A DNA stretch of 64,000 nucleotides from Kineococcus xinjiangensis (lineage in GTDB: Bacteria; Actinomycetota; Actinomycetes; Actinomycetales; Kineococcaceae): NCBI RefSeq assembly GCF_002934625.1, contig NZ_PTJD01000003.1, forward strand, positions 124,001 through 188,000, in the 5' to 3' direction. The translations under genes were made by a program, and so were the position numbers. Positions 1 through 64,000 of the stretch are shown one piece after another (the stretch's first letter is position 1; the number at the start of each line of letters is the position of its first letter). The notes below the pieces were generated by a model that ran no database searches, was not told the origin of the DNA, and saw nothing but the letters and a program-made list of their open reading frames with translations.

Positions 1-1573
1 CCGTGGTCACGACGGTGGTGCGGCCGGCGCGCTCGGCGTGCAGCCGCCGCGCGATGCGGGCCTCGGTGTGGGCGTCGACCGCACTGGTCGGCTCCACCAG
101 GACGAGGACGTCGGGATCGCGCAGCACGGCGCGGGCCAGGGCCAGGCGCTGCCGCTGCCCGCCCGAGAGGGACCGGCCCCGCTCGCTGACGTCGCCGTCG
201 AGGCCTCCGGCGACGAGGTCGAGCACGTCCTCGGCGGCGGCGACCCACAGGGCGGCCAGGACGTCGGCGTCGGGGTGCTCGCCGGTGGGGTCCACCTGCT
301 CGCGCAGGGTTCCGCTGAACAGCTGCGCGTCGTCCTCGGCGAGCAGCACCCGGCGGCGGACCTCGGCCAGCGGCAGCTCGCGCAGCGGCACCCCCGCCAG
401 CAGCGCACCCGGGCCGGGGTCGGTGTCGTCGACGCGGGCGAGGCGGCGCGCGAGCGAGGCGGCGTCCTCGGGCGGGTCGGCGACGACGGCGGTGAGGCGT
501 CCCGGTGCCGCCCGCAGCCCCGTGGCAGGGTCGGCCACCTGTGGGGCGCCGGAGGGCGGGGCGGCCGGTCGGGCGGGCTCGCGCACGAGGGGCTGCACCC
601 GCAGCAGGGTCACGACGCGGCGGGCGGCGACGAACGCGCGGGAGTACTTGTCGGCCGTCTCCACGAGGGTCCGCAGCGGGATGGTGAGGAACGCCGCGTA
701 GCCGTACAGGGCGACGAGCTGCCCGGGGGTGATCTCCCCGCGGAGGGTGGCCCGGGCGCCGCCCCAGACGAGGGCCGCCACGAGCAGGCCGGGGGCGAGG
801 ACCTGCAGGCCCTCCAGCGCGGACTCCCACCGGGCCACCCGCACCCCTGCGCGCCGGACCTCCTGGGAGCGGTCGCGGTAGCGGCGGGTGAAGACCTCCT
901 CCCCGCCGATGCCGCGCAGCACCCGCAGGCCCGCGACCGTGTCCGCCCCCAGGGAGGTCAGCTCCCCGGAGAGGCGGCGCTGCTCCCGCTGGCGCTCCTG
1001 CAGGGGCCGCACCGCGCAGACGAGGACCAGCACCACGGCGGGCGTGCCGAGGAGGACCAGCAGGCCCAGCGGCACGGAGGTCCGCAGGACGAGCACGGCG
1101 ACGAGGGCGATCGCCAGGACGGAGCCGGTCGCGCGCTGCGTGACGTCGTAGGCGTCGCCGAGGCGGGGGGCGTCGGAGGAGGTCCCGGCCAGCACCTCGC
1201 CCACCGGCACCTCCCGCGTCAGCGCGGTGCCGGCCGCGCTGGTGCGCCGGCCGAGCTGCTGGCAGACGCGGAAGCGGGCGGTGAGGCGGTTCGCCACGGC
1301 GCAGCGGTGCCGCATCACCGCGGCGGCGGCCTGCACGAGCGAGAGGGCCAGCACGACGCCGCACCAGCGCAGCAGCTCACCGGTGCCGAGCACCACGGCG
1401 TCGAGGGCCCTGCCCACCACGGCGGGGAACACGGCCTGGCAGAGCATCCACGTGATGCCGAAGGTCATGCCCGCGGCGAGCGTGGCGCGCTGCTGCCATC
1501 CGGTGCGCAGCAGGAAGTGCGCGGGGGAGCGCAGGTCGGCGGGGCCCGGGTCGTCCAGGGGCAGGGCGCGCAC
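1..1573 (-). CDS. ABC exporter half-transporter (TMD-NBD), 3' part cut by window edge, degenerate ATP site
   Basis: Reading leftwards, the protein has an N-terminal six-helix exporter domain (about residues 25-310) and then a nucleotide-binding domain, cut off at base 1 just after the D-loop. The ABC signature LSGGQRQR (bases about 149-172) and D-loop SAVD are intact. The place where Walker A should be (bases about 470-510) reads AVVADPPEDAASLARR, with no GxxGxGKS/T. The Q-loop glutamine is replaced (LLAEDDAQLFSG) and the Walker B aspartate is valine (VLVLVEPTS), while the glutamate stays. Known for the family: many heterodimeric exporters pair one weak and one active half. I infer that the active partner lies just outside the window at left. 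GTG at 1573 is chosen because the following LRSPAHFLL segment is typical of actinobacterial exporter N-termini; no clear ribosome binding site is seen. The substrate cannot be told. Confidence 0.88.
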   Translation of the reverse strand, partial: MRALPLDDPGPADLRSPAHFLLRTGWQQRATLAAGMTFGITWMLCQAVFPAVVGRALDAVVLGTGELLRWCGVVLALSLVQAAAAVMRHRCAVANRLTARFRVCQQLGRRTSAAGTALTREVPVGEVLAGTSSDAPRLGDAYDVTQRATGSVLAIALVAVLVLRTSVPLGLLVLLGTPAVVLVLVCAVRPLQERQREQRRLSGELTSLGADTVAGLRVLRGIGGEEVFTRRYRDRSQEVRRAGVRVARWESALEGLQVLAPGLLVAALVWGGARATLRGEITPGQLVALYGYAAFLTIPLRTLVETADKYSRAFVAARRVVTLLRVQPLVREPARPAAPPSGAPQVADPATGLRAAPGRLTAVVADPPEDAASLARRLARVDDTDPGPGALLAGVPLRELPLAEVRRRVLLAEDDAQLFSGTLREQVDPTGEHPDADVLAALWVAAAEDVLDLVAGGLDGDVSERGRSLSGGQRQRLALARAVLRDPDVLVLVEPTSAVDAHTEARIARRLHAERAGRTTVVTT

Positions 1574-1646
1574 GTGCAGCCACGGTAGTGAGGACGCTCT
1601 CCCGGGGCCATGCGGTTTCCGGCCCGCGGGCGCAGGGCCCGGGCGC

Positions 1647-2186
1647 TCAGCTCCCGGGGAGGTCGTGCCCCTCGTCCCGCGGCCCCGCCTGCCGCAGCAC
1701 CGCCCGCCGCTCCACGGGGCCGAGCCGGTCCACGTGGAGCAGCCCGTCGAGGTGGTCCACCTCGTGCTGCAGGCAGCGCGCCAGCAGCCCGTGGCCGGCG
1801 ATCGAGACGGGGCGGCCGTCGGCGTCGGAGCCGGTGACGCGCGCCGAGGCGTTGCGCTCGACCACCCCCGAGGCGCCGGTCAGCGACAGGCACACCTCGG
1901 CCGCGCGCACCGCGTTGCGGGGACCGGGGAAGGTGAGCCGCGGGTTGACGACGTGGGCGCGCACCCGCCGGCCGCGCTCGTCGGGGCAGTCCACGACGAA
2001 CACCCGCGCGTCCACCCCGATCTGGTTCGCGGCCAGGCCGATCCCGCCCGCGGCCGCCATGCTGGCGAAGAGGTCCGCCACGAGGGCGTGCAGCGGCGCG
2101 CCGAACTCCGTGACCTCCGCGCACGGGGCGTGCAGTGCGGGGTGGCCGTGCTGGACGACGGGCCGGGCCGTGCCGCTCTCGCTCAC
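1647..2186 (-). CDS. def: peptide deformylase
   Basis: The enzyme removes the N-formyl group from nascent proteins and is a cytosolic metalloenzyme. The 179-residue product has motif 1 GIGLAANQIG (about residues 48-57), motif 2 as EVCLS (97-101) and motif 3 HEVDH (141-145). Cys99, His141 and His145 are the expected metal ligands and Glu142 the catalytic base. Motif 2 is usually EGCLS; the Gly to Val change next to the metal-binding Cys is uncommon and may mark a secondary deformylase paralogue. GTG at 2186 lies 6 nt behind a TACGAT -10 box, so a leaderless mRNA is likely. The upstream neighbour on the other strand is the glycerophosphodiesterase. The gene may be a second def copy rather than the housekeeping one, since it is not next to fmt. 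Confidence 0.93.
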   Translation of the reverse strand: MSESGTARPVVQHGHPALHAPCAEVTEFGAPLHALVADLFASMAAAGGIGLAANQIGVDARVFVVDCPDERGRRVRAHVVNPRLTFPGPRNAVRAAEVCLSLTGASGVVERNASARVTGSDADGRPVSIAGHGLLARCLQHEVDHLDGLLHVDRLGPVERRAVLRQAGPRDEGHDLPGS

Positions 2187-2192
2187 CGCGGC

Positions 2193-2198
2193 ATCGTA
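2193..2198 (-). promoter_or_regulatory. -10 box of def, leaderless start
   Basis: On the minus strand TACGAT is followed by 6 nt and then the GTG of def, which puts the expected transcription start on the start codon. Confidence 0.5.
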
Positions 2199-2302
2199 CG
2201 AGCGGCCCCGCGGCGGCCCCGGAGCCGTTCGTCACCTTCCCGCTGCGTTGCGTTCGACGCGGTGTCGCCTGCGGAGGCACCCCCGGGTGTTGGCTGCCCG
2301 CC

Positions 2303-3493
2303 ATGTCGCTCGCACACGATCGAGGTCAGCGTTCCCTGGCCGCCCGTCTGATGCCCGCCGGTGCCGCCGCCGGGCTGCTCGCCACCGCGCTGGTGGCACC
2401 GTCCGCCGCGGCCGCCCCCGGGCCGCAGGCGCTGCTGAAGCCGAAGGCCGCCGTGGCGCAGCTGGAGGAGCCCGTCGTGGTCGCCCACCGCGGCGCCTCC
2501 GCCTACCGGCCGGAGCACACGATCCCCGCCTACGAGCTGGGGGCGCGCATGGGCGCCGACTGGATCGAGCCCGACCTGGTGCCCACCAAGGACGGCGTCC
2601 TCGTCGCCCGCCACGAGAACGAGATCTCGGGGACCACCGACGTCGAGGAGCGCCCGGAGTTCGCCGCCCGCAAGGCCACCAAGGTCGTCGACGGGGGCGA
2701 GGTGACCGGCTGGTTCACGGAGGACTTCACCCTCGCCGAGCTGAAGACCCTGCGCGCGGAGGAGCGGCTGCCGGAGCTGCGCCCCCGCAACACCGCCTTC
2801 GACGGCCGCTACCAGGTGCCCACGTTCGAGGAGGTGCTCCAGGTCCGCGAGCGCCTCAGCGAGGAGCTGGGCCGCGAGATCGGCATCATCCCCGAGACGA
2901 AGCACTCCACGTACTTCGCCTCCATCGGCCTTCCGATGGAGGCCGAGGTCGCGCGGCTGCTGCGCGAGTACGGCCTCGACGACCCGGACGCCCCCGTCGC
3001 CGTGCAGTCCTTCGAGCTGACCAACCTCAAGGAGCTGCGCACCGAGCACCGGCTGCGGGCCGACCTGGTGTTCCTCACGTGGCACGAGGGCGCGCCCTAC
3101 GACCTCGTCGCCGCCGGTGACGAGCGCACCTACGCCGACCTCGTCATCCCGTCGAGCCTGCGGGACCTCTCCCGCTACGTCGACGGCATCGGCCCGTCGC
3201 TGCAGATGACCTTCCGGTTCAAGGCCGACGGGTCGGTGGGCCGCCCGACGAACCTCATCCGCAACGCGCACCGGGCCGGGCTGACCGTGGTGCCCTACAC
3301 CCACCGGCCGGAGAACACGTTCCTCCCCACGGACCTCCGGGTCGGGGAGGACCCGGAGGAGCACGGCCGGGCCGTGGACTGGGCCCGCGCGGTGTTCGAG
3401 GCGGGCGCCGACGGGCTCTTCAGCGACGCCCCGGACCTCGCGGACCTGGCGCGCGACGACTTCATGGCCGAGCAGGAGCGCGACGCGGCCTGA
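2303..3493 (+). CDS. secreted glycerophosphodiester phosphodiesterase (GlpQ-like)
   Basis: A 396-residue protein that hydrolyses glycerophosphodiesters to glycerol-3-phosphate and an alcohol outside the membrane. ATG at 2303 gives a signal peptide with a hydrophobic stretch and an Ala-rich cleavage region (residues about 17-38). The GDPD TIM-barrel core follows: HRGAS (62-66) with the first catalytic His, EPDLV with metal-binding Glu89 and Asp91, and the second catalytic His104 in VARHE. PETKHSTYF around residue 197 supplies a further metal ligand and matches the long GlpQ subgroup. Upstream in-frame starts extend into the def promoter and are unlikely. No strong ribosome binding site is seen. 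The gene ends against a shared terminator with the convergent CWB2 gene. Possible roles are phosphate or glycerol scavenging, or trimming of teichoic-type polymers; the sequence does not decide. Confidence 0.93.
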   Translation: MSLAHDRGQRSLAARLMPAGAAAGLLATALVAPSAAAAPGPQALLKPKAAVAQLEEPVVVAHRGASAYRPEHTIPAYELGARMGADWIEPDLVPTKDGVLVARHENEISGTTDVEERPEFAARKATKVVDGGEVTGWFTEDFTLAELKTLRAEERLPELRPRNTAFDGRYQVPTFEEVLQVRERLSEELGREIGIIPETKHSTYFASIGLPMEAEVARLLREYGLDDPDAPVAVQSFELTNLKELRTEHRLRADLVFLTWHEGAPYDLVAAGDERTYADLVIPSSLRDLSRYVDGIGPSLQMTFRFKADGSVGRPTNLIRNAHRAGLTVVPYTHRPENTFLPTDLRVGEDPEEHGRAVDWARAVFEAGADGLFSDAPDLADLARDDFMAEQERDAA

Positions 3494-3521
3494 GCCGCGC
3501 CCTCCGGCCGCATCCCGGGGT

Positions 3522-3570
3522 GGGGACGTCCCGCGGCGCGACACGGGCGTGTCGCGCGCGGGACGTCCCC
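3522..3570. terminator. bidirectional hairpin between convergent genes
   Basis: The arms 3522-3544 and 3549-3570 pair almost perfectly (one bulged base) around a 4-nt loop, GGGC. It sits between the stops of the glycerophosphodiesterase (+) and the CWB2 gene (-), so it can end both transcripts. Confidence 0.75.
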
Positions 3571-3587
3571 GCCCCGGCAGCGGTGTG

Positions 3588-4106
3588 TCAGGGGATCGAG
3601 GGGTCCTGGCAGCCGGTGGGGTCGGTGTAGCGGTCGGCCTCCAGGGCCACGGCGTCGCTGACGGCGTTGGCGCCGCCCACGACGACGACGGTGCAGGGCT
3701 GCAGGCGCTGCAGCTCCTCCGCCACCACGGCGGGCAGGCGGTCGCGTCCGGTCAGCAGCAGCGGTCCCGCCCCGCCGGTGGAGGCTCCGACGGCGAGGGC
3801 GTCCGCGAAGCCCTCGCCGGTGGCCAGGTAGACGACGCCGACGTCGGCGGGGTCCCACGTGCGGGAGACCTCCACGGCGGTCGCGTAGCGGTCGGCGCCC
3901 GAGACCCGGACGGTGTTCTGGCCGACGTCGCGCACCTCCGCGGGACGCGCGACGGAGCTGTCGGCGGCGGGCGCGGTGAAGGCGGCCAGCGCCCGCGCGG
4001 CGCGCTCGTCGAGGTCCTTGCCGGTGCCGGCGGCCACGGCGGCCCCGGTCGTGCCGAGCACCGCCAGGGCGACGGGGGCGGCGATCAGGGCGGTGCGCTT
4101 GCGCAT
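3588..4106 (-). CDS. secreted cell wall-binding repeat 2 (CWB2) protein
   Basis: A 172-residue exported protein. The N-terminus MRKRTALIAAPVALAVLG plus an Ala-rich end is a clear signal peptide. From about residue 66 it carries one complete CWB2-type repeat (RVSGADRYATAVEVSR, then VVYLATGEGFADALAVGA and PLLLTG), and a partial second core around VVVVGGANAVSDAV. CWB2 proteins usually have three such repeats, which in Clostridioides anchor proteins to wall polymers; here there is little more than one. No enzymatic domain is attached, so this may be a minimal wall ligand or the remnant of a longer protein. ATG at 4106 has an AGGAGAA ribosome binding site. The gene stands alone. Confidence 0.88.
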   Translation of the reverse strand: MRKRTALIAAPVALAVLGTTGAAVAAGTGKDLDERAARALAAFTAPAADSSVARPAEVRDVGQNTVRVSGADRYATAVEVSRTWDPADVGVVYLATGEGFADALAVGASTGGAGPLLLTGRDRLPAVVAEELQRLQPCTVVVVGGANAVSDAVALEADRYTDPTGCQDPSIP

Positions 4107-4349
4107 GGTGGGTTCTCCTGCATCGGGTGGGCGCGTGGCGACGTGGCCGCGCAGTGGCCGTGCTCACGCCCGGGGGCGTCAGCACGGGGCCCCGTGGACC
4201 GGGCTCTGCCACCGAGTCTCGGGATCGCGGCCCCCGGCCGTGACGGACCGGGAGGGCCCTCAGCCGGATGATGCAGCGGCCTCACCCGTCCGGGCCGCGG
4301 CCGTCGCGGACCGTGGAGCTCGTGCGATGGGGAGGGCGCTGCGCGCCGA

Positions 4350-4355
4350 TACCCT
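4350..4355 (+). promoter_or_regulatory. -10 box of guaA, leaderless start
   Basis: TACCCT followed by 6 nt and GTG at 4362; no ribosome binding site precedes this start. Confidence 0.55.
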
Positions 4356-4361
4356 GGCCCC

Positions 4362-6101
<1,740 letters not shown>

Positions 6102-6112
6102 CGTTGCGCTGA

Positions 6113-6154
6113 CCCGGGGCGTCGCGCCCGCTCGGCGCGGCGCGACGTCCCGGG
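6113..6154. terminator. bidirectional hairpin between guaA and the ABM gene
   Basis: The 16-nt arms 6113-6128 and 6139-6154 pair with a single mismatch around a 10-nt loop. It lies between convergent stops. Confidence 0.75.
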
Positions 6155-6176
6155 CGCCGCGGTCCGTCCCGGTGCG

Positions 6177-6497
6177 CTACAGGGCGCCCTTGGCGGGGTC
6201 GCCCGCAGGCACCGGGTCGGCGACCAGGACCTCGGCCGGGCCGACCAGGTCGTCGCCGAGGAGGCCGGCGAGGCGCTCCAGCGGCTCCCCGGCGGCGTGG
6301 GCGGCCAGCGCCTCCCGCGACGTCCACTTCTCCACCACGTGCAGCGTCTCCGCGCCCGGCTCGCCGGCGACGTGCAGGGCGTAGAGCAGGCAGCCCTCCT
6401 CCCGGTGCACGTCGCCGATGATCTGCTCGAACGCGGCCCGCACGGCGGCGGCGCGACCGGGCCGGGGCGTGATGGTGGCCAGGACGGTGATGGGCAC
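6177..6497 (-). CDS. antibiotic biosynthesis monooxygenase (ABM) domain protein
   Basis: A 106-residue single-domain protein of the dimeric alpha/beta barrel superfamily. It begins PITVLATITPRPGR and has the typical REEGCLLYALH strand (residues about 38-48) and the VVEKWTSREALAAH helix entry. Such proteins include YgiN-type quinol monooxygenases and heme-degrading enzymes. No heme-ligand residue pattern can be assigned with confidence, so the substrate is unknown. GTG at 6497 is chosen for its GGAGGA ribosome binding site. It is a single gene between guaA and the SURF1 gene, both on the other strand. Confidence 0.85.
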   Translation of the reverse strand: MPITVLATITPRPGRAAAVRAAFEQIIGDVHREEGCLLYALHVAGEPGAETLHVVEKWTSREALAAHAAGEPLERLAGLLGDDLVGPAEVLVADPVPAGDPAKGAL

Positions 6498-6642
6498 GGT
6501 TCCTCCAGGGGGACGGTCTCGGGTGTCGGCACCGATGGTCGCGCCCACGTCCCGGGCCACCGGCCCCGGGGTCGGCGGGCGGTGGCCCGGCCTGCGGTGT
6601 GGACCGGGCCACCTGCGTGCGAGCGCGGGCGCCGCGGCGCCG

Positions 6643-6648
6643 TAGCCT
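6643..6648 (+). promoter_or_regulatory. -10 box of the SURF1 operon, leaderless start
   Basis: TAGCCT followed by 6 nt and GTG at 6655. Confidence 0.5.
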
Positions 6649-6654
6649 GGTGGA

Positions 6655-7473
6655 GTGCCCCCCTCCGTCGCCCGCGTGCTGCTGACGCGGCGGTGGTTGC
6701 TGTGGACGGCCCTGCTGCTGGTCGTGGTGGCCGCCTGCGTGGCCCTGGGCGTGTGGCAGTGGCAGCGCGGCAACGTCGTGGTGAGCGCCCCCGCGGCCAC
6801 CCGGCCGGTGGCGCCCCTGGCCGACGTCGTCGGCGGCGGGGATCCGCTCACCGCCGACGAGGTGGGCCGGCGCGTGCAGGTGCGGGGGGAGTGGGACCCG
6901 GCCGCGGAGCTGCTGCTGCCGGGCCGGTCGCTGGACGGCGCCGAGGGTGCCTGGGTGCTGGGCCTGGCCCGCCTCCCCGGCGGGACGGGCGTGCCGGTGG
7001 TGCGCGGCTGGTTGCCGGCCGGTGCGCAGGCCGAGCCGGCCTCCGGGGCCGTCGACCTGGTGGGCGTCGTCCAGCCGCCGGAGGCGCAGGACCACGCCGC
7101 GGGCAGCGGCCCGCTGCCGCCCGGGCAGGCGTGGGTGGTCAGCCCCGCCCTGCTGGTGAACCAGGTGGACTACCCGGTGGTGCCCGCCTACGTCGTCGCC
7201 TCCACCGCGGCGGGAGGGCTGCGGGCGGTGCCGCCACCGGACCCGGGCAGCGCCACGCGCCGGCTGGACTGGCGCAACCTCGGCTACGCGGCGCAGTGGT
7301 GGGTGTTCGCGGTGTTCGCGGTCGCGGCGTGGCGCCGCGGCCTGCTCGAGGAGCTGCGGCCCCCCGACCCGGGAGAGGGCCACCACGACCCGCACGACCC
7401 GCACGAGCAGGGGCACGACCCGCACGACCCCGAGGACCGCAGCGACGAGCTGCTGGAGGAGCGCACCCGATGA
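6655..7473 (+). CDS. SURF1 family cytochrome oxidase assembly protein
   Basis: SURF1 proteins help insert heme a into aa3-type cytochrome c oxidase. The 272-residue protein has the family layout: an N-terminal membrane helix (about 13-33) followed by LGVWQWQRGN, an extracytoplasmic beta domain with VQVRGEWDP and VVRGWLPAG, and a second helix near the C-terminus (WWVFAVFAVAAW, residues about 220-235). After the second helix comes a cytoplasmic tail with repeated HDPHDPHE-type units, containing about seven His and many Asp/Glu. This tail is not part of the family core and may bind metal. The gene starts a three-gene run with overlapping stops and starts (SURF1, DUF3817, Nudix). Confidence 0.92.
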   Translation: MPPSVARVLLTRRWLLWTALLLVVVAACVALGVWQWQRGNVVVSAPAATRPVAPLADVVGGGDPLTADEVGRRVQVRGEWDPAAELLLPGRSLDGAEGAWVLGLARLPGGTGVPVVRGWLPAGAQAEPASGAVDLVGVVQPPEAQDHAAGSGPLPPGQAWVVSPALLVNQVDYPVVPAYVVASTAAGGLRAVPPPDPGSATRRLDWRNLGYAAQWWVFAVFAVAAWRRGLLEELRPPDPGEGHHDPHDPHEQGHDPHDPEDRSDELLEERTR

Positions 7474-7871
7474 GCAGTGAGAACGGCACCCGAGACGCCG
7501 GCCCCGCGCGGCAGGCGGCTCCGCAGCCCCCGGTGACCCCCCTGGGGGAGCCGCGCAAGGTGGCGGCGGCGCTGCTGCGCTACCGGGTGATGGCGTGGGT
7601 GACGGGCATCGGCCTGCTCTTCGTCGTCGCCGGGATGGTCCAGGAGTACGCCCTCCACGCCGGGGACGCGATCACGAGGGTGATGGGTCCGGTGCACGGC
7701 GCCTTCTACATCCTCCTGCTCATCACCACGTTCGACCTGGGCACGCGGGTGCGCTGGAACGTCAAGCGGATGCTGCTCACCGCGCTGGCCGGCACCGTGC
7801 CGTTCCTGTCGTTCTACGCGGAGCGCGAGAACACCCGGTCCGTCGCCCGCCGGCTCGACGCGCTGCGGTGA
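7470..7871 (+). CDS. DUF3817 integral membrane protein
   Basis: A 133-residue protein. An N-terminal Pro/Ala-rich cytoplasmic segment is followed by three membrane helices: RYRVMAWVTGIGLLFVVAGM, VHGAFYILLLITTFDLG and MLLTALAGTVPFLSFYA. The GPVHG and FYAE segments are typical of the DUF3817 family, often found beside SURF1 or other respiratory genes in actinobacteria. Its ATG overlaps the SURF1 stop (ATGA), which suggests translational coupling and a shared role in respiratory complex assembly. The biochemical function is unknown. Confidence 0.9.
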   Translation: MSSENGTRDAGPARQAAPQPPVTPLGEPRKVAAALLRYRVMAWVTGIGLLFVVAGMVQEYALHAGDAITRVMGPVHGAFYILLLITTFDLGTRVRWNVKRMLLTALAGTVPFLSFYAERENTRSVARRLDALR

Positions 7872-8800
7872 GCTCCCCGGAACCCGGCACGGTGCGGCTG
7901 CAGCGCGTCGTCGTCCACGCGGTCCTGCGCTCCGGCCCCCGTCTCCTCGTCGTGCCCGAGGGCCCCGGCGGCGCCCTCGCGCTCCCGGCGGCGGTCCTCG
8001 GCCACGGGGAGTCCCCGGGGCAGGGGCTGCGCCGGGCGCTGTCCGCGGCCGGGGTGGGGGCGGTGCGCACGGGACAGCCGGTGGAGGCCCGCAGCGTCGT
8101 GGCGGCGCACCCGGGCCCGGACGGGGAGGAGGTGGACGTGCACACCGTCCACCTCGTCCACTCCGTGCAGCTCCTCCACGGCGGGCACCTGGGCGCGACC
8201 GCGCGGGGGGCCGAGGACGGCCGCTGGGTGCAGGCGGCGAGGCTGCCCGGGCTCCCCGTCGCGCCCGACGCGACCTTCCCCGTCACGGCGGCGCAGCTGC
8301 CCGCGCCGGTGCCCGCCGGCGACGGGGAGGTGGCGGTGCGCAGGCAGCGGCTGGCGGCGTACGCGGTGGTGGTGGACGACGGCCGGCTGCTGCTGACGCG
8401 GCTGTCGGAGCGCACGCCGTCCCCGGGGCGGTGGACGCTGCCCGGTGGGGGCGTCGACCACGGCGAGCACCCGTGCGTCGCGGCGGTGCGGGAGGTCCAC
8501 GAGGAGACCGGCAACCACGTCGAGGTCGACGAGCTCGTCGAGGTGGGCTCCGAGCACTTCACGGGGCGCTCCCCGGCCGGTGTCCTGGAGGACTTCCACG
8601 CCCTGCGGGTGATCGTGACGGCGACCGCGCCGGACGCCGTGGAGCCGGTCGTCCTCGACGTCGGCGGCAGCACGGACCTGGCCCGGTGGGTGCCGCTGGG
8701 GGAGGCGCCGGCGCTGGGGCTCGTCGGGGTGGCGGCCCGGGGCCTGCAGATCGCCCGCCGGTCGGCGGCGCTGGCGGAGGAGCGCACCGCGGGAGCCTGA
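7868..8800 (+). CDS. Nudix hydrolase with a degenerate N-terminal Nudix-like half
   Basis: A 310-residue protein. The C-terminal half (from about residue 160) is a complete Nudix domain with the box GGGVDHGEHP...REVHEETG (G-x5-E-x7-REUxEExGU), which binds Mg and cleaves nucleoside diphosphate-linked substrates. The N-terminal half (residues 10-150) follows the same strand pattern (RLQRVVVHAVLRSGPRLLVV, later LPAAVLGHGES) but lacks the glutamates of the box, so it looks like a duplicated, catalytically dead domain. GTG at 7868 overlaps the DUF3817 stop. Substrate unknown. Confidence 0.9.
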   Translation: MSSPEPGTVRLQRVVVHAVLRSGPRLLVVPEGPGGALALPAAVLGHGESPGQGLRRALSAAGVGAVRTGQPVEARSVVAAHPGPDGEEVDVHTVHLVHSVQLLHGGHLGATARGAEDGRWVQAARLPGLPVAPDATFPVTAAQLPAPVPAGDGEVAVRRQRLAAYAVVVDDGRLLLTRLSERTPSPGRWTLPGGGVDHGEHPCVAAVREVHEETGNHVEVDELVEVGSEHFTGRSPAGVLEDFHALRVIVTATAPDAVEPVVLDVGGSTDLARWVPLGEAPALGLVGVAARGLQIARRSAALAEERTAGA

Positions 8801-8801
8801 C

Positions 8802-8879
8802 CGCTCGGCCCGCCCGCCCGCTCGGCCCGCCCGCTCGGCCCGCTCGCTCGGCCCGCTCGCTCGGCCGCGCCCGCTCAGC
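8802..8879. repeat. degenerate short tandem repeats of a CGCTCGGCCC unit
   Basis: About six imperfect copies of a CGCTCGGCCC-like unit fill the gap between the convergent Nudix and ABC ATPase genes, partly overlapping the ATPase stop. No stable hairpin was found. Confidence 0.7.
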
Positions 8880-9993
8880 CCGCTGCGGGCCCGGCCGCGG
8901 GGAAGGCGACCACGGCGCCCCGCACGCCCACGGCGACGGTGGCGCCGACGTCCGGCAGGGGATGGCCGGGGGTGCGCGCGGTGACCGACACCCCGCCGGG
9001 CAGCGCGAGGCGCAGCAGCGCGTCGTGGCCGTAGAACTCCCGGTGCGTCACGACCGCCGGCACCGACGCCGGGTCGGCGGGGGAGACCTCGATCTGCTCC
9101 GGGCGCACGACCACGTCGACGGGTCCCTCCACGCCGGAGCCGGTGGGGTGCCGGCCCAGCGCGGAGGTCACCACGCCGGAGCGGGCGCTGCCGGGCAGGA
9201 CGACCGACTCGCCGACGAAGGTGGCCACGCCCAGGTCGGTCGGCTGCGCGTACACCGTCCACGGGTCCCCGGCCTGCACGACCCGACCGCCGCGCACGAC
9301 GGCGACCACGTCGGCGGTGGACAGCGCCTCCTGCTGGTCGTGGGTGACGAGCACGGCGGAGGCCCCCGCGGCGTGCAGGGAGGCGCGGACGTCGGCCCGC
9401 ACCTGGGCACGCAGCCCGGCGTCGAGGGCGCTGAACGGCTCGTCCAGCAGCACCAGCGACGGCTCCGGAGCCAGGGCCCGGGCCAGGGCGACGCGCTGCT
9501 GCTGCCCGCCGGAGAGCTCGTGCGGCATGCGGGCGCCGAGACCAGCCAGGCCCACGAGCTCCAGCAGCTCCGCGGGCCGGTGCCCGGCGCGCTCGGCGCG
9601 GGGCAGGCCGAACGCGACGTTGTCGTGCACGGACAGGTGCGGGAACAGGGCGCCCTCCTGGGGGACGACGCCCACCCGGCGCCGCTCCGCGGGCACGGGA
9701 CGCCCTTCGCCCTCCACGAGGCGCCCGCCGACCTCGACGGTGCCGGCCTCGGCGTGCTCGAACCCGGCGACGACGCGCAGCAGGGTGGTCTTGCCGCAGC
9801 CGGAGGGGCCGAGGAGGGCGACGAGGCTGCCCGTGGCCACGTCGAGGTCGAGGCCGGTGAGCACGGGGGCGTCGAACGACTTCACGACGCCGCGCACCCG
9901 CAGCGCGAGCTCGGCGCCGTGCCCGGGGTCGGGCTGCGGGTGGGGCCGTCGGCTGGTGGTGGTGGCCGACCCGGTTCCCGTCCGCCCGCTCAC
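8875..9993 (-). CDS. iron-type ABC transporter ATP-binding protein (FbpC-like)
   Basis: A 372-residue cytoplasmic ATPase of the Fbp/Fut ferric or related anion importer class. Walker A GPSGCGKTT, the Q-loop in VGVVPQEGALFPH, signature LSGGQQQR, Walker B LVLLDEPFSALD and the H-loop VTHDQQEA are all present. A C-terminal TOBE-type regulatory region with VVRPEQIEV follows. Its GTG overlaps the permease stop (GTGA). It is the last gene of a three-gene operon (lipoprotein, permease, ATPase) read leftwards. An iron box upstream of the operon supports iron as the substrate; thiamine or other anions remain possible from the ATPase alone. Confidence 0.93.
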   Translation of the reverse strand: MSGRTGTGSATTTSRRPHPQPDPGHGAELALRVRGVVKSFDAPVLTGLDLDVATGSLVALLGPSGCGKTTLLRVVAGFEHAEAGTVEVGGRLVEGEGRPVPAERRRVGVVPQEGALFPHLSVHDNVAFGLPRAERAGHRPAELLELVGLAGLGARMPHELSGGQQQRVALARALAPEPSLVLLDEPFSALDAGLRAQVRADVRASLHAAGASAVLVTHDQQEALSTADVVAVVRGGRVVQAGDPWTVYAQPTDLGVATFVGESVVLPGSARSGVVTSALGRHPTGSGVEGPVDVVVRPEQIEVSPADPASVPAVVTHREFYGHDALLRLALPGGVSVTARTPGHPLPDVGATVAVGVRGAVVAFPAAGPAAG

Positions 9994-11591
9994 CGGGGGC
10001 CCCCGCCGGCGACGCGCGGACGCACTCCGAGCAGGTAGGTGGGCACGGCGGACAGCAGCACGAGCACCGCAGCGTAGGGCGCCGCCGCCGAGTACGCCGC
10101 CACGCCCGTCTCCGTCCACAGCTGGGTGGCCAGCGTCGTCGACCCCAGCGGCTGCAGCAGCAGCGTCGCGGGCAGCTCCTTCATGCAGGTCAGGAACACC
10201 AGGGCAGCGCCGGCGCCGATGCCGGGGGCGGCCAGGGGCAGGGTGACCCGGCGCAGCACCTCGGCGGTGCGGGCACCGGCGCTGCGCGCGGCGTCCTCCA
10301 GCGCCGGGGGGAACTGCGCCGCGGCGGAGTGCACGGCGCCGACGGCCAGCGGGAGGAACAGCACCACGTAGGCCAGCACCAGCGCGGGCGTGCGCTGGTA
10401 CAGCGGGTAGGCGTAGCGCACGGTCAGGAAGACGACGGAGAAGGCCACCACGATGCCCGGCAGGGCGTGGCCGAGGTAGGAGATGCGCTCCAGCACCCGC
10501 GGCAGCCGGTCGCCGCGGCGGGCCGCGAGCAGCCCCACGGGGACGGCGAGCAGCGTGGTGACGAGCGCGCCGAGGGCCGCGTAGCCGAGCGACGTGCCGG
10601 CCGCGGCGGCGAGGTCCGCCAGGGGCAGGCCGCGGGAGGCGCCCACCACCGTCCAGTGCACGAGCGCGGCGGCGGGCACCCCGAGGGAGAGCACGGCCAC
10701 GGCGGCCGCGCCGAGCAGCGCCACCGGGGCCAGGCGGCCCAGCGCGACGGGGCGGGCGGGGCGCTGCCCGCCGCCGCCGACGCGGGAGTACGACGCCCTG
10801 CCCTGGCTGCGCCACTCCAGCAGCACGAGGACGAGGGTGACGGCCACCAGCAGGAGGCTGAGGACGGCGGCCGGGGTGCGGTCGAACGACGCCTGGTACG
10901 AGGTGTAGATCACCAGGGTGAAGGTGTCGAAGCGCAGGATGGAGACCGCGCCGAAGTCGCTGAGGCAGTACAGGGACACCAGCAGCCCGCCCGCGGTGAG
11001 CGCGGGCCGCAGCTGCGGCAGCGTCACCCGCCGGAACACCTGCCACGGCGTCAGGCCGAGGGAGCGCGCGACCTCCTCGGCGGCGGGGTCGGTGCGGCGC
11101 AGGGCGGCGGAGACCGGCAGCAGCACGTAGGGGTAGGAGCAGGCGGTGAGGACGAGGAACGCCCCGGGCGCTCCCGCGAGCTGCGGCGCGAAGGAGATCC
11201 ACGCGAACCCCGCCACGTAGGTGGGGATCGCGAGGGGCAGGGCGGCGGCGACGGCCCAGGCGTGGCGGTGCCGCAGGTCCGAGCGCACGGTGAGCCAGGC
11301 CAGGGCCACGCCGACGGCCAGGCAGGCCGCGGTGACGGCGGCGGCGAGGGCGAGGCTGCGCAGCAGCAGGCGGGCGGTGCGCTCGCGCAGCAGGACGTCG
11401 GCGACGGCGGCGGGCCCGTCCTCGCCGGCCCGGACCACGAGGTAGGCCAGGGGCAGCAGCGCCACCGCGGCGGTCAGGACGGCCGGGCCCAGCAGGAGCA
11501 GCGGCGGGCGGGGGCGGCCGCCGCGGGCGCGCCGCGGGCCCGGCGGGCGCGGGGCCTGCCGGGCCGGGGCGGGCGCGTGGGTGCCGGGCAC
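9990..11591 (-). CDS. iron-type ABC transporter permease, fused two-domain (FbpB-like)
   Basis: A 533-residue inner-membrane protein with about 12 helices. Two homologous permease halves each carry an EAA-type loop: EEVARSLGLTPWQVFRR in the first half and EDAARSAGARTAEVLRR in the second. This duplicated form is typical of FbpB, FutB and HitB ferric permeases. GTG at 11591 follows the lipoprotein stop by 2 nt, and the ATPase start overlaps its stop. The N-terminal 25 residues are Pro/Arg-rich and cytoplasmic. Confidence 0.93.
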   Translation of the reverse strand: MPGTHAPAPARQAPRPPGPRRARGGRPRPPLLLLGPAVLTAAVALLPLAYLVVRAGEDGPAAVADVLLRERTARLLLRSLALAAAVTAACLAVGVALAWLTVRSDLRHRHAWAVAAALPLAIPTYVAGFAWISFAPQLAGAPGAFLVLTACSYPYVLLPVSAALRRTDPAAEEVARSLGLTPWQVFRRVTLPQLRPALTAGGLLVSLYCLSDFGAVSILRFDTFTLVIYTSYQASFDRTPAAVLSLLLVAVTLVLVLLEWRSQGRASYSRVGGGGQRPARPVALGRLAPVALLGAAAVAVLSLGVPAAALVHWTVVGASRGLPLADLAAAAGTSLGYAALGALVTTLLAVPVGLLAARRGDRLPRVLERISYLGHALPGIVVAFSVVFLTVRYAYPLYQRTPALVLAYVVLFLPLAVGAVHSAAAQFPPALEDAARSAGARTAEVLRRVTLPLAAPGIGAGAALVFLTCMKELPATLLLQPLGSTTLATQLWTETGVAAYSAAAPYAAVLVLLSAVPTYLLGVRPRVAGGGPR

Positions 11592-11593
11592 GG

Positions 11594-12640
11594 TCAGGTC
11601 AGGCCCACCTCGTCGAGGAGCGCCAGCGTCTCCTGCAGCGAGGACAGCTCCGAGAGGTCGATGTCGGGGCCCTGCAGCTCCTCCAGGGGCGGCATGTCCT
11701 CCAGGTCCGCCTCCACGCCGGAGGCCAGCGGGTACTCCTTCGTCTCCTCGGCGAAGTACGTCTGGGCCTCGGGGCCGAGCAGGTACTCGACGAAGGCGCG
11801 GGCGTCCCCGGACTCGTTGCCCTTCAGCACGGCGACGCCGGCGACGTTGACGAGGGAGCCGGGGTCGTCCCCGGGGAAGACGTGGTTGCGGGCGGTGAGC
11901 TTCTCGAGGCCGCCTGCCTCCGCGGCCTTCTCCAGCAGGTAGTAGTGGTTGACCAGCCCGACGGCGACCTCGCCCTTGTCGACGGCGTCGAGGACCAGCA
12001 GGTTGTTGTTGTACGTCTTGGGCTCGTTGGCCTTCAGGCCCTCGAGGAACTCCCGCGTCCGCTCCTCGCCGGCGCTGACGCGCATCGCGGTGACGAACGA
12101 GTGGAAGCTGGCGTTGGTGGGCGCGACGCCGATCTTCCCCTTGAAGCGCGGGTCGGTCAGGTCGAAGACCGTCTGCGGCAGATCGCTCTCGGGGATCTCC
12201 CCGGGGTTGTACGCCAGGACGCGGGAACGCCCGGAGACGCCCACCCAGGCGCCCTCGTCGGAGCGGTAGCGCTCGGGGACCTTCGCCAGCAGCTCCTCCT
12301 CCAGCGGGGCGAGCAGGCCGGCCTCCTGCACGGCGCCGAGGGCGCCGGCGTCCTGGGAGAGGAAGACCGCGGCGGGGGTGCGCCCGCCCTCCTCCAGCAG
12401 CTGCGCGGCCAGCTCGGCGCTGCCGGCGTAGCGGGCGGTCACGTCGACGCCGCTGGCCTGCTCGAACTTCTCCAGCAGCGGGCCGATGAGCTTCTCGTTG
12501 CGGCCGCTGTAGACGATGAGCTCGCCGTCCTCGCTGGCCTCGGCGATGCGCTCGTCGACGGTCTGCTCACCGCACGCGGCGGTGGTGAGCAGGCCCGCGG
12601 TGAGCAGCGCGGCGAGCAGGCGGCGGGGCAGGGACGTCAC
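11594..12640 (-). CDS. iron ABC transporter substrate-binding lipoprotein (FbpA/FutA-like)
   Basis: A 348-residue lipoprotein. The signal LLAALLTAGLLTTAAC ends in a lipobox-like TAAC. The mature part has the Fbp fold opening ELIVYSGRNEKLIGPLL, a hinge with RSRVLAYNPG, FKGKIGVAPTNASFHSF, and NHYYLLEK, whose adjacent tyrosines match the Tyr pair that binds ferric ion in FbpA and FutA. It is the first gene of the transporter operon. GTG at 12640 has a GGAG-type ribosome binding site. The iron box about 75 nt upstream suggests repression by an IdeR/DtxR regulator when iron is plentiful. Confidence 0.93.
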   Translation of the reverse strand: MTSLPRRLLAALLTAGLLTTAACGEQTVDERIAEASEDGELIVYSGRNEKLIGPLLEKFEQASGVDVTARYAGSAELAAQLLEEGGRTPAAVFLSQDAGALGAVQEAGLLAPLEEELLAKVPERYRSDEGAWVGVSGRSRVLAYNPGEIPESDLPQTVFDLTDPRFKGKIGVAPTNASFHSFVTAMRVSAGEERTREFLEGLKANEPKTYNNNLLVLDAVDKGEVAVGLVNHYYLLEKAAEAGGLEKLTARNHVFPGDDPGSLVNVAGVAVLKGNESGDARAFVEYLLGPEAQTYFAEETKEYPLASGVEADLEDMPPLEELQGPDIDLSELSSLQETLALLDEVGLT

Positions 12641-12712
12641 GTGGAGGCTCCGGTCGGGGAGGGTGAGGTGGACGGGTGCCCGGTCGGAGCAGCGGACGGC
12701 CCGAGCGGGAAC

Positions 12713-12731
12713 GCAGATGAGCCTAACCTCA
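12713..12731. promoter_or_regulatory. IdeR/DtxR-like iron box between divergent genes
   Basis: Read on the minus strand the 19 bases are TGAGGTTAGGCTCATCTGC. Against the DtxR/IdeR consensus TTAGGTTAGSCTAACCTAA, 14 of 19 positions match, including the whole AGGTTAGGCT core. The box directly abuts the -10 element of the ligase-acyltransferase gene and lies upstream of the iron transporter operon, so it could control both. Confidence 0.75.
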
Positions 12732-12737
12732 TACCAT
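12732..12737 (+). promoter_or_regulatory. -10 box of the ligase-acyltransferase gene
   Basis: TACCAT followed by 7 nt and GTG at 12745, without a ribosome binding site, suggests a leaderless mRNA. The iron box ends one base upstream, so a bound repressor would block RNA polymerase. Confidence 0.5.
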
Positions 12738-12744
12738 CGCTGCT

Positions 12745-15363
12745 GTGTCCAGCACCGAGGCGCTCCCGGCCGTCCACGCCGCCCCCAGGGTCGTGCCCTT
12801 CGTCCGGGACCTCGCCGCCCACGGGGGCCGCTGCGCCCTGGTGACCTCGGGCCCCGGCCGCCGGGAGGTGTCCTACGCGGAGCTGGCGGCGCGGGTGGCC
12901 GCGCTGGCCGGGCGGCTGGGCGTCACCCGCCGGCTGGTGCTGGTGGAGGGGGCCAACGACCTCGACGCCGTCACCGCCTACCTGGGGGCGTTGGCCGGCG
13001 GGCACGTCGTGCTGCTCGTGCCGCCCGGCGGTGCGGGTCCGCTGCTGGACGCCTACGACCCCGACGTCGTCCTCGCCCGCCCCGACGGCTCCCGCGACGG
13101 CCCGCTCGACCTGCGGGAGCGGCGGGCGGGCAGCGCGCACGAGCTGCACCCGGAGCTGGCGCTGCTGCTGAGCACGTCCGGCTCGACGGGCAGCCCGAAG
13201 CTGGTGCGCCTGTCGCAGGAGAACGTGCAGTCCAACGCGGAGTCGATCGCCTCCTACCTCGGCATCCGGCCGTCCGACCGGGCCGTGACGACGCTGCCGG
13301 TGCACTACTGCTACGGGCTGTCGGTGCTGCACTCGCACCTGCTGCGGGGGGCCTCGGTGGTGCTGACGGGGCTGTCGGTGGTGGACCGCTGCTTCTGGGA
13401 CCTGGTGCGCTCGGAGGGCTGCACGAGCTTCGCGGGGGTGCCGTACACGTTCGACCTGCTGGAGCGGGTGGGCTTCGAGCGGATGGCGCTGCCGTCGCTG
13501 CGCTACGTCACGCAGGCCGGGGGCCGCCTGGACCCGGAGCGGGTGCGCCGCTTCGCGGAGCTGGGCCGGCGCAGCGGCTGGGACCTGTTCGTCATGTACG
13601 GGCAGACGGAGGCGACGGCCCGGATGGCGTACCTGCCGCCGGACCGGGCGCTGGAGCACCCCGGCGCGATCGGGGTGGCGGTGCCGGGCGGGTCGTTCGC
13701 CCTGGAGCCGGTGCCGGAGCTGGACGGTTCCCTGGGTCCGGGTGTGGGGGAGATCGTCTACTCCGGGCCGAACGTGATGCTGGGCTACGCGCAGTCCCCG
13801 GCGGACCTGGCGCTGGGGCGCGCGGTGGAGGTCCTGCGCACCGGTGACCTGGGCCGTCGCTGCCCGGACGGCCTCTACGAGGTGGTGGGCCGCCGCAGCC
13901 GCTTCGTGAAGGTGTTCGGACTGCGCATCGACCTGCAGCAGGCGGAGCGGGTGCTGGCCGAGCACGGCCTGCGCGCGGCGTGCGTGGGCGCCGACGAGGA
14001 GCTGGTGGTGGCGGTGGCCGGGGAGGCGGGTGCGGCGCTGCGGCTGGCGGTGCGGGAGCTGGGCCTGCCGCCGCACGCGGTGCGCGTGTGCCGGCTGGAG
14101 GAGCTGCCGCGGCTGTCGTCGGGGAAGCTGGACTACGCCCGGATCCGGGAGCTGGCGCGCGGGCCCGGGCAGGCGCCCGCGGGGGACGGCGCCGGCGCGG
14201 GGTCGGTGCGGGCGCTGTACGCCGAGCTGCTGGACCGTCCGGACGTCGGTGACGGCGACACCTTCGTGGGCCTGGGCGGGGACTCGCTGTCCTACGTGGA
14301 GGTGTCCGTCCGGCTCGAGGAGCTGCTGGGCGTCCTGCCCCCGGCGTGGCACACGACGCCGGTGGGGGAGCTGCAGCGGGCGGCGGCGGGGTCGCAGCGG
14401 CCGGTGGGGCGGCGCCGGTTCGGCCGCAGCCTGGAGACGGGTGTGGTGCTGCGGGCGGTGGCGATCGTGCTGATCGTGGGCACGCACGCGAAGCTGTTCA
14501 CGCTGCTGGGCAGCGCCCACGTGCTCTTCGCCCTGGCCGGCTACAACTTCGCGCGCTTCCAGCTGGCCTCGCCGGACCGGCGGGAGCGGCTGCGCGGGCA
14601 GCTGGTGAGCGTGGCGCGGGTGGTGGTGCCGAGCGTGGTGTGGATCGCGGCGGCGGCGCTGGTGACCGGCACGTACGGCCTGCTCAACGTGGTGCTGCTC
14701 AACGCGGTGCTGGGCCCGGAGAGCTGGACGAGGCAGTGGCACTTCTGGTTCGTCGAGGTCCTGGTGTACGTGCTGCTGGGGCTGGTGGCGCTGCTGGCGG
14801 TGCCGGCGGTGCACCGGCTGGAGCGGCGCCGGCCGTTCGCGCTGCCGTGCGCGGTGCTCGCCGTGGGGTTGCTGGGCCGTTACGGCGTGCTGGACCTGGG
14901 GGTGCCGAACCCGAAGCCGGTGCTGTGGCTGTTCGCGCTGGGGTGGATGGCGGCGCGGGCGTCGGACGTGCGGCGGCGGGCGCTGGTGTCGGCGGCGGTG
15001 GTGGCGACGGTGCCGGGGTTCTTCGGTGACCCGTGGCGCGACGCGCTGATCGCGGCGGGGGTGGTGCTGCTGACGTGGGTGCCGGTGCTGCGCTGCCCGG
15101 CGCGGCTGAGCCGTCTGCTGGGGGTGCTGGCCAGCAGCTCGCTGTACGTGTACCTGACGCACTGGCAGGTCTACCCGCACCTGGTGGGGGTGTCGCCGGT
15201 GCTGGCGGTGGTCGCGTCGCTGGCGGTGGGGGTGGCGTACTGGGCGCTGGCGTCGGCGCTGATGCGGCGGCTGCCGCGGCGCGCGGGGCGGGCGGGTGCG
15301 CGGCTGCCGCGGCCGCGGGCCGCCGTGGAGGGGGCCCGCGACCGGCTGCGGTCGGGGGTGTAG
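12745..15363 (+). CDS. AMP-ligase / carrier protein / membrane acyltransferase-3 fusion
   Basis: An 872-residue three-part protein. Residues 1-470 form an adenylate-forming domain with the P-loop STSGSTGSPK (143-152), MYGQTEATARMAY, RTGDLGRR and the C-terminal catalytic lysine motif LSSGKLDY. Residues about 485-560 are a carrier domain whose GGDSLSY gives Ser514 for the phosphopantetheine arm. Residues about 565-850 are a roughly ten-helix acyltransferase-3 domain; Arg570 and His581 (R-x10-H in LRAVAIVLIVGTH) are the family's catalytic pair. The order implies activation of an acid, loading on the carrier and transfer through the membrane to an outer acceptor, like DltA-DltC-DltB in one chain. 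The acid could be an acyl, amino or aryl acid; the specificity pocket was not decoded. An iron box in front suggests iron-starvation expression. Confidence 0.9.
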   Translation: MSSTEALPAVHAAPRVVPFVRDLAAHGGRCALVTSGPGRREVSYAELAARVAALAGRLGVTRRLVLVEGANDLDAVTAYLGALAGGHVVLLVPPGGAGPLLDAYDPDVVLARPDGSRDGPLDLRERRAGSAHELHPELALLLSTSGSTGSPKLVRLSQENVQSNAESIASYLGIRPSDRAVTTLPVHYCYGLSVLHSHLLRGASVVLTGLSVVDRCFWDLVRSEGCTSFAGVPYTFDLLERVGFERMALPSLRYVTQAGGRLDPERVRRFAELGRRSGWDLFVMYGQTEATARMAYLPPDRALEHPGAIGVAVPGGSFALEPVPELDGSLGPGVGEIVYSGPNVMLGYAQSPADLALGRAVEVLRTGDLGRRCPDGLYEVVGRRSRFVKVFGLRIDLQQAERVLAEHGLRAACVGADEELVVAVAGEAGAALRLAVRELGLPPHAVRVCRLEELPRLSSGKLDYARIRELARGPGQAPAGDGAGAGSVRALYAELLDRPDVGDGDTFVGLGGDSLSYVEVSVRLEELLGVLPPAWHTTPVGELQRAAAGSQRPVGRRRFGRSLETGVVLRAVAIVLIVGTHAKLFTLLGSAHVLFALAGYNFARFQLASPDRRERLRGQLVSVARVVVPSVVWIAAAALVTGTYGLLNVVLLNAVLGPESWTRQWHFWFVEVLVYVLLGLVALLAVPAVHRLERRRPFALPCAVLAVGLLGRYGVLDLGVPNPKPVLWLFALGWMAARASDVRRRALVSAAVVATVPGFFGDPWRDALIAAGVVLLTWVPVLRCPARLSRLLGVLASSSLYVYLTHWQVYPHLVGVSPVLAVVASLAVGVAYWALASALMRRLPRRAGRAGARLPRPRAAVEGARDRLRSGV

Positions 15364-15393
15364 GGGGCCGGGGGTGTGACGGGCCGGGGCCCG

Positions 15394-15684
15394 TCAGTCG
15401 CCGGGCTCGGCGTGCGGCAACCCGTCGGTGGTCTCCTGCTCGTGCCCGCCGAGGGTGGGGTCGGCGGCCCCGTCGCCGGTGTCGGGCACGACGTCCTGCG
15501 AGGGTCCCTCGCCCTCCTCCGGCTCGCGGGCGGCCTCGGCCTGGTCCGCGCTGCCGTGCACCTGCTCCTGCACCTGGGCGCTCACCCGCTCCTCGAGCTC
15601 GTCGACCACGTCGGGGAGGCTGGCGCCGGGCGGCGGCGGGGCCTCGCGGGGGACGGGTCCGTCGTCGAGCGGGTCGCTGCTCAT
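15394..15684 (-). CDS. small acidic, probably disordered protein
   Basis: A 96-residue protein rich in Asp, Glu, Pro, Gly and Gln, without a signal peptide, membrane helix or Cys. The middle SLPDVVDELEERVSAQVQEQV could form one amphipathic helix. No family is recognised. It is supported as a gene by ATG at 15684 with a GGAGAGGA ribosome binding site, by a TAGGGT -10 box at 15725-15720 and by lying alone between two well-defined genes. Function unknown. Confidence 0.6.
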   Translation of the reverse strand: MSSDPLDDGPVPREAPPPPGASLPDVVDELEERVSAQVQEQVHGSADQAEAAREPEEGEGPSQDVVPDTGDGAADPTLGGHEQETTDGLPHAEPGD

Positions 15685-15808
15685 CGTGCGTCCTCTCCGT
15701 CGGGGTGCGGCTCAGGCCGACCCTAGCCGCGCGCCGCGCATCGGTCCCGCCGGAACGGGTAGGGCTGGCTGGGCGGACGGGCCGCCCGAGCGAGCACGAG
15801 GAGCCCTG

Positions 15809-16615
15809 GTGGCCGAACACCCCATCGTCGCCACGAACGCACCGGAGGAGCACGAGCCGGAGGTCGAGGAGGCCTTCGACCGCCTCGTCAGCGAGGGCAA
15901 GGACCGCCTGGGCAGGCCCCTGCTGCCGCTGGTGAGCACCGGGCTGCTGGGGGGCATCGACATCGGCACCGGCATCCTGGCGATGCTGCTGGTGCTGCAC
16001 GCCACGGGCAGTCACCTGCTCGCCGGGCTGGCCTTCTCCATCGGGTTCGTGGCGCTGCTGCTGGCCCGCAGCGAGCTGTTCACGGAGAACTTCCTGGTGC
16101 CGGTGACCGCGGTGGTCGCGCGGGAGGGGACCCTCAGGTCCCTGGCCCGGCTGTGGGGGATGACCCTGCTGCTGAACCTCGTCGGCGGCTGGATCGTCAT
16201 GTGGCTGCTGGTGACGTCCTTCCCGTCCCTGCACGAGACCGTGCTGGAGGCGGGGACGCACTTCGGGACGATGCCCATCGGCCTGCGCTCGTTCTGCCTG
16301 GCCGTCCTGGCGGGGGTCGTCATCACGCTGATGACACGCATGCAGCACGGCACGGAGAGCACCGGGGTGCGGATCGTGCCGGCCATCCTCTTCGGCGCGC
16401 TGCTCGCGGGCGGGCAGCTCTTCCACTCGGTGCTGGACTCGTTGCTGATGTTCGGCGCCCTGATCGTGGGGGCCCCGTTCGGCTACCTGGACTGGCTGGC
16501 CCGGCTCGGCTGGGCGGCCCTGGGCAACCTCGCCGGTGGGCTGCTGCTGGTGACGGCGGTGCGCCTGCTGCGGGTGACGCACCGCATCGAGGAGGCGCAC
16601 CGCGAGAAGGGCTGA
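15809..16615 (+). CDS. formate/nitrite transporter (FNT) family channel
   Basis: A 268-residue membrane protein of the pentameric FNT family, which moves formate, nitrite, hydrosulfide or similar small monovalent anions. After an acidic N-terminus (EEHEPEVEEAFDRLVSEGKDR) come six helices, starting STGLLGGIDIGTGILAML, with the family FTENFLVP segment (residues about 90-97). The usual central pore His is not obvious to me by eye. GTG at 15809 has a GAGGAG ribosome binding site. The acidic N-terminus resembles the YfdC-like branch rather than FocA or NirC. Substrate undetermined. Confidence 0.88.
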   Translation: MAEHPIVATNAPEEHEPEVEEAFDRLVSEGKDRLGRPLLPLVSTGLLGGIDIGTGILAMLLVLHATGSHLLAGLAFSIGFVALLLARSELFTENFLVPVTAVVAREGTLRSLARLWGMTLLLNLVGGWIVMWLLVTSFPSLHETVLEAGTHFGTMPIGLRSFCLAVLAGVVITLMTRMQHGTESTGVRIVPAILFGALLAGGQLFHSVLDSLLMFGALIVGAPFGYLDWLARLGWAALGNLAGGLLLVTAVRLLRVTHRIEEAHREKG

Positions 16616-16617
16616 GC

Positions 16618-16657
16618 GGTCCCGGCGCGCTCCTGCGCGGGTGCGCGCGCCGGGACC
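16618..16657 (+). terminator. hairpin after the FNT gene
   Basis: Perfect 13-bp arms, 16618-16630 and 16645-16657, around a 14-nt loop, between convergent genes; may serve both. Confidence 0.7.
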
Positions 16658-16685
16658 TCCCCGTCCCGGCGCGTGCCCCGCGGGA

Positions 16686-17747
16686 TCACTTGCCGCAGGC
16701 GACGCCCACGCAGGTCGGCTTCAGCCGGGCGTCCTGGGCGCGGTTGCCGCCGCCGTCGGTCACGCGGGTCGCGTAGATGCCGTGGCCGGCGCTGGAGCGC
16801 ACCCGGTTGCCGCGCAGGACGATGCCGCTGAGGTCCACGTCGTGGTCGGGGGACGTGCGCACGGCGATCCCGTCGGTGGAGGGGCCGTAGTAGGGGTCGG
16901 CCACGTCGCGGAAGCCGCTGCGGAAGACGTCGTTGCCCTCGATGAGGACGTCCTCGACCGCCTGGAGGTGGGAGGCGTCGATGCCGGCCGAGCGGCTGTT
17001 GCGGATGCGGTTGTCCCGCACCACGATGCCGTCCAGCACGACACCGTCGAGGGAGACGCCGTGCACGGCTGCGTTGACGTGGTTCCCCTGGACCAGCACG
17101 TCGTCGTTGTAGCTGCCGACCTCGATGCCGGGGCCGCCGGTGACGCGGTTGCCGGTGATGCGGATGTCGCGGCTCTCGTCGAAGCGGATCCTGCCGTCGG
17201 TGACGGTGTTGTCGCGCACGACGACGCCGATGGCGCTCCCGCCGGCCCCGCCGAGCCGGTTGCCCTCGATCACCGCGGCGCCGTGCTGCTCCAGGCCCAC
17301 CCGGCCCGTGACCTCGGAGCGCTGGACCAGCAGGTCCGCGCCCTGGTAGCTCGAGATCGAGCCCTGCACGGTCAGGCCGCGCACGGTGAGGCGCTCGGCG
17401 AAGATCCCCTGCACGCCGGTGTCGTAGCCCTCGATCCGCCCGTTGCGGAGCGTGACGCCGGTCGTCGCGGTGCTCTCGTCGTTCCAGTACCCCACCTGGA
17501 CGCCGTAGGTGCCCTGGGGCGACTCCTCGCCGGTGAGGCGGATCGTGTGCCCGTTGAGGTCGACGGTCGTGCCGGGCTTCGTCACGACCAGGCCGGTCCC
17601 GGGGCAGGTCAGGTCCTGCGTGAGCACCACCCGTCCGCTCACCTCGGCGCCGCACGCGATCTGCGTGCCCGCCGATGCGGGCGCCGCCGTCAGCAGCGCG
17701 AGCGGAAGTGCGGCGGCCGCCGTGACGATCCTGACCAGACTGCCCAT
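16686..17747 (-). CDS. secreted right-handed beta-helix protein (NosD/pectate-lyase-like fold)
   Basis: A 353-residue exported protein. The signal peptide MGSLVRIVTAAAALPLALL ends at ASAG (about residue 27). The rest is a solenoid of about ten turns with the parallel beta-helix rhythm: VDLNGHTIRL, VTLRNGRIEGYDTGVQG, IRITGNRVTG, VLVQGNHVNA, IVVRDNRIRN and VLIEGNDVF. Two early and two late cysteines (IACGAEV, DLTCPG, PTCVGVACGK) may cap the ends. No pectate-lyase calcium or catalytic Arg motif is clear, so it may bind or cleave polysaccharide or only be structural. ATG at 17747 has a GGGGGAT ribosome binding site. A palindromic site lies about 95 nt upstream. Confidence 0.88.
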   Translation of the reverse strand: MGSLVRIVTAAAALPLALLTAAPASAGTQIACGAEVSGRVVLTQDLTCPGTGLVVTKPGTTVDLNGHTIRLTGEESPQGTYGVQVGYWNDESTATTGVTLRNGRIEGYDTGVQGIFAERLTVRGLTVQGSISSYQGADLLVQRSEVTGRVGLEQHGAAVIEGNRLGGAGGSAIGVVVRDNTVTDGRIRFDESRDIRITGNRVTGGPGIEVGSYNDDVLVQGNHVNAAVHGVSLDGVVLDGIVVRDNRIRNSRSAGIDASHLQAVEDVLIEGNDVFRSGFRDVADPYYGPSTDGIAVRTSPDHDVDLSGIVLRGNRVRSSAGHGIYATRVTDGGGNRAQDARLKPTCVGVACGK

Positions 17748-17840
17748 CGTTCATCCCCCGTGGTTCGGTCTCCCCCAGGTCGGCGACACCGCCGCCGACA
17801 TGTGAATGCTGGCACGGCTGGCGACCGAGCGCCCTCCTTT

Positions 17841-17859
17841 TAGTGACATTCCGTCACTA
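17841..17859. promoter_or_regulatory. perfect palindrome upstream of the beta-helix gene
   Basis: TAGTGAC, 5-nt spacer, GTCACTA in an unusually AT-rich patch 94 nt upstream of the ATG at 17747. It is probably a repressor or activator site; the regulator is unknown. Confidence 0.5.
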
Positions 17860-17993
17860 TCCGTGTGCATTTCACCCGGACGGCCGAGCGCCGGTGGCTG
17901 CGCACCGTCACCGGGCGCCTTCGTCCGGCGACCGGGGTGGTGCGGCGCCCGGTCCTGCCGGGTTCGAGGCGCGGCGGTCCCAGCGCGCCGGGC

Positions 17994-20216
17994 TCAGCGC
18001 GGGGCGGCCTCCGCGGGGGCGGTGCTCTCCTGCTCCGGGGCGCGCCGTTCCAGCGCGGCCCCCTCGACGTCCAGCACGGGCAGCCAGTGCAGCCAGCGCG
18101 GCAGCCACCACGCGGAGCGCCCGAGCAGGGACAGCGCCGCGGGTACCGCGACCATCCGCACGACCAGGGCGTCGGCGAGGATCCCCACGGCCAGGGCGAA
18201 GGCGATCGGCTTCACCGTGGCGTCGCCCTCGGGAACGAAGCCCGCGAAGACGGCGAACATGATCACGGCGGCGGCGACCACGACCGGGGCCGCCTGGTGG
18301 AAGCCGGTCACCACCGCCTGCCGCGGCCCGGCGCCGTGGGAGTGGGCCTCGTGCATCCGGGAGACGAGGAAGACCTGGTAGTCCATCGCCAGGCCGAAGA
18401 GGATGCCCACCACGATGATCGGCGCCATGCTCAGCAGCGGCCCCGTGACGTCCGAGTTCACCAGCTGCTGCAGCCAGCCCCACTGGAACACCGCGGTCGT
18501 CGCGCCGAGCGCCGCGCCGATGGTGAGCAGGAAGCCGAGGACCGCGGTGAGGGGCACCAGGATCGAGCGGAAGACGAGCACGAGCAGCAGCAGCGCCAGC
18601 CCGACCACCAGCACGAGGTAGCGCGGCAGGGCCTCGCGCAGCTGCTGGGAGACGTCCACGCTGACCGCCGTCTGGCCCGTGACGTAGCTGCGCAGCCCGT
18701 TCCCCTCCACCTCGTCGAGGCGCTCGCGCAGGGTGTGCACGAGCTCGGTGGTGGCCGGGTCGGTGGGGGCGGTCTCCGGGATGACGGTGACGAGCCCGGC
18801 GCTGGGGGCACCTCCCGCTCGCGGGGGACCGTCGGGGGCCGGCTGGGGCAGGGCGAAGGCGACCCCCTCGAGCCCGCCGAGGGTGCCCGCGACCTCGGCG
18901 ACGCGGGTGCCGGCGCCCTCGCCGTCGAGGAGGACGAGGAGGGGGCCGTTGACGCCGGGGCCGAAGCGCTCGCTGGTCAGGTCGTAGGCGGTGCGCTGGG
19001 TGGTGCCGGGGGAGGCGGTGCTGTCGTCGGGCAGGCTCGTCTGCATGTCCGCCACGGGCAGCGCCACCACGCCGAGCACGACCACGGCCGCGAGCAGGCT
19101 GAGCCAGCGGTGGGTGGTGACGGTGCGTCCCCAGGCGTCGAGGAAGCGGTGCGGGCGCTCCCCGGGGCGCTCGCCGGCCTCGACGGCGGCCCGCAGCCGC
19201 TTCGGCATCACGCGCCGCCCGAGCAGCGACAGCGCCGCGGGCACCAGGGTGATCGCGACGAGGACGGCGATGACGACGGTCGCGGCGGCCGCGAAGCCCA
19301 TCTGGGTGAGGAAGGGGATGCGGGCGACGACGAGCCCGACGAGGGCGATGACGACGGTGGTGCCGGCGGTGACCACCGCGGAGCCCGCGGTGCCGGTCGC
19401 CAGCGCCACCGCCTCGGGGACGCTGCGCCCGGCGAGCAGCTCCTGCCGGTAGCGGGAGCCGATGAAGAGGGCGTAGTCGATGCCGACGGCGAGGCCGAGC
19501 ATGAGCGCGAGGGTCGGTGTCGTCGACTGCAGCTCGACGAAGCGGGTGAGGGCCAAGGTGCCGGCCGCGCCGATGCCGACGCCGACGACGGCGGTGAGCA
19601 GGTTCATCCCGGCGGCGACGAGCGTGCCGTAGGTGAGGGTGAGGACGAGGAGCGCCACGACGACGCCGACGACCTCGCCGACGCCGCCGACGCCGCTCAC
19701 CTCCTGGGTGGCGTCGCCGCCGACCGCGACGGTGAGCGGCCCGCCGTCGGCGCGCTCCACGGCGTCGAAGAGCGCCTCGCGGGCGTCGTCGGTGACCTGG
19801 GGCTGGATCACCTCGTAGTTGACGGCGACGTAGGCGGCGCGCTGGTCGGGGGAGACGCCGGGGGCGGCGGGGTCGAAGGGGTTGCTGACCCCGGACACCT
19901 GCGGCAGGCCGGCGAGCTCCTGGGCGGCCTGCACCACCTGGCCGGCGTTGGCGGGATCGGTGATGCGCTCGCCCTCGGGGGCGTCGAAGACCACGCGGGC
20001 GCTCGCGCCGTCCGCGCCCGTGGCGGGGAAGCGCTCGTCGAGCAGCTCCAGGGCGTCGGTGGACTCCTGGCCGGGGATCTCGAACGTGGAGACGAACGGC
20101 GCCCGCAGGGTGGCCGCGGCGACGGCGGCGGCCACGAGCAGCAGGATCCACGTGAGGACGACGAGGACGCGGTGGGAGTGCGCCGCGCGGCCGAGGCGGT
20201 GCAGGAAGGTGGCCAT
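17994..20216 (-). CDS. MMPL/RND family membrane exporter
   Basis: A 740-residue membrane protein with about 12 helices in two halves, each with a large extracytoplasmic loop after the first helix. Both halves carry the family proton-relay motif near helix 4: GLAVGIDYALFIGSRYRQEL and GLAMDYQVFLVSRMHEAH, with the GxxxDY/MDY aspartate and tyrosine present. Length and layout match lipid or drug exporters of the MMPL class (MmpL-like, ActII-3-like). It is read directly behind a TetR gene, whose stop lies 17 nt upstream. I infer efflux of a hydrophobic compound that the TetR protein senses. Substrate unknown. Confidence 0.93.
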   Translation of the reverse strand: MATFLHRLGRAAHSHRVLVVLTWILLLVAAAVAAATLRAPFVSTFEIPGQESTDALELLDERFPATGADGASARVVFDAPEGERITDPANAGQVVQAAQELAGLPQVSGVSNPFDPAAPGVSPDQRAAYVAVNYEVIQPQVTDDAREALFDAVERADGGPLTVAVGGDATQEVSGVGGVGEVVGVVVALLVLTLTYGTLVAAGMNLLTAVVGVGIGAAGTLALTRFVELQSTTPTLALMLGLAVGIDYALFIGSRYRQELLAGRSVPEAVALATGTAGSAVVTAGTTVVIALVGLVVARIPFLTQMGFAAAATVVIAVLVAITLVPAALSLLGRRVMPKRLRAAVEAGERPGERPHRFLDAWGRTVTTHRWLSLLAAVVVLGVVALPVADMQTSLPDDSTASPGTTQRTAYDLTSERFGPGVNGPLLVLLDGEGAGTRVAEVAGTLGGLEGVAFALPQPAPDGPPRAGGAPSAGLVTVIPETAPTDPATTELVHTLRERLDEVEGNGLRSYVTGQTAVSVDVSQQLREALPRYLVLVVGLALLLLVLVFRSILVPLTAVLGFLLTIGAALGATTAVFQWGWLQQLVNSDVTGPLLSMAPIIVVGILFGLAMDYQVFLVSRMHEAHSHGAGPRQAVVTGFHQAAPVVVAAAVIMFAVFAGFVPEGDATVKPIAFALAVGILADALVVRMVAVPAALSLLGRSAWWLPRWLHWLPVLDVEGAALERRAPEQESTAPAEAAPR

Positions 20217-20233
20217 GGGGGTCCTCTCGGGAC

Positions 20234-20815
20234 TCAGTGCTGGTCGGTCTGCGAGCTGGGGGGCGGTGCGTGGCCGAGCGCCGCGAGCGCGGTGGCGGCG
20301 ATGAGGGGCCGCAGCCGGTCGGGGGGCTCCTCCAGCGGCGCCATGGCCGTGACCGCGAGGGCCCCGAGGGCGCCGAGGACGGACAGGCGCCGCGGGAGGG
20401 GGGCGTCGGGGGCGACGGCGAACGCGGCGAAGAGGCGCTCGGGGACGTCGGCCATCCGGCGGCCGGCGGTGGTGCCGGCGAGGGTCGTGGACAGGCCCAT
20501 GAAGAGGGACACGAAGCCGGGGCGCCCGACGGCGAGCTCGACGAGGCGGCCGACGACCGCGGCGTCCCGCTCGGCTCCGGCGGGCATGCCCTCCACGGCG
20601 GCGAGGACCTCGTCCACGGTCGAGGAGCAGCTCTCGGCGACGGCGTCGAGGAGGGCCTCCTTGGACGGGAAGCGGTGCAGCAGGCCGGTCTTGGAGTAGC
20701 CGACGGCGTCGGCGATGCGCTGCAGGGAGGTCTGCTCGTAGCCGTGCTGGGCGATCAGGGCGGCGGCGGCCTCGACGATCTCGGCGTCGATCTGCTGGCT
20801 GCTCAGGCGGGGCAC
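20234..20815 (-). CDS. TetR family transcriptional regulator
   Basis: A 193-residue repressor. The N-terminal helix-turn-helix region runs from AEIVEAAAALIAQHGYEQTSLQRI to YSKTGLLHRFPSKEALLDAV (residues about 12-60), the normal TetR layout. The C-terminal ligand domain has no recognisable signature. GTG at 20815 is preferred over the GTG at 20833, which lies inside the operator; a TACTCT -10 box ends 6 nt before it, so the mRNA is probably leaderless. It forms an operon with the MMPL exporter and most likely represses that operon through the palindrome in its own promoter. The operator may also affect the divergent pcrA, whose promoter starts about 65 nt away. Confidence 0.93.
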   Translation of the reverse strand: MPRLSSQQIDAEIVEAAAALIAQHGYEQTSLQRIADAVGYSKTGLLHRFPSKEALLDAVAESCSSTVDEVLAAVEGMPAGAERDAAVVGRLVELAVGRPGFVSLFMGLSTTLAGTTAGRRMADVPERLFAAFAVAPDAPLPRRLSVLGALGALAVTAMAPLEEPPDRLRPLIAATALAALGHAPPPSSQTDQH

Positions 20816-20821
20816 CGGACC

Positions 20822-20827
20822 AGAGTA
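20822..20827 (-). promoter_or_regulatory. -10 box of the tetR-MMPL operon
   Basis: TACTCT on the minus strand, followed by 6 nt and the GTG at 20815. Confidence 0.5.
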
Positions 20828-20850
20828 GACCACTTCAGACCGAAGTGGTC
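20828..20850. promoter_or_regulatory. TetR operator palindrome
   Basis: GACCACTTC, 5-nt spacer AGACC, GAAGTGGTC: perfect 9-bp arms directly upstream of the tetR -10 box, covering the -35 and spacer region. The site and position are as expected for autorepression. Confidence 0.75.
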
Positions 20851-20913
20851 GGGTGCGCAGGGTGACCCCTCCCGACGCTACGTCGGGTGGCCGGTGCTGT
20901 CGTGCCGCGCGCC

Positions 20914-20919
20914 TAGGCT
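20914..20919 (+). promoter_or_regulatory. -10 box of pcrA
   Basis: TAGGCT followed by 9 nt and ATG at 20929, without a ribosome binding site. Confidence 0.5.
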
Positions 20920-20928
20920 GGGCCCACG

Positions 20929-23334
20929 ATGAGCACCCTCTTCGACGACCTCCCCTTCGGCCGGCCCGCCGGCGGCTCCGGTGCCGCCGCGGGGGACGGC
21001 GCCCCCTCGCTGCGCCGCGGCCGGGCCCTGCCGTCGCCGGAGGCCCTGCTGGACGGCCTCAACCCCCAGCAGCGGGAGGCGGTCGTCCACACCGGCTCCC
21101 CGCTGCTCATCGTGGCCGGGGCCGGCTCGGGCAAGACCCGGGTGCTCACCCACCGCATCGCCCACCTGATCAGCCAGCGCGGCGTCCACCCCGGGCAGGT
21201 CTTGGCGATCACCTTCACCAACAAGGCCGCCGCCGAGATGCGCGAGCGCGTCGCGGCGCTCGTCGGCGACGTCGTCGGCCACGGCCAGGGCGGCATGTGG
21301 GTCTCGACGTTCCACTCCGCCTGCGTGCGGATCCTGCGCCGGGAGGCGAAGACCGTCGGCCTGCGCTCGTCGTTCTCGATCTACGACGCCGCCGACAGCC
21401 AGCGGCTCATGGCGCTGGTCCTGCGCGACCTCGACCTCGATCCCAAGCGCTACCCGCCGCGCTCGTTCTCCGCGATGGTGAGCAACCTCAAGAACGAGCT
21501 GGTCGACCCCGAGGAGTTCGCGGCGCGGGCCGGCTCCGACGACGGCAACGCCACCGAGCGCACCCTCGCCGCCGCCTACGCGCTCTACCAGCAGCGGCTG
21601 CGCGAGGCCCAGGCCCTCGACTTCGACGACCTGATCATGACGACGGTGCACATGCTGCAGGCGTTCCCCGACGTCGCCGAGCACTACCGCCGCCGCTTCC
21701 GCCACGTCCTCGTCGACGAGTACCAGGACACCAACCACGCCCAGTACGTCCTCGTGCGCGAGCTCGTCGGCGGCTCCGTCTCCGAGGCCGCCGCCCGCTC
21801 GGCCCGCACCGCCGTCGACGGCACGCTCGTGCGCGAGGGCACGCAGATCGCCGTGCCGCCGGCGGAGCTCACCGTCGTCGGCGACGCGGACCAGTCGATC
21901 TACGCCTTCCGCGGCGCCACGATCCGCAACATCAGCGAGTTCGAGCAGGACTACCCCGACGCGCGCACCGTGCTGCTGGAGCAGAACTACCGCTCCACCC
22001 AGACGATCCTCACCGCCGCCAACGAGGTCATCAAGCAGAACCCCGACCGGCGCGCGAAGAACCTCTGGACCGCCTCGGGGGAGGGCGAGCGCATCGTCGG
22101 CTACGTCGGCGACGACGAGCACGACGAGGCCTCCTTCGTCGCGGAGGAGATCGACCGCCTCCACGACACCGCCGGCGTGCGCTACGGCGACGTCGCGGTC
22201 TTCTACCGGACCAACGCGCAGTCCCGCGCCCTGGAGGACCGCTTCATCCGCACCGGCCTGCCCTACAAGGTGGTCGGCGGCACCCGCTTCTACGAGCGGC
22301 GGGAGGTGAAGGACGCCCTCGCCTACCTGCGCGCGCTGGCCAACCCCGACGACACGGTGAACCTGCGCCGCATCCTCAACGTGCCCAAGCGCGGCATCGG
22401 CGACCGCGCGGAGGACTGCGTGGACAAGCTCGCGCAGCGGGAGCGGATCTCCTTCCCCGCCGCGCTGGAGCGGGCGGAGGAGGCGGCGAACCTCGCCACG
22501 CGCTCCCTGACCGCGATCCGCAGGTTCACGGAGATGATGTCCGACCTGCGCACCCTGGTCGACGCGGGCACGCCCCCGGCCCAGGTGCTGGAGGCCGTGC
22601 TCGACCAGACCGGCTACCTCGCCGAGCTGCGCGCCAGCCACGACCCGCAGGACGAGTCGCGGGTGGAGAACCTCGGCGAGTTCATCGCCGTCGCGCAGGA
22701 GTTCGGCGCGGAGAACCCCGAGGGGACCCTGGCGGACTTCCTGGAGCAGGTGTCGCTGGTCGCGGACTCCGACCAGATCCCCACCCCGGAGGAGGCGGAG
22801 CAGGGGGTGGTCACCCTCATGACCCTGCACACCGCCAAGGGCCTGGAGTTCCCGGTGGTGTTCCTCACCGGCATGGAGGACGGCACCTTCCCGCACCTGC
22901 GCTCCCTGGCCGACCCGGAGCAGCTCGCCGAGGAGCGCCGCCTCGCCTACGTCGGCCTGACCCGCGCCCGGCAGCGCCTCTACATCACCCGCGCCGCCGT
23001 CCGCAGCGCCTGGGGCGCCCCCCAGCAGAACCCGGCCAGCCGCTTCCTGGACGAGGTGCCCGCGGCGCTCGTGGACTGGCGCCGCGCGGAGACCCCGACG
23101 GTTCGTTCCACCGCCGCCCCCGCCGTGGCCCGCCTCGGCTCGTCGTCGCGCCCGGCCACCGGCCGTCCGATCGTCAGCCTCTCGCCCGGTGACCGCGTCA
23201 CCCACGACGCCTTCGGCCTGGGCACCGTCGTCCGCGTCGAGGGCGAGGGCGACAAGACCGTCGCCCACGTCGACTTCCGCTCCGAGGGCACCAAGCGCCT
23301 GCTGCTGCGCTACGCGCCCGTCACGAAGCTCTGA
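20929..23334 (+). CDS. pcrA: ATP-dependent DNA helicase PcrA/UvrD
   Basis: An 801-residue superfamily 1A 3'-5' helicase for nucleotide excision and mismatch-type repair and for removal of RecA or transcription blocks. Motifs in order: Q-motif LNPQQREAV; Walker A AGAGSGKT with Lys69; Ia ITFTNKAAAEM; II VDEYQDTN; III VVGDADQSIYAFRGA; IV LEQNYRST; V TLHTAKGLEFPVVFLTGMEDG; VI RLAYVGLTRARQRLY. The C-terminus ends with the Tudor-like RNA polymerase-binding fold (LSPGDRVTHDAFGLGTVV), as in PcrA. A non-conserved insert of about 40 residues (SVSEAAARSARTAVDG) sits between motifs II and III. It is a single gene with a leaderless promoter. Confidence 0.97.
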   Translation: MSTLFDDLPFGRPAGGSGAAAGDGAPSLRRGRALPSPEALLDGLNPQQREAVVHTGSPLLIVAGAGSGKTRVLTHRIAHLISQRGVHPGQVLAITFTNKAAAEMRERVAALVGDVVGHGQGGMWVSTFHSACVRILRREAKTVGLRSSFSIYDAADSQRLMALVLRDLDLDPKRYPPRSFSAMVSNLKNELVDPEEFAARAGSDDGNATERTLAAAYALYQQRLREAQALDFDDLIMTTVHMLQAFPDVAEHYRRRFRHVLVDEYQDTNHAQYVLVRELVGGSVSEAAARSARTAVDGTLVREGTQIAVPPAELTVVGDADQSIYAFRGATIRNISEFEQDYPDARTVLLEQNYRSTQTILTAANEVIKQNPDRRAKNLWTASGEGERIVGYVGDDEHDEASFVAEEIDRLHDTAGVRYGDVAVFYRTNAQSRALEDRFIRTGLPYKVVGGTRFYERREVKDALAYLRALANPDDTVNLRRILNVPKRGIGDRAEDCVDKLAQRERISFPAALERAEEAANLATRSLTAIRRFTEMMSDLRTLVDAGTPPAQVLEAVLDQTGYLAELRASHDPQDESRVENLGEFIAVAQEFGAENPEGTLADFLEQVSLVADSDQIPTPEEAEQGVVTLMTLHTAKGLEFPVVFLTGMEDGTFPHLRSLADPEQLAEERRLAYVGLTRARQRLYITRAAVRSAWGAPQQNPASRFLDEVPAALVDWRRAETPTVRSTAAPAVARLGSSSRPATGRPIVSLSPGDRVTHDAFGLGTVVRVEGEGDKTVAHVDFRSEGTKRLLLRYAPVTKL

Positions 23335-23392
23335 CGCGACGCCCCGCGGGCGCCCGGACGGTCACCCACGGGGGCCCGTCCCCGCGCCGGCC

Positions 23393-23423
23393 GGGGGAGT
23401 GGTGCGGACGGACCACCTCCCCC
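23393..23423 (+). terminator. hairpin after pcrA
   Basis: GGGGGAGTGGT pairs with ACCACCTCCCCC (one bulge) around an 8-nt loop, about 60 nt after the pcrA stop. Confidence 0.6.
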
Positions 23424-23465
23424 CGCCCGGCGGGGGCCGGCGGGTGCGGCGGGGTCCGCGGGAGT

Positions 23466-23480
23466 CGGCCGTTCGGGTGA
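23466..23480 (+). promoter_or_regulatory. 15-base motif shared with the orphan lipoprotein gene
   Basis: CGGCCGTTCGGGTGA occurs here and at 58488-58502. In both cases exactly 85 nt separate the last base from the ATG of the next gene. It is a likely promoter or activator element; what binds it is unknown. Confidence 0.5.
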
Positions 23481-23565
23481 GGAAACTCCCCCGTCCGCAG
23501 TAGGGAACGCCCGGACGGCCCGATCCGTCCTCCAGTCCGCCCTTGATCCACCCGAGCGACCTGGT

Positions 23566-25842
23566 ATGTCCTCCGCTGCTGACGCGAAACTCGCTCGCCT
23601 CCTCGCGCTGGCAGTCGGTCTCACCCTGACCGCCGGCACCCTCGCCGCCCCCGTGGCCCAGGCGAGCAGCACCGTCCTCGCCCCCGCGGCGACCGGTGCC
23701 GCCGCCGTCCACCCCGGTGGCGGAAGCGCCCCCCTCGACCCGCACGCGCTCCCCGACGGTGCCCTCGTGGACCCGGTCGGCACCGAGCAGCGCATCGTGG
23801 CGGAGGGGGAGACGGAGGAGCTGACCGGCGAGGTCACCAAGGTCGAGCTGGGGGAGGAGGACGGCGAGGAGGTCGTCGCCACCTTCGTGGAGTCCGGCGG
23901 CGAACTCGTGCGCGTCCACGGCGAGGTCGCCGACGCCCTGCAGGTCGGCCAGACCGTCACCCTGGAGGTCGGGGCCGCCGAGCGCGCCGACGCGGTGGAG
24001 GTCCTCGACGTGCGGTCCGCCACCGTGGCCGCCGCCCCGGCCGCGGTCGCGACCGGCGTGCACCGGGTGCGCTTCGTCCTGGTGGCCCCCCGCGGCACCA
24101 GCCCGGCGAACTTCACCGTCGCCGACGCCGAGCCCACCATCCGGCGGGCCTCCGACTACTGGTCCGCCCAGACCGGCGGCCGGGTCACCTTCGAGCTGGA
24201 GTCCACCACCGACTGGTACGCCAGCGCCCACAGCTGCGAGCAGCTGACGGACCTGTGGAACGAGGCCTCGGCGAGGACCGGTTTCACCGGCGCACCCAAC
24301 GAGCACCTCGTCGTCCTCACCCCGCGCGCCGCGCACCCCTCCGGCGGCTGCGCCTACGGCCGGGCGACCCTCGGCAACCTCACCAGCGGCGGACGGGTCC
24401 TCCTCACCGACATCAGCCAGTCGCTCACCGCCCACGAGCTGGGGCACAACCTCGGTCTGCACCACGCCAGCGGCGTCTACGCCCCCGCGGGCACCTCCGG
24501 CGACGTGAAGTTCAGCAACGGCTGGGTCAACGGCACCTACGCCCCGTACGCCGACCCCTACGACGTCATGGGTTTCTCCTCCCCGAACGACTCGACGGGG
24601 ATGGGCAACCTCAACGGCGTGCACCGGGACCAGATGGAGGGCCTGTTCGCCTCGGAGGTCCAGACGGTGACGTCCAGCACGGACATCACCCTGCGCGCCC
24701 TGGGTGCGACCACCGGCACGGCGCCGAAGGTCGTCAAGGTCCCGCACGGGGGCATGCACTACTACCTGGAGTACCGCGACGGTTCCGGTGCGGACGCCCG
24801 CACCGTCTCCGCCCTGCGCATCGACCGGGGGGTGCGCGTCCTGCGCGCCGACCCCACCACGCCGGGCCGGGCCACCGTCGTCTTCGACCCCACGCCCACC
24901 GGATCCACCCGCGACTACAACCAGGCACTGCCCGTCGGGCGGACCTTCTCCGCCGTCGACGGCGACCTGCACTTCACCGTGACCTCGGCGGCGAACGGCG
25001 TGGCGTCGGTGCGGGTCACCGTCGGCCCCCTCGCGACGGTTCCCGCACCGGCTCCGGCGCCGGCACCCGCTCCGGCACCCGCACCGGCCCCCGCCCCGGC
25101 CCCCGCCCCGGCCCCCGCCCCGGCTCCGGCCCCCGCCCCCGCGCCGGGCCCGGCCCTCGGTGACTACCTGCTGCACCGCGACGGGTCCCGCAGCTACTCC
25201 GGCACCCTGGTCAAGGGCGCCATCCTCGACGGCTACGTCGCCCTCGGGGCGCAGGGCGGTTCCCTCGGCGCTCCGCTCGGCCTCGAGTTCGGTCCGCTGC
25301 GCGGCGGCGGCTACGGCCAGCACTTCGCCGGCGGTTCGATCTACTTCAGCCCCGCCGCCGGCACCCACGTCCTCAAGGGCGCCGTCCGCGGGCGCGTGGC
25401 GGACCTCGGCTGGGAGAACTCCTGGCTCGGCTACCCCACCAGCGGCGAGATCGCCGTGCGCGGCGGGGTCGTGCAGCGGTTCCAGGGCGGCCTGGTCCAC
25501 TGGACGCCCGCCACCGGGCCGCAGGCGGTCCGCGGTGCCATCCTCGACGCCTACGGCCGGGCGGGTTCCGTGGACGCGCTGGGCCACCCCGCCGGGGAGG
25601 AGATCCCCCTGCGTCACGGCGGCCGCGTCCAGCGCTTCGAGGGCGGCCTCGTCTACTGGACGCCCGCGCTGGGGGCGCACCCGGTGAAGGGCGAGATCCA
25701 GAAGCACTACGCCGCCGGCGGCTGGGAGAACTCCCGGCTCGGCTACCCCCGCAGCGGCGAGTACCCCGTCCGCGGCGGCGTGCGCCAGGACTTCGAGGGC
25801 GGGTCCGTGACCTTCACGTTCGCCACCGGCCGCACGAGCTGA
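23566..25842 (+). CDS. secreted zinc metalloprotease with LGFP cell wall-binding repeats
   Basis: A 758-residue exported protein. A signal peptide (cleavage near AQAS, about residue 34) is followed by a pro-like acidic region, then a metzincin-type protease domain with HELGHNLGLHH (His290, Glu291, His294, Gly297, His300) and a Met-turn in DPYDVMGF (Met335). A Pro-Ala linker (residues about 492-529) leads to a C-terminal region of about 220 residues made of four to five LGFP repeats (LGAPLGLE, WLGYPTSGE, ALGHPAGEE, RLGYPRSGE), each followed by a QxFxGG strand. LGFP repeats are wall-binding modules known from mycolata and phage endolysins. I infer a surface-tethered protease. ATG at 23566 has no ribosome binding site. 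Confidence 0.92.
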   Translation: MSSAADAKLARLLALAVGLTLTAGTLAAPVAQASSTVLAPAATGAAAVHPGGGSAPLDPHALPDGALVDPVGTEQRIVAEGETEELTGEVTKVELGEEDGEEVVATFVESGGELVRVHGEVADALQVGQTVTLEVGAAERADAVEVLDVRSATVAAAPAAVATGVHRVRFVLVAPRGTSPANFTVADAEPTIRRASDYWSAQTGGRVTFELESTTDWYASAHSCEQLTDLWNEASARTGFTGAPNEHLVVLTPRAAHPSGGCAYGRATLGNLTSGGRVLLTDISQSLTAHELGHNLGLHHASGVYAPAGTSGDVKFSNGWVNGTYAPYADPYDVMGFSSPNDSTGMGNLNGVHRDQMEGLFASEVQTVTSSTDITLRALGATTGTAPKVVKVPHGGMHYYLEYRDGSGADARTVSALRIDRGVRVLRADPTTPGRATVVFDPTPTGSTRDYNQALPVGRTFSAVDGDLHFTVTSAANGVASVRVTVGPLATVPAPAPAPAPAPAPAPAPAPAPAPAPAPAPAPAPAPGPALGDYLLHRDGSRSYSGTLVKGAILDGYVALGAQGGSLGAPLGLEFGPLRGGGYGQHFAGGSIYFSPAAGTHVLKGAVRGRVADLGWENSWLGYPTSGEIAVRGGVVQRFQGGLVHWTPATGPQAVRGAILDAYGRAGSVDALGHPAGEEIPLRHGGRVQRFEGGLVYWTPALGAHPVKGEIQKHYAAGGWENSRLGYPRSGEYPVRGGVRQDFEGGSVTFTFATGRTS
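25042..25152 (+). repeat. Pro-Ala dipeptide repeat coding a linker
   Basis: About 18 Pro-Ala units (CCN GCN) between the protease domain and the LGFP repeats. At DNA level it is an imperfect CCGGCC/CCCGCC repeat that could change length by slippage in steps of six bases. Confidence 0.85.
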
Positions 25843-25866
25843 GCGGGCCGCCGGCGCGGGGGCCCG

Positions 25867-27003
25867 TCAGATCCAGCCCCGGCGCCGGAACACCGTGTAG
25901 AGCACGATGCTCACCAGCGCCATGAGGCACAGCGCGAACGGGTACCCGTAGCGCCACTCCAGCTCGGGGATGTCGTCGAAGTTCATCCCGTACACGGTGC
26001 CCACCAGGGTCGGGGCGAAGAGGATCGCCGCCCACGCGGAGATCTTCTTGATCTCGTCGTTCTGCGCCATGCTCGCCTCGCTCAGCGCCTTCATCTCCTC
26101 GTTCTGCCGCTGGGCGACGAGCGTGGCGTTGACGGTGAGGATGTCGCGCAGCGCGGTGCGCAGGGCGTCGATGCGCTCGTTGAACTGCGTGACGTGGTCG
26201 GCGACGTCGCGCAGGTGGCGCTGCAGCTCCTCGTCGACGCGGTACTTGGTGAACCCGTTGCTGAGGGCCGCGAGGATCCCGGCGAGCGGATGGGTGGCGC
26301 GCTGCAGGTCCACGACCTCCCGCGACAGCTCGTAGATGCGGCGCGAGACCTCCGGGTGGCCGCCGAAGACCTCCGTCTCGATCTCGTCGACGTCGTTCTC
26401 CAGGCCGGCCACCACCGGGCCGTAGCCGTCGACGACGGTGTCCAGGATGGCGTAGAGGACGGCCTCCGGCCCGTGCGCCAGCAGTTCCGGGTCGCGCTCC
26501 ATGCGGCTGCGCACGGCCGAGAGGTCCGGGGACTCGCTGTGGCGGACGGTGAGGACGAAGTCGGGGCCGATGAACAGGTGCAGCTCGCCGAACTCCACCT
26601 CCTCGGCGGCGTCGCGGTAGCGCGCGGCGCGCAGCACCACGAACAGGGTCTCGCCGTAGCGCTCCAGCTTCGGGCGCTGGTGCGCGACGATCGCGTCCTC
26701 GACCGCCAGCTCGTGCAGGCCGAACTCCGCCGCGAGCGACGCCAGCTCCCCCGCGTCGGGGCGGTACAGGCCGATCCACGCCATCGAGCCGTCCTGCTCG
26801 CGCAGGCAGCGGTACGTCTCCGCCAGCGACGACGGCGTCGTGGTGCGCAGGCCGTCGCGGTAGATCCCGGAGTCGACGAGGCTGCTGCGGGGCAGCGGGT
26901 GCTTGCCGGGCAGCGCCAGGGTCGCGGCGCGCACGGGGGAGGGCGTCCGCCGGCGGGCGCGGGCGGTGAGGGGGCTGACGACGGGCAGGCGACGCTCGGG
27001 CAC
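25867..27003 (-). CDS. corA: CorA magnesium/cobalt transporter
   Basis: A 378-residue pentameric channel for Mg2+ (also Co2+ and Ni2+). The large cytoplasmic domain ends in a long stalk helix (EEMKALSEASMAQNDEIKKI). Two C-terminal membrane helices follow, with the signature YGMNF (Gly339, Met340, Asn341) at the end of the first and a basic tail RRRGWI. GTG at 27003 has a GGAG ribosome binding site 6 nt upstream. A -10 box TAGCCT at 27198-27193 predicts a leader of about 180 nt, which contains a short leader reading frame and a hairpin. The protein is about 60 residues longer than E. coli CorA at its N-terminus. Confidence 0.95.
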   Translation of the reverse strand: MPERRLPVVSPLTARARRRTPSPVRAATLALPGKHPLPRSSLVDSGIYRDGLRTTTPSSLAETYRCLREQDGSMAWIGLYRPDAGELASLAAEFGLHELAVEDAIVAHQRPKLERYGETLFVVLRAARYRDAAEEVEFGELHLFIGPDFVLTVRHSESPDLSAVRSRMERDPELLAHGPEAVLYAILDTVVDGYGPVVAGLENDVDEIETEVFGGHPEVSRRIYELSREVVDLQRATHPLAGILAALSNGFTKYRVDEELQRHLRDVADHVTQFNERIDALRTALRDILTVNATLVAQRQNEEMKALSEASMAQNDEIKKISAWAAILFAPTLVGTVYGMNFDDIPELEWRYGYPFALCLMALVSIVLYTVFRRRGWI

Positions 27004-27036
27004 GGTGCGCTCCAGGGGCCGGGCGAGCAGGGGGCG

Positions 27037-27097
27037 CCGCTCCGGCCTGCGGAGCGGGCTAGCGGTGGAGCGGACGACTCGGGGGTTCGCTGCTCAT
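27037..27097 (-). promoter_or_regulatory. corA leader: 12-codon reading frame followed by a hairpin
   Basis: On the minus strand ATG at 27097, behind a strong GGAGGAGG ribosome binding site, opens MSSEPPSRPLHR and stops at 27059. Directly after it CCGCTCC (27037-27043) pairs with GGAGCGG (27051-27057) around 7 nt. corA starts 55 nt after the stop. The arrangement resembles proline-containing leader peptides that sense Mg in enterobacterial mgtA and corA leaders; here it is only a candidate. Confidence 0.35.
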
Positions 27098-27192
27098 GGC
27101 GGCGCCTCCTCCCGTGCGGTCCGGTGCCCGCGTCCCGGCCGGTGTCGCGGCCTGCGTCGTGGGCCCGCGTCGTGGCCCGTGTCCCTGCGCTC

Positions 27193-27198
27193 AGGCTA
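27193..27198 (-). promoter_or_regulatory. probable -10 box of corA
   Basis: TAGCCT on the minus strand, about 95 nt before the leader reading frame and 190 nt before corA. Confidence 0.35.
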
Positions 27199-27287
27199 CG
27201 GCCTGGGCGGTCCCGGGCTGCTCCGTTCGGGTGGACCGACCGGGGGTCCCGCCGGGCAGCAGCGCCGCCGTCGCCGGGGAGGGGCCC

Positions 27288-28151
27288 TCAGCGCCGCTCG
27301 CGCTGCCAGTCGGGCAGGGCGCCGGAGGAGAGCAGGGCCTCGCGCCAGGGGGCCGTCAGCTCCAGCAGCCGGGCGCTGCCCTCGGCGCCGAGGTGCTGCC
27401 AGCCGGCGACCGCGAGGGCGTCGGTGCGGGTCTCGACCTCCGCGCGCAGGGCGGCGCCGTCCGCGGTCAGCGTCCCCTCGGCGTCGAGCAGGCCCCGCCC
27501 CTGCAGCGACCGCACGGCGGCGTCCCAGTCCTGCCGCGGCCAGGCGCGGCGCGAGCGCATGGCCTCGCGGGCGGCGCCCTCGCGGGTGGTGTTGAGCAGC
27601 AGGGCCTCGACGGGGGCGACGCCGAGGGCCTGCAGGACGGCCACGTGCCCGTCGCCGCGGTGCTCGCGCAGCAGGGTCGCCGCGTGCCACAGCGCCGTCA
27701 GCGGGTCCGCCGGCTCCGGGGCGGTGGCGGCCGCCAGGTACAGCGCCCGGGGGGAGCCGCGCAGGCCCTCGCCGGCGGTGCCGGCCAGCGCGGCGGCCTC
27801 GGCGACCTCGGCGGGGTCGGCCACCTCGTCGAGCAGCCGGTGCAGGGCCGCGCCGGCGGCGGCGTAGCGGGCGGCGACGACCTCCTCGGGGCCGACCCGC
27901 TCCCAGGCGGAGGGCACGGCCGCCTCCACCAGGCGCGGCGCCCAGACGTAGAAGGCGGGCACGACCGCGGCCGGACCGACGCGGCCCATGCCGCCCGCCC
28001 GGGAGGCGACGTAGCCCTGCCAGAACTGCAGGTCCAGGGCGGTGTACGCCTGCTGGGTCTCCGGCGCCCAGTAGGGGACGACGTGCAGGATCTCCAGCGG
28101 CAGCCAGCACCGCCGCGCCAGGTCCGCGTCCACCGTCTCGTCCACGTGCAC
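27288..28151 (-). CDS. SCO6745-like protein (HTH_67-type family)
   Basis: A mostly alpha-helical, cytosolic protein of about 287 residues. It resembles the actinobacterial SCO6745 family: an early LPLEILHVVPYWAPE segment, then AYTALDLQFWQGYVASRAGGMG, and a C-terminal region with QDWDAAVRSLQGRGLLDAEG and LTADGAALRAEVE that reads like a winged helix-turn-helix. The family has no proven reaction known to me. GTG at 28151 is chosen for the GGAGGCGGAC ribosome binding site; an ATG at 28187 would add 12 residues. It is transcribed towards corA and lies behind two unusual palindromes. Confidence 0.75.
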   Translation of the reverse strand: MHVDETVDADLARRCWLPLEILHVVPYWAPETQQAYTALDLQFWQGYVASRAGGMGRVGPAAVVPAFYVWAPRLVEAAVPSAWERVGPEEVVAARYAAAGAALHRLLDEVADPAEVAEAAALAGTAGEGLRGSPRALYLAAATAPEPADPLTALWHAATLLREHRGDGHVAVLQALGVAPVEALLLNTTREGAAREAMRSRRAWPRQDWDAAVRSLQGRGLLDAEGTLTADGAALRAEVETRTDALAVAGWQHLGAEGSARLLELTAPWREALLSSGALPDWQRERR

Positions 28152-28211
28152 GTCCGCCTCCGCTCCTCGGCCACCGGGAGCGCCCATCCTGTCCGACGCC
28201 GCCGCGCCCCA

Positions 28212-28277
28212 CCCCGGAAAGGACCCTTTCCGGGGTGGGGGAGGCGCGTACCACCCCGGAAAGGGCCCTTTCCGGGG
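28212..28277. repeat. pair of 24-bp palindromes
   Basis: The unit CCCCGGAAAGGGCCCTTTCCGGGG is a perfect palindrome at 28254-28277 and has one mismatch at 28212-28235; the copies are 18 nt apart. Each can form a hairpin, and the two can pair with each other. They lie between two minus-strand genes, so they may end the hydrolase transcript, block or bind a regulator before the SCO6745-like gene, or be a dispersed repetitive element. Confidence 0.8.
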
Positions 28278-28323
28278 CCGGGGCCGGGGTGGCGCGGGCG
28301 CGGGCGCGGGCTGGGGCTCGGGT

Positions 28324-29211
28324 TCAGGCGGGGTCGGTGTCGCAGAAGTCGCGCACCGCGGCCCAGAAGGCGTCCGGCTGGCTGAACACCATGCCGTGCG
28401 CGCCGTCCGGGACCACCGCGAGCTCGCCCCGCGGCAGCAGGTCCGCCACGCGACGGCACCAGGGCGCGGGGCTCACCGGGTCGCGGGAACCCTGCACGAC
28501 CAGCGCCGGCACGTCCACCATCGCCAGGTGCAGCTCCTCCGGCTGGGACAGCAGGTTCCGCAGCACGGCCACCATCCGCCGGGGTCCGGAGCGCAGGTAG
28601 TCGGAGAGGGCGACGGCGAGCATCGCCGGCCGCTCGTGGCGCACGTCGCGCAGCAGCCGCAGCGCCTGCGCCGACGTGGTGGGGGCGCTGGGGTCGCGGG
28701 TGGCGCCCGCCAGGACGAGCCGCTCGACCCGCTCCGGCGCCCGCAGCGCGGTGGCCACCGCCACCTGCGCGCCGTAGGAGTGCCCGACGAGCACCACCCG
28801 CGGCACGTCCAGGGCGTCCAGCCAGGACAGCAGCGCCTCGGCCTGCTCGGCCAGCCGCAGGGGCCGCGGGACCGGCCTGCTGCCCCCGGAGCCGGGCAGG
28901 TCGGGCGCCAGCACCCGCCGCGGCGCGATGCGCGTCATCAGCGGCACCATCGAGCGGCTGGACATGCCGAGCCCGTGCAGCAGCACCAGCGGTGCGCGCC
29001 CGTCCGGTGTGCCGGCCTCGCGGTGGTGCCACCGCAGCGTCACCGGTCGCGGCCCCGCCGGGGCCCAGCCGCCGGGGCCGGGGCCGGGGAGCAGCGGGAT
29101 CTCCAGCGGCGTGCGGCGGTGCACCGTGCGCTGCCACGGGCGCCTGCCGGGCGGCGGCTGCGCGCGGTCGGTCCCGGCCTGCGCGCAGCGGGGTCCTGGT
29201 GACTGCTCCAC
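28324..29211 (-). CDS. alpha/beta hydrolase
   Basis: A 295-residue cytosolic hydrolase. The oxyanion-hole region is LVLLHGLGMSS, the nucleophile elbow GHSYGAQ (Ser in GHSYG), the acid Asp in VQGSRDPVSP and the base His in VPDGAHGMVF, so the triad is complete and ordered normally. The first 60 residues are Pro/Arg-rich and probably disordered. GTG at 29211 follows a GGAGG sequence. The nearest types are haloperoxidase-like or lactone and ester hydrolases; substrate unknown. Single gene, divergent from the MFS carrier. Confidence 0.9.
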   Translation of the reverse strand: MEQSPGPRCAQAGTDRAQPPPGRRPWQRTVHRRTPLEIPLLPGPGPGGWAPAGPRPVTLRWHHREAGTPDGRAPLVLLHGLGMSSRSMVPLMTRIAPRRVLAPDLPGSGGSRPVPRPLRLAEQAEALLSWLDALDVPRVVLVGHSYGAQVAVATALRAPERVERLVLAGATRDPSAPTTSAQALRLLRDVRHERPAMLAVALSDYLRSGPRRMVAVLRNLLSQPEELHLAMVDVPALVVQGSRDPVSPAPWCRRVADLLPRGELAVVPDGAHGMVFSQPDAFWAAVRDFCDTDPA

Positions 29212-29395
29212 GACACCTCCCGTTCCACCCCCATCCTCGCGTGCGCGCCGTCCGCCCGCCGTCCCGCCCGACCGCGGCGGAGCCGTCCCGCGCCCGTCCG
29301 CGGCGCCGACGGGCGAGATCGCCGCGCCCGACCTAGCGTGGGAAGACAGGCGGCGGCCGCGTGGCCGCCGCGTCCTCGACGTGGAGGAAGAGCGC

Positions 29396-30826
29396 GTGGC
29401 ATCCATCCTCGACCGGGAGCGCACCGTCGCCGGGCCCGGCTTCAACCGGTGGCTCGTCCCACCTGCGGCACTGGCCGTCCACCTCAGCATCGGCCAGGTC
29501 TACGCCACCAGCGTCTACAAGGTGGCGCTCGTCCAGCACTTCGGGGTGGGCCTGACGCAGATCGGCCTGGTCTTCTCCATCGCCATCGTGATGCTGGGGC
29601 TGTCGGCCGCCCTGCTGGGGACGTGGGTGGACCGCGTCGGCCCCCGCAAGGCCATGGTGGCGTCCGCGGTGTGCTGGGTGTCCGGCTTCCTGGTCGGCGC
29701 GCTGGGCATCATCACCGGACAGCTGTGGCTGCTGTACCTGGGGTACGGCGTCATCGGCGGGATCGGCCTCGGCATCGGCTACATCTCGCCCGTCTCGACC
29801 CTCATCAAGTGGTTCCCCGACCGGCCGGGCCTGGCCACCGGCATGGCGATCATGGGCTTCGGTGGCGGCGCGCTCGTGGCGAGCCCGCTGTCCAGCCGCC
29901 TGCTCGCCCTCTACGACCCGGCCTACGAGGCCGGGGTGGCGGGTTCGGTCGCCAGCGGCCGCTCCGTCGCGCTGCTGTTCGTGACCCTCGCCGCCGGCTA
30001 CGCCGTGTTCATGGCCTACGGCGCGGCGACCATCCGGGTGCCCCCGCCGGGCTGGCGGCCCGACGGCTTCGACCCCGCCACGGTGCGTGCCAAGGCGCTC
30101 GTCACCACCGCCAGCGTCTCGGCGCGCAACGCCATCCGGACCCCGCAGTTCTGGCTGCTGTGGACGGTGCTGTTCTGCAACGTCACCGCCGGCATCGGCA
30201 TCCTCGAGCAGGCCGCCCCGATGATCCAGGACTTCTTCCGGGTGGGCGGGACGAGCGCGGTGGCCGCTGCGGCGGCGGGTGGTTTCGTGGGCCTGCTCTC
30301 GATGGCGAACATGGCCGGTCGCATCGTGTGGTCCTCGACCTCGGACGTCATCGGGCGCAAGCCGATCTACATGCTCTACCTGGGCGGCGGGATGGTGGTC
30401 TACGCGCTGCTGGCCCTGTTCGGGCAGCTCAGCACCGCGCTGTTCGTGCTCTTCGCGGCCATCATCCTGTCCTTCTACGGCGGTGGGTTCGCAACGATCC
30501 CCGCCTACCTGCGCGACCTGTTCGGCACCTTCCAGGTGGGTGCCATCCACGGCCGGCTGCTCACGGCGTGGTCGGCGGCGGGCATCTTCGGGCCGCTCAT
30601 CATCAACGGCTTCCTCGACGCCCAGGGCACCCCGGGTGAGCTCACCGCCGACGCCTACCGCCCCGCGCTGCTGACCATGGTCGCGCTCCTCGGGATCGGG
30701 TTCGTCGCGAACCTCCTCGTCCGGCCGGTCGCCTCCCGCTTCCACGAGCCGGCCGCGACGGCCGCCGGGACGGGCACGGGCGTCGGGACGGAACCGGTCG
30801 GCGAGCGCGGGAAGGAGGTCAGGTGA
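29396..30826 (+). CDS. OFA-type MFS transporter (oxalate/formate antiporter family)
   Basis: A 476-residue carrier with 12 helices. Typical OFA features are HLSIGQVYATSVY in helix 1, WVDRVGPRKAM as the loop 2-3 motif, GYGVIGGIGLGIGYISPVSTLIKWFPDRPGLATG, and RTPQFWLLWTVLFCNVTAGIGI at the start of the second half, with SDVIGRKPIY in the loop 8-9. Members exchange small carboxylates. GTG at 29396 has a GGAGGAAG ribosome binding site; GTG at 29381 is a less likely start. A TAGCGT -10 box lies at 29334-29339. Its stop overlaps the start of the small subunit gene, so the two proteins are probably made together. Oxalate, formate or lactate are possible substrates. Confidence 0.9.
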   Translation: MASILDRERTVAGPGFNRWLVPPAALAVHLSIGQVYATSVYKVALVQHFGVGLTQIGLVFSIAIVMLGLSAALLGTWVDRVGPRKAMVASAVCWVSGFLVGALGIITGQLWLLYLGYGVIGGIGLGIGYISPVSTLIKWFPDRPGLATGMAIMGFGGGALVASPLSSRLLALYDPAYEAGVAGSVASGRSVALLFVTLAAGYAVFMAYGAATIRVPPPGWRPDGFDPATVRAKALVTTASVSARNAIRTPQFWLLWTVLFCNVTAGIGILEQAAPMIQDFFRVGGTSAVAAAAAGGFVGLLSMANMAGRIVWSSTSDVIGRKPIYMLYLGGGMVVYALLALFGQLSTALFVLFAAIILSFYGGGFATIPAYLRDLFGTFQVGAIHGRLLTAWSAAGIFGPLIINGFLDAQGTPGELTADAYRPALLTMVALLGIGFVANLLVRPVASRFHEPAATAAGTGTGVGTEPVGERGKEVR

Positions 30827-31008
30827 GCACCCAGGCGAACATCCCGGCGGGCGGCGACCCGGTGCACGGCAACGGGGTGGGGACCCCGGACAGGACCCCG
30901 GCGAACACGAAGCTGCGGCTGCTGGTGGGCTGGACGCTGGTCGGCATCCCCCTCCTCTACGGCGTCGTGGAGACGCTGAACAGAGCCAGCAAGCTCTTCA
31001 CGGGCTGA
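30823..31008 (+). CDS. MFS transporter small subunit
   Basis: A 61-residue single-helix membrane protein. After a flexible Gly/Pro-rich cytoplasmic part comes LRLLVGWTLVGIPLLYGVVETL and the short tail NRASKLFTG, the pattern of the small protein that accompanies OFA-type carriers in actinobacteria. Its GTG overlaps the carrier stop (GTGA). It probably associates with the carrier in the membrane; the mechanism is unknown. Confidence 0.85.
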   Translation: MSTQANIPAGGDPVHGNGVGTPDRTPANTKLRLLVGWTLVGIPLLYGVVETLNRASKLFTG

Positions 31009-31017
31009 CCGCCCGTC

Positions 31018-31073
31018 AGCGGCGCTCGTCGCCCTCCGTGCGGTGAGAGCCGGGGAGTGTGACGAGCGCCGCT
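31018..31073 (+). terminator. long-loop hairpin after the MFS pair
   Basis: The perfect 13-bp arms 31018-31030 and 31061-31073 are separated by 30 nt. It lies just after the small subunit stop and before the sucC promoter. Confidence 0.5.
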
Positions 31074-31107
31074 CTGCTCCACCAGGGTGCGCCGGGTGAT
31101 CCAGGTC

Positions 31108-31113
31108 TAGGGT
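31108..31113 (+). promoter_or_regulatory. probable -10 box of sucCD
   Basis: TAGGGT about 100 nt before sucC, between the upstream hairpin and the gene. It predicts a leader of about 94 nt. Confidence 0.4.
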
Positions 31114-31213
31114 GCTCGGTGGCTCGGTGCTGTCGCCGTCCGTCTCCGCTGGGTGGCGCGGCGCCTGCGCCGACATCGATGACCCGAGGACAGGACGAGG
31201 ACGAGGACGACGC

Positions 31214-32389
31214 GTGGACCTCTTCGAGTACCAGGCGCGCGACATGTTCGCGGCGCACGGCGTACCGGTGCTGGGCGGCAGGGTGGCGACCACCCCCGAG
31301 GAGGCTCAGGCTGCGGCCGAGGCCCTCGGCGGGGGCACGGTGGTGGTGAAGGCGCAGGTCAAGACCGGCGGCCGGGGCAAGGCGGGCGGCGTCAAGCTCG
31401 CCCACAGCCCCGCCGAGGCCGCCGACCGCGCCCGCGACATCCTCGGCATGGACATCAAGGGCCACACGGTCCACCGGGTGTTGATCGCCGAGGCAGCCAC
31501 CATCGCGGAGGAGTACTACTTCTCCATCCTGCTCGACCGCACCAACCGCACCTACCTGGCGATGGCCAGCCGCGAGGGCGGGGTCGAGATCGAGCAGCTG
31601 GCGGTCGAGCGCCCCGAGGCGCTGGCCCGCATCCCCGTCGACGCCCTCACCGGCATCGACGAGGCGAAGGCCCGCGAGATCGTGGACGCCGCCGGCTTCG
31701 CCGACGACGTGCGCGACGGGGTCGTGGACGTCGTCCAGAAGCTGTGGACCGTGTTCACGGCCGAGGACGCGACGCTGGTCGAGGTCAACCCGCTCGTCAA
31801 GAGCGAGGAGGGGCGGATCATCGCCCTGGACGGCAAGGTGACCATCGACGAGAACGCCGAGTTCCGCCACCCCGGCCACGCCGACCTCGTCGACGTCGAG
31901 GCGACCGACCCGCTGGAGCGCAAGGCGAAGGAGACCGGCCTCAACTACGTCAAGCTCGACGGCGAGGTCGGCATCATCGGCAACGGCGCCGGGCTCGTCA
32001 TGAGCACGCTGGACGTCGTCGCCTACGCCGGCGAGCAGCACGGCGGCGTGAAGCCCGCCAACTTCCTCGACATCGGCGGCGGCGCCTCCGCCCAGGTCAT
32101 GGCCAACGGCCTCGACGTGATCCTGGGCGACCCGCAGGTCAAGAGCGTCTTCGTCAACGTCTTCGGCGGCATCACCGCCTGCGACGAGGTCGCCAAGGGC
32201 ATCGTCTCCGCCCTCGGCATCCTGGGCGACGAGGCGTCGAAGCCGCTCGTCGTGCGCCTGGACGGCAACAACGTCGAGGAGGGCCGGCGCATTCTCGCCG
32301 AGGCCGCGCACCCCCTGGTCACCGTGGTCGACACCATGGACGGCGCGGCCGCCAAGGCCGCCGAGCTCGCAGCAACCGGAAAGGCCTGA
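31214..32389 (+). CDS. sucC: succinyl-CoA synthetase beta subunit (ADP-forming type)
   Basis: With SucD it makes succinate and ATP or GTP from succinyl-CoA in the TCA cycle. The 391-residue protein starts [19 protein letters not shown], the family's ATP-grasp opening, then [39 protein letters not shown] (Mg-nucleotide site) and [10 protein letters not shown], with [13 protein letters not shown] in the CoA ligase half. GTG at 31214 sits in an AGGACGAGGACGA stretch that can act as ribosome binding site. sucD follows after 3 nt. Confidence 0.98.
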
Positions 32390-32392
32390 GAC

Positions 32393-33292
32393 GTGGCGAT
32401 CTTCCTCACCGAGTCCAGCAAGGTCATCGTCCAGGGCCTCACCGGCTCTGAGGGCCGCAAGCACAGCCAGCGGATGCTGACCTCCGGCACGCAGATCGTC
32501 GGCGGCGTGAACCCCAGCAAGGCCGGCCAGAGCGTCGACTTCACCGGCCCGGACGGCTCGCCGGTCGCCGTCCCCGTCTTCGGCTCCGTGCGGGAGGCCG
32601 TCGAGGCCACCGGCGCCGACGTGTCCGTGATCTTCGTGCCGGCGAAGTTCACCAAGGCCGCCGTCATCGAGGCCGTCGACGCGGAGGTCCCCCTCGTCGT
32701 CGTCATCACCGAGGGCGTGCCGGTCCACGACTCCGCCGAGTTCTTCGCCTACGCGCAGTCCAAGGGCACGAGCCGCCTCATCGGCCCGAACTGCCCCGGC
32801 CTCATCAGCCCCGGCAAGTCCAACGCGGGCATCATCCCCGCCGACATCACCCCGCCCGGCCGCATCGGCCTGGTGTCGAAGTCGGGCACGCTGACCTACC
32901 AGATGATGTACGAGCTCTCCGACATCGGCTTCTCCTCCGCGGTCGGCATCGGCGGTGACCCGGTCATCGGGACCACGCACATCGACGCGCTGGAGGCCTT
33001 CCAGGCCGACCCCGAGACCGACGTCATCGTGCTCATCGGCGAGATCGGCGGCGACGCGGAGGAGCGGGCCGCGGCCTACATCCGCGAGAACGTCACCAAG
33101 CCCGTCGTCGGCTACGTCGCGGGCTTCACCGCCCCCGAGGGCAAGACCATGGGCCACGCCGGTGCCATCGTCTCCGGCTCGGCGGGCACCGCGCAGGCCA
33201 AGAAGGAGGCGCTGGAGGCCGCGGGCGTGAAGGTCGGCAAGACGCCGAGCGAGACCGCGCGGCTGGCCCGGGAGATCGTGCAGTCGCTCTGA
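32393..33292 (+). CDS. sucD: succinyl-CoA synthetase alpha subunit
   Basis: A 299-residue partner of SucC that binds CoA and carries the phosphorylated His. It has the N-terminal Rossmann CoA-binding fold ([19 protein letters not shown]), [17 protein letters not shown], the Ser/Thr-rich SKSGTLTYQ segment and [21 protein letters not shown] with the active-site His. GTG at 32393 lies 3 nt behind the sucC stop with a GGAAAGG site. The operon ends at a strong hairpin. Confidence 0.98.
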
Positions 33293-33322
33293 GGCACCCC
33301 GCGGCCGGGCCGCGGACACGAA

Positions 33323-33352
33323 CGGGGCGGGGCCGTGCGCGGTCCCGCCCCG
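33323..33352 (+). terminator. hairpin after sucD
   Basis: The 13-bp arms 33323-33335 and 33340-33352 pair around a 4-nt loop, with one wobble position. Confidence 0.75.
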
Positions 33353-33445
33353 CGTCGCGTCCGGACCGCTGACGGGTGGGCGGCGGGGCGCGGATCCGGC
33401 GGACACAGGCGCGTCGTGCGCCCGCACGCCCGCCACCGGTGGACG

Positions 33446-34810
33446 ATGGAGGCGATGACCACGCTCCTCGACCGCCGCGTCCCCCGTCCGGACGAGCAGG
33501 CGCCGGTGACCGCCGCCGACCTGCTGCCGCTGCTGCCTGCCGCGGTGCGGGCCGCCGGGTGGTCGTTGCTCGTCGTCGTCGTCGGGGCCGTCGTGGCCTG
33601 GACGGCCGCCACGGCCACCAGCGCACCGCTGTCGGCCAGCCTGCGGGTGGGCACCGACCTGTGGCTGCTCGCCCACGGAGCGGACGTCGTCGTCACGGGC
33701 GGCCGGGTGGGCATCGTGCCGCTGGGCATCACGGCCCTCGCGGTCGTCACGGCCGCCCGGCAGGTGCGCCGCTGGGCGGAGGACCAGGTCGCGGCCGAGC
33801 GCCCGCTGCCGTGGGGGAGGGCCGCCGGGGTGTTCGCGGCCGGCTACGCCCTCGTCGCGGCGCTGGTCGCTCTCGTGTCCGGGACTCCCGCCGCCGCCGT
33901 CGACCCGCCGGCCGCCGCCCTGGGCGGTGCGGTGCTGGCGGCCGCGGTGCTCGGCGGGTGCGCGCTGCGCTGGGACCCCGACGTCGCGGCCCTCGTGCCC
34001 GGCTGGCTGCGCCGCTGCGCGCGGCCGGCGGCAGCGGCGGTGACGCTCCTCCTGGCCGCCGGGGCCGCGCTCGTCGCCGTCGCCCTCGTCGCGTCCCACG
34101 AGCGGGTGCTGCTGCTGCACGAGGCGCTGGGACCGGGGCTGGTCGGCGGGCTGCTGCTGACGGCGGCGCAGGCGCTGCTGCTGCCGGACCTGGCGGTCTG
34201 GGGCGTGGCGTGGCTGACGGGGACGGGCTTCGCCCTGGGCACGTCCACGGCGGTCACACCCGCGGCGGTGCAGGTCGGCGCGCTGCCCGCCCTGCCGGTC
34301 CTCGGTGCCGTGCCCCAGCCGGGCCCCCTGCCCGCGCCGTTCGCGGCCGTGGTGCTGCTGCCGGTCCTGGTGGGGGTGCTCGCCGCGCTGCTGGCGTTCC
34401 GGCGGGACGGGACCCCGGCCACCGCCGGTGAGCGGCTGGCCGTCGTCGGCGGCGCCGGGGCGCTCACCGGGACGGTGGTGGGCGTGCTGTCCTGGCTGGC
34501 CAGCGGTCCCGCCGGTCCCGGGCGGATGGCGGAGGTCGGGCCGGAGCCGCTGCTGGCGGCAGTGGCGGCGGGTGCGGAGGTGAGCCTGGGCATGCTGCTG
34601 GCGGTGGGCGGGGCCGCGGCCGTCGCGAGGTACGGCCCGCGGCGCGTCCCGCACCGGCTGACGGCACCCCTGCCCGGCGGCACCCTCAGCGGCCGGGCCC
34701 CGCGGGGCGAGGCCGCGGCCGGGGCGTCGGCGGCCGGGCCGGAGTCCGCGGAGGGTTCCCTGCGCGCCCGCTGGCAGGACCTTCGCGGCCGGTCCTCGAA
34801 GCGCCCGTAG
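33446..34810 (+). CDS. perM: DUF6350 / PerM-like polytopic membrane protein
   Basis: A 454-residue protein with about ten membrane helices and an Ala/Gly/Ser-rich cytoplasmic tail. It is recognised mainly by its place between sucCD and purN, where Mycobacterium has perM (Rv0955), a membrane protein that stabilises the divisome component FtsB, and by matching length and helix density. Motif-level similarity is weak, as usual for this fast-evolving family. ATG at 33446 is preferred; ATG at 33455 is possible. The gene ends at a perfect bidirectional terminator. I infer a role in division or envelope stability. Confidence 0.75.
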   Translation: MEAMTTLLDRRVPRPDEQAPVTAADLLPLLPAAVRAAGWSLLVVVVGAVVAWTAATATSAPLSASLRVGTDLWLLAHGADVVVTGGRVGIVPLGITALAVVTAARQVRRWAEDQVAAERPLPWGRAAGVFAAGYALVAALVALVSGTPAAAVDPPAAALGGAVLAAAVLGGCALRWDPDVAALVPGWLRRCARPAAAAVTLLLAAGAALVAVALVASHERVLLLHEALGPGLVGGLLLTAAQALLLPDLAVWGVAWLTGTGFALGTSTAVTPAAVQVGALPALPVLGAVPQPGPLPAPFAAVVLLPVLVGVLAALLAFRRDGTPATAGERLAVVGGAGALTGTVVGVLSWLASGPAGPGRMAEVGPEPLLAAVAAGAEVSLGMLLAVGGAAAVARYGPRRVPHRLTAPLPGGTLSGRAPRGEAAAGASAAGPESAEGSLRARWQDLRGRSSKRP

Positions 34811-34858
34811 GGTCCGTCCCGCGGGACCGACTGCCGACGGGTCCGCCTCCGCTGCGCG

Positions 34859-34902
34859 ACGCACGACGGCCCCCTCCCGTTCGGGAGGGGGCCGTCGTGC
34901 GT
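34859..34902. terminator. perfect bidirectional hairpin
   Basis: The 20-bp arms 34859-34878 and 34883-34902 are fully complementary around the loop GTTC, between the convergent perM-like and lipoprotein genes. Confidence 0.9.
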
Positions 34903-34919
34903 GGTGCGGTCCGGCGTCC

Positions 34920-35678
34920 TCACATGGACTGGACGGGGCCGTCCTCGATGGCGGCGCGGGCGGCCTCGCCCGTCCTGGTGTCGCCGTAGTAGCTGGTGAT
35001 GTACCAGTCGCCGCCGAGGTCGACGTCGCTGGCGAGGGTGTAGGTGATGTTCTTGGAGGTGGGCAGCTGCACGATGCTGCCGTCCTCCTTCGCGATGGCC
35101 ACGTCGGCGCTGACGTCGAAGGTCAGCTTGAGGCGGGGGGAGCCGCTGGTGCGGCTGACGTCGAAGGCCACCTGGCGGCAGCGGCGCTCGGAGACGACCT
35201 CGCCGGTGGCCGGAGTGGTGTCGCCCTCGGCGTCGCGCAGCTGGAAGAAGGCCAGGTCGTTGACCTGGGCGATGGCACCGGGGTCCCCGGCCAGGGCCCG
35301 GCTGACCTGCCCGTCCCAGTCGGCGGTGGTCTCGGGGTCCAGGTAGAGGCCCGCGCGGCGGAAGTCCTCCACGACGTGGGGGGTGTCCGCGTTGAGGAGG
35401 TGCTCGTTCCAGGTGGACTCGTACAGGGTGTAGGCGAGGATCTTCCGGAAGGCGCTGTTGCGGTCCGCGGCGGGGAAGACGGTCTCGACGTCGTCGCTGA
35501 GCAGGACCTCCTTCTCGCACCGGATCACGCGCTCGACCCCGCTGACGTCCGTGGCCACGACCGGGCGCTGGGTGGGGGCCGGAGCGGCGGCCTCCTCCTC
35601 GCTGCCGCAACCGGTCAGGGTCGCGCCCGCGGTGGCGAGCAGGAGGAGGGCGGTGGTGGTGCGGGCGGCGCGTGCCAT
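34920..35678 (-). CDS. hypothetical lipoprotein
   Basis: A 252-residue exported lipoprotein. MARAARTTTALLLLATAG and the lipobox LTGC (Cys at about residue 24) are followed by an acidic linker and a globular domain without a family I recognise. Features are FRKILAYTLYESTW, two further cysteines (RVIRCEKEVLL, SERRCRQVAFDV) that may form a disulfide, and a C-terminal YTLASDVDLGGDWYITSYYG beta stretch. ATG at 35678 has a GGAGC ribosome binding site. It follows the GH43 gene in the same direction, but a terminator separates them. Function unknown; an extracellular binding or sensor role is possible. Confidence 0.85.
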   Translation of the reverse strand: MARAARTTTALLLLATAGATLTGCGSEEEAAAPAPTQRPVVATDVSGVERVIRCEKEVLLSDDVETVFPAADRNSAFRKILAYTLYESTWNEHLLNADTPHVVEDFRRAGLYLDPETTADWDGQVSRALAGDPGAIAQVNDLAFFQLRDAEGDTTPATGEVVSERRCRQVAFDVSRTSGSPRLKLTFDVSADVAIAKEDGSIVQLPTSKNITYTLASDVDLGGDWYITSYYGDTRTGEAARAAIEDGPVQSM

Positions 35679-35741
35679 GAGGTGCTCCAGAACGATCAGG
35701 GGTGTGCTGGCGTGCGGGTGCGGCGCGGGGTCCTCCCCGGC

Positions 35742-35771
35742 CCGGGCCGGCGCGGTGGTGCGCCGGCCCGG
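35742..35771 (-). terminator. hairpin after the GH43 gene
   Basis: Perfect 12-bp arms, 35742-35753 and 35760-35771, around a 6-nt loop, 16 nt after the GH43 stop. Confidence 0.8.
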
Positions 35772-35787
35772 TGTGCTGCGGCGGGCG

Positions 35788-37269
35788 TCAGCCGCGACGC
35801 CACATCTGCGCGGCGTGGTCGTTGCAGCTGTACATCGAGATCCGGGCACCGTTGCTGGTGTCGAGCGCGTAGTTGTCGAGGCAGGTGCCGGAGGCGCGGT
35901 TGACGAGCTGGAACCAGCCGTTGCCGCGGTCCCGGAGACCCCACTGCTGCGGGGTGCCGCCGTTGCAGCCCCAGAGGATGACGTCGTTGTTGAGGGCGGT
36001 GGACCCGTTGGCGTTGTCGAGGCAGGTCCCGGTGTTGCGGTTGCGGACGTCGTAGTGGCCGTTGTTCAGGTAGTTGAACTCCCACTGCTGCGCGGTGCTG
36101 CCGTTGCAGTCCCAGAGCTTGACGGGGGCGCCGTAGGTCTTGTCGAAGTTGTAGTTGTCGACGCACTTGCCGCTGTGCGCGCCCTTGATGCCGAGGGGAG
36201 TGGTGCCGTTGGGCATGGGCTGGCCGAAGAAGGGCCGGCCGTGCTCGGTCCAGAAGAGCTGCTGCATGCGGGTGTGGCGGTTGGGGTCGGTCAGCGCGTC
36301 CGGGTACGGGTCGGCGTAGTCGCGGGCGTGGTAGACGAGGATGTCGGTCTTGCCGTCCTCGGCGACGGTGAAGCTGCCGTGGCCGGGGCCGTAGACGCCG
36401 TTGGCGGTGGAGAACACCGGCGTCGCCGACTTCGTCCACGAGGCCGGGTTGAGGAGGTCGGCCGAGGTCGACGCGGTGAGCAGGCCCAGCTTGTAGCGGG
36501 AGTCGGTGGCGGCGGCGGAGTAGGCGATGAACACCTTGCCGTTCCTGACGACGACCTGCGGGCCCTCGGCGACGGGGTAGCCCTCGCGCTCCCAGGCGTA
36601 GGTGGGCTTGGCGATCACGGTGGCCGGGCCGGTGATGGTGGTCGGGCTGGACATCTTCGCGATGAAGACGTGGCTGTTGTCGCTGCTGTTCGGGTCCTTC
36701 TGCGCCCAGGTGAAGTAGCGCTGCCCGTTCAGCTCGAAGGAGTGCGGGTCGAGCATGAACGACTCGACGTGGGTGTACATCCGCTGCGGCGCCGACCAGG
36801 TGCCCGTCATCGGGTTCGCCGAGGTGTTCTTGACGTAGTACATCCGCTGGTCGTAGGGCGAGCTCGACGGGGAGGCGGAGAAGTACAGGTACCAGGCGCC
36901 GTCGTAGAAGCGGACGTCCGGCGCCCAGATCCAGCCGCTGAGCGCGCCCGAGGAGGGTGCGGTGAAGGCGGTCACGGTGGCGGCGGAGCCGAGCCCCTGC
37001 AGGGTGGTGGAGCGACGCAGCTCCACCCGCTTGTAGTCCGGCACGGAGGCCGTCATGTAGTAGTAGCCGTCGCTGTGCTTGATGACGGCCGGGTCGGCGC
37101 GCTGCTCCACCACGACGTTGTTGATCTCGATGAACTGCGCGGACGCCGGGGCGGTGGCACCCGTCAGCAGGGCGAGAGCGGAGACGAGGACGGCGGCCGA
37201 TCCGCGGAGCGCGCGGCGCAGGCGGCGCCCTCCGGGGCTGTGACCGGTGGCCGGGGTGGCAGTGCTCAC
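35788..37269 (-). CDS. secreted GH43 glycosidase with ricin-type (CBM13) lectin domain
   Basis: A 493-residue exported enzyme. An Arg-rich N-terminus (RRLRRALRGS) and hydrophobic segment ending ASAQ form the signal. The five-bladed GH43 propeller (residues about 45-350) has RADPAVIKHSDGYYYMTAS with the catalytic base Asp, WAPDVRF, and EGPQVVV with the probable acid Glu. A beta-trefoil lectin of about 130 residues follows, with three QxW-type units (AQQWEF, PQQWGL, AQMWRR). Closest in feel to exo-alpha-1,5-L-arabinofuranosidases, so arabinan side chains of pectin are the likely substrate; xylan is an alternative. GTG at 37269 has a GAGAGGA site. An inverted repeat at 37375-37399 may be its operator. 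Confidence 0.9.
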   Translation of the reverse strand: MSTATPATGHSPGGRRLRRALRGSAAVLVSALALLTGATAPASAQFIEINNVVVEQRADPAVIKHSDGYYYMTASVPDYKRVELRRSTTLQGLGSAATVTAFTAPSSGALSGWIWAPDVRFYDGAWYLYFSASPSSSPYDQRMYYVKNTSANPMTGTWSAPQRMYTHVESFMLDPHSFELNGQRYFTWAQKDPNSSDNSHVFIAKMSSPTTITGPATVIAKPTYAWEREGYPVAEGPQVVVRNGKVFIAYSAAATDSRYKLGLLTASTSADLLNPASWTKSATPVFSTANGVYGPGHGSFTVAEDGKTDILVYHARDYADPYPDALTDPNRHTRMQQLFWTEHGRPFFGQPMPNGTTPLGIKGAHSGKCVDNYNFDKTYGAPVKLWDCNGSTAQQWEFNYLNNGHYDVRNRNTGTCLDNANGSTALNNDVILWGCNGGTPQQWGLRDRGNGWFQLVNRASGTCLDNYALDTSNGARISMYSCNDHAAQMWRRG

Positions 37270-37374
37270 GTGCGTCCTCTCGCCGTGGCGCCGGGTGGGC
37301 GCCGGTTGTCTTCCGGGCGGTGACGAGAGGTGGCGTTCAGGCCGTAGGGCGGGGTGCATCCGAAGCTCTCGTCT

Positions 37375-37399
37375 CGTTGAACGTAGGACGAGGTCAACG
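37375..37399. promoter_or_regulatory. inverted repeat in the 314-bp gap upstream of GH43
   Basis: CGTTGAAC, 9 nt, GGTCAACG (7 of 8 positions pair), 106 nt before the GH43 start. It is a candidate operator. The rest of the gap 37270-37583 holds an AT-rich patch near 37460-37475 that may be the promoter, and the terminator of the next gene; I see no gene there. Confidence 0.35.
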
Positions 37400-37524
37400 A
37401 CGGCGACAGGCCCGCAAGGGCCCGTTGGGCCGCTTCGGTGACGAAGATGCTCCCTGTGGGTTGATATTCACTCTGTGTGACGGGATGCGGGATGGGGTCC
37501 TGCGGCACCGCGGGCGGACCACGC

Positions 37525-37579
37525 CCGGCTCCCGCCCCGCCGGCCCCGCCCCACAGCGGGCCGGCGCGGCGGGAGCCGG
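37525..37579 (-). terminator. nested hairpin after the VOC gene
   Basis: Outer 12-bp arms 37525-37536 and 37568-37579, inner 8-bp arms 37539-37546 and 37558-37565; it ends 5 nt before the VOC stop. Confidence 0.7.
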
Positions 37580-37583
37580 TCGG

Positions 37584-38369
37584 TCAGGACCGGTCGGGCT
37601 GCTCGCTCCAGTCACTGGCGATCACGGCGAACTCGGCACCGCGGGGGTCGGCGAGGACCGCCATGCGCCCGTACGGCGTCGACTCCGCGGGCATGACGAC
37701 CTTCGCGCCGCGCGCCTCGGCGGCGCCGACCGCGGCGTCGGTGTCGTCCACCCCGAAGTACGGCAGCCAGCCGGCGGCCTCACCGGGGGTCTCCGGGCCC
37801 GCAGGGCCGATCCCGCCCAGGATGAGCCCCTCCTGCGGCAGCGAGAAGGTCGTGTAGCCGGGGAAGCCCTCCATCGGCTCGTACGCCCACCCGAACACGC
37901 TGGCGAAGAAGGCGCGGGAGGCGTCCGGGTCGGTGCTGCGCAGGTCCTCCCACACCAGCCCGCCCGGCTCGTTGACCAGCGAGGCCCCGATGTGGGTGCC
38001 GGCCTGCCACAGCCCGAACTGCGCACCGGTGGGGTCGGCGGCGATCGCCATCCGCCCGAGCGGACCGACGTCACCGGGGCCCATCAGGACCCGGCCGCCG
38101 GCAGCGGTGACCGCGGCGGCGGTCGCGTCGACGTCGTCCGTGGCGACGTACACGTTCCAGAAGACGGTCTCGCCCTCGGCGGGACCGATGCCCGCGGCGG
38201 CGCTGCCGCCCCGGTGGGCGGTGAGGTAGCCGCCGAACTCGGGGCCGGGGTCGGTGACCTCCCAGCTGAGGACGTCCGCGTAGAGGCGCACGTCCTCCGT
38301 CGGTTCGGGGGTGCCGAGGTCGACCCAGCAGGGGACGCCGGCGGGCCAGTTCTTCGTCCGGATGCTCAT
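37584..38369 (-). CDS. VOC superfamily protein, two tandem glyoxalase-like domains
   Basis: A 261-residue cytosolic protein with two beta-alpha-beta-beta-beta repeats: residues about 10-125 ([18 protein letters not shown], then [18 protein letters not shown]) and 135-255 ([18 protein letters not shown], then [17 protein letters not shown]). The repeated LADPxGAxF strands are typical of actinobacterial CFP30B/27 kDa antigen-type VOC proteins. The metal-ligand set is not complete enough to assign a glyoxalase or dioxygenase reaction. ATG at 38369. It is divergent from purN. Confidence 0.92.
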
Positions 38370-38468
38370 GGCAGCACTGAAGCGCACCGTCCCGACATGG
38401 TGGAGAGCTGCACCAGATGGCCGTCCCGGCGCCCCGCCCGCGTGGCCGGGAGGACGCCCCGGGGCCAC

Positions 38469-38474
38469 TATCGT
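38469..38474 (+). promoter_or_regulatory. -10 box of purNH
   Basis: TATCGT followed by 8 nt and the purN GTG at 38483, without a ribosome binding site. Confidence 0.5.
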
Positions 38475-38482
38475 TGGCCCAC

Positions 38483-39178
38483 GTGCCGCAGCCCCCGGTC
38501 GCCGTCCCCCCTCCCGCCGACGCCCCCGGCGCGGACGCCCGCCCCTTCCGGGTCGTGGTCCTCGTCTCCGGTTCCGGCTCGACGATGCAGGCGCTCCTCG
38601 ACGCCACGGCCGAGACCGCCGCGGCCACCCTGCCGGGAACGCTCCCGGCCGGGCAGCGCCCCGTCCGCGTCGTGGCCGTCGGCTCCGACAAGCCCGCCGC
38701 GCAGGGCCTCTCCCGGGCCTCGGTGGCCGGGGTGACCACCTTCGCGGTCCCGCCCGCCGAGCACCCCGACCGCACCGCCTGGGAGCGGGCCCTGGTCGAG
38801 GCGGTCGCGCAGTTCGAACCGGACCTCGTGGTGCTCGCCGGGTTCATGCGGATCCTCGGCGCCCCCATGCTCGGGGCCTTCGGCGGCCGCATCCTCAACA
38901 CCCACCCCGCGCTGCTGCCCTCCTTCCCCGGGGCCCACGGCGTGCGCGACGCCCTCGCCCACGGCGTGCGCGTCACCGGCTGCACCGTGCACCTCGTCGA
39001 CGAGGGCGTCGACACCGGCCCGATCGTGGCCCAGGCGGCGGTGCCCGTCCTCGACGACGACGACGAGGCGACCCTCCACGAACGCATCAAGGAGCAGGAG
39101 CGCCTGCTCCTCGTCGAAGTCGTCGGCCGGCTGGCCCGCGGCTGGTCCGTCACCGGCAGGAAGGTCCGATTCTCGTGA
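38483..39178 (+). CDS. purN: phosphoribosylglycinamide formyltransferase
   Basis: Third step of purine synthesis: formyl transfer from 10-formyl-THF to GAR. The 231-residue protein has [40 protein letters not shown] (catalytic Asn and His) and [16 protein letters not shown] with the catalytic Asp. The Pro/Ala-rich N-terminal extension of about 20 residues is unusual. GTG at 38483 fits the -10 box; an ATG at 38417 would add 22 residues but lies upstream of that promoter. purH overlaps the stop, so the two enzymes are coupled. Confidence 0.97.
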
Positions 39179-40809
39179 GCACGAGCAGCAGCACGGCAGC
39201 CGAGGCGACGCCCGGGGCGCAGCAGCGACGCCCGGTCCGCCGCGCCCTCGTCAGCGTCTACGACAAGACGGGTCTGGAGGAGCTCGCCACCGGCCTGCAC
39301 GCCGCGGGCGTCGCGCTGGTCTCCACCGGCTCCACCGCGGCCCGCATCGCCGCGGCCGGGGTTCCCGTCACGCCCGTGGAGGAGCTGACGGGTTTCCCCG
39401 AGTGCCTCGACGGGCGCGTCAAGACCCTCCACCCGAGGGTGCACGCCGGGATCCTCGCCGACCTGCGCCTGCCCGAGCACGCCGCCCAGCTCGCGGACCT
39501 CGGCGTGGAGCCCTTCGACCTCGTGGTCGTGAACCTCTACCCGTTCCGCGAGACCGTCGCCTCCGGCGCGGGGCGCGACGACGTCGTGGAGCAGATCGAC
39601 ATCGGCGGGCCGTCGATGGTCCGCGCCGCCGCGAAGAACCACCCCAGCGTCGTCGTCGTCGTCGACCCGGCCCGCTACGGCGACGTGCTCGCCGCGGTCG
39701 GCGAGGGCGGGTTCACCCTGGCCGAGCGCCGGAGGCTGGCCGCGGCCGCGTTCGCGCACACCGCCGCCTACGACACCGCCGTGGCCACCTGGTGCGCCGC
39801 GCAGCTCGTGGACGACGAGGGCGCCGGCGACCCGCACTGGCCGGTGTTCACGGGAACCTCGCTGGAGCTGTCGGAGGTGCTGCGCTACGGCGAGAACCCC
39901 CACCAGGCCGCCGCCCTCTACGTCGACCCGGACGCCCCCGCCGGGATCGCGCAGGCCGAGCAGCTGCACGGCAAGGCCATGTCCTACAACAACTACGTCG
40001 ACGCCGACGCCGCCGTGCGCGCCGCCCACGACTTCGCGGAACCGGCCGTCGCCGTCATCAAGCACGCCAACCCCTGCGGGGTCGCGGTGGGCTCCGACAT
40101 CGCCGCCGCCCACGCCGCCGCCCACGCCTGCGACCCCGTCTCCGCCTTCGGCGGGGTGATCGCCGCCAACCGCGTCGTGACGGCCGCGATGGCCGCGCAG
40201 GTCGCCGACGTCTTCACCGAGGTGGTCGTCGCGCCGGACTTCGAACCGGCGGCGCTGGAGCTGCTCCAGGCCAAGAAGAACATCCGCCTCCTCCGGCTCC
40301 CCGAGGGCTTCCGCCGCGACGAGCTGGAGTGGCGCCAGGTCTCCGGCGGGGTGCTGGTGCAGGGGACCGACCGCATCGACGCCGCGGTCGCCGGTGACGG
40401 GCCCGGCGGTGACGACCCCTCCACCTGGCAGCTCGTGGCCGGGGACGCCGCCGACGAGAGCACCCTGGCGGACCTCGCCTTCGCCTGGCGGGCGGTGCGC
40501 TCGGTGCGCTCCAACGCCATCCTGCTCGCGAGCGGCGGCGCGAGCGTCGGCATCGGCATGGGCCAGGTGAACCGGGTGGACTCCTGCCGGCTCGCCGTCT
40601 CCCGGGCCGGCGCCGAGCGCGCCAGGGGCTCCGTCGCGGCCTCCGACGCGTTCTTCCCCTTCGCCGACGGGGCGCAGATCCTCATCGACGCCGGGGTGCG
40701 CGCCATCGTCCAGCCGGGCGGTTCCGTCCGCGACGCCGAGGTGGTCGAGGCCGCCCGCGCCGCGGGCGTGACGATGTACCTCACGGGCGCGCGGCACTTC
40801 GCGCACTGA
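39175..40809 (+). CDS. purH: bifunctional AICAR transformylase / IMP cyclohydrolase
   Basis: Carries out the last two steps of IMP synthesis. The 544-residue protein has an N-terminal IMP cyclohydrolase (MGS-like) domain with [31 protein letters not shown]-type sequence and VVNLYPF. The AICAR transformylase domain has [33 protein letters not shown] and the C-terminal [22 protein letters not shown] and TGARHFAH end. GTG at 39175 overlaps the purN stop. The first 20 residues are Ser/Ala-rich and not conserved. Confidence 0.98.
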
Positions 40810-40818
40810 CCCGTCGGC

Positions 40819-40908
40819 CTACCCCGGCTCGTGATCCGTCACGGCTCGCGCCCGGTGGCCGCCGGCCGCGCGGGATCCGACGACCACTGCGACCACGAGC
40901 CGGGGTAG
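40819..40908. repeat. long-loop inverted repeat across the end of the sulfurtransferase gene
   Basis: CTACCCCGGCTCGTG (40819-40833) and its exact complement (40894-40908) are 60 nt apart. The right arm codes LYPGSW near the sulfurtransferase C-terminus; the left arm is intergenic, so this may serve as a terminator of both convergent transcripts. Confidence 0.6.
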
Positions 40909-41717
40909 AGGGCGGCCTCGATCCCCGCGGCGGCCAGCTGCGCGACCGCGAGGCTGGCGAACACCCCCGAACCGCAGTACGCGGCCGTGGCAACGCCGGG
41001 GCGCACCCCGACCTGCGCCAGCCGCTCCCGCAGCACGTCCGCGGGCAGCAGCAGCCCCTCCCCGTCGGTCAGGGAACCCGGCGGCAGGTTGCGCGCACCG
41101 GGGACGTGCCCGGCGCGGGGGTCCACCGGCTCCACCTCGCCGCGGTAGCGCTCACCTGCCCGCGCGTCGAGCAGCAGACCGGAGGCGGGCAGCGCGGCGG
41201 CGCCGTCGGCGTCCACGACGGGCATCGCCCCCGGCGACAGCTCCACGTCACCCGGTTCCACGTCACCGGGGGCCGGTTCGACCTCGCCCGCCTCCAGGGG
41301 CAGCCCGGCCGCGCGCCAGGCCGCCAGCCCGCCGTCGAGGATGCGCACCTCCTCCCACCCCGCCCAGCGCAGCACCCACCAGGCGCGCGCCGCGGCCGCG
41401 CCGCCGGCGTCGTCGTAGGCGACGACCTGCATCCCCGGCCGCAGCCCCCACCGCCGCGCGCTCTCCTGCAGCGCAGCGGGATCGGGCAGGGGGTGCCGGC
41501 CGTGCGCGGGGGAGGGCGGGGCGGACAGCTCGGCGTCGAGGTCCACGTACACGGCCCCGGGCAGGTGGCCCTCGCGGTGGCGCTCGCGCCCGGTGGTGTC
41601 GCCGAGCCGCCAGCGCACGTCCAGCAGCAGCAGGGGGGCGCCTGCGTCGAGGAGGCGCCGCAGTTCGGCGACGTCGGTGAACGTGCGGGCGCGGTCGGGC
41701 GGGGCGGGAGTGCTCAC
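40839..41717 (-). CDS. two-domain rhodanese-type sulfurtransferase
   Basis: A 292-residue protein with two rhodanese folds. The N-terminal, inactive one runs to about residue 145 ([33 protein letters not shown]); the C-terminal one carries the active-site loop [11 protein letters not shown] with the catalytic Cys. The CGSGV loop is the form seen in 3-mercaptopyruvate sulfurtransferases rather than thiosulfate enzymes. A Glu/Pro/Asp repeat linker ([12 protein letters not shown]) joins the halves. GTG at 41717. It is divergent from LacI, with a minisatellite between them. Confidence 0.93.
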
Positions 41718-41745
41718 CCGGCCATGGTGGCGTGCCGCGGGCGGA

Positions 41746-41844
41746 GCGCCCCGCCGGGCACGCCGCCCCGCCGGGCACGCCGCCCCGCCGGGCACGCCGC
41801 CCCGCCGGGCACGCCGCCCCGCCGGGCACGCCGCCCCGCCGCGG
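41746..41844. repeat. 17-bp minisatellite
   Basis: Nearly six head-to-tail copies of CGCCGCCCCGCCGGGCA; four copies from 41761 to 41828 are identical, and the ends are partial. The period is not a multiple of three and the array is intergenic (sulfurtransferase/LacI). Perfect copies suggest recent expansion, so its length may vary between strains. Confidence 0.9.
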
Positions 41845-41971
41845 TCGCGGACCGGGCCGTCGTGGACCGCCGGCACCGGCGCAGCGGACCTGCGCAGGGC
41901 GTCCACGGCCGTGGCAGTAGGGTCCGCGAGGGCTCCGGTGCAGGCCGTCGCCCAGGCAGGAGGGGCGCCGG

Positions 41972-43018
41972 ATGGACGATTCCCGCACACGGCGACCGGA
42001 GCCGACGATGCGCGACGTCGCCGCGCTCGCCGGGGTCAGCATCAAGACGGTCTCGCGGGCCGTCAACGGCGAACGGGGCGTCGGCGCCGACGTGGCCCGC
42101 CGCGTCGCGGAGGCCGCGGCCGCGCTCGGCTACCGGCCCAACCTCTCCGCCAGCAGCCTGCGCCGCGCCGACCGGCGCAGCACCACCCTCGGTGTCGTCT
42201 TCGAGGACCTCTCCAACCCGTTCGACTCCACGTTGCTGCGCGCCGTCGAGGCCCGCGCCCGGGAGAGCGGGTTCCTCGTCTTCGCCGGCAGCGACGAGGA
42301 CGACCCGGCCCGGCAGGCGGAGATCCTGGAGTCCCTCGCCCTGCGGCGCGTCGACGGCCTGCTCGCCATGCCGCTGGCGGGTCACCAGGACGCGCTCCGG
42401 GGCGAGCGGCAGCGGGGCGTGCCGATGGTCCTGCTGGACCGGCCGCCGACGTTCCCGGACACCGACTGCGTCACCACCACCAACCGCGAGAGCACCTCGG
42501 AGGCGGTCCAGCGGCTCACCGCCCTCGGCCACCGCCGCATCGCCTTCCTCGGCGACCGCCAGGAGCTGTGGACCCACCAGGAGCGCCACGCCGGCTACGT
42601 GGAGGGTCTCGCCCGCGCGGGGGTGCGGCCGGGGCGGGACCTCGTGCGCCGGGACCTGCGCGGCCCCGAGGCGGCGCAGACCGCGGTCACCGACCTGCTC
42701 GGCCTCCCCGAACCGCCGACGGCCGTGTTCGCCGCCCAGAACCTCCTCGCGATCGGGGCCGTGCGCGCCCTGCAGCACGCCGGCCTCGAGCACGACGTCG
42801 CCCTGGTCGGGTTCGACGACTTCCCGGTGGCCGACCTCCTGCGCCCGGCGGTCTCGGTGGTCCAGCAGGACGTCAGCGCCCTCGGCCGCACCGCCGCCGA
42901 CCTCGTCCTGGCCCGCATCGCCGGCGACCGTTCCCCGGCGAAGCACGTCACGATCCCCGCCACGCTCGTCCCCCGCGGCTCGGGGGAGGTCCCGCCGCTC
43001 CGCAGCGCACGCGGGTAG
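41972..43018 (+). CDS. LacI family transcriptional regulator
   Basis: A 348-residue repressor. The N-terminal helix-turn-helix is [20 protein letters not shown] (residues about 13-32), with the hinge [11 protein letters not shown]. The periplasmic-binding-like sensor domain has [43 protein letters not shown] and [12 protein letters not shown], typical of sugar-responsive members. ATG at 41972 has an AGGAGGGG ribosome binding site and a TAGGGT -10 box at 41918-41923. No transporter or catabolic operon is next to it; targets may be the polysaccharide genes nearby (GH43, SGNH esterase). Confidence 0.95.
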
Positions 43019-43097
43019 CGTGCTGGCGCGCCCCCCGTCGGGGGCCCGGAGACCGCGGCGGTTCCGCGGCGAGGCGGTTCTGCGGGGGAGGCATCCG

Positions 43098-43418
43098 GTG
43101 GTCGGCGGTTCGGGCGGCGGAACCCACCCCCCGGGGGGGTCGCACGTCCACGAGGAGGTGCCGCCCCGGGAGGTGCTGCTGCACGCCGTGCTCGTCGGGG
43201 TCGTGCTCGCCCTCGTGGTGGTGGTCGTCGCCGGCCCGCGCGCGGGCGGGCTCGTGCTGGCCGCGGACCTGCTGCTGGCCGGCGTGCTGCGCCTGGTGCT
43301 GCCGGTGCGGGTCGTCGGCGCCCTGGCGGTGCGCTCCCGGGCCTTCGACGTGGTGGTCGCGCTCGCGCTCGCGCTCGCCTGCGCCGGCCTGGCGTGGGTG
43401 GTGCCCACCGGCGGCTGA
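43098..43418 (+). CDS. DUF3017 small membrane protein
   Basis: A 106-residue protein with three membrane helices after a His/Gly/Pro-rich N-terminus: [38 protein letters not shown] and a last one ending [12 protein letters not shown]3017 genes are often beside folD and mdh in actinobacteria, which fits the mdh gene here (convergent). GTG at 43098 has a GGGGGAGG site. Function unknown. Confidence 0.8.
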
Positions 43419-43454
43419 GGCGGGCGCCGACGCCGGCGCCCGCCCCGCTGCGAC

Positions 43455-45251
<1,797 letters not shown>

Positions 45252-45261
<10 letters not shown>

Positions 45262-45980
45262 CCGTCCGCGCCTGGGGAGAGGGACCGCGCTCCGCCGTCC
45301 TCGTCCACGGCGTCACCTCCGACTCCGGAACCTGGCACCGCGTGGCGCCCCGCCTCGCCCGGCTCGGGTACCGCTGCCTCGCCGTGGACCTGCCCGGGCA
45401 CGGCCGCAGCCCCCGCGACGGCTACACCCTCGCCGCCTGCGCGGACGCCCTCGTGGAGTCCGTCCCCGCCGGCCCGGACCTCGCGATCGGGCACTCCCTC
45501 GGCGGTCTGGTCCTCACCGCGGCGGTGGAGCGGCTGCGACCGCGGGCGGCGGTGTACGTGGACCCGCCCTGGCAGCTCGGCGGGGAGCGCGACACCTCCG
45601 ACCCGGAGCGCTTCCGGCGGGTGCCGCTGCAGCGCGGCGGCGACATCGCCCGGGAGAACCCCCGCTGGAGCGCCGGCGACGTCCACCACGTCCTCGCAGC
45701 CCGCAGCCGCTGGGACCCCGACGCCGTCGCGATCCTCCACGACGCGCGCCGCCACGGCCCGCTGCTGCCGTCGTCCGCGGCGGTTCCCTCGCTGGTGCTG
45801 CGCGCGGACGGCAGTGAGCTGGTGAGCGACGCCGACGCGCAACGGCTGCAGGCGGCGGGGTTCGAGGTGCGGACGGTCCCCGGGGCCGGGCACAACGTGT
45901 TCCGCGACGACCTCGAGGGGTTCCTGGAGGCCCTCGACGGCTGGGTGGAGCCGTCGAGGGCGCCGGAGGCCCAGGGCTAG
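45252..45980 (+). CDS. alpha/beta hydrolase
   Basis: A 242-residue cytosolic enzyme with a short cap. AVLVHGVTSDSGTWHRVAPRLARLGY forms the oxyanion region, DLPGHGRS follows, the nucleophile elbow is IGHSLGG, the acid is Asp in LVLRADGSELV, and the base is His in VPGAGHNVFRDD. All three catalytic residues are present. The GTG start overlaps the preceding gene. Substrate unknown; linkage to the flavin reductase-like gene could point to an oxidised small-molecule pathway, but this is only inference. Confidence 0.92.
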
Positions 45981-45995
45981 CCGGCGCCCTCGACG
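45952..45995. terminator. hairpin at the convergent end
   Basis: The perfect 15-bp arms 45952-45966 and 45981-45995 enclose the hydrolase stop codon in a 14-nt loop; the left arm is coding. It faces the SGNH esterase stop. Confidence 0.75.
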
Positions 45996-46014
45996 AGCAG
46001 GGGCCCGACGGGCA

Positions 46015-47718
46015 TCAGCCCGCGGGGACGACCTCCAGTCCGTTGAGGTGCGCCGTCGCCCCGCTCAGCACGACGTCGAGACGCCCGTCCGAGACCACCA
46101 CGCCGGTGACGGTCTTCTCCACCGTCGTGCCGTGCGCCGCAGCGGCCGCACCGCGGTCGACGCCCTCGATGCGGACGGACGTGCGGGCGCTGCCCAGCGC
46201 GTCCCCGTGCACGGTGCGCACGGTGTAGGTGCCGTTGGGCACGTCCGCGCGGAACTCGTAGGTGCAGCCGAAGCAGGCGACGAAGTCCCGGCGCAGGGGA
46301 TCGGTGGCCTCGCCGCGGTCGCGGTCGATCATGCCCGTGGTGGAGACGAACCCGAAGCCGCGGGCGGTGGAGTACAGGTCCGCGCGGGTCACCGCCGCGT
46401 ACCCCGTCATCGCCGGGGAGCCGACCGGGCCGAAGTCGAAGCGGCGTGCGGCCGCGGGCGGCGTGGCGGTCCGCAGGTGCTGCGCCAGGGGCAGGCCGGC
46501 GCTGCGGGTCAGCGACGCCAGCAACCGGGCGATCTGGACGGCCCCGTACTCCTGGAAGTGGGTGTCGTCCTGGACCCCGTTCACCCATGCCGGGTAGGCG
46601 CCGGGCGGGGTGTGGAGGAACACGTTCTTCGTGCCCTCCGGCCCCACGCCCTCGTAGTAGGCGCGGCTGGCGGCGCCGAGGTCCAGGACGGTGGCGCCGA
46701 GCTGGGCCCCGATCTCCTTCATGGCACGCGTGTAGCTGCCGAAGCTGTCGTTGAACCGGCCCGTCGCCGGGTCGTAGGACCGGCGCCCCACCGGAGTCAC
46801 CAGCACCGGCGTCGCACCGCGCTGGCGGGCGCCGTCCACGTAGCGCTGCAGGTACTCCTTGTACTGCTCCGGCGTGACGTAGCGCTCCGGCCGGCTGACG
46901 GTCGCGTCGTTGTGGCCGAACTGCACGTAGAAGTAGTCGCCGGGCCGCAGCGCCCGGAGCACCGTGTCCAGGCGCCCCTCGACGAGGAAGGACTTCGAGC
47001 TGCGCCCGCCGATCGCGTGGTTGCTGAAGGCCACGCCGGTGGTGAAGGAGTGGGGGAGCATCTGACCCCAGCCCGCCTCCGGCTTCCACCCCGCGTTGTA
47101 CGTCTGCACGGTGGAGTCGCCGGCGATGTAGACGGTCGGCTTCGCCCCGGCCGTGCGCGGCGCCTGGCGCGTGAGGACGACGGCGTTCACGTTCGGCGTC
47201 GCGCCGCTGAACTCCAGGTCCAGCCTGCCGTCGACGACGGCCACGTCGAAGCTCGTCTCCAGGAACTGGCCGGCGGCCCGCGACGCGGCGGGCACCTTCA
47301 GGACGCTCTCCGCGCGCACCGCCACGTCGGTGGCGCCCGCCCGGTCCCCGGCGACGAGGGAGACCGTGTAGTCGGCGCTGGGGACCTCCACGGAGAACGT
47401 GGTGTCCCGGGGGGTGGCGAAGTCCGCGCGCAGCGGGTCGCTGCCACCGCGGTCGGTGGAGGTCACCTTCGTGGTGTCGGCGAAGCCGAAGCCCGTCGAG
47501 CTGGAGAAGGCGGTGCCCCGGTCGACCCTCGTGTGGCCGGACGCCAGCGCCCCCGGGCCGAAGTCGAAGCGCAGGGAGGCGCCCGGGTCGAGCGGGACCG
47601 CCGACGCGGTGGCCGCGGGCACGGTCAGCAGTGCTGCGGTGACGGCGGCGGCCGCGGTGACGGCGGCGACGGGGGCGGAGCGGCGGCGGGTGCCGGGGTG
47701 CCGCGGGTGCTTCCTCAT
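46015..47718 (-). CDS. secreted SGNH acetylesterase between two copies of an accessory domain
   Basis: A 567-residue exported enzyme resembling rhamnogalacturonan acetylesterases (CE12 type). A signal peptide (to about residue 40) is followed by an accessory domain starting RFDFGPG (residue 50), the SGNH hydrolase domain with block I VYIAGDSTVQTY (Ser202), an FGHNDAT block with Gly and Asn, and DDTHFQEYGA with the Asp-His pair. From about residue 425 a second accessory copy starts RFDFGPVG and repeats the same order (GFGF, DRG, DPLRRDF, YTVRTVHGD, DGRLDVVLSGA, LNGLEVV). Such FDFG domains occur with pectin-active enzymes. ATG at 47718 has a GAGGAGAT site. A consensus promoter and LacI-type operator lie upstream. 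Confidence 0.92.
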   Translation of the reverse strand: MRKHPRHPGTRRRSAPVAAVTAAAAVTAALLTVPAATASAVPLDPGASLRFDFGPGALASGHTRVDRGTAFSSSTGFGFADTTKVTSTDRGGSDPLRADFATPRDTTFSVEVPSADYTVSLVAGDRAGATDVAVRAESVLKVPAASRAAGQFLETSFDVAVVDGRLDLEFSGATPNVNAVVLTRQAPRTAGAKPTVYIAGDSTVQTYNAGWKPEAGWGQMLPHSFTTGVAFSNHAIGGRSSKSFLVEGRLDTVLRALRPGDYFYVQFGHNDATVSRPERYVTPEQYKEYLQRYVDGARQRGATPVLVTPVGRRSYDPATGRFNDSFGSYTRAMKEIGAQLGATVLDLGAASRAYYEGVGPEGTKNVFLHTPPGAYPAWVNGVQDDTHFQEYGAVQIARLLASLTRSAGLPLAQHLRTATPPAAARRFDFGPVGSPAMTGYAAVTRADLYSTARGFGFVSTTGMIDRDRGEATDPLRRDFVACFGCTYEFRADVPNGTYTVRTVHGDALGSARTSVRIEGVDRGAAAAAHGTTVEKTVTGVVVSDGRLDVVLSGATAHLNGLEVVPAG

Positions 47719-47846
47719 GGATCTCCTCGACGGTGAGCGGGATCTGCAGGGAGTGCGGCCGAGACGCGCGGCGCGGGACCCGGTCCGGCCGGTGCCGGTG
47801 GGACAGCGGGGTGCCGACGAGCGCGACGGAGGGAGCGGCCCCGGTC

Positions 47847-47860
47847 GGGAACCGCTTTCC
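47847..47860. promoter_or_regulatory. LacI/GalR-type operator candidate
   Basis: GGGAACCGCTTTCC fits the AAnCGnTT core with flanking GG/CC typical of LacI-family sites. It lies just downstream of the expected transcription start of the SGNH esterase gene, a good place for repression; the LacI protein at 41972 is a candidate. Confidence 0.5.
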
Positions 47861-47875
47861 GCAAGGCTTTCCGGG

Positions 47876-47905
47876 AGTATTGGGTCGATCACCGAGAGGT
47901 GTCAA
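47876..47905 (-). promoter_or_regulatory. sigma-70-type promoter of the SGNH esterase gene
   Basis: On the minus strand TTGACA (47905-47900), an 18-nt spacer, and AATACT (47881-47876): the best consensus promoter seen in the window. Confidence 0.65.
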
Positions 47906-47949
47906 CACCACCGCGGGCTGCCCGCAGCCGCAGCCGCCGGCGCACGGGC

Positions 47950-48765
47950 TCAGCCGAGGCCCGCGAACACGTCGTCCAGCAGCCGCCCCGGGACCCGCCC
48001 CCGCCCGCTCTGCCGGAACCACTCCCGGCCCAGCAGCGCGGAGAAGACCGGCCGCGGCAGCCGCAGCAGCAGACGGATGCCGCGCAGCCCCGAGTCGGAC
48101 TCCGTCTGCGAGGCGTGCGCGGCCAGCGCCTCCCGCTTGGCGGCCAGGTGCGCGCGCACGTCCACCCGGTGCGTCAGGTCCTCCCGTGCGGTGAACGCCG
48201 TGTCCAGGCGCTGCGCCAGGACGTCGCTGTCCAGCCGCGGCACCAGCCGGGCCAGGCGCAGCCCGCGCCGCACCAGCGTCCGGTCCACCGTCGCCTCCAG
48301 CAGCAGCGGCGTCGCGGCGAGCTCCGCGGCCCGCGCGCCCACCCGGTGCACCTGGACGTGGTCGGGATGGCCGTAGCCGCCCGCCGGGTCGTAGGAGGTC
48401 AGGACGTGCGCCCCCTCCTCCCGCAGGACGGCCGCGAGCTGCCGGGCGACGTCCTCGACGGGCAGCTCGCTGAAGCCGGGCCCCGCGGCCCGGGCCGGGC
48501 TGCTGCCCCAGCCGGAGTCGGCATGGCCCAGGCGCACCACCCGCGCGCAGCCCAGCGCCGCCGCCGCCTGGTCCAGCTCCGCGGCCCGCGCCGCCCCCAG
48601 GTCCCCCGTGCGCTCGGCCGCCGCCAGCCCCGCCTCCCCGTCCGTCGCCGTCACCAGCACGACCCGGTGCCCCTCCGCAGCCGCCCGCGCCAGCGTCCCG
48701 CCCGTCAGCAGGGCCTCGTCGTCGGGATGGGCGTGGAAGGACACGAGGGTGAAGGGCACCCGCAC
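47950..48765 (-). CDS. PIG-L (LmbE/MshB-like) deacetylase
   Basis: A 271-residue Zn-dependent N-acetylglucosamine-type deacetylase. The zinc site is formed by HAHPDDEALLTGG near the N-terminus (His, Asp, Asp) and by YGHPDHVQVHRVG further on (His). Members act on GlcNAc-linked small molecules, for instance in mycothiol synthesis, or on glycolipids. The C-terminus has DSGLRGIRLLLRLPR, not seen in MshB. GTG at 48765 or 48759 is the start. It is divergent from a flippase-like and a glycosyltransferase gene, and the three may decorate one glycoconjugate. Confidence 0.9.
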   Translation of the reverse strand: MRVPFTLVSFHAHPDDEALLTGGTLARAAAEGHRVVLVTATDGEAGLAAAERTGDLGAARAAELDQAAAALGCARVVRLGHADSGWGSSPARAAGPGFSELPVEDVARQLAAVLREEGAHVLTSYDPAGGYGHPDHVQVHRVGARAAELAATPLLLEATVDRTLVRRGLRLARLVPRLDSDVLAQRLDTAFTAREDLTHRVDVRAHLAAKREALAAHASQTESDSGLRGIRLLLRLPRPVFSALLGREWFRQSGRGRVPGRLLDDVFAGLG

Positions 48766-48970
48766 AGGGTGGCAGCAGCGCATCCGCCGTCGGTCGGACC
48801 ACCCCATCGAGGCGTCCTCCCTCCGGGTCGGCCACGCACTCCGTCCGGTTCCTTCACGCGCGTCTGGATCGCGCGTGCCGCGCTACCTCGTACCGTGGAC
48901 GCCGGCGGCACCCCCGCCACCCGCGAGCCCGTCACCCGCGACGGGCTGCGCACCGAGAGCAGGAGCCGCC

Positions 48971-50119
48971 TTGATCGACGACCCCGCAGGGCCCCTCGCG
49001 GTGCAGGACCCGCCGTCCGCGCTCCGTTGGGACCCCGAGCTGGACGGCCCGGCCGCGCGTCCGACGCCCGACGCCGGACGGTCCCGCGGGCTGCGCGGGC
49101 TCCTGCTGTCGGCGGCGGCGCTCACCGTCGCGGTGGTCCTCGTCGCGCTGGTGCCGCGCGCCACCGGCACCAGCTGGGCGGCCGTGGCCGGAGTCGTCTC
49201 CGGCGTCCACCCCCTCGTGGTGCCGGGCCTCGTCCTCCTCTGGGCCGCGGGCCTCTGGTGCTACTCGCGCGTGCTCACCGCCTCCCTGCCCGGCCTCACC
49301 CGCCGGCGTGCGCTGCTGCTCAACCTCAGTGGCAGCGCCGTCGCCAACGTCCTGCCGCTCGGCGGGGCGGCCGGTGTCGCGCTGAATGCCGCGATGACCA
49401 CCTCGTGGGGCCACAGCCGCCGCGCGACCGCCTCGTTCACCGTCGTGAGCAACGTGGTCGACGTGGTGAGCAAGGTCCTCGTGGCCGGCGCCGTCCTGGC
49501 CGTCGCGCTGCTCGGGATGCGTGCCACCGGCGACGCGCCACTGCCCGGGCTCCGGGCGCTCCTCGTCACCTGCGGTGTCGCGACGCTGCTGGTGAGCGTG
49601 CTCGTCGCGAGCCACCGGGCGTCCGTCGCCCTCGGCCGTGCGCTGCAGGCCACTGCGGGCGCGTCCCTGCGGCTGTGGTCGCGGCTGCGGCGCATCCCCG
49701 CGCCGCGGCCGACGGCCGTGGACCTGCCCGCCTTCCGGCGCGAGACCCTCGGCACCCTGCGCCACGGGTGGCGCGACTTCACGGCCGGCTCCCTCGGCTA
49801 CCTGCTGCTGCAGGCGCTGCTGCTGGCCGCCTGCCTCGCCGCCGTGGGCGTGGGCGCCGCCTGGGCGGTGGTGCTGACCGCCTTCGCCGTCGACCGCCTC
49901 GCCACCATGCTGCCGATCACGCCCAGCGGCACCGGCTTCGCGGAGGCGGGCAGCGCCGCGGTCCTCGTCGCCGGGGGAGTCCCGGCCTCCGCCGCCGTGG
50001 CCGGGATCGTCCTCTACCGCGTCCTCGTCGTGCTCCTGGAGATCCCGGTGGGGGGTCTCGCGCTCGCCGGCTGGCTGCTGGCGCGGCGCTCGCGCGTGCG
50101 CGCCGCGAAGGGCGCGTGA
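48971..50119 (+). CDS. flippase-like membrane protein (LPG synthase TM / UPF0104 type)
   Basis: A 382-residue protein with about eight membrane helices. After a Pro/Asp-rich cytoplasmic N-terminus come helices starting LRGLLLSAAALTVAVVLVAL; the family signatures are LNLSGSAVANVLPLGGAAG and, late in the protein, MLPITPSGTGFAEAGSAAVL. TTG at 48971 is chosen for an AGGAG site 5 nt upstream. A TACCGT -10 box lies at 48891-48896. The glycosyltransferase gene follows after 1 nt, so a shared pathway is likely: flipping or supporting a lipid-linked sugar. Confidence 0.88.
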   Translation: MIDDPAGPLAVQDPPSALRWDPELDGPAARPTPDAGRSRGLRGLLLSAAALTVAVVLVALVPRATGTSWAAVAGVVSGVHPLVVPGLVLLWAAGLWCYSRVLTASLPGLTRRRALLLNLSGSAVANVLPLGGAAGVALNAAMTTSWGHSRRATASFTVVSNVVDVVSKVLVAGAVLAVALLGMRATGDAPLPGLRALLVTCGVATLLVSVLVASHRASVALGRALQATAGASLRLWSRLRRIPAPRPTAVDLPAFRRETLGTLRHGWRDFTAGSLGYLLLQALLLAACLAAVGVGAAWAVVLTAFAVDRLATMLPITPSGTGFAEAGSAAVLVAGGVPASAAVAGIVLYRVLVVLLEIPVGGLALAGWLLARRSRVRAAKGA

Positions 50120-50120
50120 C

Positions 50121-51320
50121 GTGCGCGTCCTCCACGTCAGCGACTGCTACCTGCCCCGGCTGGGGGGCATCGAGACGCACGTGCACGACCTCACCGCCGT
50201 CCAGCGCGCCGCCGGCCTCGACGTGCGCGTCCTCACCGCGACCCCCGCGGCGCAGCCCGGCACCGAGGACGGCACCGAGGTGGGCGTCGTGCGGCTGGCC
50301 CCGCGCGACCTGCTGGACCCGCGCCGCCCCGGTGCCCTCCTGCGCTCCGCCCTCGAGGCGGCGGAGGCCGACGTCGTGCACGTGCACTCCTCCGTCGTCT
50401 CCCCCCTGGCGTGGGCGGCGGCGCGGCAGGCCCGGGGGCTGGGGTTGCCCGTCGTGGCGACGCTGCACTCGATGGTGCGCGACGGGGCAGCGACCACCGG
50501 CATGCGCCGGGCGCTGGGGCCAGCCGTCGTCGAGGGGATCCGCTGGACCGCCGTCAGCAGGGTGGCGGCCCGGCCCCTCCAGGAGGCCCTCGGGCAGCCG
50601 GTGAGCGTCCTGCACAACGGCATCCAGCCCGCGCTGTGGCGCCCCGGTCCCCACCCACGCCCACCCGGTGCGGGCCGCGAGGTCGTCACCCTCGTCAGCG
50701 CCCTGCGCTTCGCGCGCCGCAAGCGCCCCCACGCCCTGCTGCGGTTGCTGGCGGCGGTGCGCCGCGACGTCGGGCCGCACGTCGAGCTGCGTGCCGTGCT
50801 CATGGGCGACGGCCCGATGTGGGCGGCGGCCCGACGCCGCGTGCGCGCCCTCGGCATGGCCGGCTGGGTGGAGATGCCCGGCCGCTGCACCCGCGAGGAG
50901 GTGCGGCACGTCCTCGCCCGCGGGGACGTCTACCTGGCTCCAGCCCGCCTGGAGTCCTTCGGCCTGGCCGCGCTGGAGGCCCGCTGCGCGGGGCTGGCGG
51001 TCGTGGCCTTCGCCGGCAGCGGCGTCGAGGAGTTCGTCCGCCCGGGGGTGGAGGGCTTCCTGGCGCGCGACGACGACGACATGGCGGCGGTGGTCTCGCG
51101 GATCGCCGCCCAGCCGGAGGTGCTGGCGGCCGTGCGCGCCCACAACCTCGGCACCGAGCCGGCCATGACGTGGCCGCAGGTGCTGCGGGCCGGGCTGGCG
51201 CAGTACACGGCGGCCGGGGCGCCACCCGTCGTGCCGTGGCCGCGACGCGTGATCGACCTGCCGGCGGGCCCCGTCCACCAGCCCGGCGTGCTCGCCGGGC
51301 GATCCGCCGGGGGGCGCTGA
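50121..51320 (+). CDS. glycosyltransferase family 4
   Basis: A 399-residue GT-B fold enzyme. The N-terminal domain opens VLHVSDCYLPRLGGIETHV, the typical GT4 Gly-rich acceptor loop, followed by VVHVHSSVVSPLAW. The C-terminal donor domain has FARRKRPHALLRLL and the EX7E-like ARLESFGLAALEARCAG that binds the nucleotide-sugar. It directly follows the flippase-like gene. With the divergent PIG-L deacetylase this looks like a small glycolipid or glycosylated-metabolite group; acceptor and product unknown. ATG is preceded by the flippase stop within 1 nt. Confidence 0.93.
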   Translation: MRVLHVSDCYLPRLGGIETHVHDLTAVQRAAGLDVRVLTATPAAQPGTEDGTEVGVVRLAPRDLLDPRRPGALLRSALEAAEADVVHVHSSVVSPLAWAAARQARGLGLPVVATLHSMVRDGAATTGMRRALGPAVVEGIRWTAVSRVAARPLQEALGQPVSVLHNGIQPALWRPGPHPRPPGAGREVVTLVSALRFARRKRPHALLRLLAAVRRDVGPHVELRAVLMGDGPMWAAARRRVRALGMAGWVEMPGRCTREEVRHVLARGDVYLAPARLESFGLAALEARCAGLAVVAFAGSGVEEFVRPGVEGFLARDDDDMAAVVSRIAAQPEVLAAVRAHNLGTEPAMTWPQVLRAGLAQYTAAGAPPVVPWPRRVIDLPAGPVHQPGVLAGRSAGGR

Positions 51321-51384
51321 CCGGGACCCGGCGGGCGTCGGTCGCGAGCCCGCCCGAGGCCGCCCGAGGCCGTGGGCCGTCTGC

Positions 51385-54300
51385 TCAGCCCAGGCCGTGG
51401 GCCTCCTTGTACCGGCGCACCACCTCGCCGGCGACGCGCCCGCTGGCCGAGACCTCGATGCCCTGCTGCCGCGCCCAGGTCCGGACGAGCTGGGCCTCCA
51501 CGCCGGCCCCGCCGGACTCCCGGCGCGGGGCCGGGGGAGTGGCGCCGTCCCGCGACAGCCGGCCCGGGCCGGGCAGGGAGGTGACGGCCACGCCCTCGCC
51601 GAGCGCCAGGGCGGCGTCCGCGACGTGCAGGTGGTGCGTCAGCAGGACCACCTGCAGGTCCTCCCCGAGGCTGCGCAGCACCCGCAGCGCGGCGGCGACG
51701 CGGTGCTCGTCGAACGTCATGAGCACGTCGTCGAGCACCACGGGCAGCCCGGCGGCACCGGCGGCGCGCCAGCCGCGGTGCTGCTGCGCGATCGCCGCCA
51801 GCCGCAGTGCGAGGAACACCTGGTCCGCCGTCCCCTCCGACAGGCCCTGGCCCGCCACGGCCTCCAGCCCGTCCCCGCGGTGCACCAGCAGCTGCCGCTG
51901 CCCGCCGTCGTCGCCGGCGGACAGCCCCGTCCAGCGCCCGTCGGTCAGCGCCGTGAGCAGCTTCCCGGCCTCCTCCAGCAGGGGGTTGGCGCGGCGGGCG
52001 GCGAACTCCTCCAGCTGCTCGCGCAGCAGGCGCCGCTGCAGGTCGACCACCACGTAGCGCTCGGTGGCCTCCGCGAGGGCCGCCAGGGCCTCCGCGGCGC
52101 GCGCCGCCAGCACGTTGGCGTCGCCGGCGCCCTCCAGCCGGGCGACCTCCGCCCGCGCGGAGCCGAGCTCCTGCTGGGCGGCGGTGTAGGCCTCCTCGGC
52201 CTCCTCCCTGGCTGCCCCGAGCTGCTCGGCGTCGGTGCGCACGTCCACGTCGTCGCGCTCCCGCAGCCGGTGCAGCAGGCCCTCCACGTCGGGGTGGTCC
52301 TCGGCGAGGCGGGTCAGCAGCGCCGACTCGGCCTCCTGCAGCCGCTGCGCCTGCTCCCCGCGCTCCGCCGCTCCCGCGAGCGCCGCGGTGCCGTCGAGCT
52401 CGACGGCCGCCGGCCCGGCGCCCTCCCGCAGTGACCGGGCCGCGCCGAGCAGGCCGGTGAGGTCGGCGTCGGCCGCCGCGAGGGCCGCAGCGGCCGCCGC
52501 CTGGTCCTGCGCCCTGGCCGCCAGTCGCTCGTCGAGGTCCGCCGCCACCCGTGCATCGGCGCGGCTGTCGGAGAGCCGGTGGCTCAGCTCCGCCACCACC
52601 GCGCGGGCACGGGCCCCGGCGGGAGCGCCGGCTCCGGCGTCCGCCCGGGTGTCCGTGCCGGTGTCGAAGCCGGTGTCCGTGTCGGCCCCGGTGCCGGTGG
52701 ACAGCCGGGCGGCCAGCTCGCCGACCTGCTCCTCGAAGCGCGCGACGCGCTCGGCGAGGCGGCGGCTGAGGTCCCGCTGCTGCCCGGCGCGCGCCGTCGC
52801 GGCGGCCGCCGCCTCCAGGACGCGCAGGCGCTGCGCCCAGCCGGGCGGGCGCACTGCCGGCGGCAGCCCGGCGGCGGCCGCCGCCCGCTCCCACGCGCTC
52901 TCCGCGCCGGCCAGTTCCTCCGCCGCAGCGCGCCAGCGTTCCTCGGCCCGCCGCCGCGCGAAGCCGCGTTCGCGCGCCAGCGCCCGCTGCTCCCGCGCCT
53001 CGTCGGCGGTGGCGAGCACGCGCTGCGCACGGACGAGCGCGGTGTCGAGGTCGGGTGCGCTGCCCGCGCCCTCCGGGTGTCCGTCGGGGGAGTCCCCGCA
53101 GGAGCGGAGCACGGCCAGCAGCTGCAGGCGCTGGGCGTCCACGTCGCCGCGCAGCGCCGAGGCCCGCTGCTCCGCGGCCGTCGCCGCAGCGGCCGCCTCG
53201 CGTGCCTCGCCGAGGGCGCGCAGGACGTCGGGGACCTCCTCGTCGGCGGGCAGTGAGAGGCCCGCACCGGCCCAGCGCCGCGCCCAGGCGGCCTCCAGGC
53301 CGGAGCACTCCGCCTCGGCCCGCTCCTGCGCCGCGCCCGCCTCCGCCGCCTCCGCCCGCGCCGCGGCCAGCCGGCGCCGGCACAGCTCGTGCCGCGCAGC
53401 CGCGTCCGCGTCGGCGAGCAGTGCGTCCGTCACCGAGTCCAGGTGCGCCAGCGCGCGACCCAGCGCCTCGGCCTCCTCCGCCATGACGATGCCGTGCGAG
53501 GCCAGCGGCCCCCAGGCCGCGTCACGGGCCTGGCGGGCCGCGCGCAGGTCCTCGTACGTGGGGGCGCTGCCGCGGTCGGAGGCGGCCAGCGCCGTCGTGG
53601 CGTCCTCGACCTCGACCGCGCAGCGCCGGGCCTCGGCTGCGGCGTCCTCCGCACGGCGGCGGGCGGCCGCCAGCAGCGCGTGCTCGCGCCGCACCTCCCC
53701 GGCGTCGAGGCCGGGCACCGCGGCCGCCGGGTCGAGGGCACCCGCCGTGGCGGCGGCCCGCCGGGCGAGGGCCGCCTGCGCGTCGCGCTCGGTCAGCGCC
53801 GCGCGCCACTGCGCGGCGGCGGACCCCTCCCTGGTCAGGGTGGAGACGAGGTCGCCGAGCGCCACGACGGCGGCCTCGTCGGGGCCGGTCCCCGCGGCGG
53901 CCTCCTCGTGCTCGGCGGCCCGGGCCTGCGCGAGCGCCTCGGCGAGGTGGTCGGCCCGGCCGGCGAGCTCGGTGCAGCGCTGCCCGAGGGCGGTGAGGTC
54001 CGCGGCGACGTCCGCCGGCACCTCCACCCGCGCCAGGAGGGCCGCCAGCGGGGCGTCGCCGTCGACCCCGAGCTCCCGCAGCCGCTGCCGGGCCTGCGCC
54101 TCCGCCGCGTCCGCCTCCGCTGCGGCCGCCGCTGCCTGCTCCTCCTCCAGCGCCCGGGCCTCGGCGGCGTCGCGCAGCTCCTCGACCTCCGCCGCGGCGG
54201 CGAGCAGGGGCTCGTCGACCGAGCACCGCGCCCGCTGCGCGCGCAGCCGCTCCGCCTCCTCCGCCAGCTCCGCCAGCTCCGCCTGCGCCTGCTGCCGACG

Positions 54301-55170
54301 GGCGGTGGCGTCGGCGTGGGCGAGCAGGTCGGGCCCGAGGAGCAGCGGCCCTTCGGCGAGCAGCCTGGCGCGGGTGTCCCGCAACCGCAGGACCTCCCGG
54401 ACGCGGGGGAGGTCCCGGGCCTCCGCGGCCGCCGCCCCGGCGCTCCTGCGGGCCGCGCGCACCGCGGCGTCGGCGTGCGCCGCGGCCGTCGCCGCGGCCG
54501 TGGAACGCTCGCGGGCCTGCGCCACGAGGCCGGCGCGCGTCTCCGCCGCCGCCAGGTCCGCCCGCGCCTGCGCCAGCGCCGCCGCACGCTCGCGGACCAC
54601 CACCCTCGTGCCGCGGGGCTTCCACAGCCGCTCGGCCTCCGCCTCCAGCGCGGCCAGCACCTCGCGCAGACCGCTGCCGTGGTGGGCGGTGAAGACCAGC
54701 GCCGCGAGGTCCCCGCCCCCGGTGAGCACCGCCCGCCCGCCCTCGCGCAGCTGCTCGTGGGACAGGCCGAGGCGCTGCTCCCACCCGGCCCGGTCCGTCG
54801 CGCCGCCCCACGGCGGGTCCAGCGGCCCGGCGTCCGGCCCGGCGTCGGCCCGGTGCAGGCCGCGCGCGGTCCGCGCCACCTCCAGCTCGCCGCCGGGCCC
54901 GCACCAGCGGGCGGACAGGCGCAGCGCCTGCCGGGCGTGCTCGAAGGCGTAGCGCGGGCGCGCCTCGATGCCCCACAGCAGGTCCCCGACGGCCGCCAGC
55001 AGGGTCGACTTGCCGGCCTCGTTGGGGCCGGCGACCACCGTGACGCGTGCCGGCAGCTCCACGGCTGCGCCGGTGAAGGCGCCGTAGCGCTCCAGCCGGA
55101 CCTCGGCCAGGTGCCCGGGGGCGGCCGCGGCGGAGCCGGCGGCGGGCCGGGTGCTCTCGGGGACGCTCAC
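51385..55170 (-). CDS. YhaN-type SMC-like ATPase with C-terminal Lsr2 DNA-binding domain
   Basis: A 1261-residue Rad50/SbcC-like ATPase. Walker A is GPNEAGKST (residues 48-56) after RLERYGAFTG; the AAA27 YhaN-type N-terminal block continues with LRLSARW. About 900 residues of Ala/Glu/Arg-rich coiled coil follow. No CxxC zinc hook is seen in its middle. The C-terminal ATPase half has signature GLSEGTADQVFLALRLAA and Walker B VVLDDVLMTFD, then VVLLTHH. The last about 45 residues (LVRTWARQQGIEVSASGRV and following) match the Lsr2 C-terminal DNA-binding domain, which reads AT-rich minor groove; its RGR tip is SGR here. GTG at 55170 overlaps the stop of the nuclease gene (GTGA). I infer a nuclease-ATPase complex that senses DNA type. 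Confidence 0.9.
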   Translation of the reverse strand: MSVPESTRPAAGSAAAAPGHLAEVRLERYGAFTGAAVELPARVTVVAGPNEAGKSTLLAAVGDLLWGIEARPRYAFEHARQALRLSARWCGPGGELEVARTARGLHRADAGPDAGPLDPPWGGATDRAGWEQRLGLSHEQLREGGRAVLTGGGDLAALVFTAHHGSGLREVLAALEAEAERLWKPRGTRVVVRERAAALAQARADLAAAETRAGLVAQARERSTAAATAAAHADAAVRAARRSAGAAAAEARDLPRVREVLRLRDTRARLLAEGPLLLGPDLLAHADATARRQQAQAELAELAEEAERLRAQRARCSVDEPLLAAAAEVEELRDAAEARALEEEQAAAAAAEADAAEAQARQRLRELGVDGDAPLAALLARVEVPADVAADLTALGQRCTELAGRADHLAEALAQARAAEHEEAAAGTGPDEAAVVALGDLVSTLTREGSAAAQWRAALTERDAQAALARRAAATAGALDPAAAVPGLDAGEVRREHALLAAARRRAEDAAAEARRCAVEVEDATTALAASDRGSAPTYEDLRAARQARDAAWGPLASHGIVMAEEAEALGRALAHLDSVTDALLADADAAARHELCRRRLAAARAEAAEAGAAQERAEAECSGLEAAWARRWAGAGLSLPADEEVPDVLRALGEAREAAAAATAAEQRASALRGDVDAQRLQLLAVLRSCGDSPDGHPEGAGSAPDLDTALVRAQRVLATADEAREQRALARERGFARRRAEERWRAAAEELAGAESAWERAAAAAGLPPAVRPPGWAQRLRVLEAAAAATARAGQQRDLSRRLAERVARFEEQVGELAARLSTGTGADTDTGFDTGTDTRADAGAGAPAGARARAVVAELSHRLSDSRADARVAADLDERLAARAQDQAAAAAALAAADADLTGLLGAARSLREGAGPAAVELDGTAALAGAAERGEQAQRLQEAESALLTRLAEDHPDVEGLLHRLRERDDVDVRTDAEQLGAAREEAEEAYTAAQQELGSARAEVARLEGAGDANVLAARAAEALAALAEATERYVVVDLQRRLLREQLEEFAARRANPLLEEAGKLLTALTDGRWTGLSAGDDGGQRQLLVHRGDGLEAVAGQGLSEGTADQVFLALRLAAIAQQHRGWRAAGAAGLPVVLDDVLMTFDEHRVAAALRVLRSLGEDLQVVLLTHHLHVADAALALGEGVAVTSLPGPGRLSRDGATPPAPRRESGGAGVEAQLVRTWARQQGIEVSASGRVAGEVVRRYKEAHGLG

Positions 55171-56459
55171 CGCAGGCCCCCCAGCCGCGCCTCGAGCTCC
55201 GCGGCGGCCTCCTGCGCGAGGGCGGCCAGCGTGCGGGGGTCCTTCAGGTCCAGCAGCTCGCCCTCGGCGAGGTCCAGGCCGACCTCGGTGCGCAGCTGCC
55301 GCAGCGGCTTGGTCAGCTCGCCCGGCTGCGCCACCTGGGCCGCCGCCGCCCGGCGCACGGCCGCCAGCAGGTCGGCGTCCACCGGCTGCAGCGCGGCCGG
55401 GGCGGCGGCGCGCGAGCGGGCCCGCTCGCAGGTGACGCCGGTGAGCGCCGCCACCTGCCCGACCTCCTCGCGCAGGCGCTCGGCGTCCGCCAGCCGGGCC
55501 GCGGCGGGCGTGGTGCCCACCAGCGTGGCCCGCACGACGAGCGGCCTGTCCCCGGCCTGCGCGCGGGCGGTGGTGAACTCCGCCTGCACCCGCTCCAGCA
55601 CCTCCGGGTAGTCCTGCGCGCCCGACACGTCCACCTCCAGCGCCTCCCAGCGGGCCACGTCGAGGGCGTGGAAGCTCGCGCGCGCCTCGGCGCCGGGCTC
55701 CAGGTCCACCACGTAGGCGCCCTTGGGTCCGGTCTCGCGGGGGTGGCGGCCCTGCAGGTTGCCGGAGTAGGCGACGGTGTGCTCACCGGAGAGCAGCACC
55801 TGCCGCACGTGGATGTGCCCCAGGGCCGTGTACTCGTAGCCGAGCGCGCGCAGGTCGGCGACGCTGCAGGGGGCGTAGCGGGCGTGCTCGCCCGCGCTGC
55901 CGTCGACGGCGGCGTGCAGGACGCCCACGTTGACGAGGCCGCTGACGCGCTCGGGGTAGTCGGCGGCGAGGTTGTCGCTGACGGCCTTGGTCCGGTAGCC
56001 CTGCCCGTGCACGGCGAGGCCGAGGTCGTCGAGGACCAGAGTCTCGGCGGCGCCCACGTCGAACAGGTGCACGTTGGGCGGCAGCGTGAGGGAGTGGGTG
56101 ATCTGGCTCTCCGCGTCGTGGTTGCCGGAGGCGAGGAAGACGCGGATCCCCGAGTCGGCGAGGCGGCGCATCTGCTCGGTGAAGAAGCGGCCCGTGGCGT
56201 AGTCGTGCCACGTCCCGTCGTAGAGGTCGCCCGCGATGACGAGGACGTCGGCGCCCTGCTCCTCGCAGAGCGCGACGAGGTTGGCCAGCGCCCCGCGGCT
56301 GGCCTGACGCAGGGTCCGGGCGAGGTCGTCGTCGCCGAGCCGGGCCAGGCCCCGCAGCGGGGAGTCGAGGTGGATGTCCGCCGCGTGCACGATGCGCACG
56401 GCCGAGGGCGGGCGCGCGGGCGCCGGGGCGGGCGCGGCGTCGCGGTGGTCGGCGGGCAT
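55167..56459 (-). CDS. YhaO/SbcD/Mre11-like metallophosphoesterase nuclease
   Basis: A 430-residue partner of the ATPase. Phosphoesterase motifs: I VHAADIHLDSPL (Asp28, His30), II VIAGDLYDG, III ASGNHDAESQ, and the late HAAVDG and ALGHIHV histidines, so the two-metal site is complete. The region from about 270 to 430 forms the capping and C-terminal part specific to the YhaO group (PVDADLLAAVRRAAAAQ, LLDLKDPRTLAALA). A disordered Ala/Pro N-terminus of 20 residues precedes the fold. ATG at 56459; the stop overlaps the ATPase start. Function by family: DNA-end or hairpin nuclease in repair or defence. Confidence 0.92.
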   Translation of the reverse strand: MPADHRDAAPAPAPARPPSAVRIVHAADIHLDSPLRGLARLGDDDLARTLRQASRGALANLVALCEEQGADVLVIAGDLYDGTWHDYATGRFFTEQMRRLADSGIRVFLASGNHDAESQITHSLTLPPNVHLFDVGAAETLVLDDLGLAVHGQGYRTKAVSDNLAADYPERVSGLVNVGVLHAAVDGSAGEHARYAPCSVADLRALGYEYTALGHIHVRQVLLSGEHTVAYSGNLQGRHPRETGPKGAYVVDLEPGAEARASFHALDVARWEALEVDVSGAQDYPEVLERVQAEFTTARAQAGDRPLVVRATLVGTTPAAARLADAERLREEVGQVAALTGVTCERARSRAAAPAALQPVDADLLAAVRRAAAAQVAQPGELTKPLRQLRTEVGLDLAEGELLDLKDPRTLAALAQEAAAELEARLGGLR

Positions 56460-56549
56460 GGCCCGAACGCTAGGCGATCCCGCGGACACCGGGCCGCAGC
56501 CGCGGCGACCGGTGCCTGCGGGGGCTCCCGGAGGCGAGGCCGCTGCGCC

Positions 56550-56555
56550 TAGCAT
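56550..56555 (+). promoter_or_regulatory. -10 box of the gene at 56563
   Basis: TAGCAT followed by 7 nt and GTG at 56563, without a ribosome binding site. Confidence 0.45.
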
Positions 56556-56562
56556 CGGGCCC

Positions 56563-57051
56563 GTGCCCAGCCTCGCCGCCGCGCTCGCCGAGTCCACCGG
56601 TGATGCCGCGCTCACCGCCTACAGCAGCTCGTACGTGGTCCAGCCCTCCTCGTTCCTGGGGTACTTCGGGCTGGAGGGGATGCCCTGGTACTTCGTGGCG
56701 CTGCAGCTGCTGTCGGTCTTCGCCCCGGCGGTGCTCGTGGTGGTCGTCGTGGTGGCCCTGGTGGTGCTGCCGCGGCTGGTGCGCTCCGCCGTGCGCGAGG
56801 GCGTCCGGGAGGGCATCGTGGCCGGCATGCGGGTGGCCCGGGAGTCGCAGGCGCGGGAGGCGGAGGCGTGGGACGCGCCCTCCGTCGCACCGGTGGAGCG
56901 GGAGGCCCCGGCCCCCGGCGAGCCGGTGTGGGGGGAGCCGCGCTGGGCTCCGGAGCCGGCCGCGCAGTGGCAGGGCGCGCCGAGGCCGGAGGTCCCGCGC
57001 CGGCGCGGGGAGCAGGTCGGTGCCGACCGCAGCGAGGGCTGGCGCCCCTGA
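56563..57051 (+). CDS. hypothetical single-helix membrane protein
   Basis: A 162-residue protein not recognised. Residues about 25-45 (SFLGYFGLEGMPWYFVALQ) run into one long hydrophobic helix LLSVFAPAVLVVVVVVALVV, then an amphipathic basic stretch LPRLVRSAVREGVREGIVAG and a Pro/Glu/Ala-rich, Trp-containing disordered tail. The start is supported by a leaderless -10 box. It is divergent from the nuclease gene and upstream of icd. No function can be offered. Confidence 0.75.
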   Translation: MPSLAAALAESTGDAALTAYSSSYVVQPSSFLGYFGLEGMPWYFVALQLLSVFAPAVLVVVVVVALVVLPRLVRSAVREGVREGIVAGMRVARESQAREAEAWDAPSVAPVEREAPAPGEPVWGEPRWAPEPAAQWQGAPRPEVPRRRGEQVGADRSEGWRP

Positions 57052-57078
57052 GCCGTGCCGCCGCACGGCGATGCCCGG

Positions 57079-57096
57079 TATCTTGATGTCGAAACA
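57079..57096. promoter_or_regulatory. imperfect palindrome upstream of icd
   Basis: The segment around TATCTTGATGTCGAAACA, 52-70 nt before icd, is AT-rich and imperfectly palindromic, suggesting a promoter or operator of icd. Confidence 0.35.
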
Positions 57097-57147
57097 GATG
57101 TGCCGCTCGCGCCGCCGCGGGCGTCCGACCTAGCGAGGAGACCAGGC

Positions 57148-58362
57148 GTGGCGAAGATCAAGGTGCAGGGCCCCGTCGTCGAGCTCGACGGCGACGAGAT
57201 GACCCGGATCATCTGGCAGTTCATCAAGGACCGCCTGATCCACCCCTACCTCGACGTCGACCTGCGGTACTACGACCTCGGGATGCAGAACCGCGACGCG
57301 ACCGACGACCAGGTCACCATCGACGCCGCCAACGCCATCAAGGAGCACGGTGTCGGCGTCAAGTGCGCCACCATCACCCCCGACGAGGCCCGCGTCGAGG
57401 AGTTCGGCCTGAAGAAGATGTGGCGCTCGCCGAACGGCACCATCCGCAACATCCTCGGCGGCGTCATCTTCCGCGAGCCGATCATCATCTCGAACATCCC
57501 GCGCCTGGTCCCCGGCTGGACCAAGCCGATCATCGTCGGCCGGCACGCCTTCGGCGACCAGTACCGCGCCACCGACTTCCGCTTCCCCGGCGAGGGCACC
57601 CTCACGGTGACCTTCACGCCGAAGGACGGCTCCGAGCCCATCCAGCACGAGGTGTTCCAGGCACCGGGCGCGGGCGTGTCGCTGTCGATGTACAACCTCG
57701 ACTCCTCGATCATCGACTTCGCCCGCGCGTCGCTGAACTACGGCCTGGCCCGGAACTACCCGGTGTACCTGTCCACGAAGAACACGATCCTCAAGGCCTA
57801 CGACGGCCGCTTCAAGGACATCTTCGAGGAGGTCTACGAGTCGGAGTTCAAGGAGCAGTTCGAGAAGGCCGGGCTGACCTACGAGCACCGCCTCATCGAC
57901 GACATGGTCGCCTCTGCCCTGAAGTGGGAGGGCGGCTACGTCTGGGCCTGCAAGAACTACGACGGCGACGTGCAGTCCGACACCGTCGCGCAGGGCTTCG
58001 GCTCCCTGGGCCTGATGACCTCCGTGCTGGCGACGCCGGACGGGCGCACCGTGGAGGCCGAGGCGGCGCACGGCACGGTCACCCGCCACTACCGCCAGCA
58101 CCAGCAGGGCAAGCCCACGTCCACCAACCCGATCGCCTCGATCTACGCGTGGACGCGCGGCCTCGCCCACCGCGGCAAGCTGGACTCCACCCCCGAGGTG
58201 ACCGGCTTCGCCGAGACCCTCGAGGACGTCGTCATCAAGACCGTCGAGGGCGGGCAGATGACCAAGGACCTCGCGATCCTCGTCGGCCCGGAGCAGGGCT
58301 TCCTCACCACCGAGGAGTTCCTGGGCGCGCTGGACGAGAACCTGCAGGCCCGCCTGGCCTGA
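57148..58362 (+). CDS. icd: NADP-dependent isocitrate dehydrogenase, dimeric type
   Basis: Oxidative decarboxylation of isocitrate to 2-oxoglutarate, making NADPH. The 404-residue protein is of the homodimeric (eukaryote-like, type II) form: [19 protein letters not shown] at the N-terminus, [27 protein letters not shown] (substrate Ser/Asn), [20 protein letters not shown] with the metal-binding aspartates, and [12 protein letters not shown] for NADP. Actinobacteria often have the monomeric Idh instead, so the choice is of some note. GTG at 57148 has a GAGGAG ribosome binding site. A perfect palindromic terminator follows. Confidence 0.97.
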
Positions 58363-58376
58363 CGCGACCGCTCGTC

Positions 58377-58416
58377 GCCGGCGGCCCGGAACCCCGCGGG
58401 GTTCCGGGCCGCCGGC
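58377..58416 (+). terminator. perfect 40-base palindrome after icd
   Basis: GCCGGCGGCCCGGAACCCCG and its exact reverse complement meet without a spacer. It starts 15 nt after the icd stop. Confidence 0.85.
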
Positions 58417-58487
58417 ACGTCCGGGACCGGGCGTCGGGGCGCCCTCGACGCCCCGCGTGCGCAGCCCGAACGGCTCACCCGCCGGTG

Positions 58488-58502
58488 CGGCCGTTCGGGT
58501 GA
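58488..58502 (+). promoter_or_regulatory. 15-base motif shared with the metalloprotease gene
   Basis: Second copy of CGGCCGTTCGGGTGA, 85 nt before the ATG at 58588, the same distance as at 23466-23480. It also forms the right arm of a hairpin with CCCGAACGGC at 58465-58474. Confidence 0.5.
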
Positions 58503-58587
58503 CCGCGCTCGACGCGGGACCTGCGCGAGCCGACACGGAGAGAAGACCGGTGAGACCGTCACCGGCCCTCGTGGAGGTTGGGGAGAG

Positions 58588-59715
58588 ATGGACGACATCA
58601 ACGTGCTCGCGGACCGCCGCGGCGCCCTCGGGCGACGTGCCGTGCTGGCGGGCCTGGCCGGTGGTGCGGCGTTCACCCTCACCGGCTGCCAGACCGGCTC
58701 GGCCCCGGCGACGGCGCCGCCGCCGGAGCCCCTCCAGCTCTTCTCCGGTGCCGACCCCGTGGCGGCGGCCAACATCAGCGCCTTCGCGGGCGCCCCCTGG
58801 GTCAAGATCGACGTCTACGACTCCAGCGAGGACATGGTCACCAAGCTCCTCGACCCCAAGCGGACGGTCAAGTACGACGTCATCGTCGCGTCGAGCCACT
58901 ACGTGGGCGACCTGGCCGCCGCGGGCCTGCTGCTGCCGCTGGACAGGGCGAAGCTGAAGAACTTCGACAACCTCGACGTCGCCCACCTCGGGCTCGAGTT
59001 CGACCCGGAGAACCGCTGGTCGGTGCCGAAGAACTCCGGCGCCACCGGCTTCGTCTACGACACCACGGTGATCCCGCGGGAGCTGACGTCGTGGGCGGAC
59101 TTCCTCGACGCCGCCCAGCACGAGGCCAGCGGGCGCACGTCACTGCTGGAGGACCCCCTGGAGATCGGCTGCGCGGTGCTGGCCGCCCGCGGGCTGGACC
59201 CCAACACCGAGGACGTCGCCGCCCTGCGCCAGATCCAGCCGTTCCTCGTCGACGTCCTCGCCCCGCACATCGCCGGCTTCGACTCGAAGATCGGCATCGG
59301 GGCGCTCGCCGCGGACCGCTACGCGCTGAGCCAGTGCTACAACGGCGACGCCCGCAAGGGGATCCTCAAGTCCGCCGACCCGGCCAAGTGGCGCTTCGTC
59401 TACCCGAAGCCGACGGCGAACATGTGGATGGACAACTGGTGCATCCTCGCCGAGGCGTCCCAGCCCGACGTCGCCCACGCCTTCATCGACCACCTCCTCC
59501 ACCGCGACGCCTCCGCCGAGGAGGTCCGCGTGCACGGCTACGACACCTGCATCGGTGGCCTGCGGGACGAGGTGGCGCGCCTCGACGTGGAACTGCCGGA
59601 GCTGGTCTTCCCCACCGAGGACGTCCGCACGCGCGCCACCCGGCTGAAGAGCAACCAGGGGACCTCGGTCATCGCCGAGGCCGTCAACGCCATGCGCAGC
59701 AAGCTCGGTCGCTGA
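58588..59715 (+). CDS. orphan extracellular solute-binding lipoprotein (PotD-like)
   Basis: A 375-residue binding protein of the spermidine/putrescine class. [20 protein letters not shown] is a signal with a twin-Arg start and the lipobox LTGC. The mature protein has LQLFSGADPVAAANISAF, YDVIVASSHYVGDLAAAGLL, WSVPKNSGATGFVYDTTVIP, and MWMDNWCILAEASQPDVAHAFIDHL, the usual PotD order. The permease and ATPase genes that normally accompany it are absent here. The ATG has a GGGGAGAG ribosome binding site. It may serve a transporter elsewhere, or be a sensor; polyamine specificity is inferred from fold only. Confidence 0.88.
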   Translation: MDDINVLADRRGALGRRAVLAGLAGGAAFTLTGCQTGSAPATAPPPEPLQLFSGADPVAAANISAFAGAPWVKIDVYDSSEDMVTKLLDPKRTVKYDVIVASSHYVGDLAAAGLLLPLDRAKLKNFDNLDVAHLGLEFDPENRWSVPKNSGATGFVYDTTVIPRELTSWADFLDAAQHEASGRTSLLEDPLEIGCAVLAARGLDPNTEDVAALRQIQPFLVDVLAPHIAGFDSKIGIGALAADRYALSQCYNGDARKGILKSADPAKWRFVYPKPTANMWMDNWCILAEASQPDVAHAFIDHLLHRDASAEEVRVHGYDTCIGGLRDEVARLDVELPELVFPTEDVRTRATRLKSNQGTSVIAEAVNAMRSKLGR

Positions 59716-59733
59716 CCACCCCCGCCGGGGCGG

Positions 59734-60591
59734 TCAGCGGAAGACGACGGTGCGGTGGCCGTCGAGCAGCACCCGCTGCTCGGCGTGCCAGCGCACCGCG
59801 CGCGCCAGCGCGCGGCACTCCACGTCCTGGCCCAGGCGCACCAGGTCCGCCGGGGTCGAGCGGTGGTCGACGCGCTCCACGTCCTGCTCGATGATCGGCC
59901 CCTCGTCGAGGTCCGCCGTGACGTAGTGCGCCGTGGCGCCGATGAGCTTCACGCCGCGGTCGTGGGCCTGGTGGTAGGGCCGCGCCCCCTTGAAGCTCGG
60001 CAGGAACGAGTGGTGGATGTTGATGGCGCGCCCCGCCAGGGACTGGCAGAGCGCGTCCGAGAGCACCTGCATGTAGCGGGCCAGCACCACCAGCTCCACC
60101 GCCTCGGCCTCGACGAGCTCCAGCAGGCGCCGCTCCGCCGCGGGCTTGGACTCCGGGTCCCCGGCGACCACCGGCACGTGGTGGAACGGCACGCCGTAGA
60201 ACTCCGCCATCGGCGCCAGGTCGGGGTGGTTCGACACGACGGCCACCACCTCCACCGGCAGGGCCCCGGAGCGCTGCCGGAACAGCAGGTCGTTGAGGCA
60301 GTGCCCCTCCTTGGACACCATCACCACCGTCCGCACCGGGCGCTCGGCGTGCACCAGCCGCCACGCCAGGTCGAAGCGGCGGGCCACCACCTGCAGGTTC
60401 GCGCGCAGCGCCTCGTCGGAGGCGTCGGCCTCGAAGGCGACGCGCATGAAGAACTGCCCGGTGGCGGGGTTGCCGTACTGCTGGCTGTCCGTGATGTTCG
60501 CGTCCAGCGCCACCAGGGCGCCGGAGACGGCGTGGACGATGCCGGGGCGGTCCGGGCAGGAGAGGGTGAGAACCCGGGATCGGTCGGTCAC
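59734..60591 (-). CDS. purU: formyltetrahydrofolate deformylase
   Basis: Splits 10-formyl-THF to formate and THF, balancing one-carbon pools. The 285-residue protein has an N-terminal ACT domain (VLTLSCPDRPGIVHAVSGAL, then ITDSQQYGN) and a C-terminal formyltransferase fold with VVMVSKEGHCLNDLL, ARYMQVLS, NIHHSFLPSFKGARPY (catalytic His) and GATAHYVTADLDEGPII (catalytic Asp). GTG at 60591 follows a TAGGCT -10 box by 7 nt (leaderless). Its promoter shares bases with that of the isochorismate synthase gene. Confidence 0.97.
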   Translation of the reverse strand: MTDRSRVLTLSCPDRPGIVHAVSGALVALDANITDSQQYGNPATGQFFMRVAFEADASDEALRANLQVVARRFDLAWRLVHAERPVRTVVMVSKEGHCLNDLLFRQRSGALPVEVVAVVSNHPDLAPMAEFYGVPFHHVPVVAGDPESKPAAERRLLELVEAEAVELVVLARYMQVLSDALCQSLAGRAINIHHSFLPSFKGARPYHQAHDRGVKLIGATAHYVTADLDEGPIIEQDVERVDHRSTPADLVRLGQDVECRALARAVRWHAEQRVLLDGHRTVVFR

Positions 60592-60598
60592 CTGCGTG

Positions 60599-60608
60599 AG
60601 CCTAGGGT
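60599..60608. promoter_or_regulatory. overlapping divergent -10 boxes (purU / isochorismate synthase)
   Basis: TAGGCT on the minus strand (60604-60599) and TAGGGT on the plus strand (60603-60608) share the TA at 60603-60604. Two polymerases could not bind both, so the genes may be expressed in competition. Confidence 0.5.
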
Positions 60609-60655
60609 GCTGGGGTGTCGAGGGTGTGCGCGGTGCAGGCAGCGGGAGGACGGCG

Positions 60656-61894
60656 GTGAGCAGCCCCGGAGGACCCGCCGGTCGTGGCGGGGGAGTCCTG
60701 CCGCCGCAGGTCACCGCCGCCCTCGAGCGCGACGCGGCCGTGCTGGTCTCGCCGGAGGAGCTGCTGGTCGGTGCCCGCCGCACGCCGGTCGCGGGGCGCA
60801 GCGGGCGGGAGCAGCTCGCAGGGCTGGCGCAGGAGCTCGCGGCGGCCCCCGCCGGCTCCCTGGCGATCGGTGCCGTGCCCTTCGACCCCGCCGCACCCGG
60901 TGCCCTCGCCATCGCCACCGACGTCCTGCGGCTGCCCCGCAGCCACCGCCGCGGCGCCGCGGTCCCGCCCTCGGTGCCCGGCGGCGGGGGCCTGCAGGTG
61001 CTGCGCTCGACCCCCCGGCCCTCGCCGGAGGAGCACCGGCAGGCCGTGGCCGACGCGGTGCGGCGCATCGCCGCCGGGGACCTGGCGAAGGTGGTGCTGG
61101 CCCGCTCCGTCGACGTGCGCCTGCGGAACGCACCCGCGGTCGCCGACGTCGTGGAGCGCCTCGCCGCGGCCAACCCGACCGCCCGGGTGCTGGCCGTGCC
61201 GCTGCCGGCGCCGGCCGGGACGTGGCTGGTGGGCGCGACCCCGGAGCTGCTGGTGCGCCGCCGCGGCCGTGAGGTGGTGTCGGTGCCCCTGGCCGGTTCC
61301 CAGCCGCGCTCGTCCGACCCGGCGGTGGACGCGACCCGCGCCGCCCGGCTGGTCGGCTCGGACAAGGACCGCCGCGAGCACGACTTCGTCGTGGAGGCCA
61401 TCGTGGAGGCCCTGCGCCCGCTGTGCACGGAGGTGCGGGCGCCGGCTCCCGAGCTGCTCGCCACCCCGGCCGTCTGGCACCTGGCCACCACCATCACCGG
61501 GCGGCTGCGCGACCCCGCCACCACGTCCGCCGACCTCGTGGCGGCGCTGCACCCCACCCCGGCCGTCGCGGGCACCCCCCGCGACGCCGCGGTCGCCCTC
61601 ATCGCGGAGCTGGAGGGCTTCGACAGGGGCTGCTACGCGGGGGCGATCGGGTGGCAGGACGGCGCCGGGGACGGTGAGTGGTCGGTCGGGGTGCGCTGCG
61701 CGGAGCTGGCCGGCAACCGCCTGCGCCTGTTCGCCGGCGGGGGCATCGTCGCCGGGTCGGACCCCGAGGCGGAGCTGGCCGAGACCAGCGCGAAGCTGCG
61801 CACCGTGCTCGACGCCCTGGGCATCGAGGCCGGGGTGGCCTCCGGACGGGGGAGCGTCGCCGGATCCGGCGGAACGGGCCGCGCCGTCGGCTAA
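60656..61894 (+). CDS. isochorismate synthase (MenF/EntC/DhbC family)
   Basis: Makes isochorismate from chorismate for menaquinone or catechol siderophores. The 412-residue protein shows the chorismate-binding fold: [16 protein letters not shown] (catalytic Lys), [41 protein letters not shown] and [26 protein letters not shown], with the Mg-binding glutamates. GTG at 60656 has a GGGAGGA ribosome binding site and a leader of about 40 nt. No menD, menB or siderophore genes are adjacent, so the pathway is not decided by context; menaquinone is the more common case in actinobacteria. Confidence 0.93.
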
Positions 61895-61897
61895 CCT
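61892..61897 (+). promoter_or_regulatory. -10 box of glyA-folD
   Basis: TAACCT overlapping the stop of the isochorismate synthase gene; transcription would start just before the riboswitch. Confidence 0.5.
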
Positions 61898-61899
61898 GG

Positions 61900-61990
61900 G
61901 CGCAGTCGCGACTGGCGAAGGTGGGTCACCACCGGGGAGCGGCGCACGAGGCACACCGACTGACGGGTCGTCCGCCTGGGCCCTGGTCGC
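61900..61990 (+). ncRNA. ZTP (pfl) riboswitch in the glyA leader
   Basis: The leader contains the conserved pfl blocks in order: GACTGGCG (61910-61917), a GGTGG/CCACC hairpin (61920-61933), CCGGGGAGCGG (61932-61942) and CCGCCTGGGC (61972-61981). The class binds ZTP/ZMP and turns on one-carbon and purine genes such as glyA, folD and purH; here glyA and folD follow. I see no terminator hairpin before glyA, so control is probably at translation. Edges are approximate. Confidence 0.85.
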
Positions 61991-62033
61991 CACCGACAGC
62001 GCACCCGACCGCCGAGATGCCCCGGAGGACCCC

Positions 62034-63341
62034 GTGACCGACGTCCTGCCCGACGCCACGACCGCCCAGCTCACCGACGCCCCGCTCGCCCAGGTGGACC
62101 CCGAGATCGCCGCGGTCCTCGACGCCGAGCTCGGCCGGCAGCGCGACACCCTCGAGATGATCGCGAGCGAGAACTTCGCCCCCCGCGCGGTCCTCGAGGC
62201 GCAGGGCTCCGCCCTGACCAACAAGTACGCCGAGGGCTACCCCGGCAAGCGGTACTACGGCGGCTGCGAGCACGTCGACGTGGCCGAGCAGCTCGCCATC
62301 GCCCGCGTGAAGGACCTCTTCGGCGCGCAGCACGCCAACGTCCAGCCGCACTCCGGCGCCACCGCCAACGCCGCGGCGATGCACGCGCTGATCCGCCACG
62401 GCGACGGCATCCTCGGCCTGGAGCTCGCCCACGGCGGCCACCTCACCCACGGCATGAAGATCAACTTCTCGGGGCGCCTGTACGACGTCGCCGCCTACGG
62501 CGTGGACCCGCAGACCTTCCGCGTCGACATGGACGTCGTGCGCGAGAAGGCCCTCGAGGCCCGCCCGAAGCTGATCATCGCCGGCTGGTCGGCCTACCCC
62601 CGCCACCTCGACTTCGCCGCCTTCCGCGCCATCGCGGACGAGGTCGGCGCCCACTTCATGGTGGACATGGCCCACTTCGCGGGCCTCGTCGCCGCCGGCC
62701 TGCACCCCAGCCCCGTGCCGCACGCCGACGTCGTGACCTCCACGGTCCACAAGACCCTCGCCGGTCCCCGCTCCGGCGTCATCCTCTGCCGCGAGGAGTT
62801 CGCCAAGAAGATCGACTCCGCGGTCTTCCCCGGCCAGCAGGGTGGCCCGCTCATGCACGTCATCGCGGGCAAGGCCGTCGCGTTCAAGCTCGCCGCGGGG
62901 GAGGAGTTCCGCGACCGCCAGCGCCGCACCCTCGAGGGCGCGCAGATCATCGCCGAGCGCCTCATGCAGAAGGACGCCGTCGACGCGGGCGTCTCCGTCC
63001 TCACCGGCGGCACCGACGTGCACCTCGTGCTCGTCGACCTGCGCAACTCCGCCCTCGACGGGCAGCAGGCGGAGGACCGCCTCCACGAGGTCGGCGTCAC
63101 CGTCAACCGCAACGCCGTCCCCTTCGACCCGCGCCCGCCGCGCGTCACCTCCGGCCTGCGCATCGGCACCCCGGCGCTCGCCACCCGCGGCTTCGGCGCG
63201 GAGGAGTTCACCGAGGTCGCCGACGTCATCGCCGCCGCCCTTCAGCCCGGCTTCGACGCCGACGCCCTGCGCGCCCGCGTCCGCAAGCTCACCGAGCAGT
63301 TCCCGCTCTACCCCTCCACCCCCGCCCAGGTGAGCGCGTGA
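62034..63341 (+). CDS. glyA: serine hydroxymethyltransferase
   Basis: Interconverts serine and glycine with 5,10-methylene-THF. The 435-residue PLP enzyme has [51 protein letters not shown], the [11 protein letters not shown] loop, [19 protein letters not shown] (Asp and His at the cofactor) and [13 protein letters not shown] with the PLP lysine (HKTL), then the C-terminal [16 protein letters not shown] at 62034 has a GGAGGA ribosome binding site. Expression is probably controlled by the ZTP riboswitch. folD overlaps its stop. Confidence 0.98.
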
Positions 63342-64000
63342 CGGAGCCGGCCGTGCAGTCCACCACGGCGGTCGTCCTCGACGGCCGGGCCGCGGCCGCG
63401 GCCGTCAAGGACGACCTCACCGGGCGGGTCGCCGCCCTGCGCGAGCGGGGCGTCGTGCCCGGCCTCGGCACGGTCCTCGTCGGCGACGACCCCGGCAGCG
63501 CCAGCTACGTGCGCGGCAAGCACCGGGACTGCGCCGAGGTGGGGATCGCCTCGATCCAGGTCGAGCTGCCCGCCACCGCCACCCAGGCGGAGGTGGAGAG
63601 CGAGATCGCCCGGCTCAACGCCGACCCCGCCTGCACCGGGTTCATCGTCCAGCTGCCCCTGCCGAAGGGCATGGACGCCAACCGCGTCCTGGAGCTGGTC
63701 GACCCCGACAAGGACGCCGACGGCCTGCACCCGACCAACCTCGGGCGCCTGGTCCTGCGCGTCCGGGAGGACGTCACCTCGCCGCTGCCGTGCACCCCGC
63801 GCGGGGTGATCGACCTGCTGGGCCGCCACGACGTGCCGCTGGACGGTGCGGAGGTGGTCGTCGTGGGGCGGGGCGTGACCGTCGGCCGGCCCATCGGGCT
63901 GCTGCTGACCCGCGCCGGCGTCAACGCCACCGTGACCCTCTGCCACACCGGCACCCGCGACCTCGCCGCGCACCTGCGCCGCGCCGACGTGATCGTCGCC
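63338..64000 (+). CDS. folD: methylene-THF dehydrogenase / methenyl-THF cyclohydrolase, 3' end outside window
   Basis: Bifunctional folate enzyme that supplies 10-formyl-THF. The 221 residues visible have [21 protein letters not shown] (substrate Tyr and Lys), [35 protein letters not shown], and the NADP-binding [18 protein letters not shown], where most FolD have GRSxxVGxP; the Ser is Gly here. GTG at 63338 overlaps the glyA stop (GTGA), so it shares the riboswitch-controlled transcript. The window ends in the Rossmann domain at DVIVA. Confidence 0.97.

What the first reader, a model, noticed from the sequence alone, without database searches (positions are those of the whole stretch)
51385..56459. 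Rad50/Mre11-like pair whose ATPase ends in an Lsr2 DNA-binding domain
Seen: a YhaN-type SMC-like ATPase with complete Walker A, signature and Walker B, translationally coupled to a YhaO/SbcD-type nuclease. The last about 45 residues of the ATPase follow the Lsr2 C-terminal pattern (R.WAR..G..VS..GR....V...Y). Known: Lsr2 is the actinobacterial H-NS analogue that binds AT-rich, usually foreign, DNA; YhaN/YhaO-like complexes cut DNA ends or hairpins. Inference: the fusion could aim a nuclease complex at AT-rich invading DNA in a genome this GC-rich, making it a candidate anti-phage or anti-plasmid or chromosome quality-control system. Caution: the RGR tip that enters the minor groove is SGR here, so binding may be weaker or different.
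Basis: partly seen in the sequence, partly recalled or inferred. Interest (0 to 1): 0.85.

Follow-up and report, generated by a model that had tools for sequence, protein, structure and literature searches.

The report
DNA-end nuclease with Lsr2 DNA-binding tail
A bacterial DNA-cutting machine of the Mre11-Rad50 type carries, on a flexible string at its end, the DNA-gripping domain of the actinobacterial gene silencer Lsr2; the fusion is old and conserved in several actinobacterial groups, comes and goes between close relatives, and in some relatives sits beside known anti-phage systems, so it may be a tethered nuclease that works on broken or foreign DNA.

Summary
A YhaN/SbcE-type ATPase (51385-55170, minus strand) overlaps a YhaO/SbcD-type nuclease by 4 bp, and its residues 1225-1257 are a real Lsr2 DNA-binding domain (PF23359 37.3 bits, cut-off 26.9; relatives' tail profile hits Lsr2 structures at E about 1e-13; Lsr2 is the best fold match). 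The tail hangs on a disordered linker and in relatives evolves about as slowly as the ATPase core. It is shared by Kineococcus, Frankia, Lentzea, Saccharothrix, Umezawaea and Actinosynnema (one clade with untailed Pseudonocardia). The 12 other aligned fusions keep the minor-groove tip RGR; only the window has SGR, so AT-aiming is least certain here. The pair is facultative: one Kineococcus site holds this pair, a different SbcCD-like pair, or neither. In Lentzea it lies beside a complete Shango anti-phage system, Saccharothrix keeps a deletion scar of that layout, Actinospica repeats it with an untailed pair, and Actinosynnema has a PD-Lambda-1-like gene there; Kineococcaceae and Frankia sites lie among metabolic genes. 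Best reading: accessory Mre11-Rad50-type DNA-end nuclease tethered to duplex DNA by an Lsr2 domain. A defence role is plausible, not shown.

The parts
55167..56459 (-). YhaO/SbcD(Mre11)-type metallophosphoesterase nuclease, 430 aa
   Evidence: Metallophos PF00149 E=2e-12; TIGR00619 sbcd 56 bits, below cut-off 77.65; PDB phmmer hits SbcD/Mre11; all five catalytic motifs present
51385..55170 (-). YhaN/SbcE-type SMC-like ATPase, 1261 aa, with C-terminal Lsr2 DNA-binding domain
   Evidence: AAA_27 E=2.7e-42 and PF23359 37.3 bits; C-lobe model matches Rad50 in the PDB, E=3e-7
55167..55170 (-). 4-bp overlap GTGA between the nuclease stop and the ATPase start (translational coupling, inferred)
   Evidence: sequence
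55003..55029 (-). Walker A GPNEAGKST (residues 48-56)
51820..51843 (-). ABC/SMC signature LSEGTADQ (residues 1110-1117)
   Evidence: nearly all columns invariant in A1
51706..51741 (-). Walker B VVLDDVLMTFDE (residues 1144-1155)
   Evidence: core invariant in A1
51505..51561 (-). disordered linker between ATPase head and tail (about residues 1204-1222)
   Evidence: pLDDT below 50 in the AlphaFold model; lowest identity and highest dN of the three regions
51400..51498 (-). Lsr2 DNA-binding domain (residues 1225-1257), helix-loop-helix
   Evidence: PF23359; two helices in the model, high pLDDT; 2KNG/6QKP best fold matches; profile hit to Lsr2 structures E about 1e-13
51436..51444 (-). minor-groove tip, SGR here (RGR in the 12 other aligned fusions)
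57148..58362 (+). neighbouring isocitrate dehydrogenase gene; marks the site shared with Kineococcus
   Evidence: Iso_dh E=9.2e-61; 89% identical to Kineococcus icd

Best explanation
The pair is a facultative Mre11-Rad50-type (YhaO-YhaN, SbcEF-like) DNA-end nuclease. The YhaN heads and coiled coils bind and gate duplex ends in an ATP-dependent way and YhaO cuts; each YhaN C-lobe carries an Lsr2-type helix-loop-helix on a flexible linker, which grips the DNA minor groove next to the head and lengthens the complex's stay on duplex DNA (AT-biased in relatives with RGR; probably weaker or less selective here with SGR). Its work is most likely processing of DNA ends on damaged chromosome and/or incoming foreign DNA, as an accessory module and not an essential repair function. 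Shown: domains, catalytic motifs, conservation of the tail, facultative distribution, defence neighbours in some relatives. Inferred: complex formation, nuclease activity, tethering, biological role.
For: Catalytic motifs complete in both genes; nuclease and ATPase genes adjacent in every actinobacterial locus where both could be read; Lsr2 domain by Pfam, PHROGs, PDB profile and predicted fold; disordered linker; among relatives the tail keeps identity and dN close to the ATPase core while the linker diverges (e.g. 0.86/0.81/0.48 identity for tail/core/linker in one Kineococcus pair); tailed proteins fall, with untailed Pseudonocardia, in one clade with support 100. Facultative: 4 of 12 family genomes, 13 of 297 class genomes with the C-lobe, 7 of them tailed; three states at one site in Kineococcus. 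Lsr2 tails occur on other DNA enzymes: exonuclease, ERCC4 nuclease, D12 adenine methylase and phage Ku (PMC8612146), which fits a portable DNA tether. Shango and PD-Lambda-1-like neighbours.
Against: No activity, binding or phenotype data. The tip in this genome is SGR and its tail is more diverged from its sisters (identity 0.47-0.56) than its core is (0.67-0.69), so the tether may be weakening here. Pseudonocardia does without the tail. In this window and in Frankia the neighbours identified are metabolic genes.
Confidence: 0.55

Rival explanations
1. AT-aimed anti-phage/anti-plasmid nuclease: the Lsr2 domain recognises AT-rich invading DNA in a GC-rich host and the nuclease destroys it, alone or together with systems such as Shango.
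For: RGR tip in all 12 other aligned fusions; window 76% GC; complete SngA-SngB-SngC divergently next to the tailed pair in two Lentzea, and SngA, SngB and a contig-end SngC next to an untailed pair in Actinospica acidithermotolerans; in Saccharothrix the last quarter of YhaN joins the C-terminal third of SngC directly, a deletion scar that fits the Lentzea gene order; DUF4041/T5orf172 PD-Lambda-1-like gene in Actinosynnema; presence/absence and replacement at one site.
Against: SGR tip here; window neighbours are icd and other ordinary genes; no defence model covers the pair; the Actinospica pair beside Shango has no Lsr2 tail, so the tail is not what goes with Shango; adjacency was seen in few lineages and no control scan of random loci was run; the known relative acts in repair.
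Confidence: 0.25
2. Ordinary chromosomal repair: an SbcE-type double-strand-break repair complex for which the Lsr2 tail only provides nucleoid localisation.
For: B. [quoted passage not shown] SbcEF in PMC6452273); canonical SbcD is absent above cut-off from all 12 family genomes, so this pair or its replacement may be the main complex of this kind there; the replacing module at the same site is again an Mre11-Rad50-like pair; long-standing place next to icd shared by two genera.
Against: No pair at the site in G003 and G011; five of six Frankia-type genomes with the pair also have canonical SbcD; defence neighbours in several lineages.
Confidence: 0.3
3. In this particular genome the tail is a decaying remnant without DNA-binding function.
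For: SGR tip and lower tail than core identity to sister proteins.
Against: Domain still above the Pfam cut-off and predicted to fold; the last arginine of the tip is kept; Ler binds DNA with VGR (PMC4466236).
Confidence: 0.15

Closest known systems
SbcE/YhaN and YhaO (SbcEF) of Bacillus subtilis
   Same: SMC-like ATPase paired with an SbcD-type nuclease
   Different: No Lsr2 tail outside the actinobacterial clade in the relatives examined; direct sequence comparison with the B. subtilis proteins was not made here
SbcCD / Mre11-Rad50
   Same: Head fold (Rad50 best PDB match), nuclease family, ATP motifs
   Different: Nuclease scores below the SbcD curated cut-off; no CxxC zinc hook in the ATPase; extra DNA-binding tail
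Lsr2
   Same: C-terminal DNA-binding domain (PF23359; 2KNG, 6QKP)
   Different: No Lsr2 N-terminal domain (PF11774) on this protein; tip SGR here
Ku-Lsr2 fusion of mycobacteriophages Omega and Corndog (PMC8612146)
   Same: Lsr2 DNA-binding domain at the C-terminus of a DNA-end protein
   Different: Ku end-joining protein of phages, not an Mre11-Rad50-type nuclease
Shango (SngABC)
   Same: Lies beside the pair in Lentzea and Actinospica
   Different: Separate three-gene system; YhaO-YhaN is not part of its description (PMC10250203)

Membership tests
YhaN/SbcE-like ATPase (AAA_27) | AAA_27 N-lobe with Walker A and SMC-type C-lobe with signature and Walker B | tested here: met
Mre11-Rad50-type pair | adjacent metallophosphoesterase gene with complete catalytic motifs | tested here: met
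Mre11-Rad50-type pair | ATP-dependent nuclease activity of a physical complex | not testable with these tools
   needs biochemistry
canonical SbcD (TIGR00619) | score above curated cut-off 77.65 | tested here: not met
   56 bits
canonical Rad50 | CxxC zinc hook | tested here: not met
   no CxxC in the protein
Lsr2 DNA-binding domain (PF23359) | profile score above gathering threshold | tested here: met
   37.3 versus 26.9 bits
Lsr2 DNA-binding domain (PF23359) | fold of the Lsr2 C-domain | tested here: met
   2KNG rank 1 (probability 1.00, TM 0.64), 6QKP rank 2; E-values only 0.13 and 0.27 for this 53-residue model
Lsr2 DNA-binding domain (PF23359) | RGR minor-groove tip | tested here: not met
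   SGR in the window; RGR in the 12 other aligned sequences
Lsr2 protein | N-terminal domain PF11774 | tested here: not met
   no hit on the ATPase; the genome's own Lsr2 is elsewhere, G000:C10
known anti-phage defence system | full-length match to a defence model | tested here: not met
   only partial ATPase matches, best mad3 E=4.6e-12 over the C-lobe
anti-phage defence function | protects against phage or plasmid | not testable with these tools
   needs a challenge assay

The most novel reading that the evidence does not exclude
The DNA-binding domain of a xenogeneic silencer has become a portable aiming module in actinobacteria: fused to an Mre11-Rad50-type nuclease (and, in other genomes, to exonuclease, ERCC4 nuclease, adenine methylase and phage Ku) it steers DNA-processing enzymes by base composition, so that the YhaO-YhaN-Lsr2 complex acts as a composition-guided nuclease on foreign DNA, in some lineages as a partner of Shango.
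Probability: 0.2. Interest if true: 0.85.

Novelty: new variant of a known kind. Interest (0 to 1): 0.62.

Why it matters
If the tail tethers or aims the nuclease, this is a natural Mre11-Rad50-type machine with a built-in nucleoid/AT-rich DNA anchor, and a direct way to ask whether bacteria use base composition not only to silence but to cut foreign DNA. The Shango neighbourhood, seen with both tailed and untailed pairs, gives a concrete hypothesis for a nuclease partner of an anti-phage system, testable with a few constructs. I found no paper in the open-licence library that holds both Lsr2 and YhaN, and none of the 15 papers listed for Lsr2/SbcCD/Rad50 holds Lsr2 (72 papers matched, the rest not seen).

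Tried and rejected
Full-length ATPase as a whole-genome query failed twice; a 241-aa C-terminal piece and then an alignment worked. The class survey with the alignment scored only 8 candidates per genome, so absences there are not firm. Chance resemblance of the tail: rejected. Plasmid-borne spread: no actinobacterial plasmid among the named hits for the C-lobe; viral contigs: none. Simple one-gain history: parsimony cannot separate one gain plus one loss in Pseudonocardia from two gains on this tree; Pseudonocardia ends with a linker-like stretch, which favours loss by eye only. IetA/TRIP13 PADLOC neighbour hits are most likely the FtsH-type AAA proteases of the Frankia-type loci (members not read back one by one) and were discounted; the mad3 and mad8 hits of the same scan were not traced to a locus. 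Mutual exclusion with canonical SbcCD: rejected as a general rule, since five Frankia-type genomes have both.

Full report
What is there. On the minus strand, 56459-55167 encodes a 430-aa SbcD/YhaO-type metallophosphoesterase and 55170-51385 a 1261-aa YhaN-type SMC-like ATPase, overlapping by GTGA. Both have complete catalytic motifs. Pfam gives AAA_27 (E=2.7e-42), Metallophos (E=2e-12) and, at the ATPase C-terminus, Lsr2_DNA-bd PF23359 with 37.3 bits against a gathering score of 26.9; PHROGs agrees. The nuclease stays below the curated SbcD cut-off (56 versus 77.65 bits) and the ATPase has no CxxC zinc hook, which places the pair with YhaO-YhaN (SbcEF) rather than canonical SbcCD.

The tail. 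An AlphaFold model from 11 sequences shows the ATPase C-lobe, a linker with pLDDT below 50, and a helix-loop-helix of high confidence. The C-lobe matches Rad50 structures. A model of the tail alone has the Lsr2 C-domain structures 2KNG and 6QKP as its two best matches, with modest E-values (0.13, 0.27) but Foldseek probability 1.00 and 0.93; a profile of the tails finds 6QKP, 2KNG and 6QKQ at about 1e-13. Among relatives the tail is about as conserved as the ATPase core and the linker is not. In the window the tail is more diverged than the core, and its tip is SGR where the 12 other aligned sequences have RGR. H-NS and Lsr2 use Q/RGR; in Ler a VGR tip inserts only the arginine (PMC4466236). 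So DNA binding is likely retained, AT selectivity is uncertain here.

Distribution and history. Pairs with the tail occur in Kineococcus, Frankia/Parafrankia, Lentzea, Saccharothrix, Umezawaea, Actinosynnema and an actinobacterial MAG; Pseudonocardia, Actinospica, Actinocrinis and the non-actinobacterial relatives examined lack it. The two genes are adjacent in every actinobacterial locus where both could be read; in one proteobacterial locus (L032) they are separated. A tree of the N- and C-lobes puts all tailed proteins plus Pseudonocardia in one clade with support 100. In the class survey 13 of 297 genomes had the C-lobe and 7 of these the tail, and 4 of 12 genomes of the window's family have it.

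One site, three states. In Kineococcus the interval between a carboxyltransferase gene (next to icd) and a NUDIX gene holds YhaO-YhaN-Lsr2 (G004, G006; G009 on a broken contig), another SbcD/SbcC-like pair (G002, G010 in full; G007 and G008 read up to the contig end, without the NUDIX side), or neither (G003 and G011 with about 300 bp between the flanks, G001 with about 1.5 kb); G005 was not resolved. The replacing nuclease is only 28% identical to YhaO and its ATPase is barely alignable to YhaN. In the window, a different genus, the pair is also beside icd while the carboxyltransferase is about 70 kb away. The module is thus old at this site and dispensable or exchangeable.

Defence neighbours. 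A PADLOC scan of 56 neighbouring proteins of tailed loci, with its main hits read back in two batches, showed a complete Shango system (SngA, SngB, SngC) transcribed away from YhaO-YhaN in two Lentzea species. The same divergent layout occurs in Actinospica acidithermotolerans with an untailed pair: SngA and SngB are present and SngC runs off the contig end. In Saccharothrix sp. S26 the C-terminal third of SngC meets the last quarter of YhaN, as expected from a deletion in the Lentzea layout. Actinosynnema has a DUF4041/T5orf172 protein matching PD-Lambda-1 at that position. Shango is an established anti-phage system (PMC10250203). Against this, the neighbours identified in Kineococcaceae, Frankia-type and Pseudonocardia loci are metabolic or other ordinary genes, and no control scan of random loci was run, so the association is suggestive, not measured.

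Lsr2 tails elsewhere. In 60 genomes of the class most PF23359 hits lie in short, Lsr2-sized frames, but the domain also ends a DEDDh exonuclease (L169), a D12 adenine methylase (L171) and an ERCC4 nuclease (L172). Together with the published phage Ku-Lsr2 fusion (PMC8612146) this fits a portable DNA-binding tail on DNA enzymes.

Function. Most likely an accessory Mre11-Rad50-type DNA-end nuclease with an Lsr2-type tether. B. [quoted passage not shown] the paper itself was not held). Whether the actinobacterial tailed form serves repair, defence or both is undecided; I put defence by AT-aiming at 0.25 and plain repair at 0.3. Complex formation, nuclease activity, tethering and role are all inferred.

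Noticed in passing
L083 and L084 (G191, G182), C-terminus of YhaN from an untailed clade: Two YhaN proteins of another actinobacterial family end in CxxC...RGRGRxP...CxxC, a possible zinc ribbon with an AT-hook-like core (weak Pfam support, zf_Tbcl E=6.8e-4 for one). It would be a second, independent DNA-binding tail on YhaN.
   Followed up: partly
L169:437-2086:+, L171:418-1569:+, L172:345-1439:-, L177:1-498:+, L170:260-1507:-: Lsr2 DNA-binding domain on a DEDDh exonuclease, a D12 adenine methylase, an ERCC4 nuclease, a recombinase-like fragment (by eye) and an SMP-30-like protein.
   Followed up: partly
G000:C12:101014-101115 and G000:C15:63892-63996 (L003, L005): Two further proteins of the window's genome, alanine/lysine-rich and of unknown function, end in an Lsr2 domain with an RGP tip.
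   Followed up: partly
G000:C5, L102:43-1956 (+): SbcC_Walker_B protein (92.8 bits) that looks like Wadjet JetC, followed by a JetD-like frame: a probable anti-plasmid system in the same genome; read by eye, not run against PADLOC.
   Followed up: partly
L134:4387-8234 (-) and L133: A distinct SbcD/SMC-like pair (399 and 884 aa) occupies the YhaO-YhaN site in several Kineococcus genomes.
   Followed up: partly
L011:94-2919:- (Lentzea SngC): This SngC carries a C-terminal DEDDh exonuclease domain (RNase_T E=2.4e-28).
   Followed up: no
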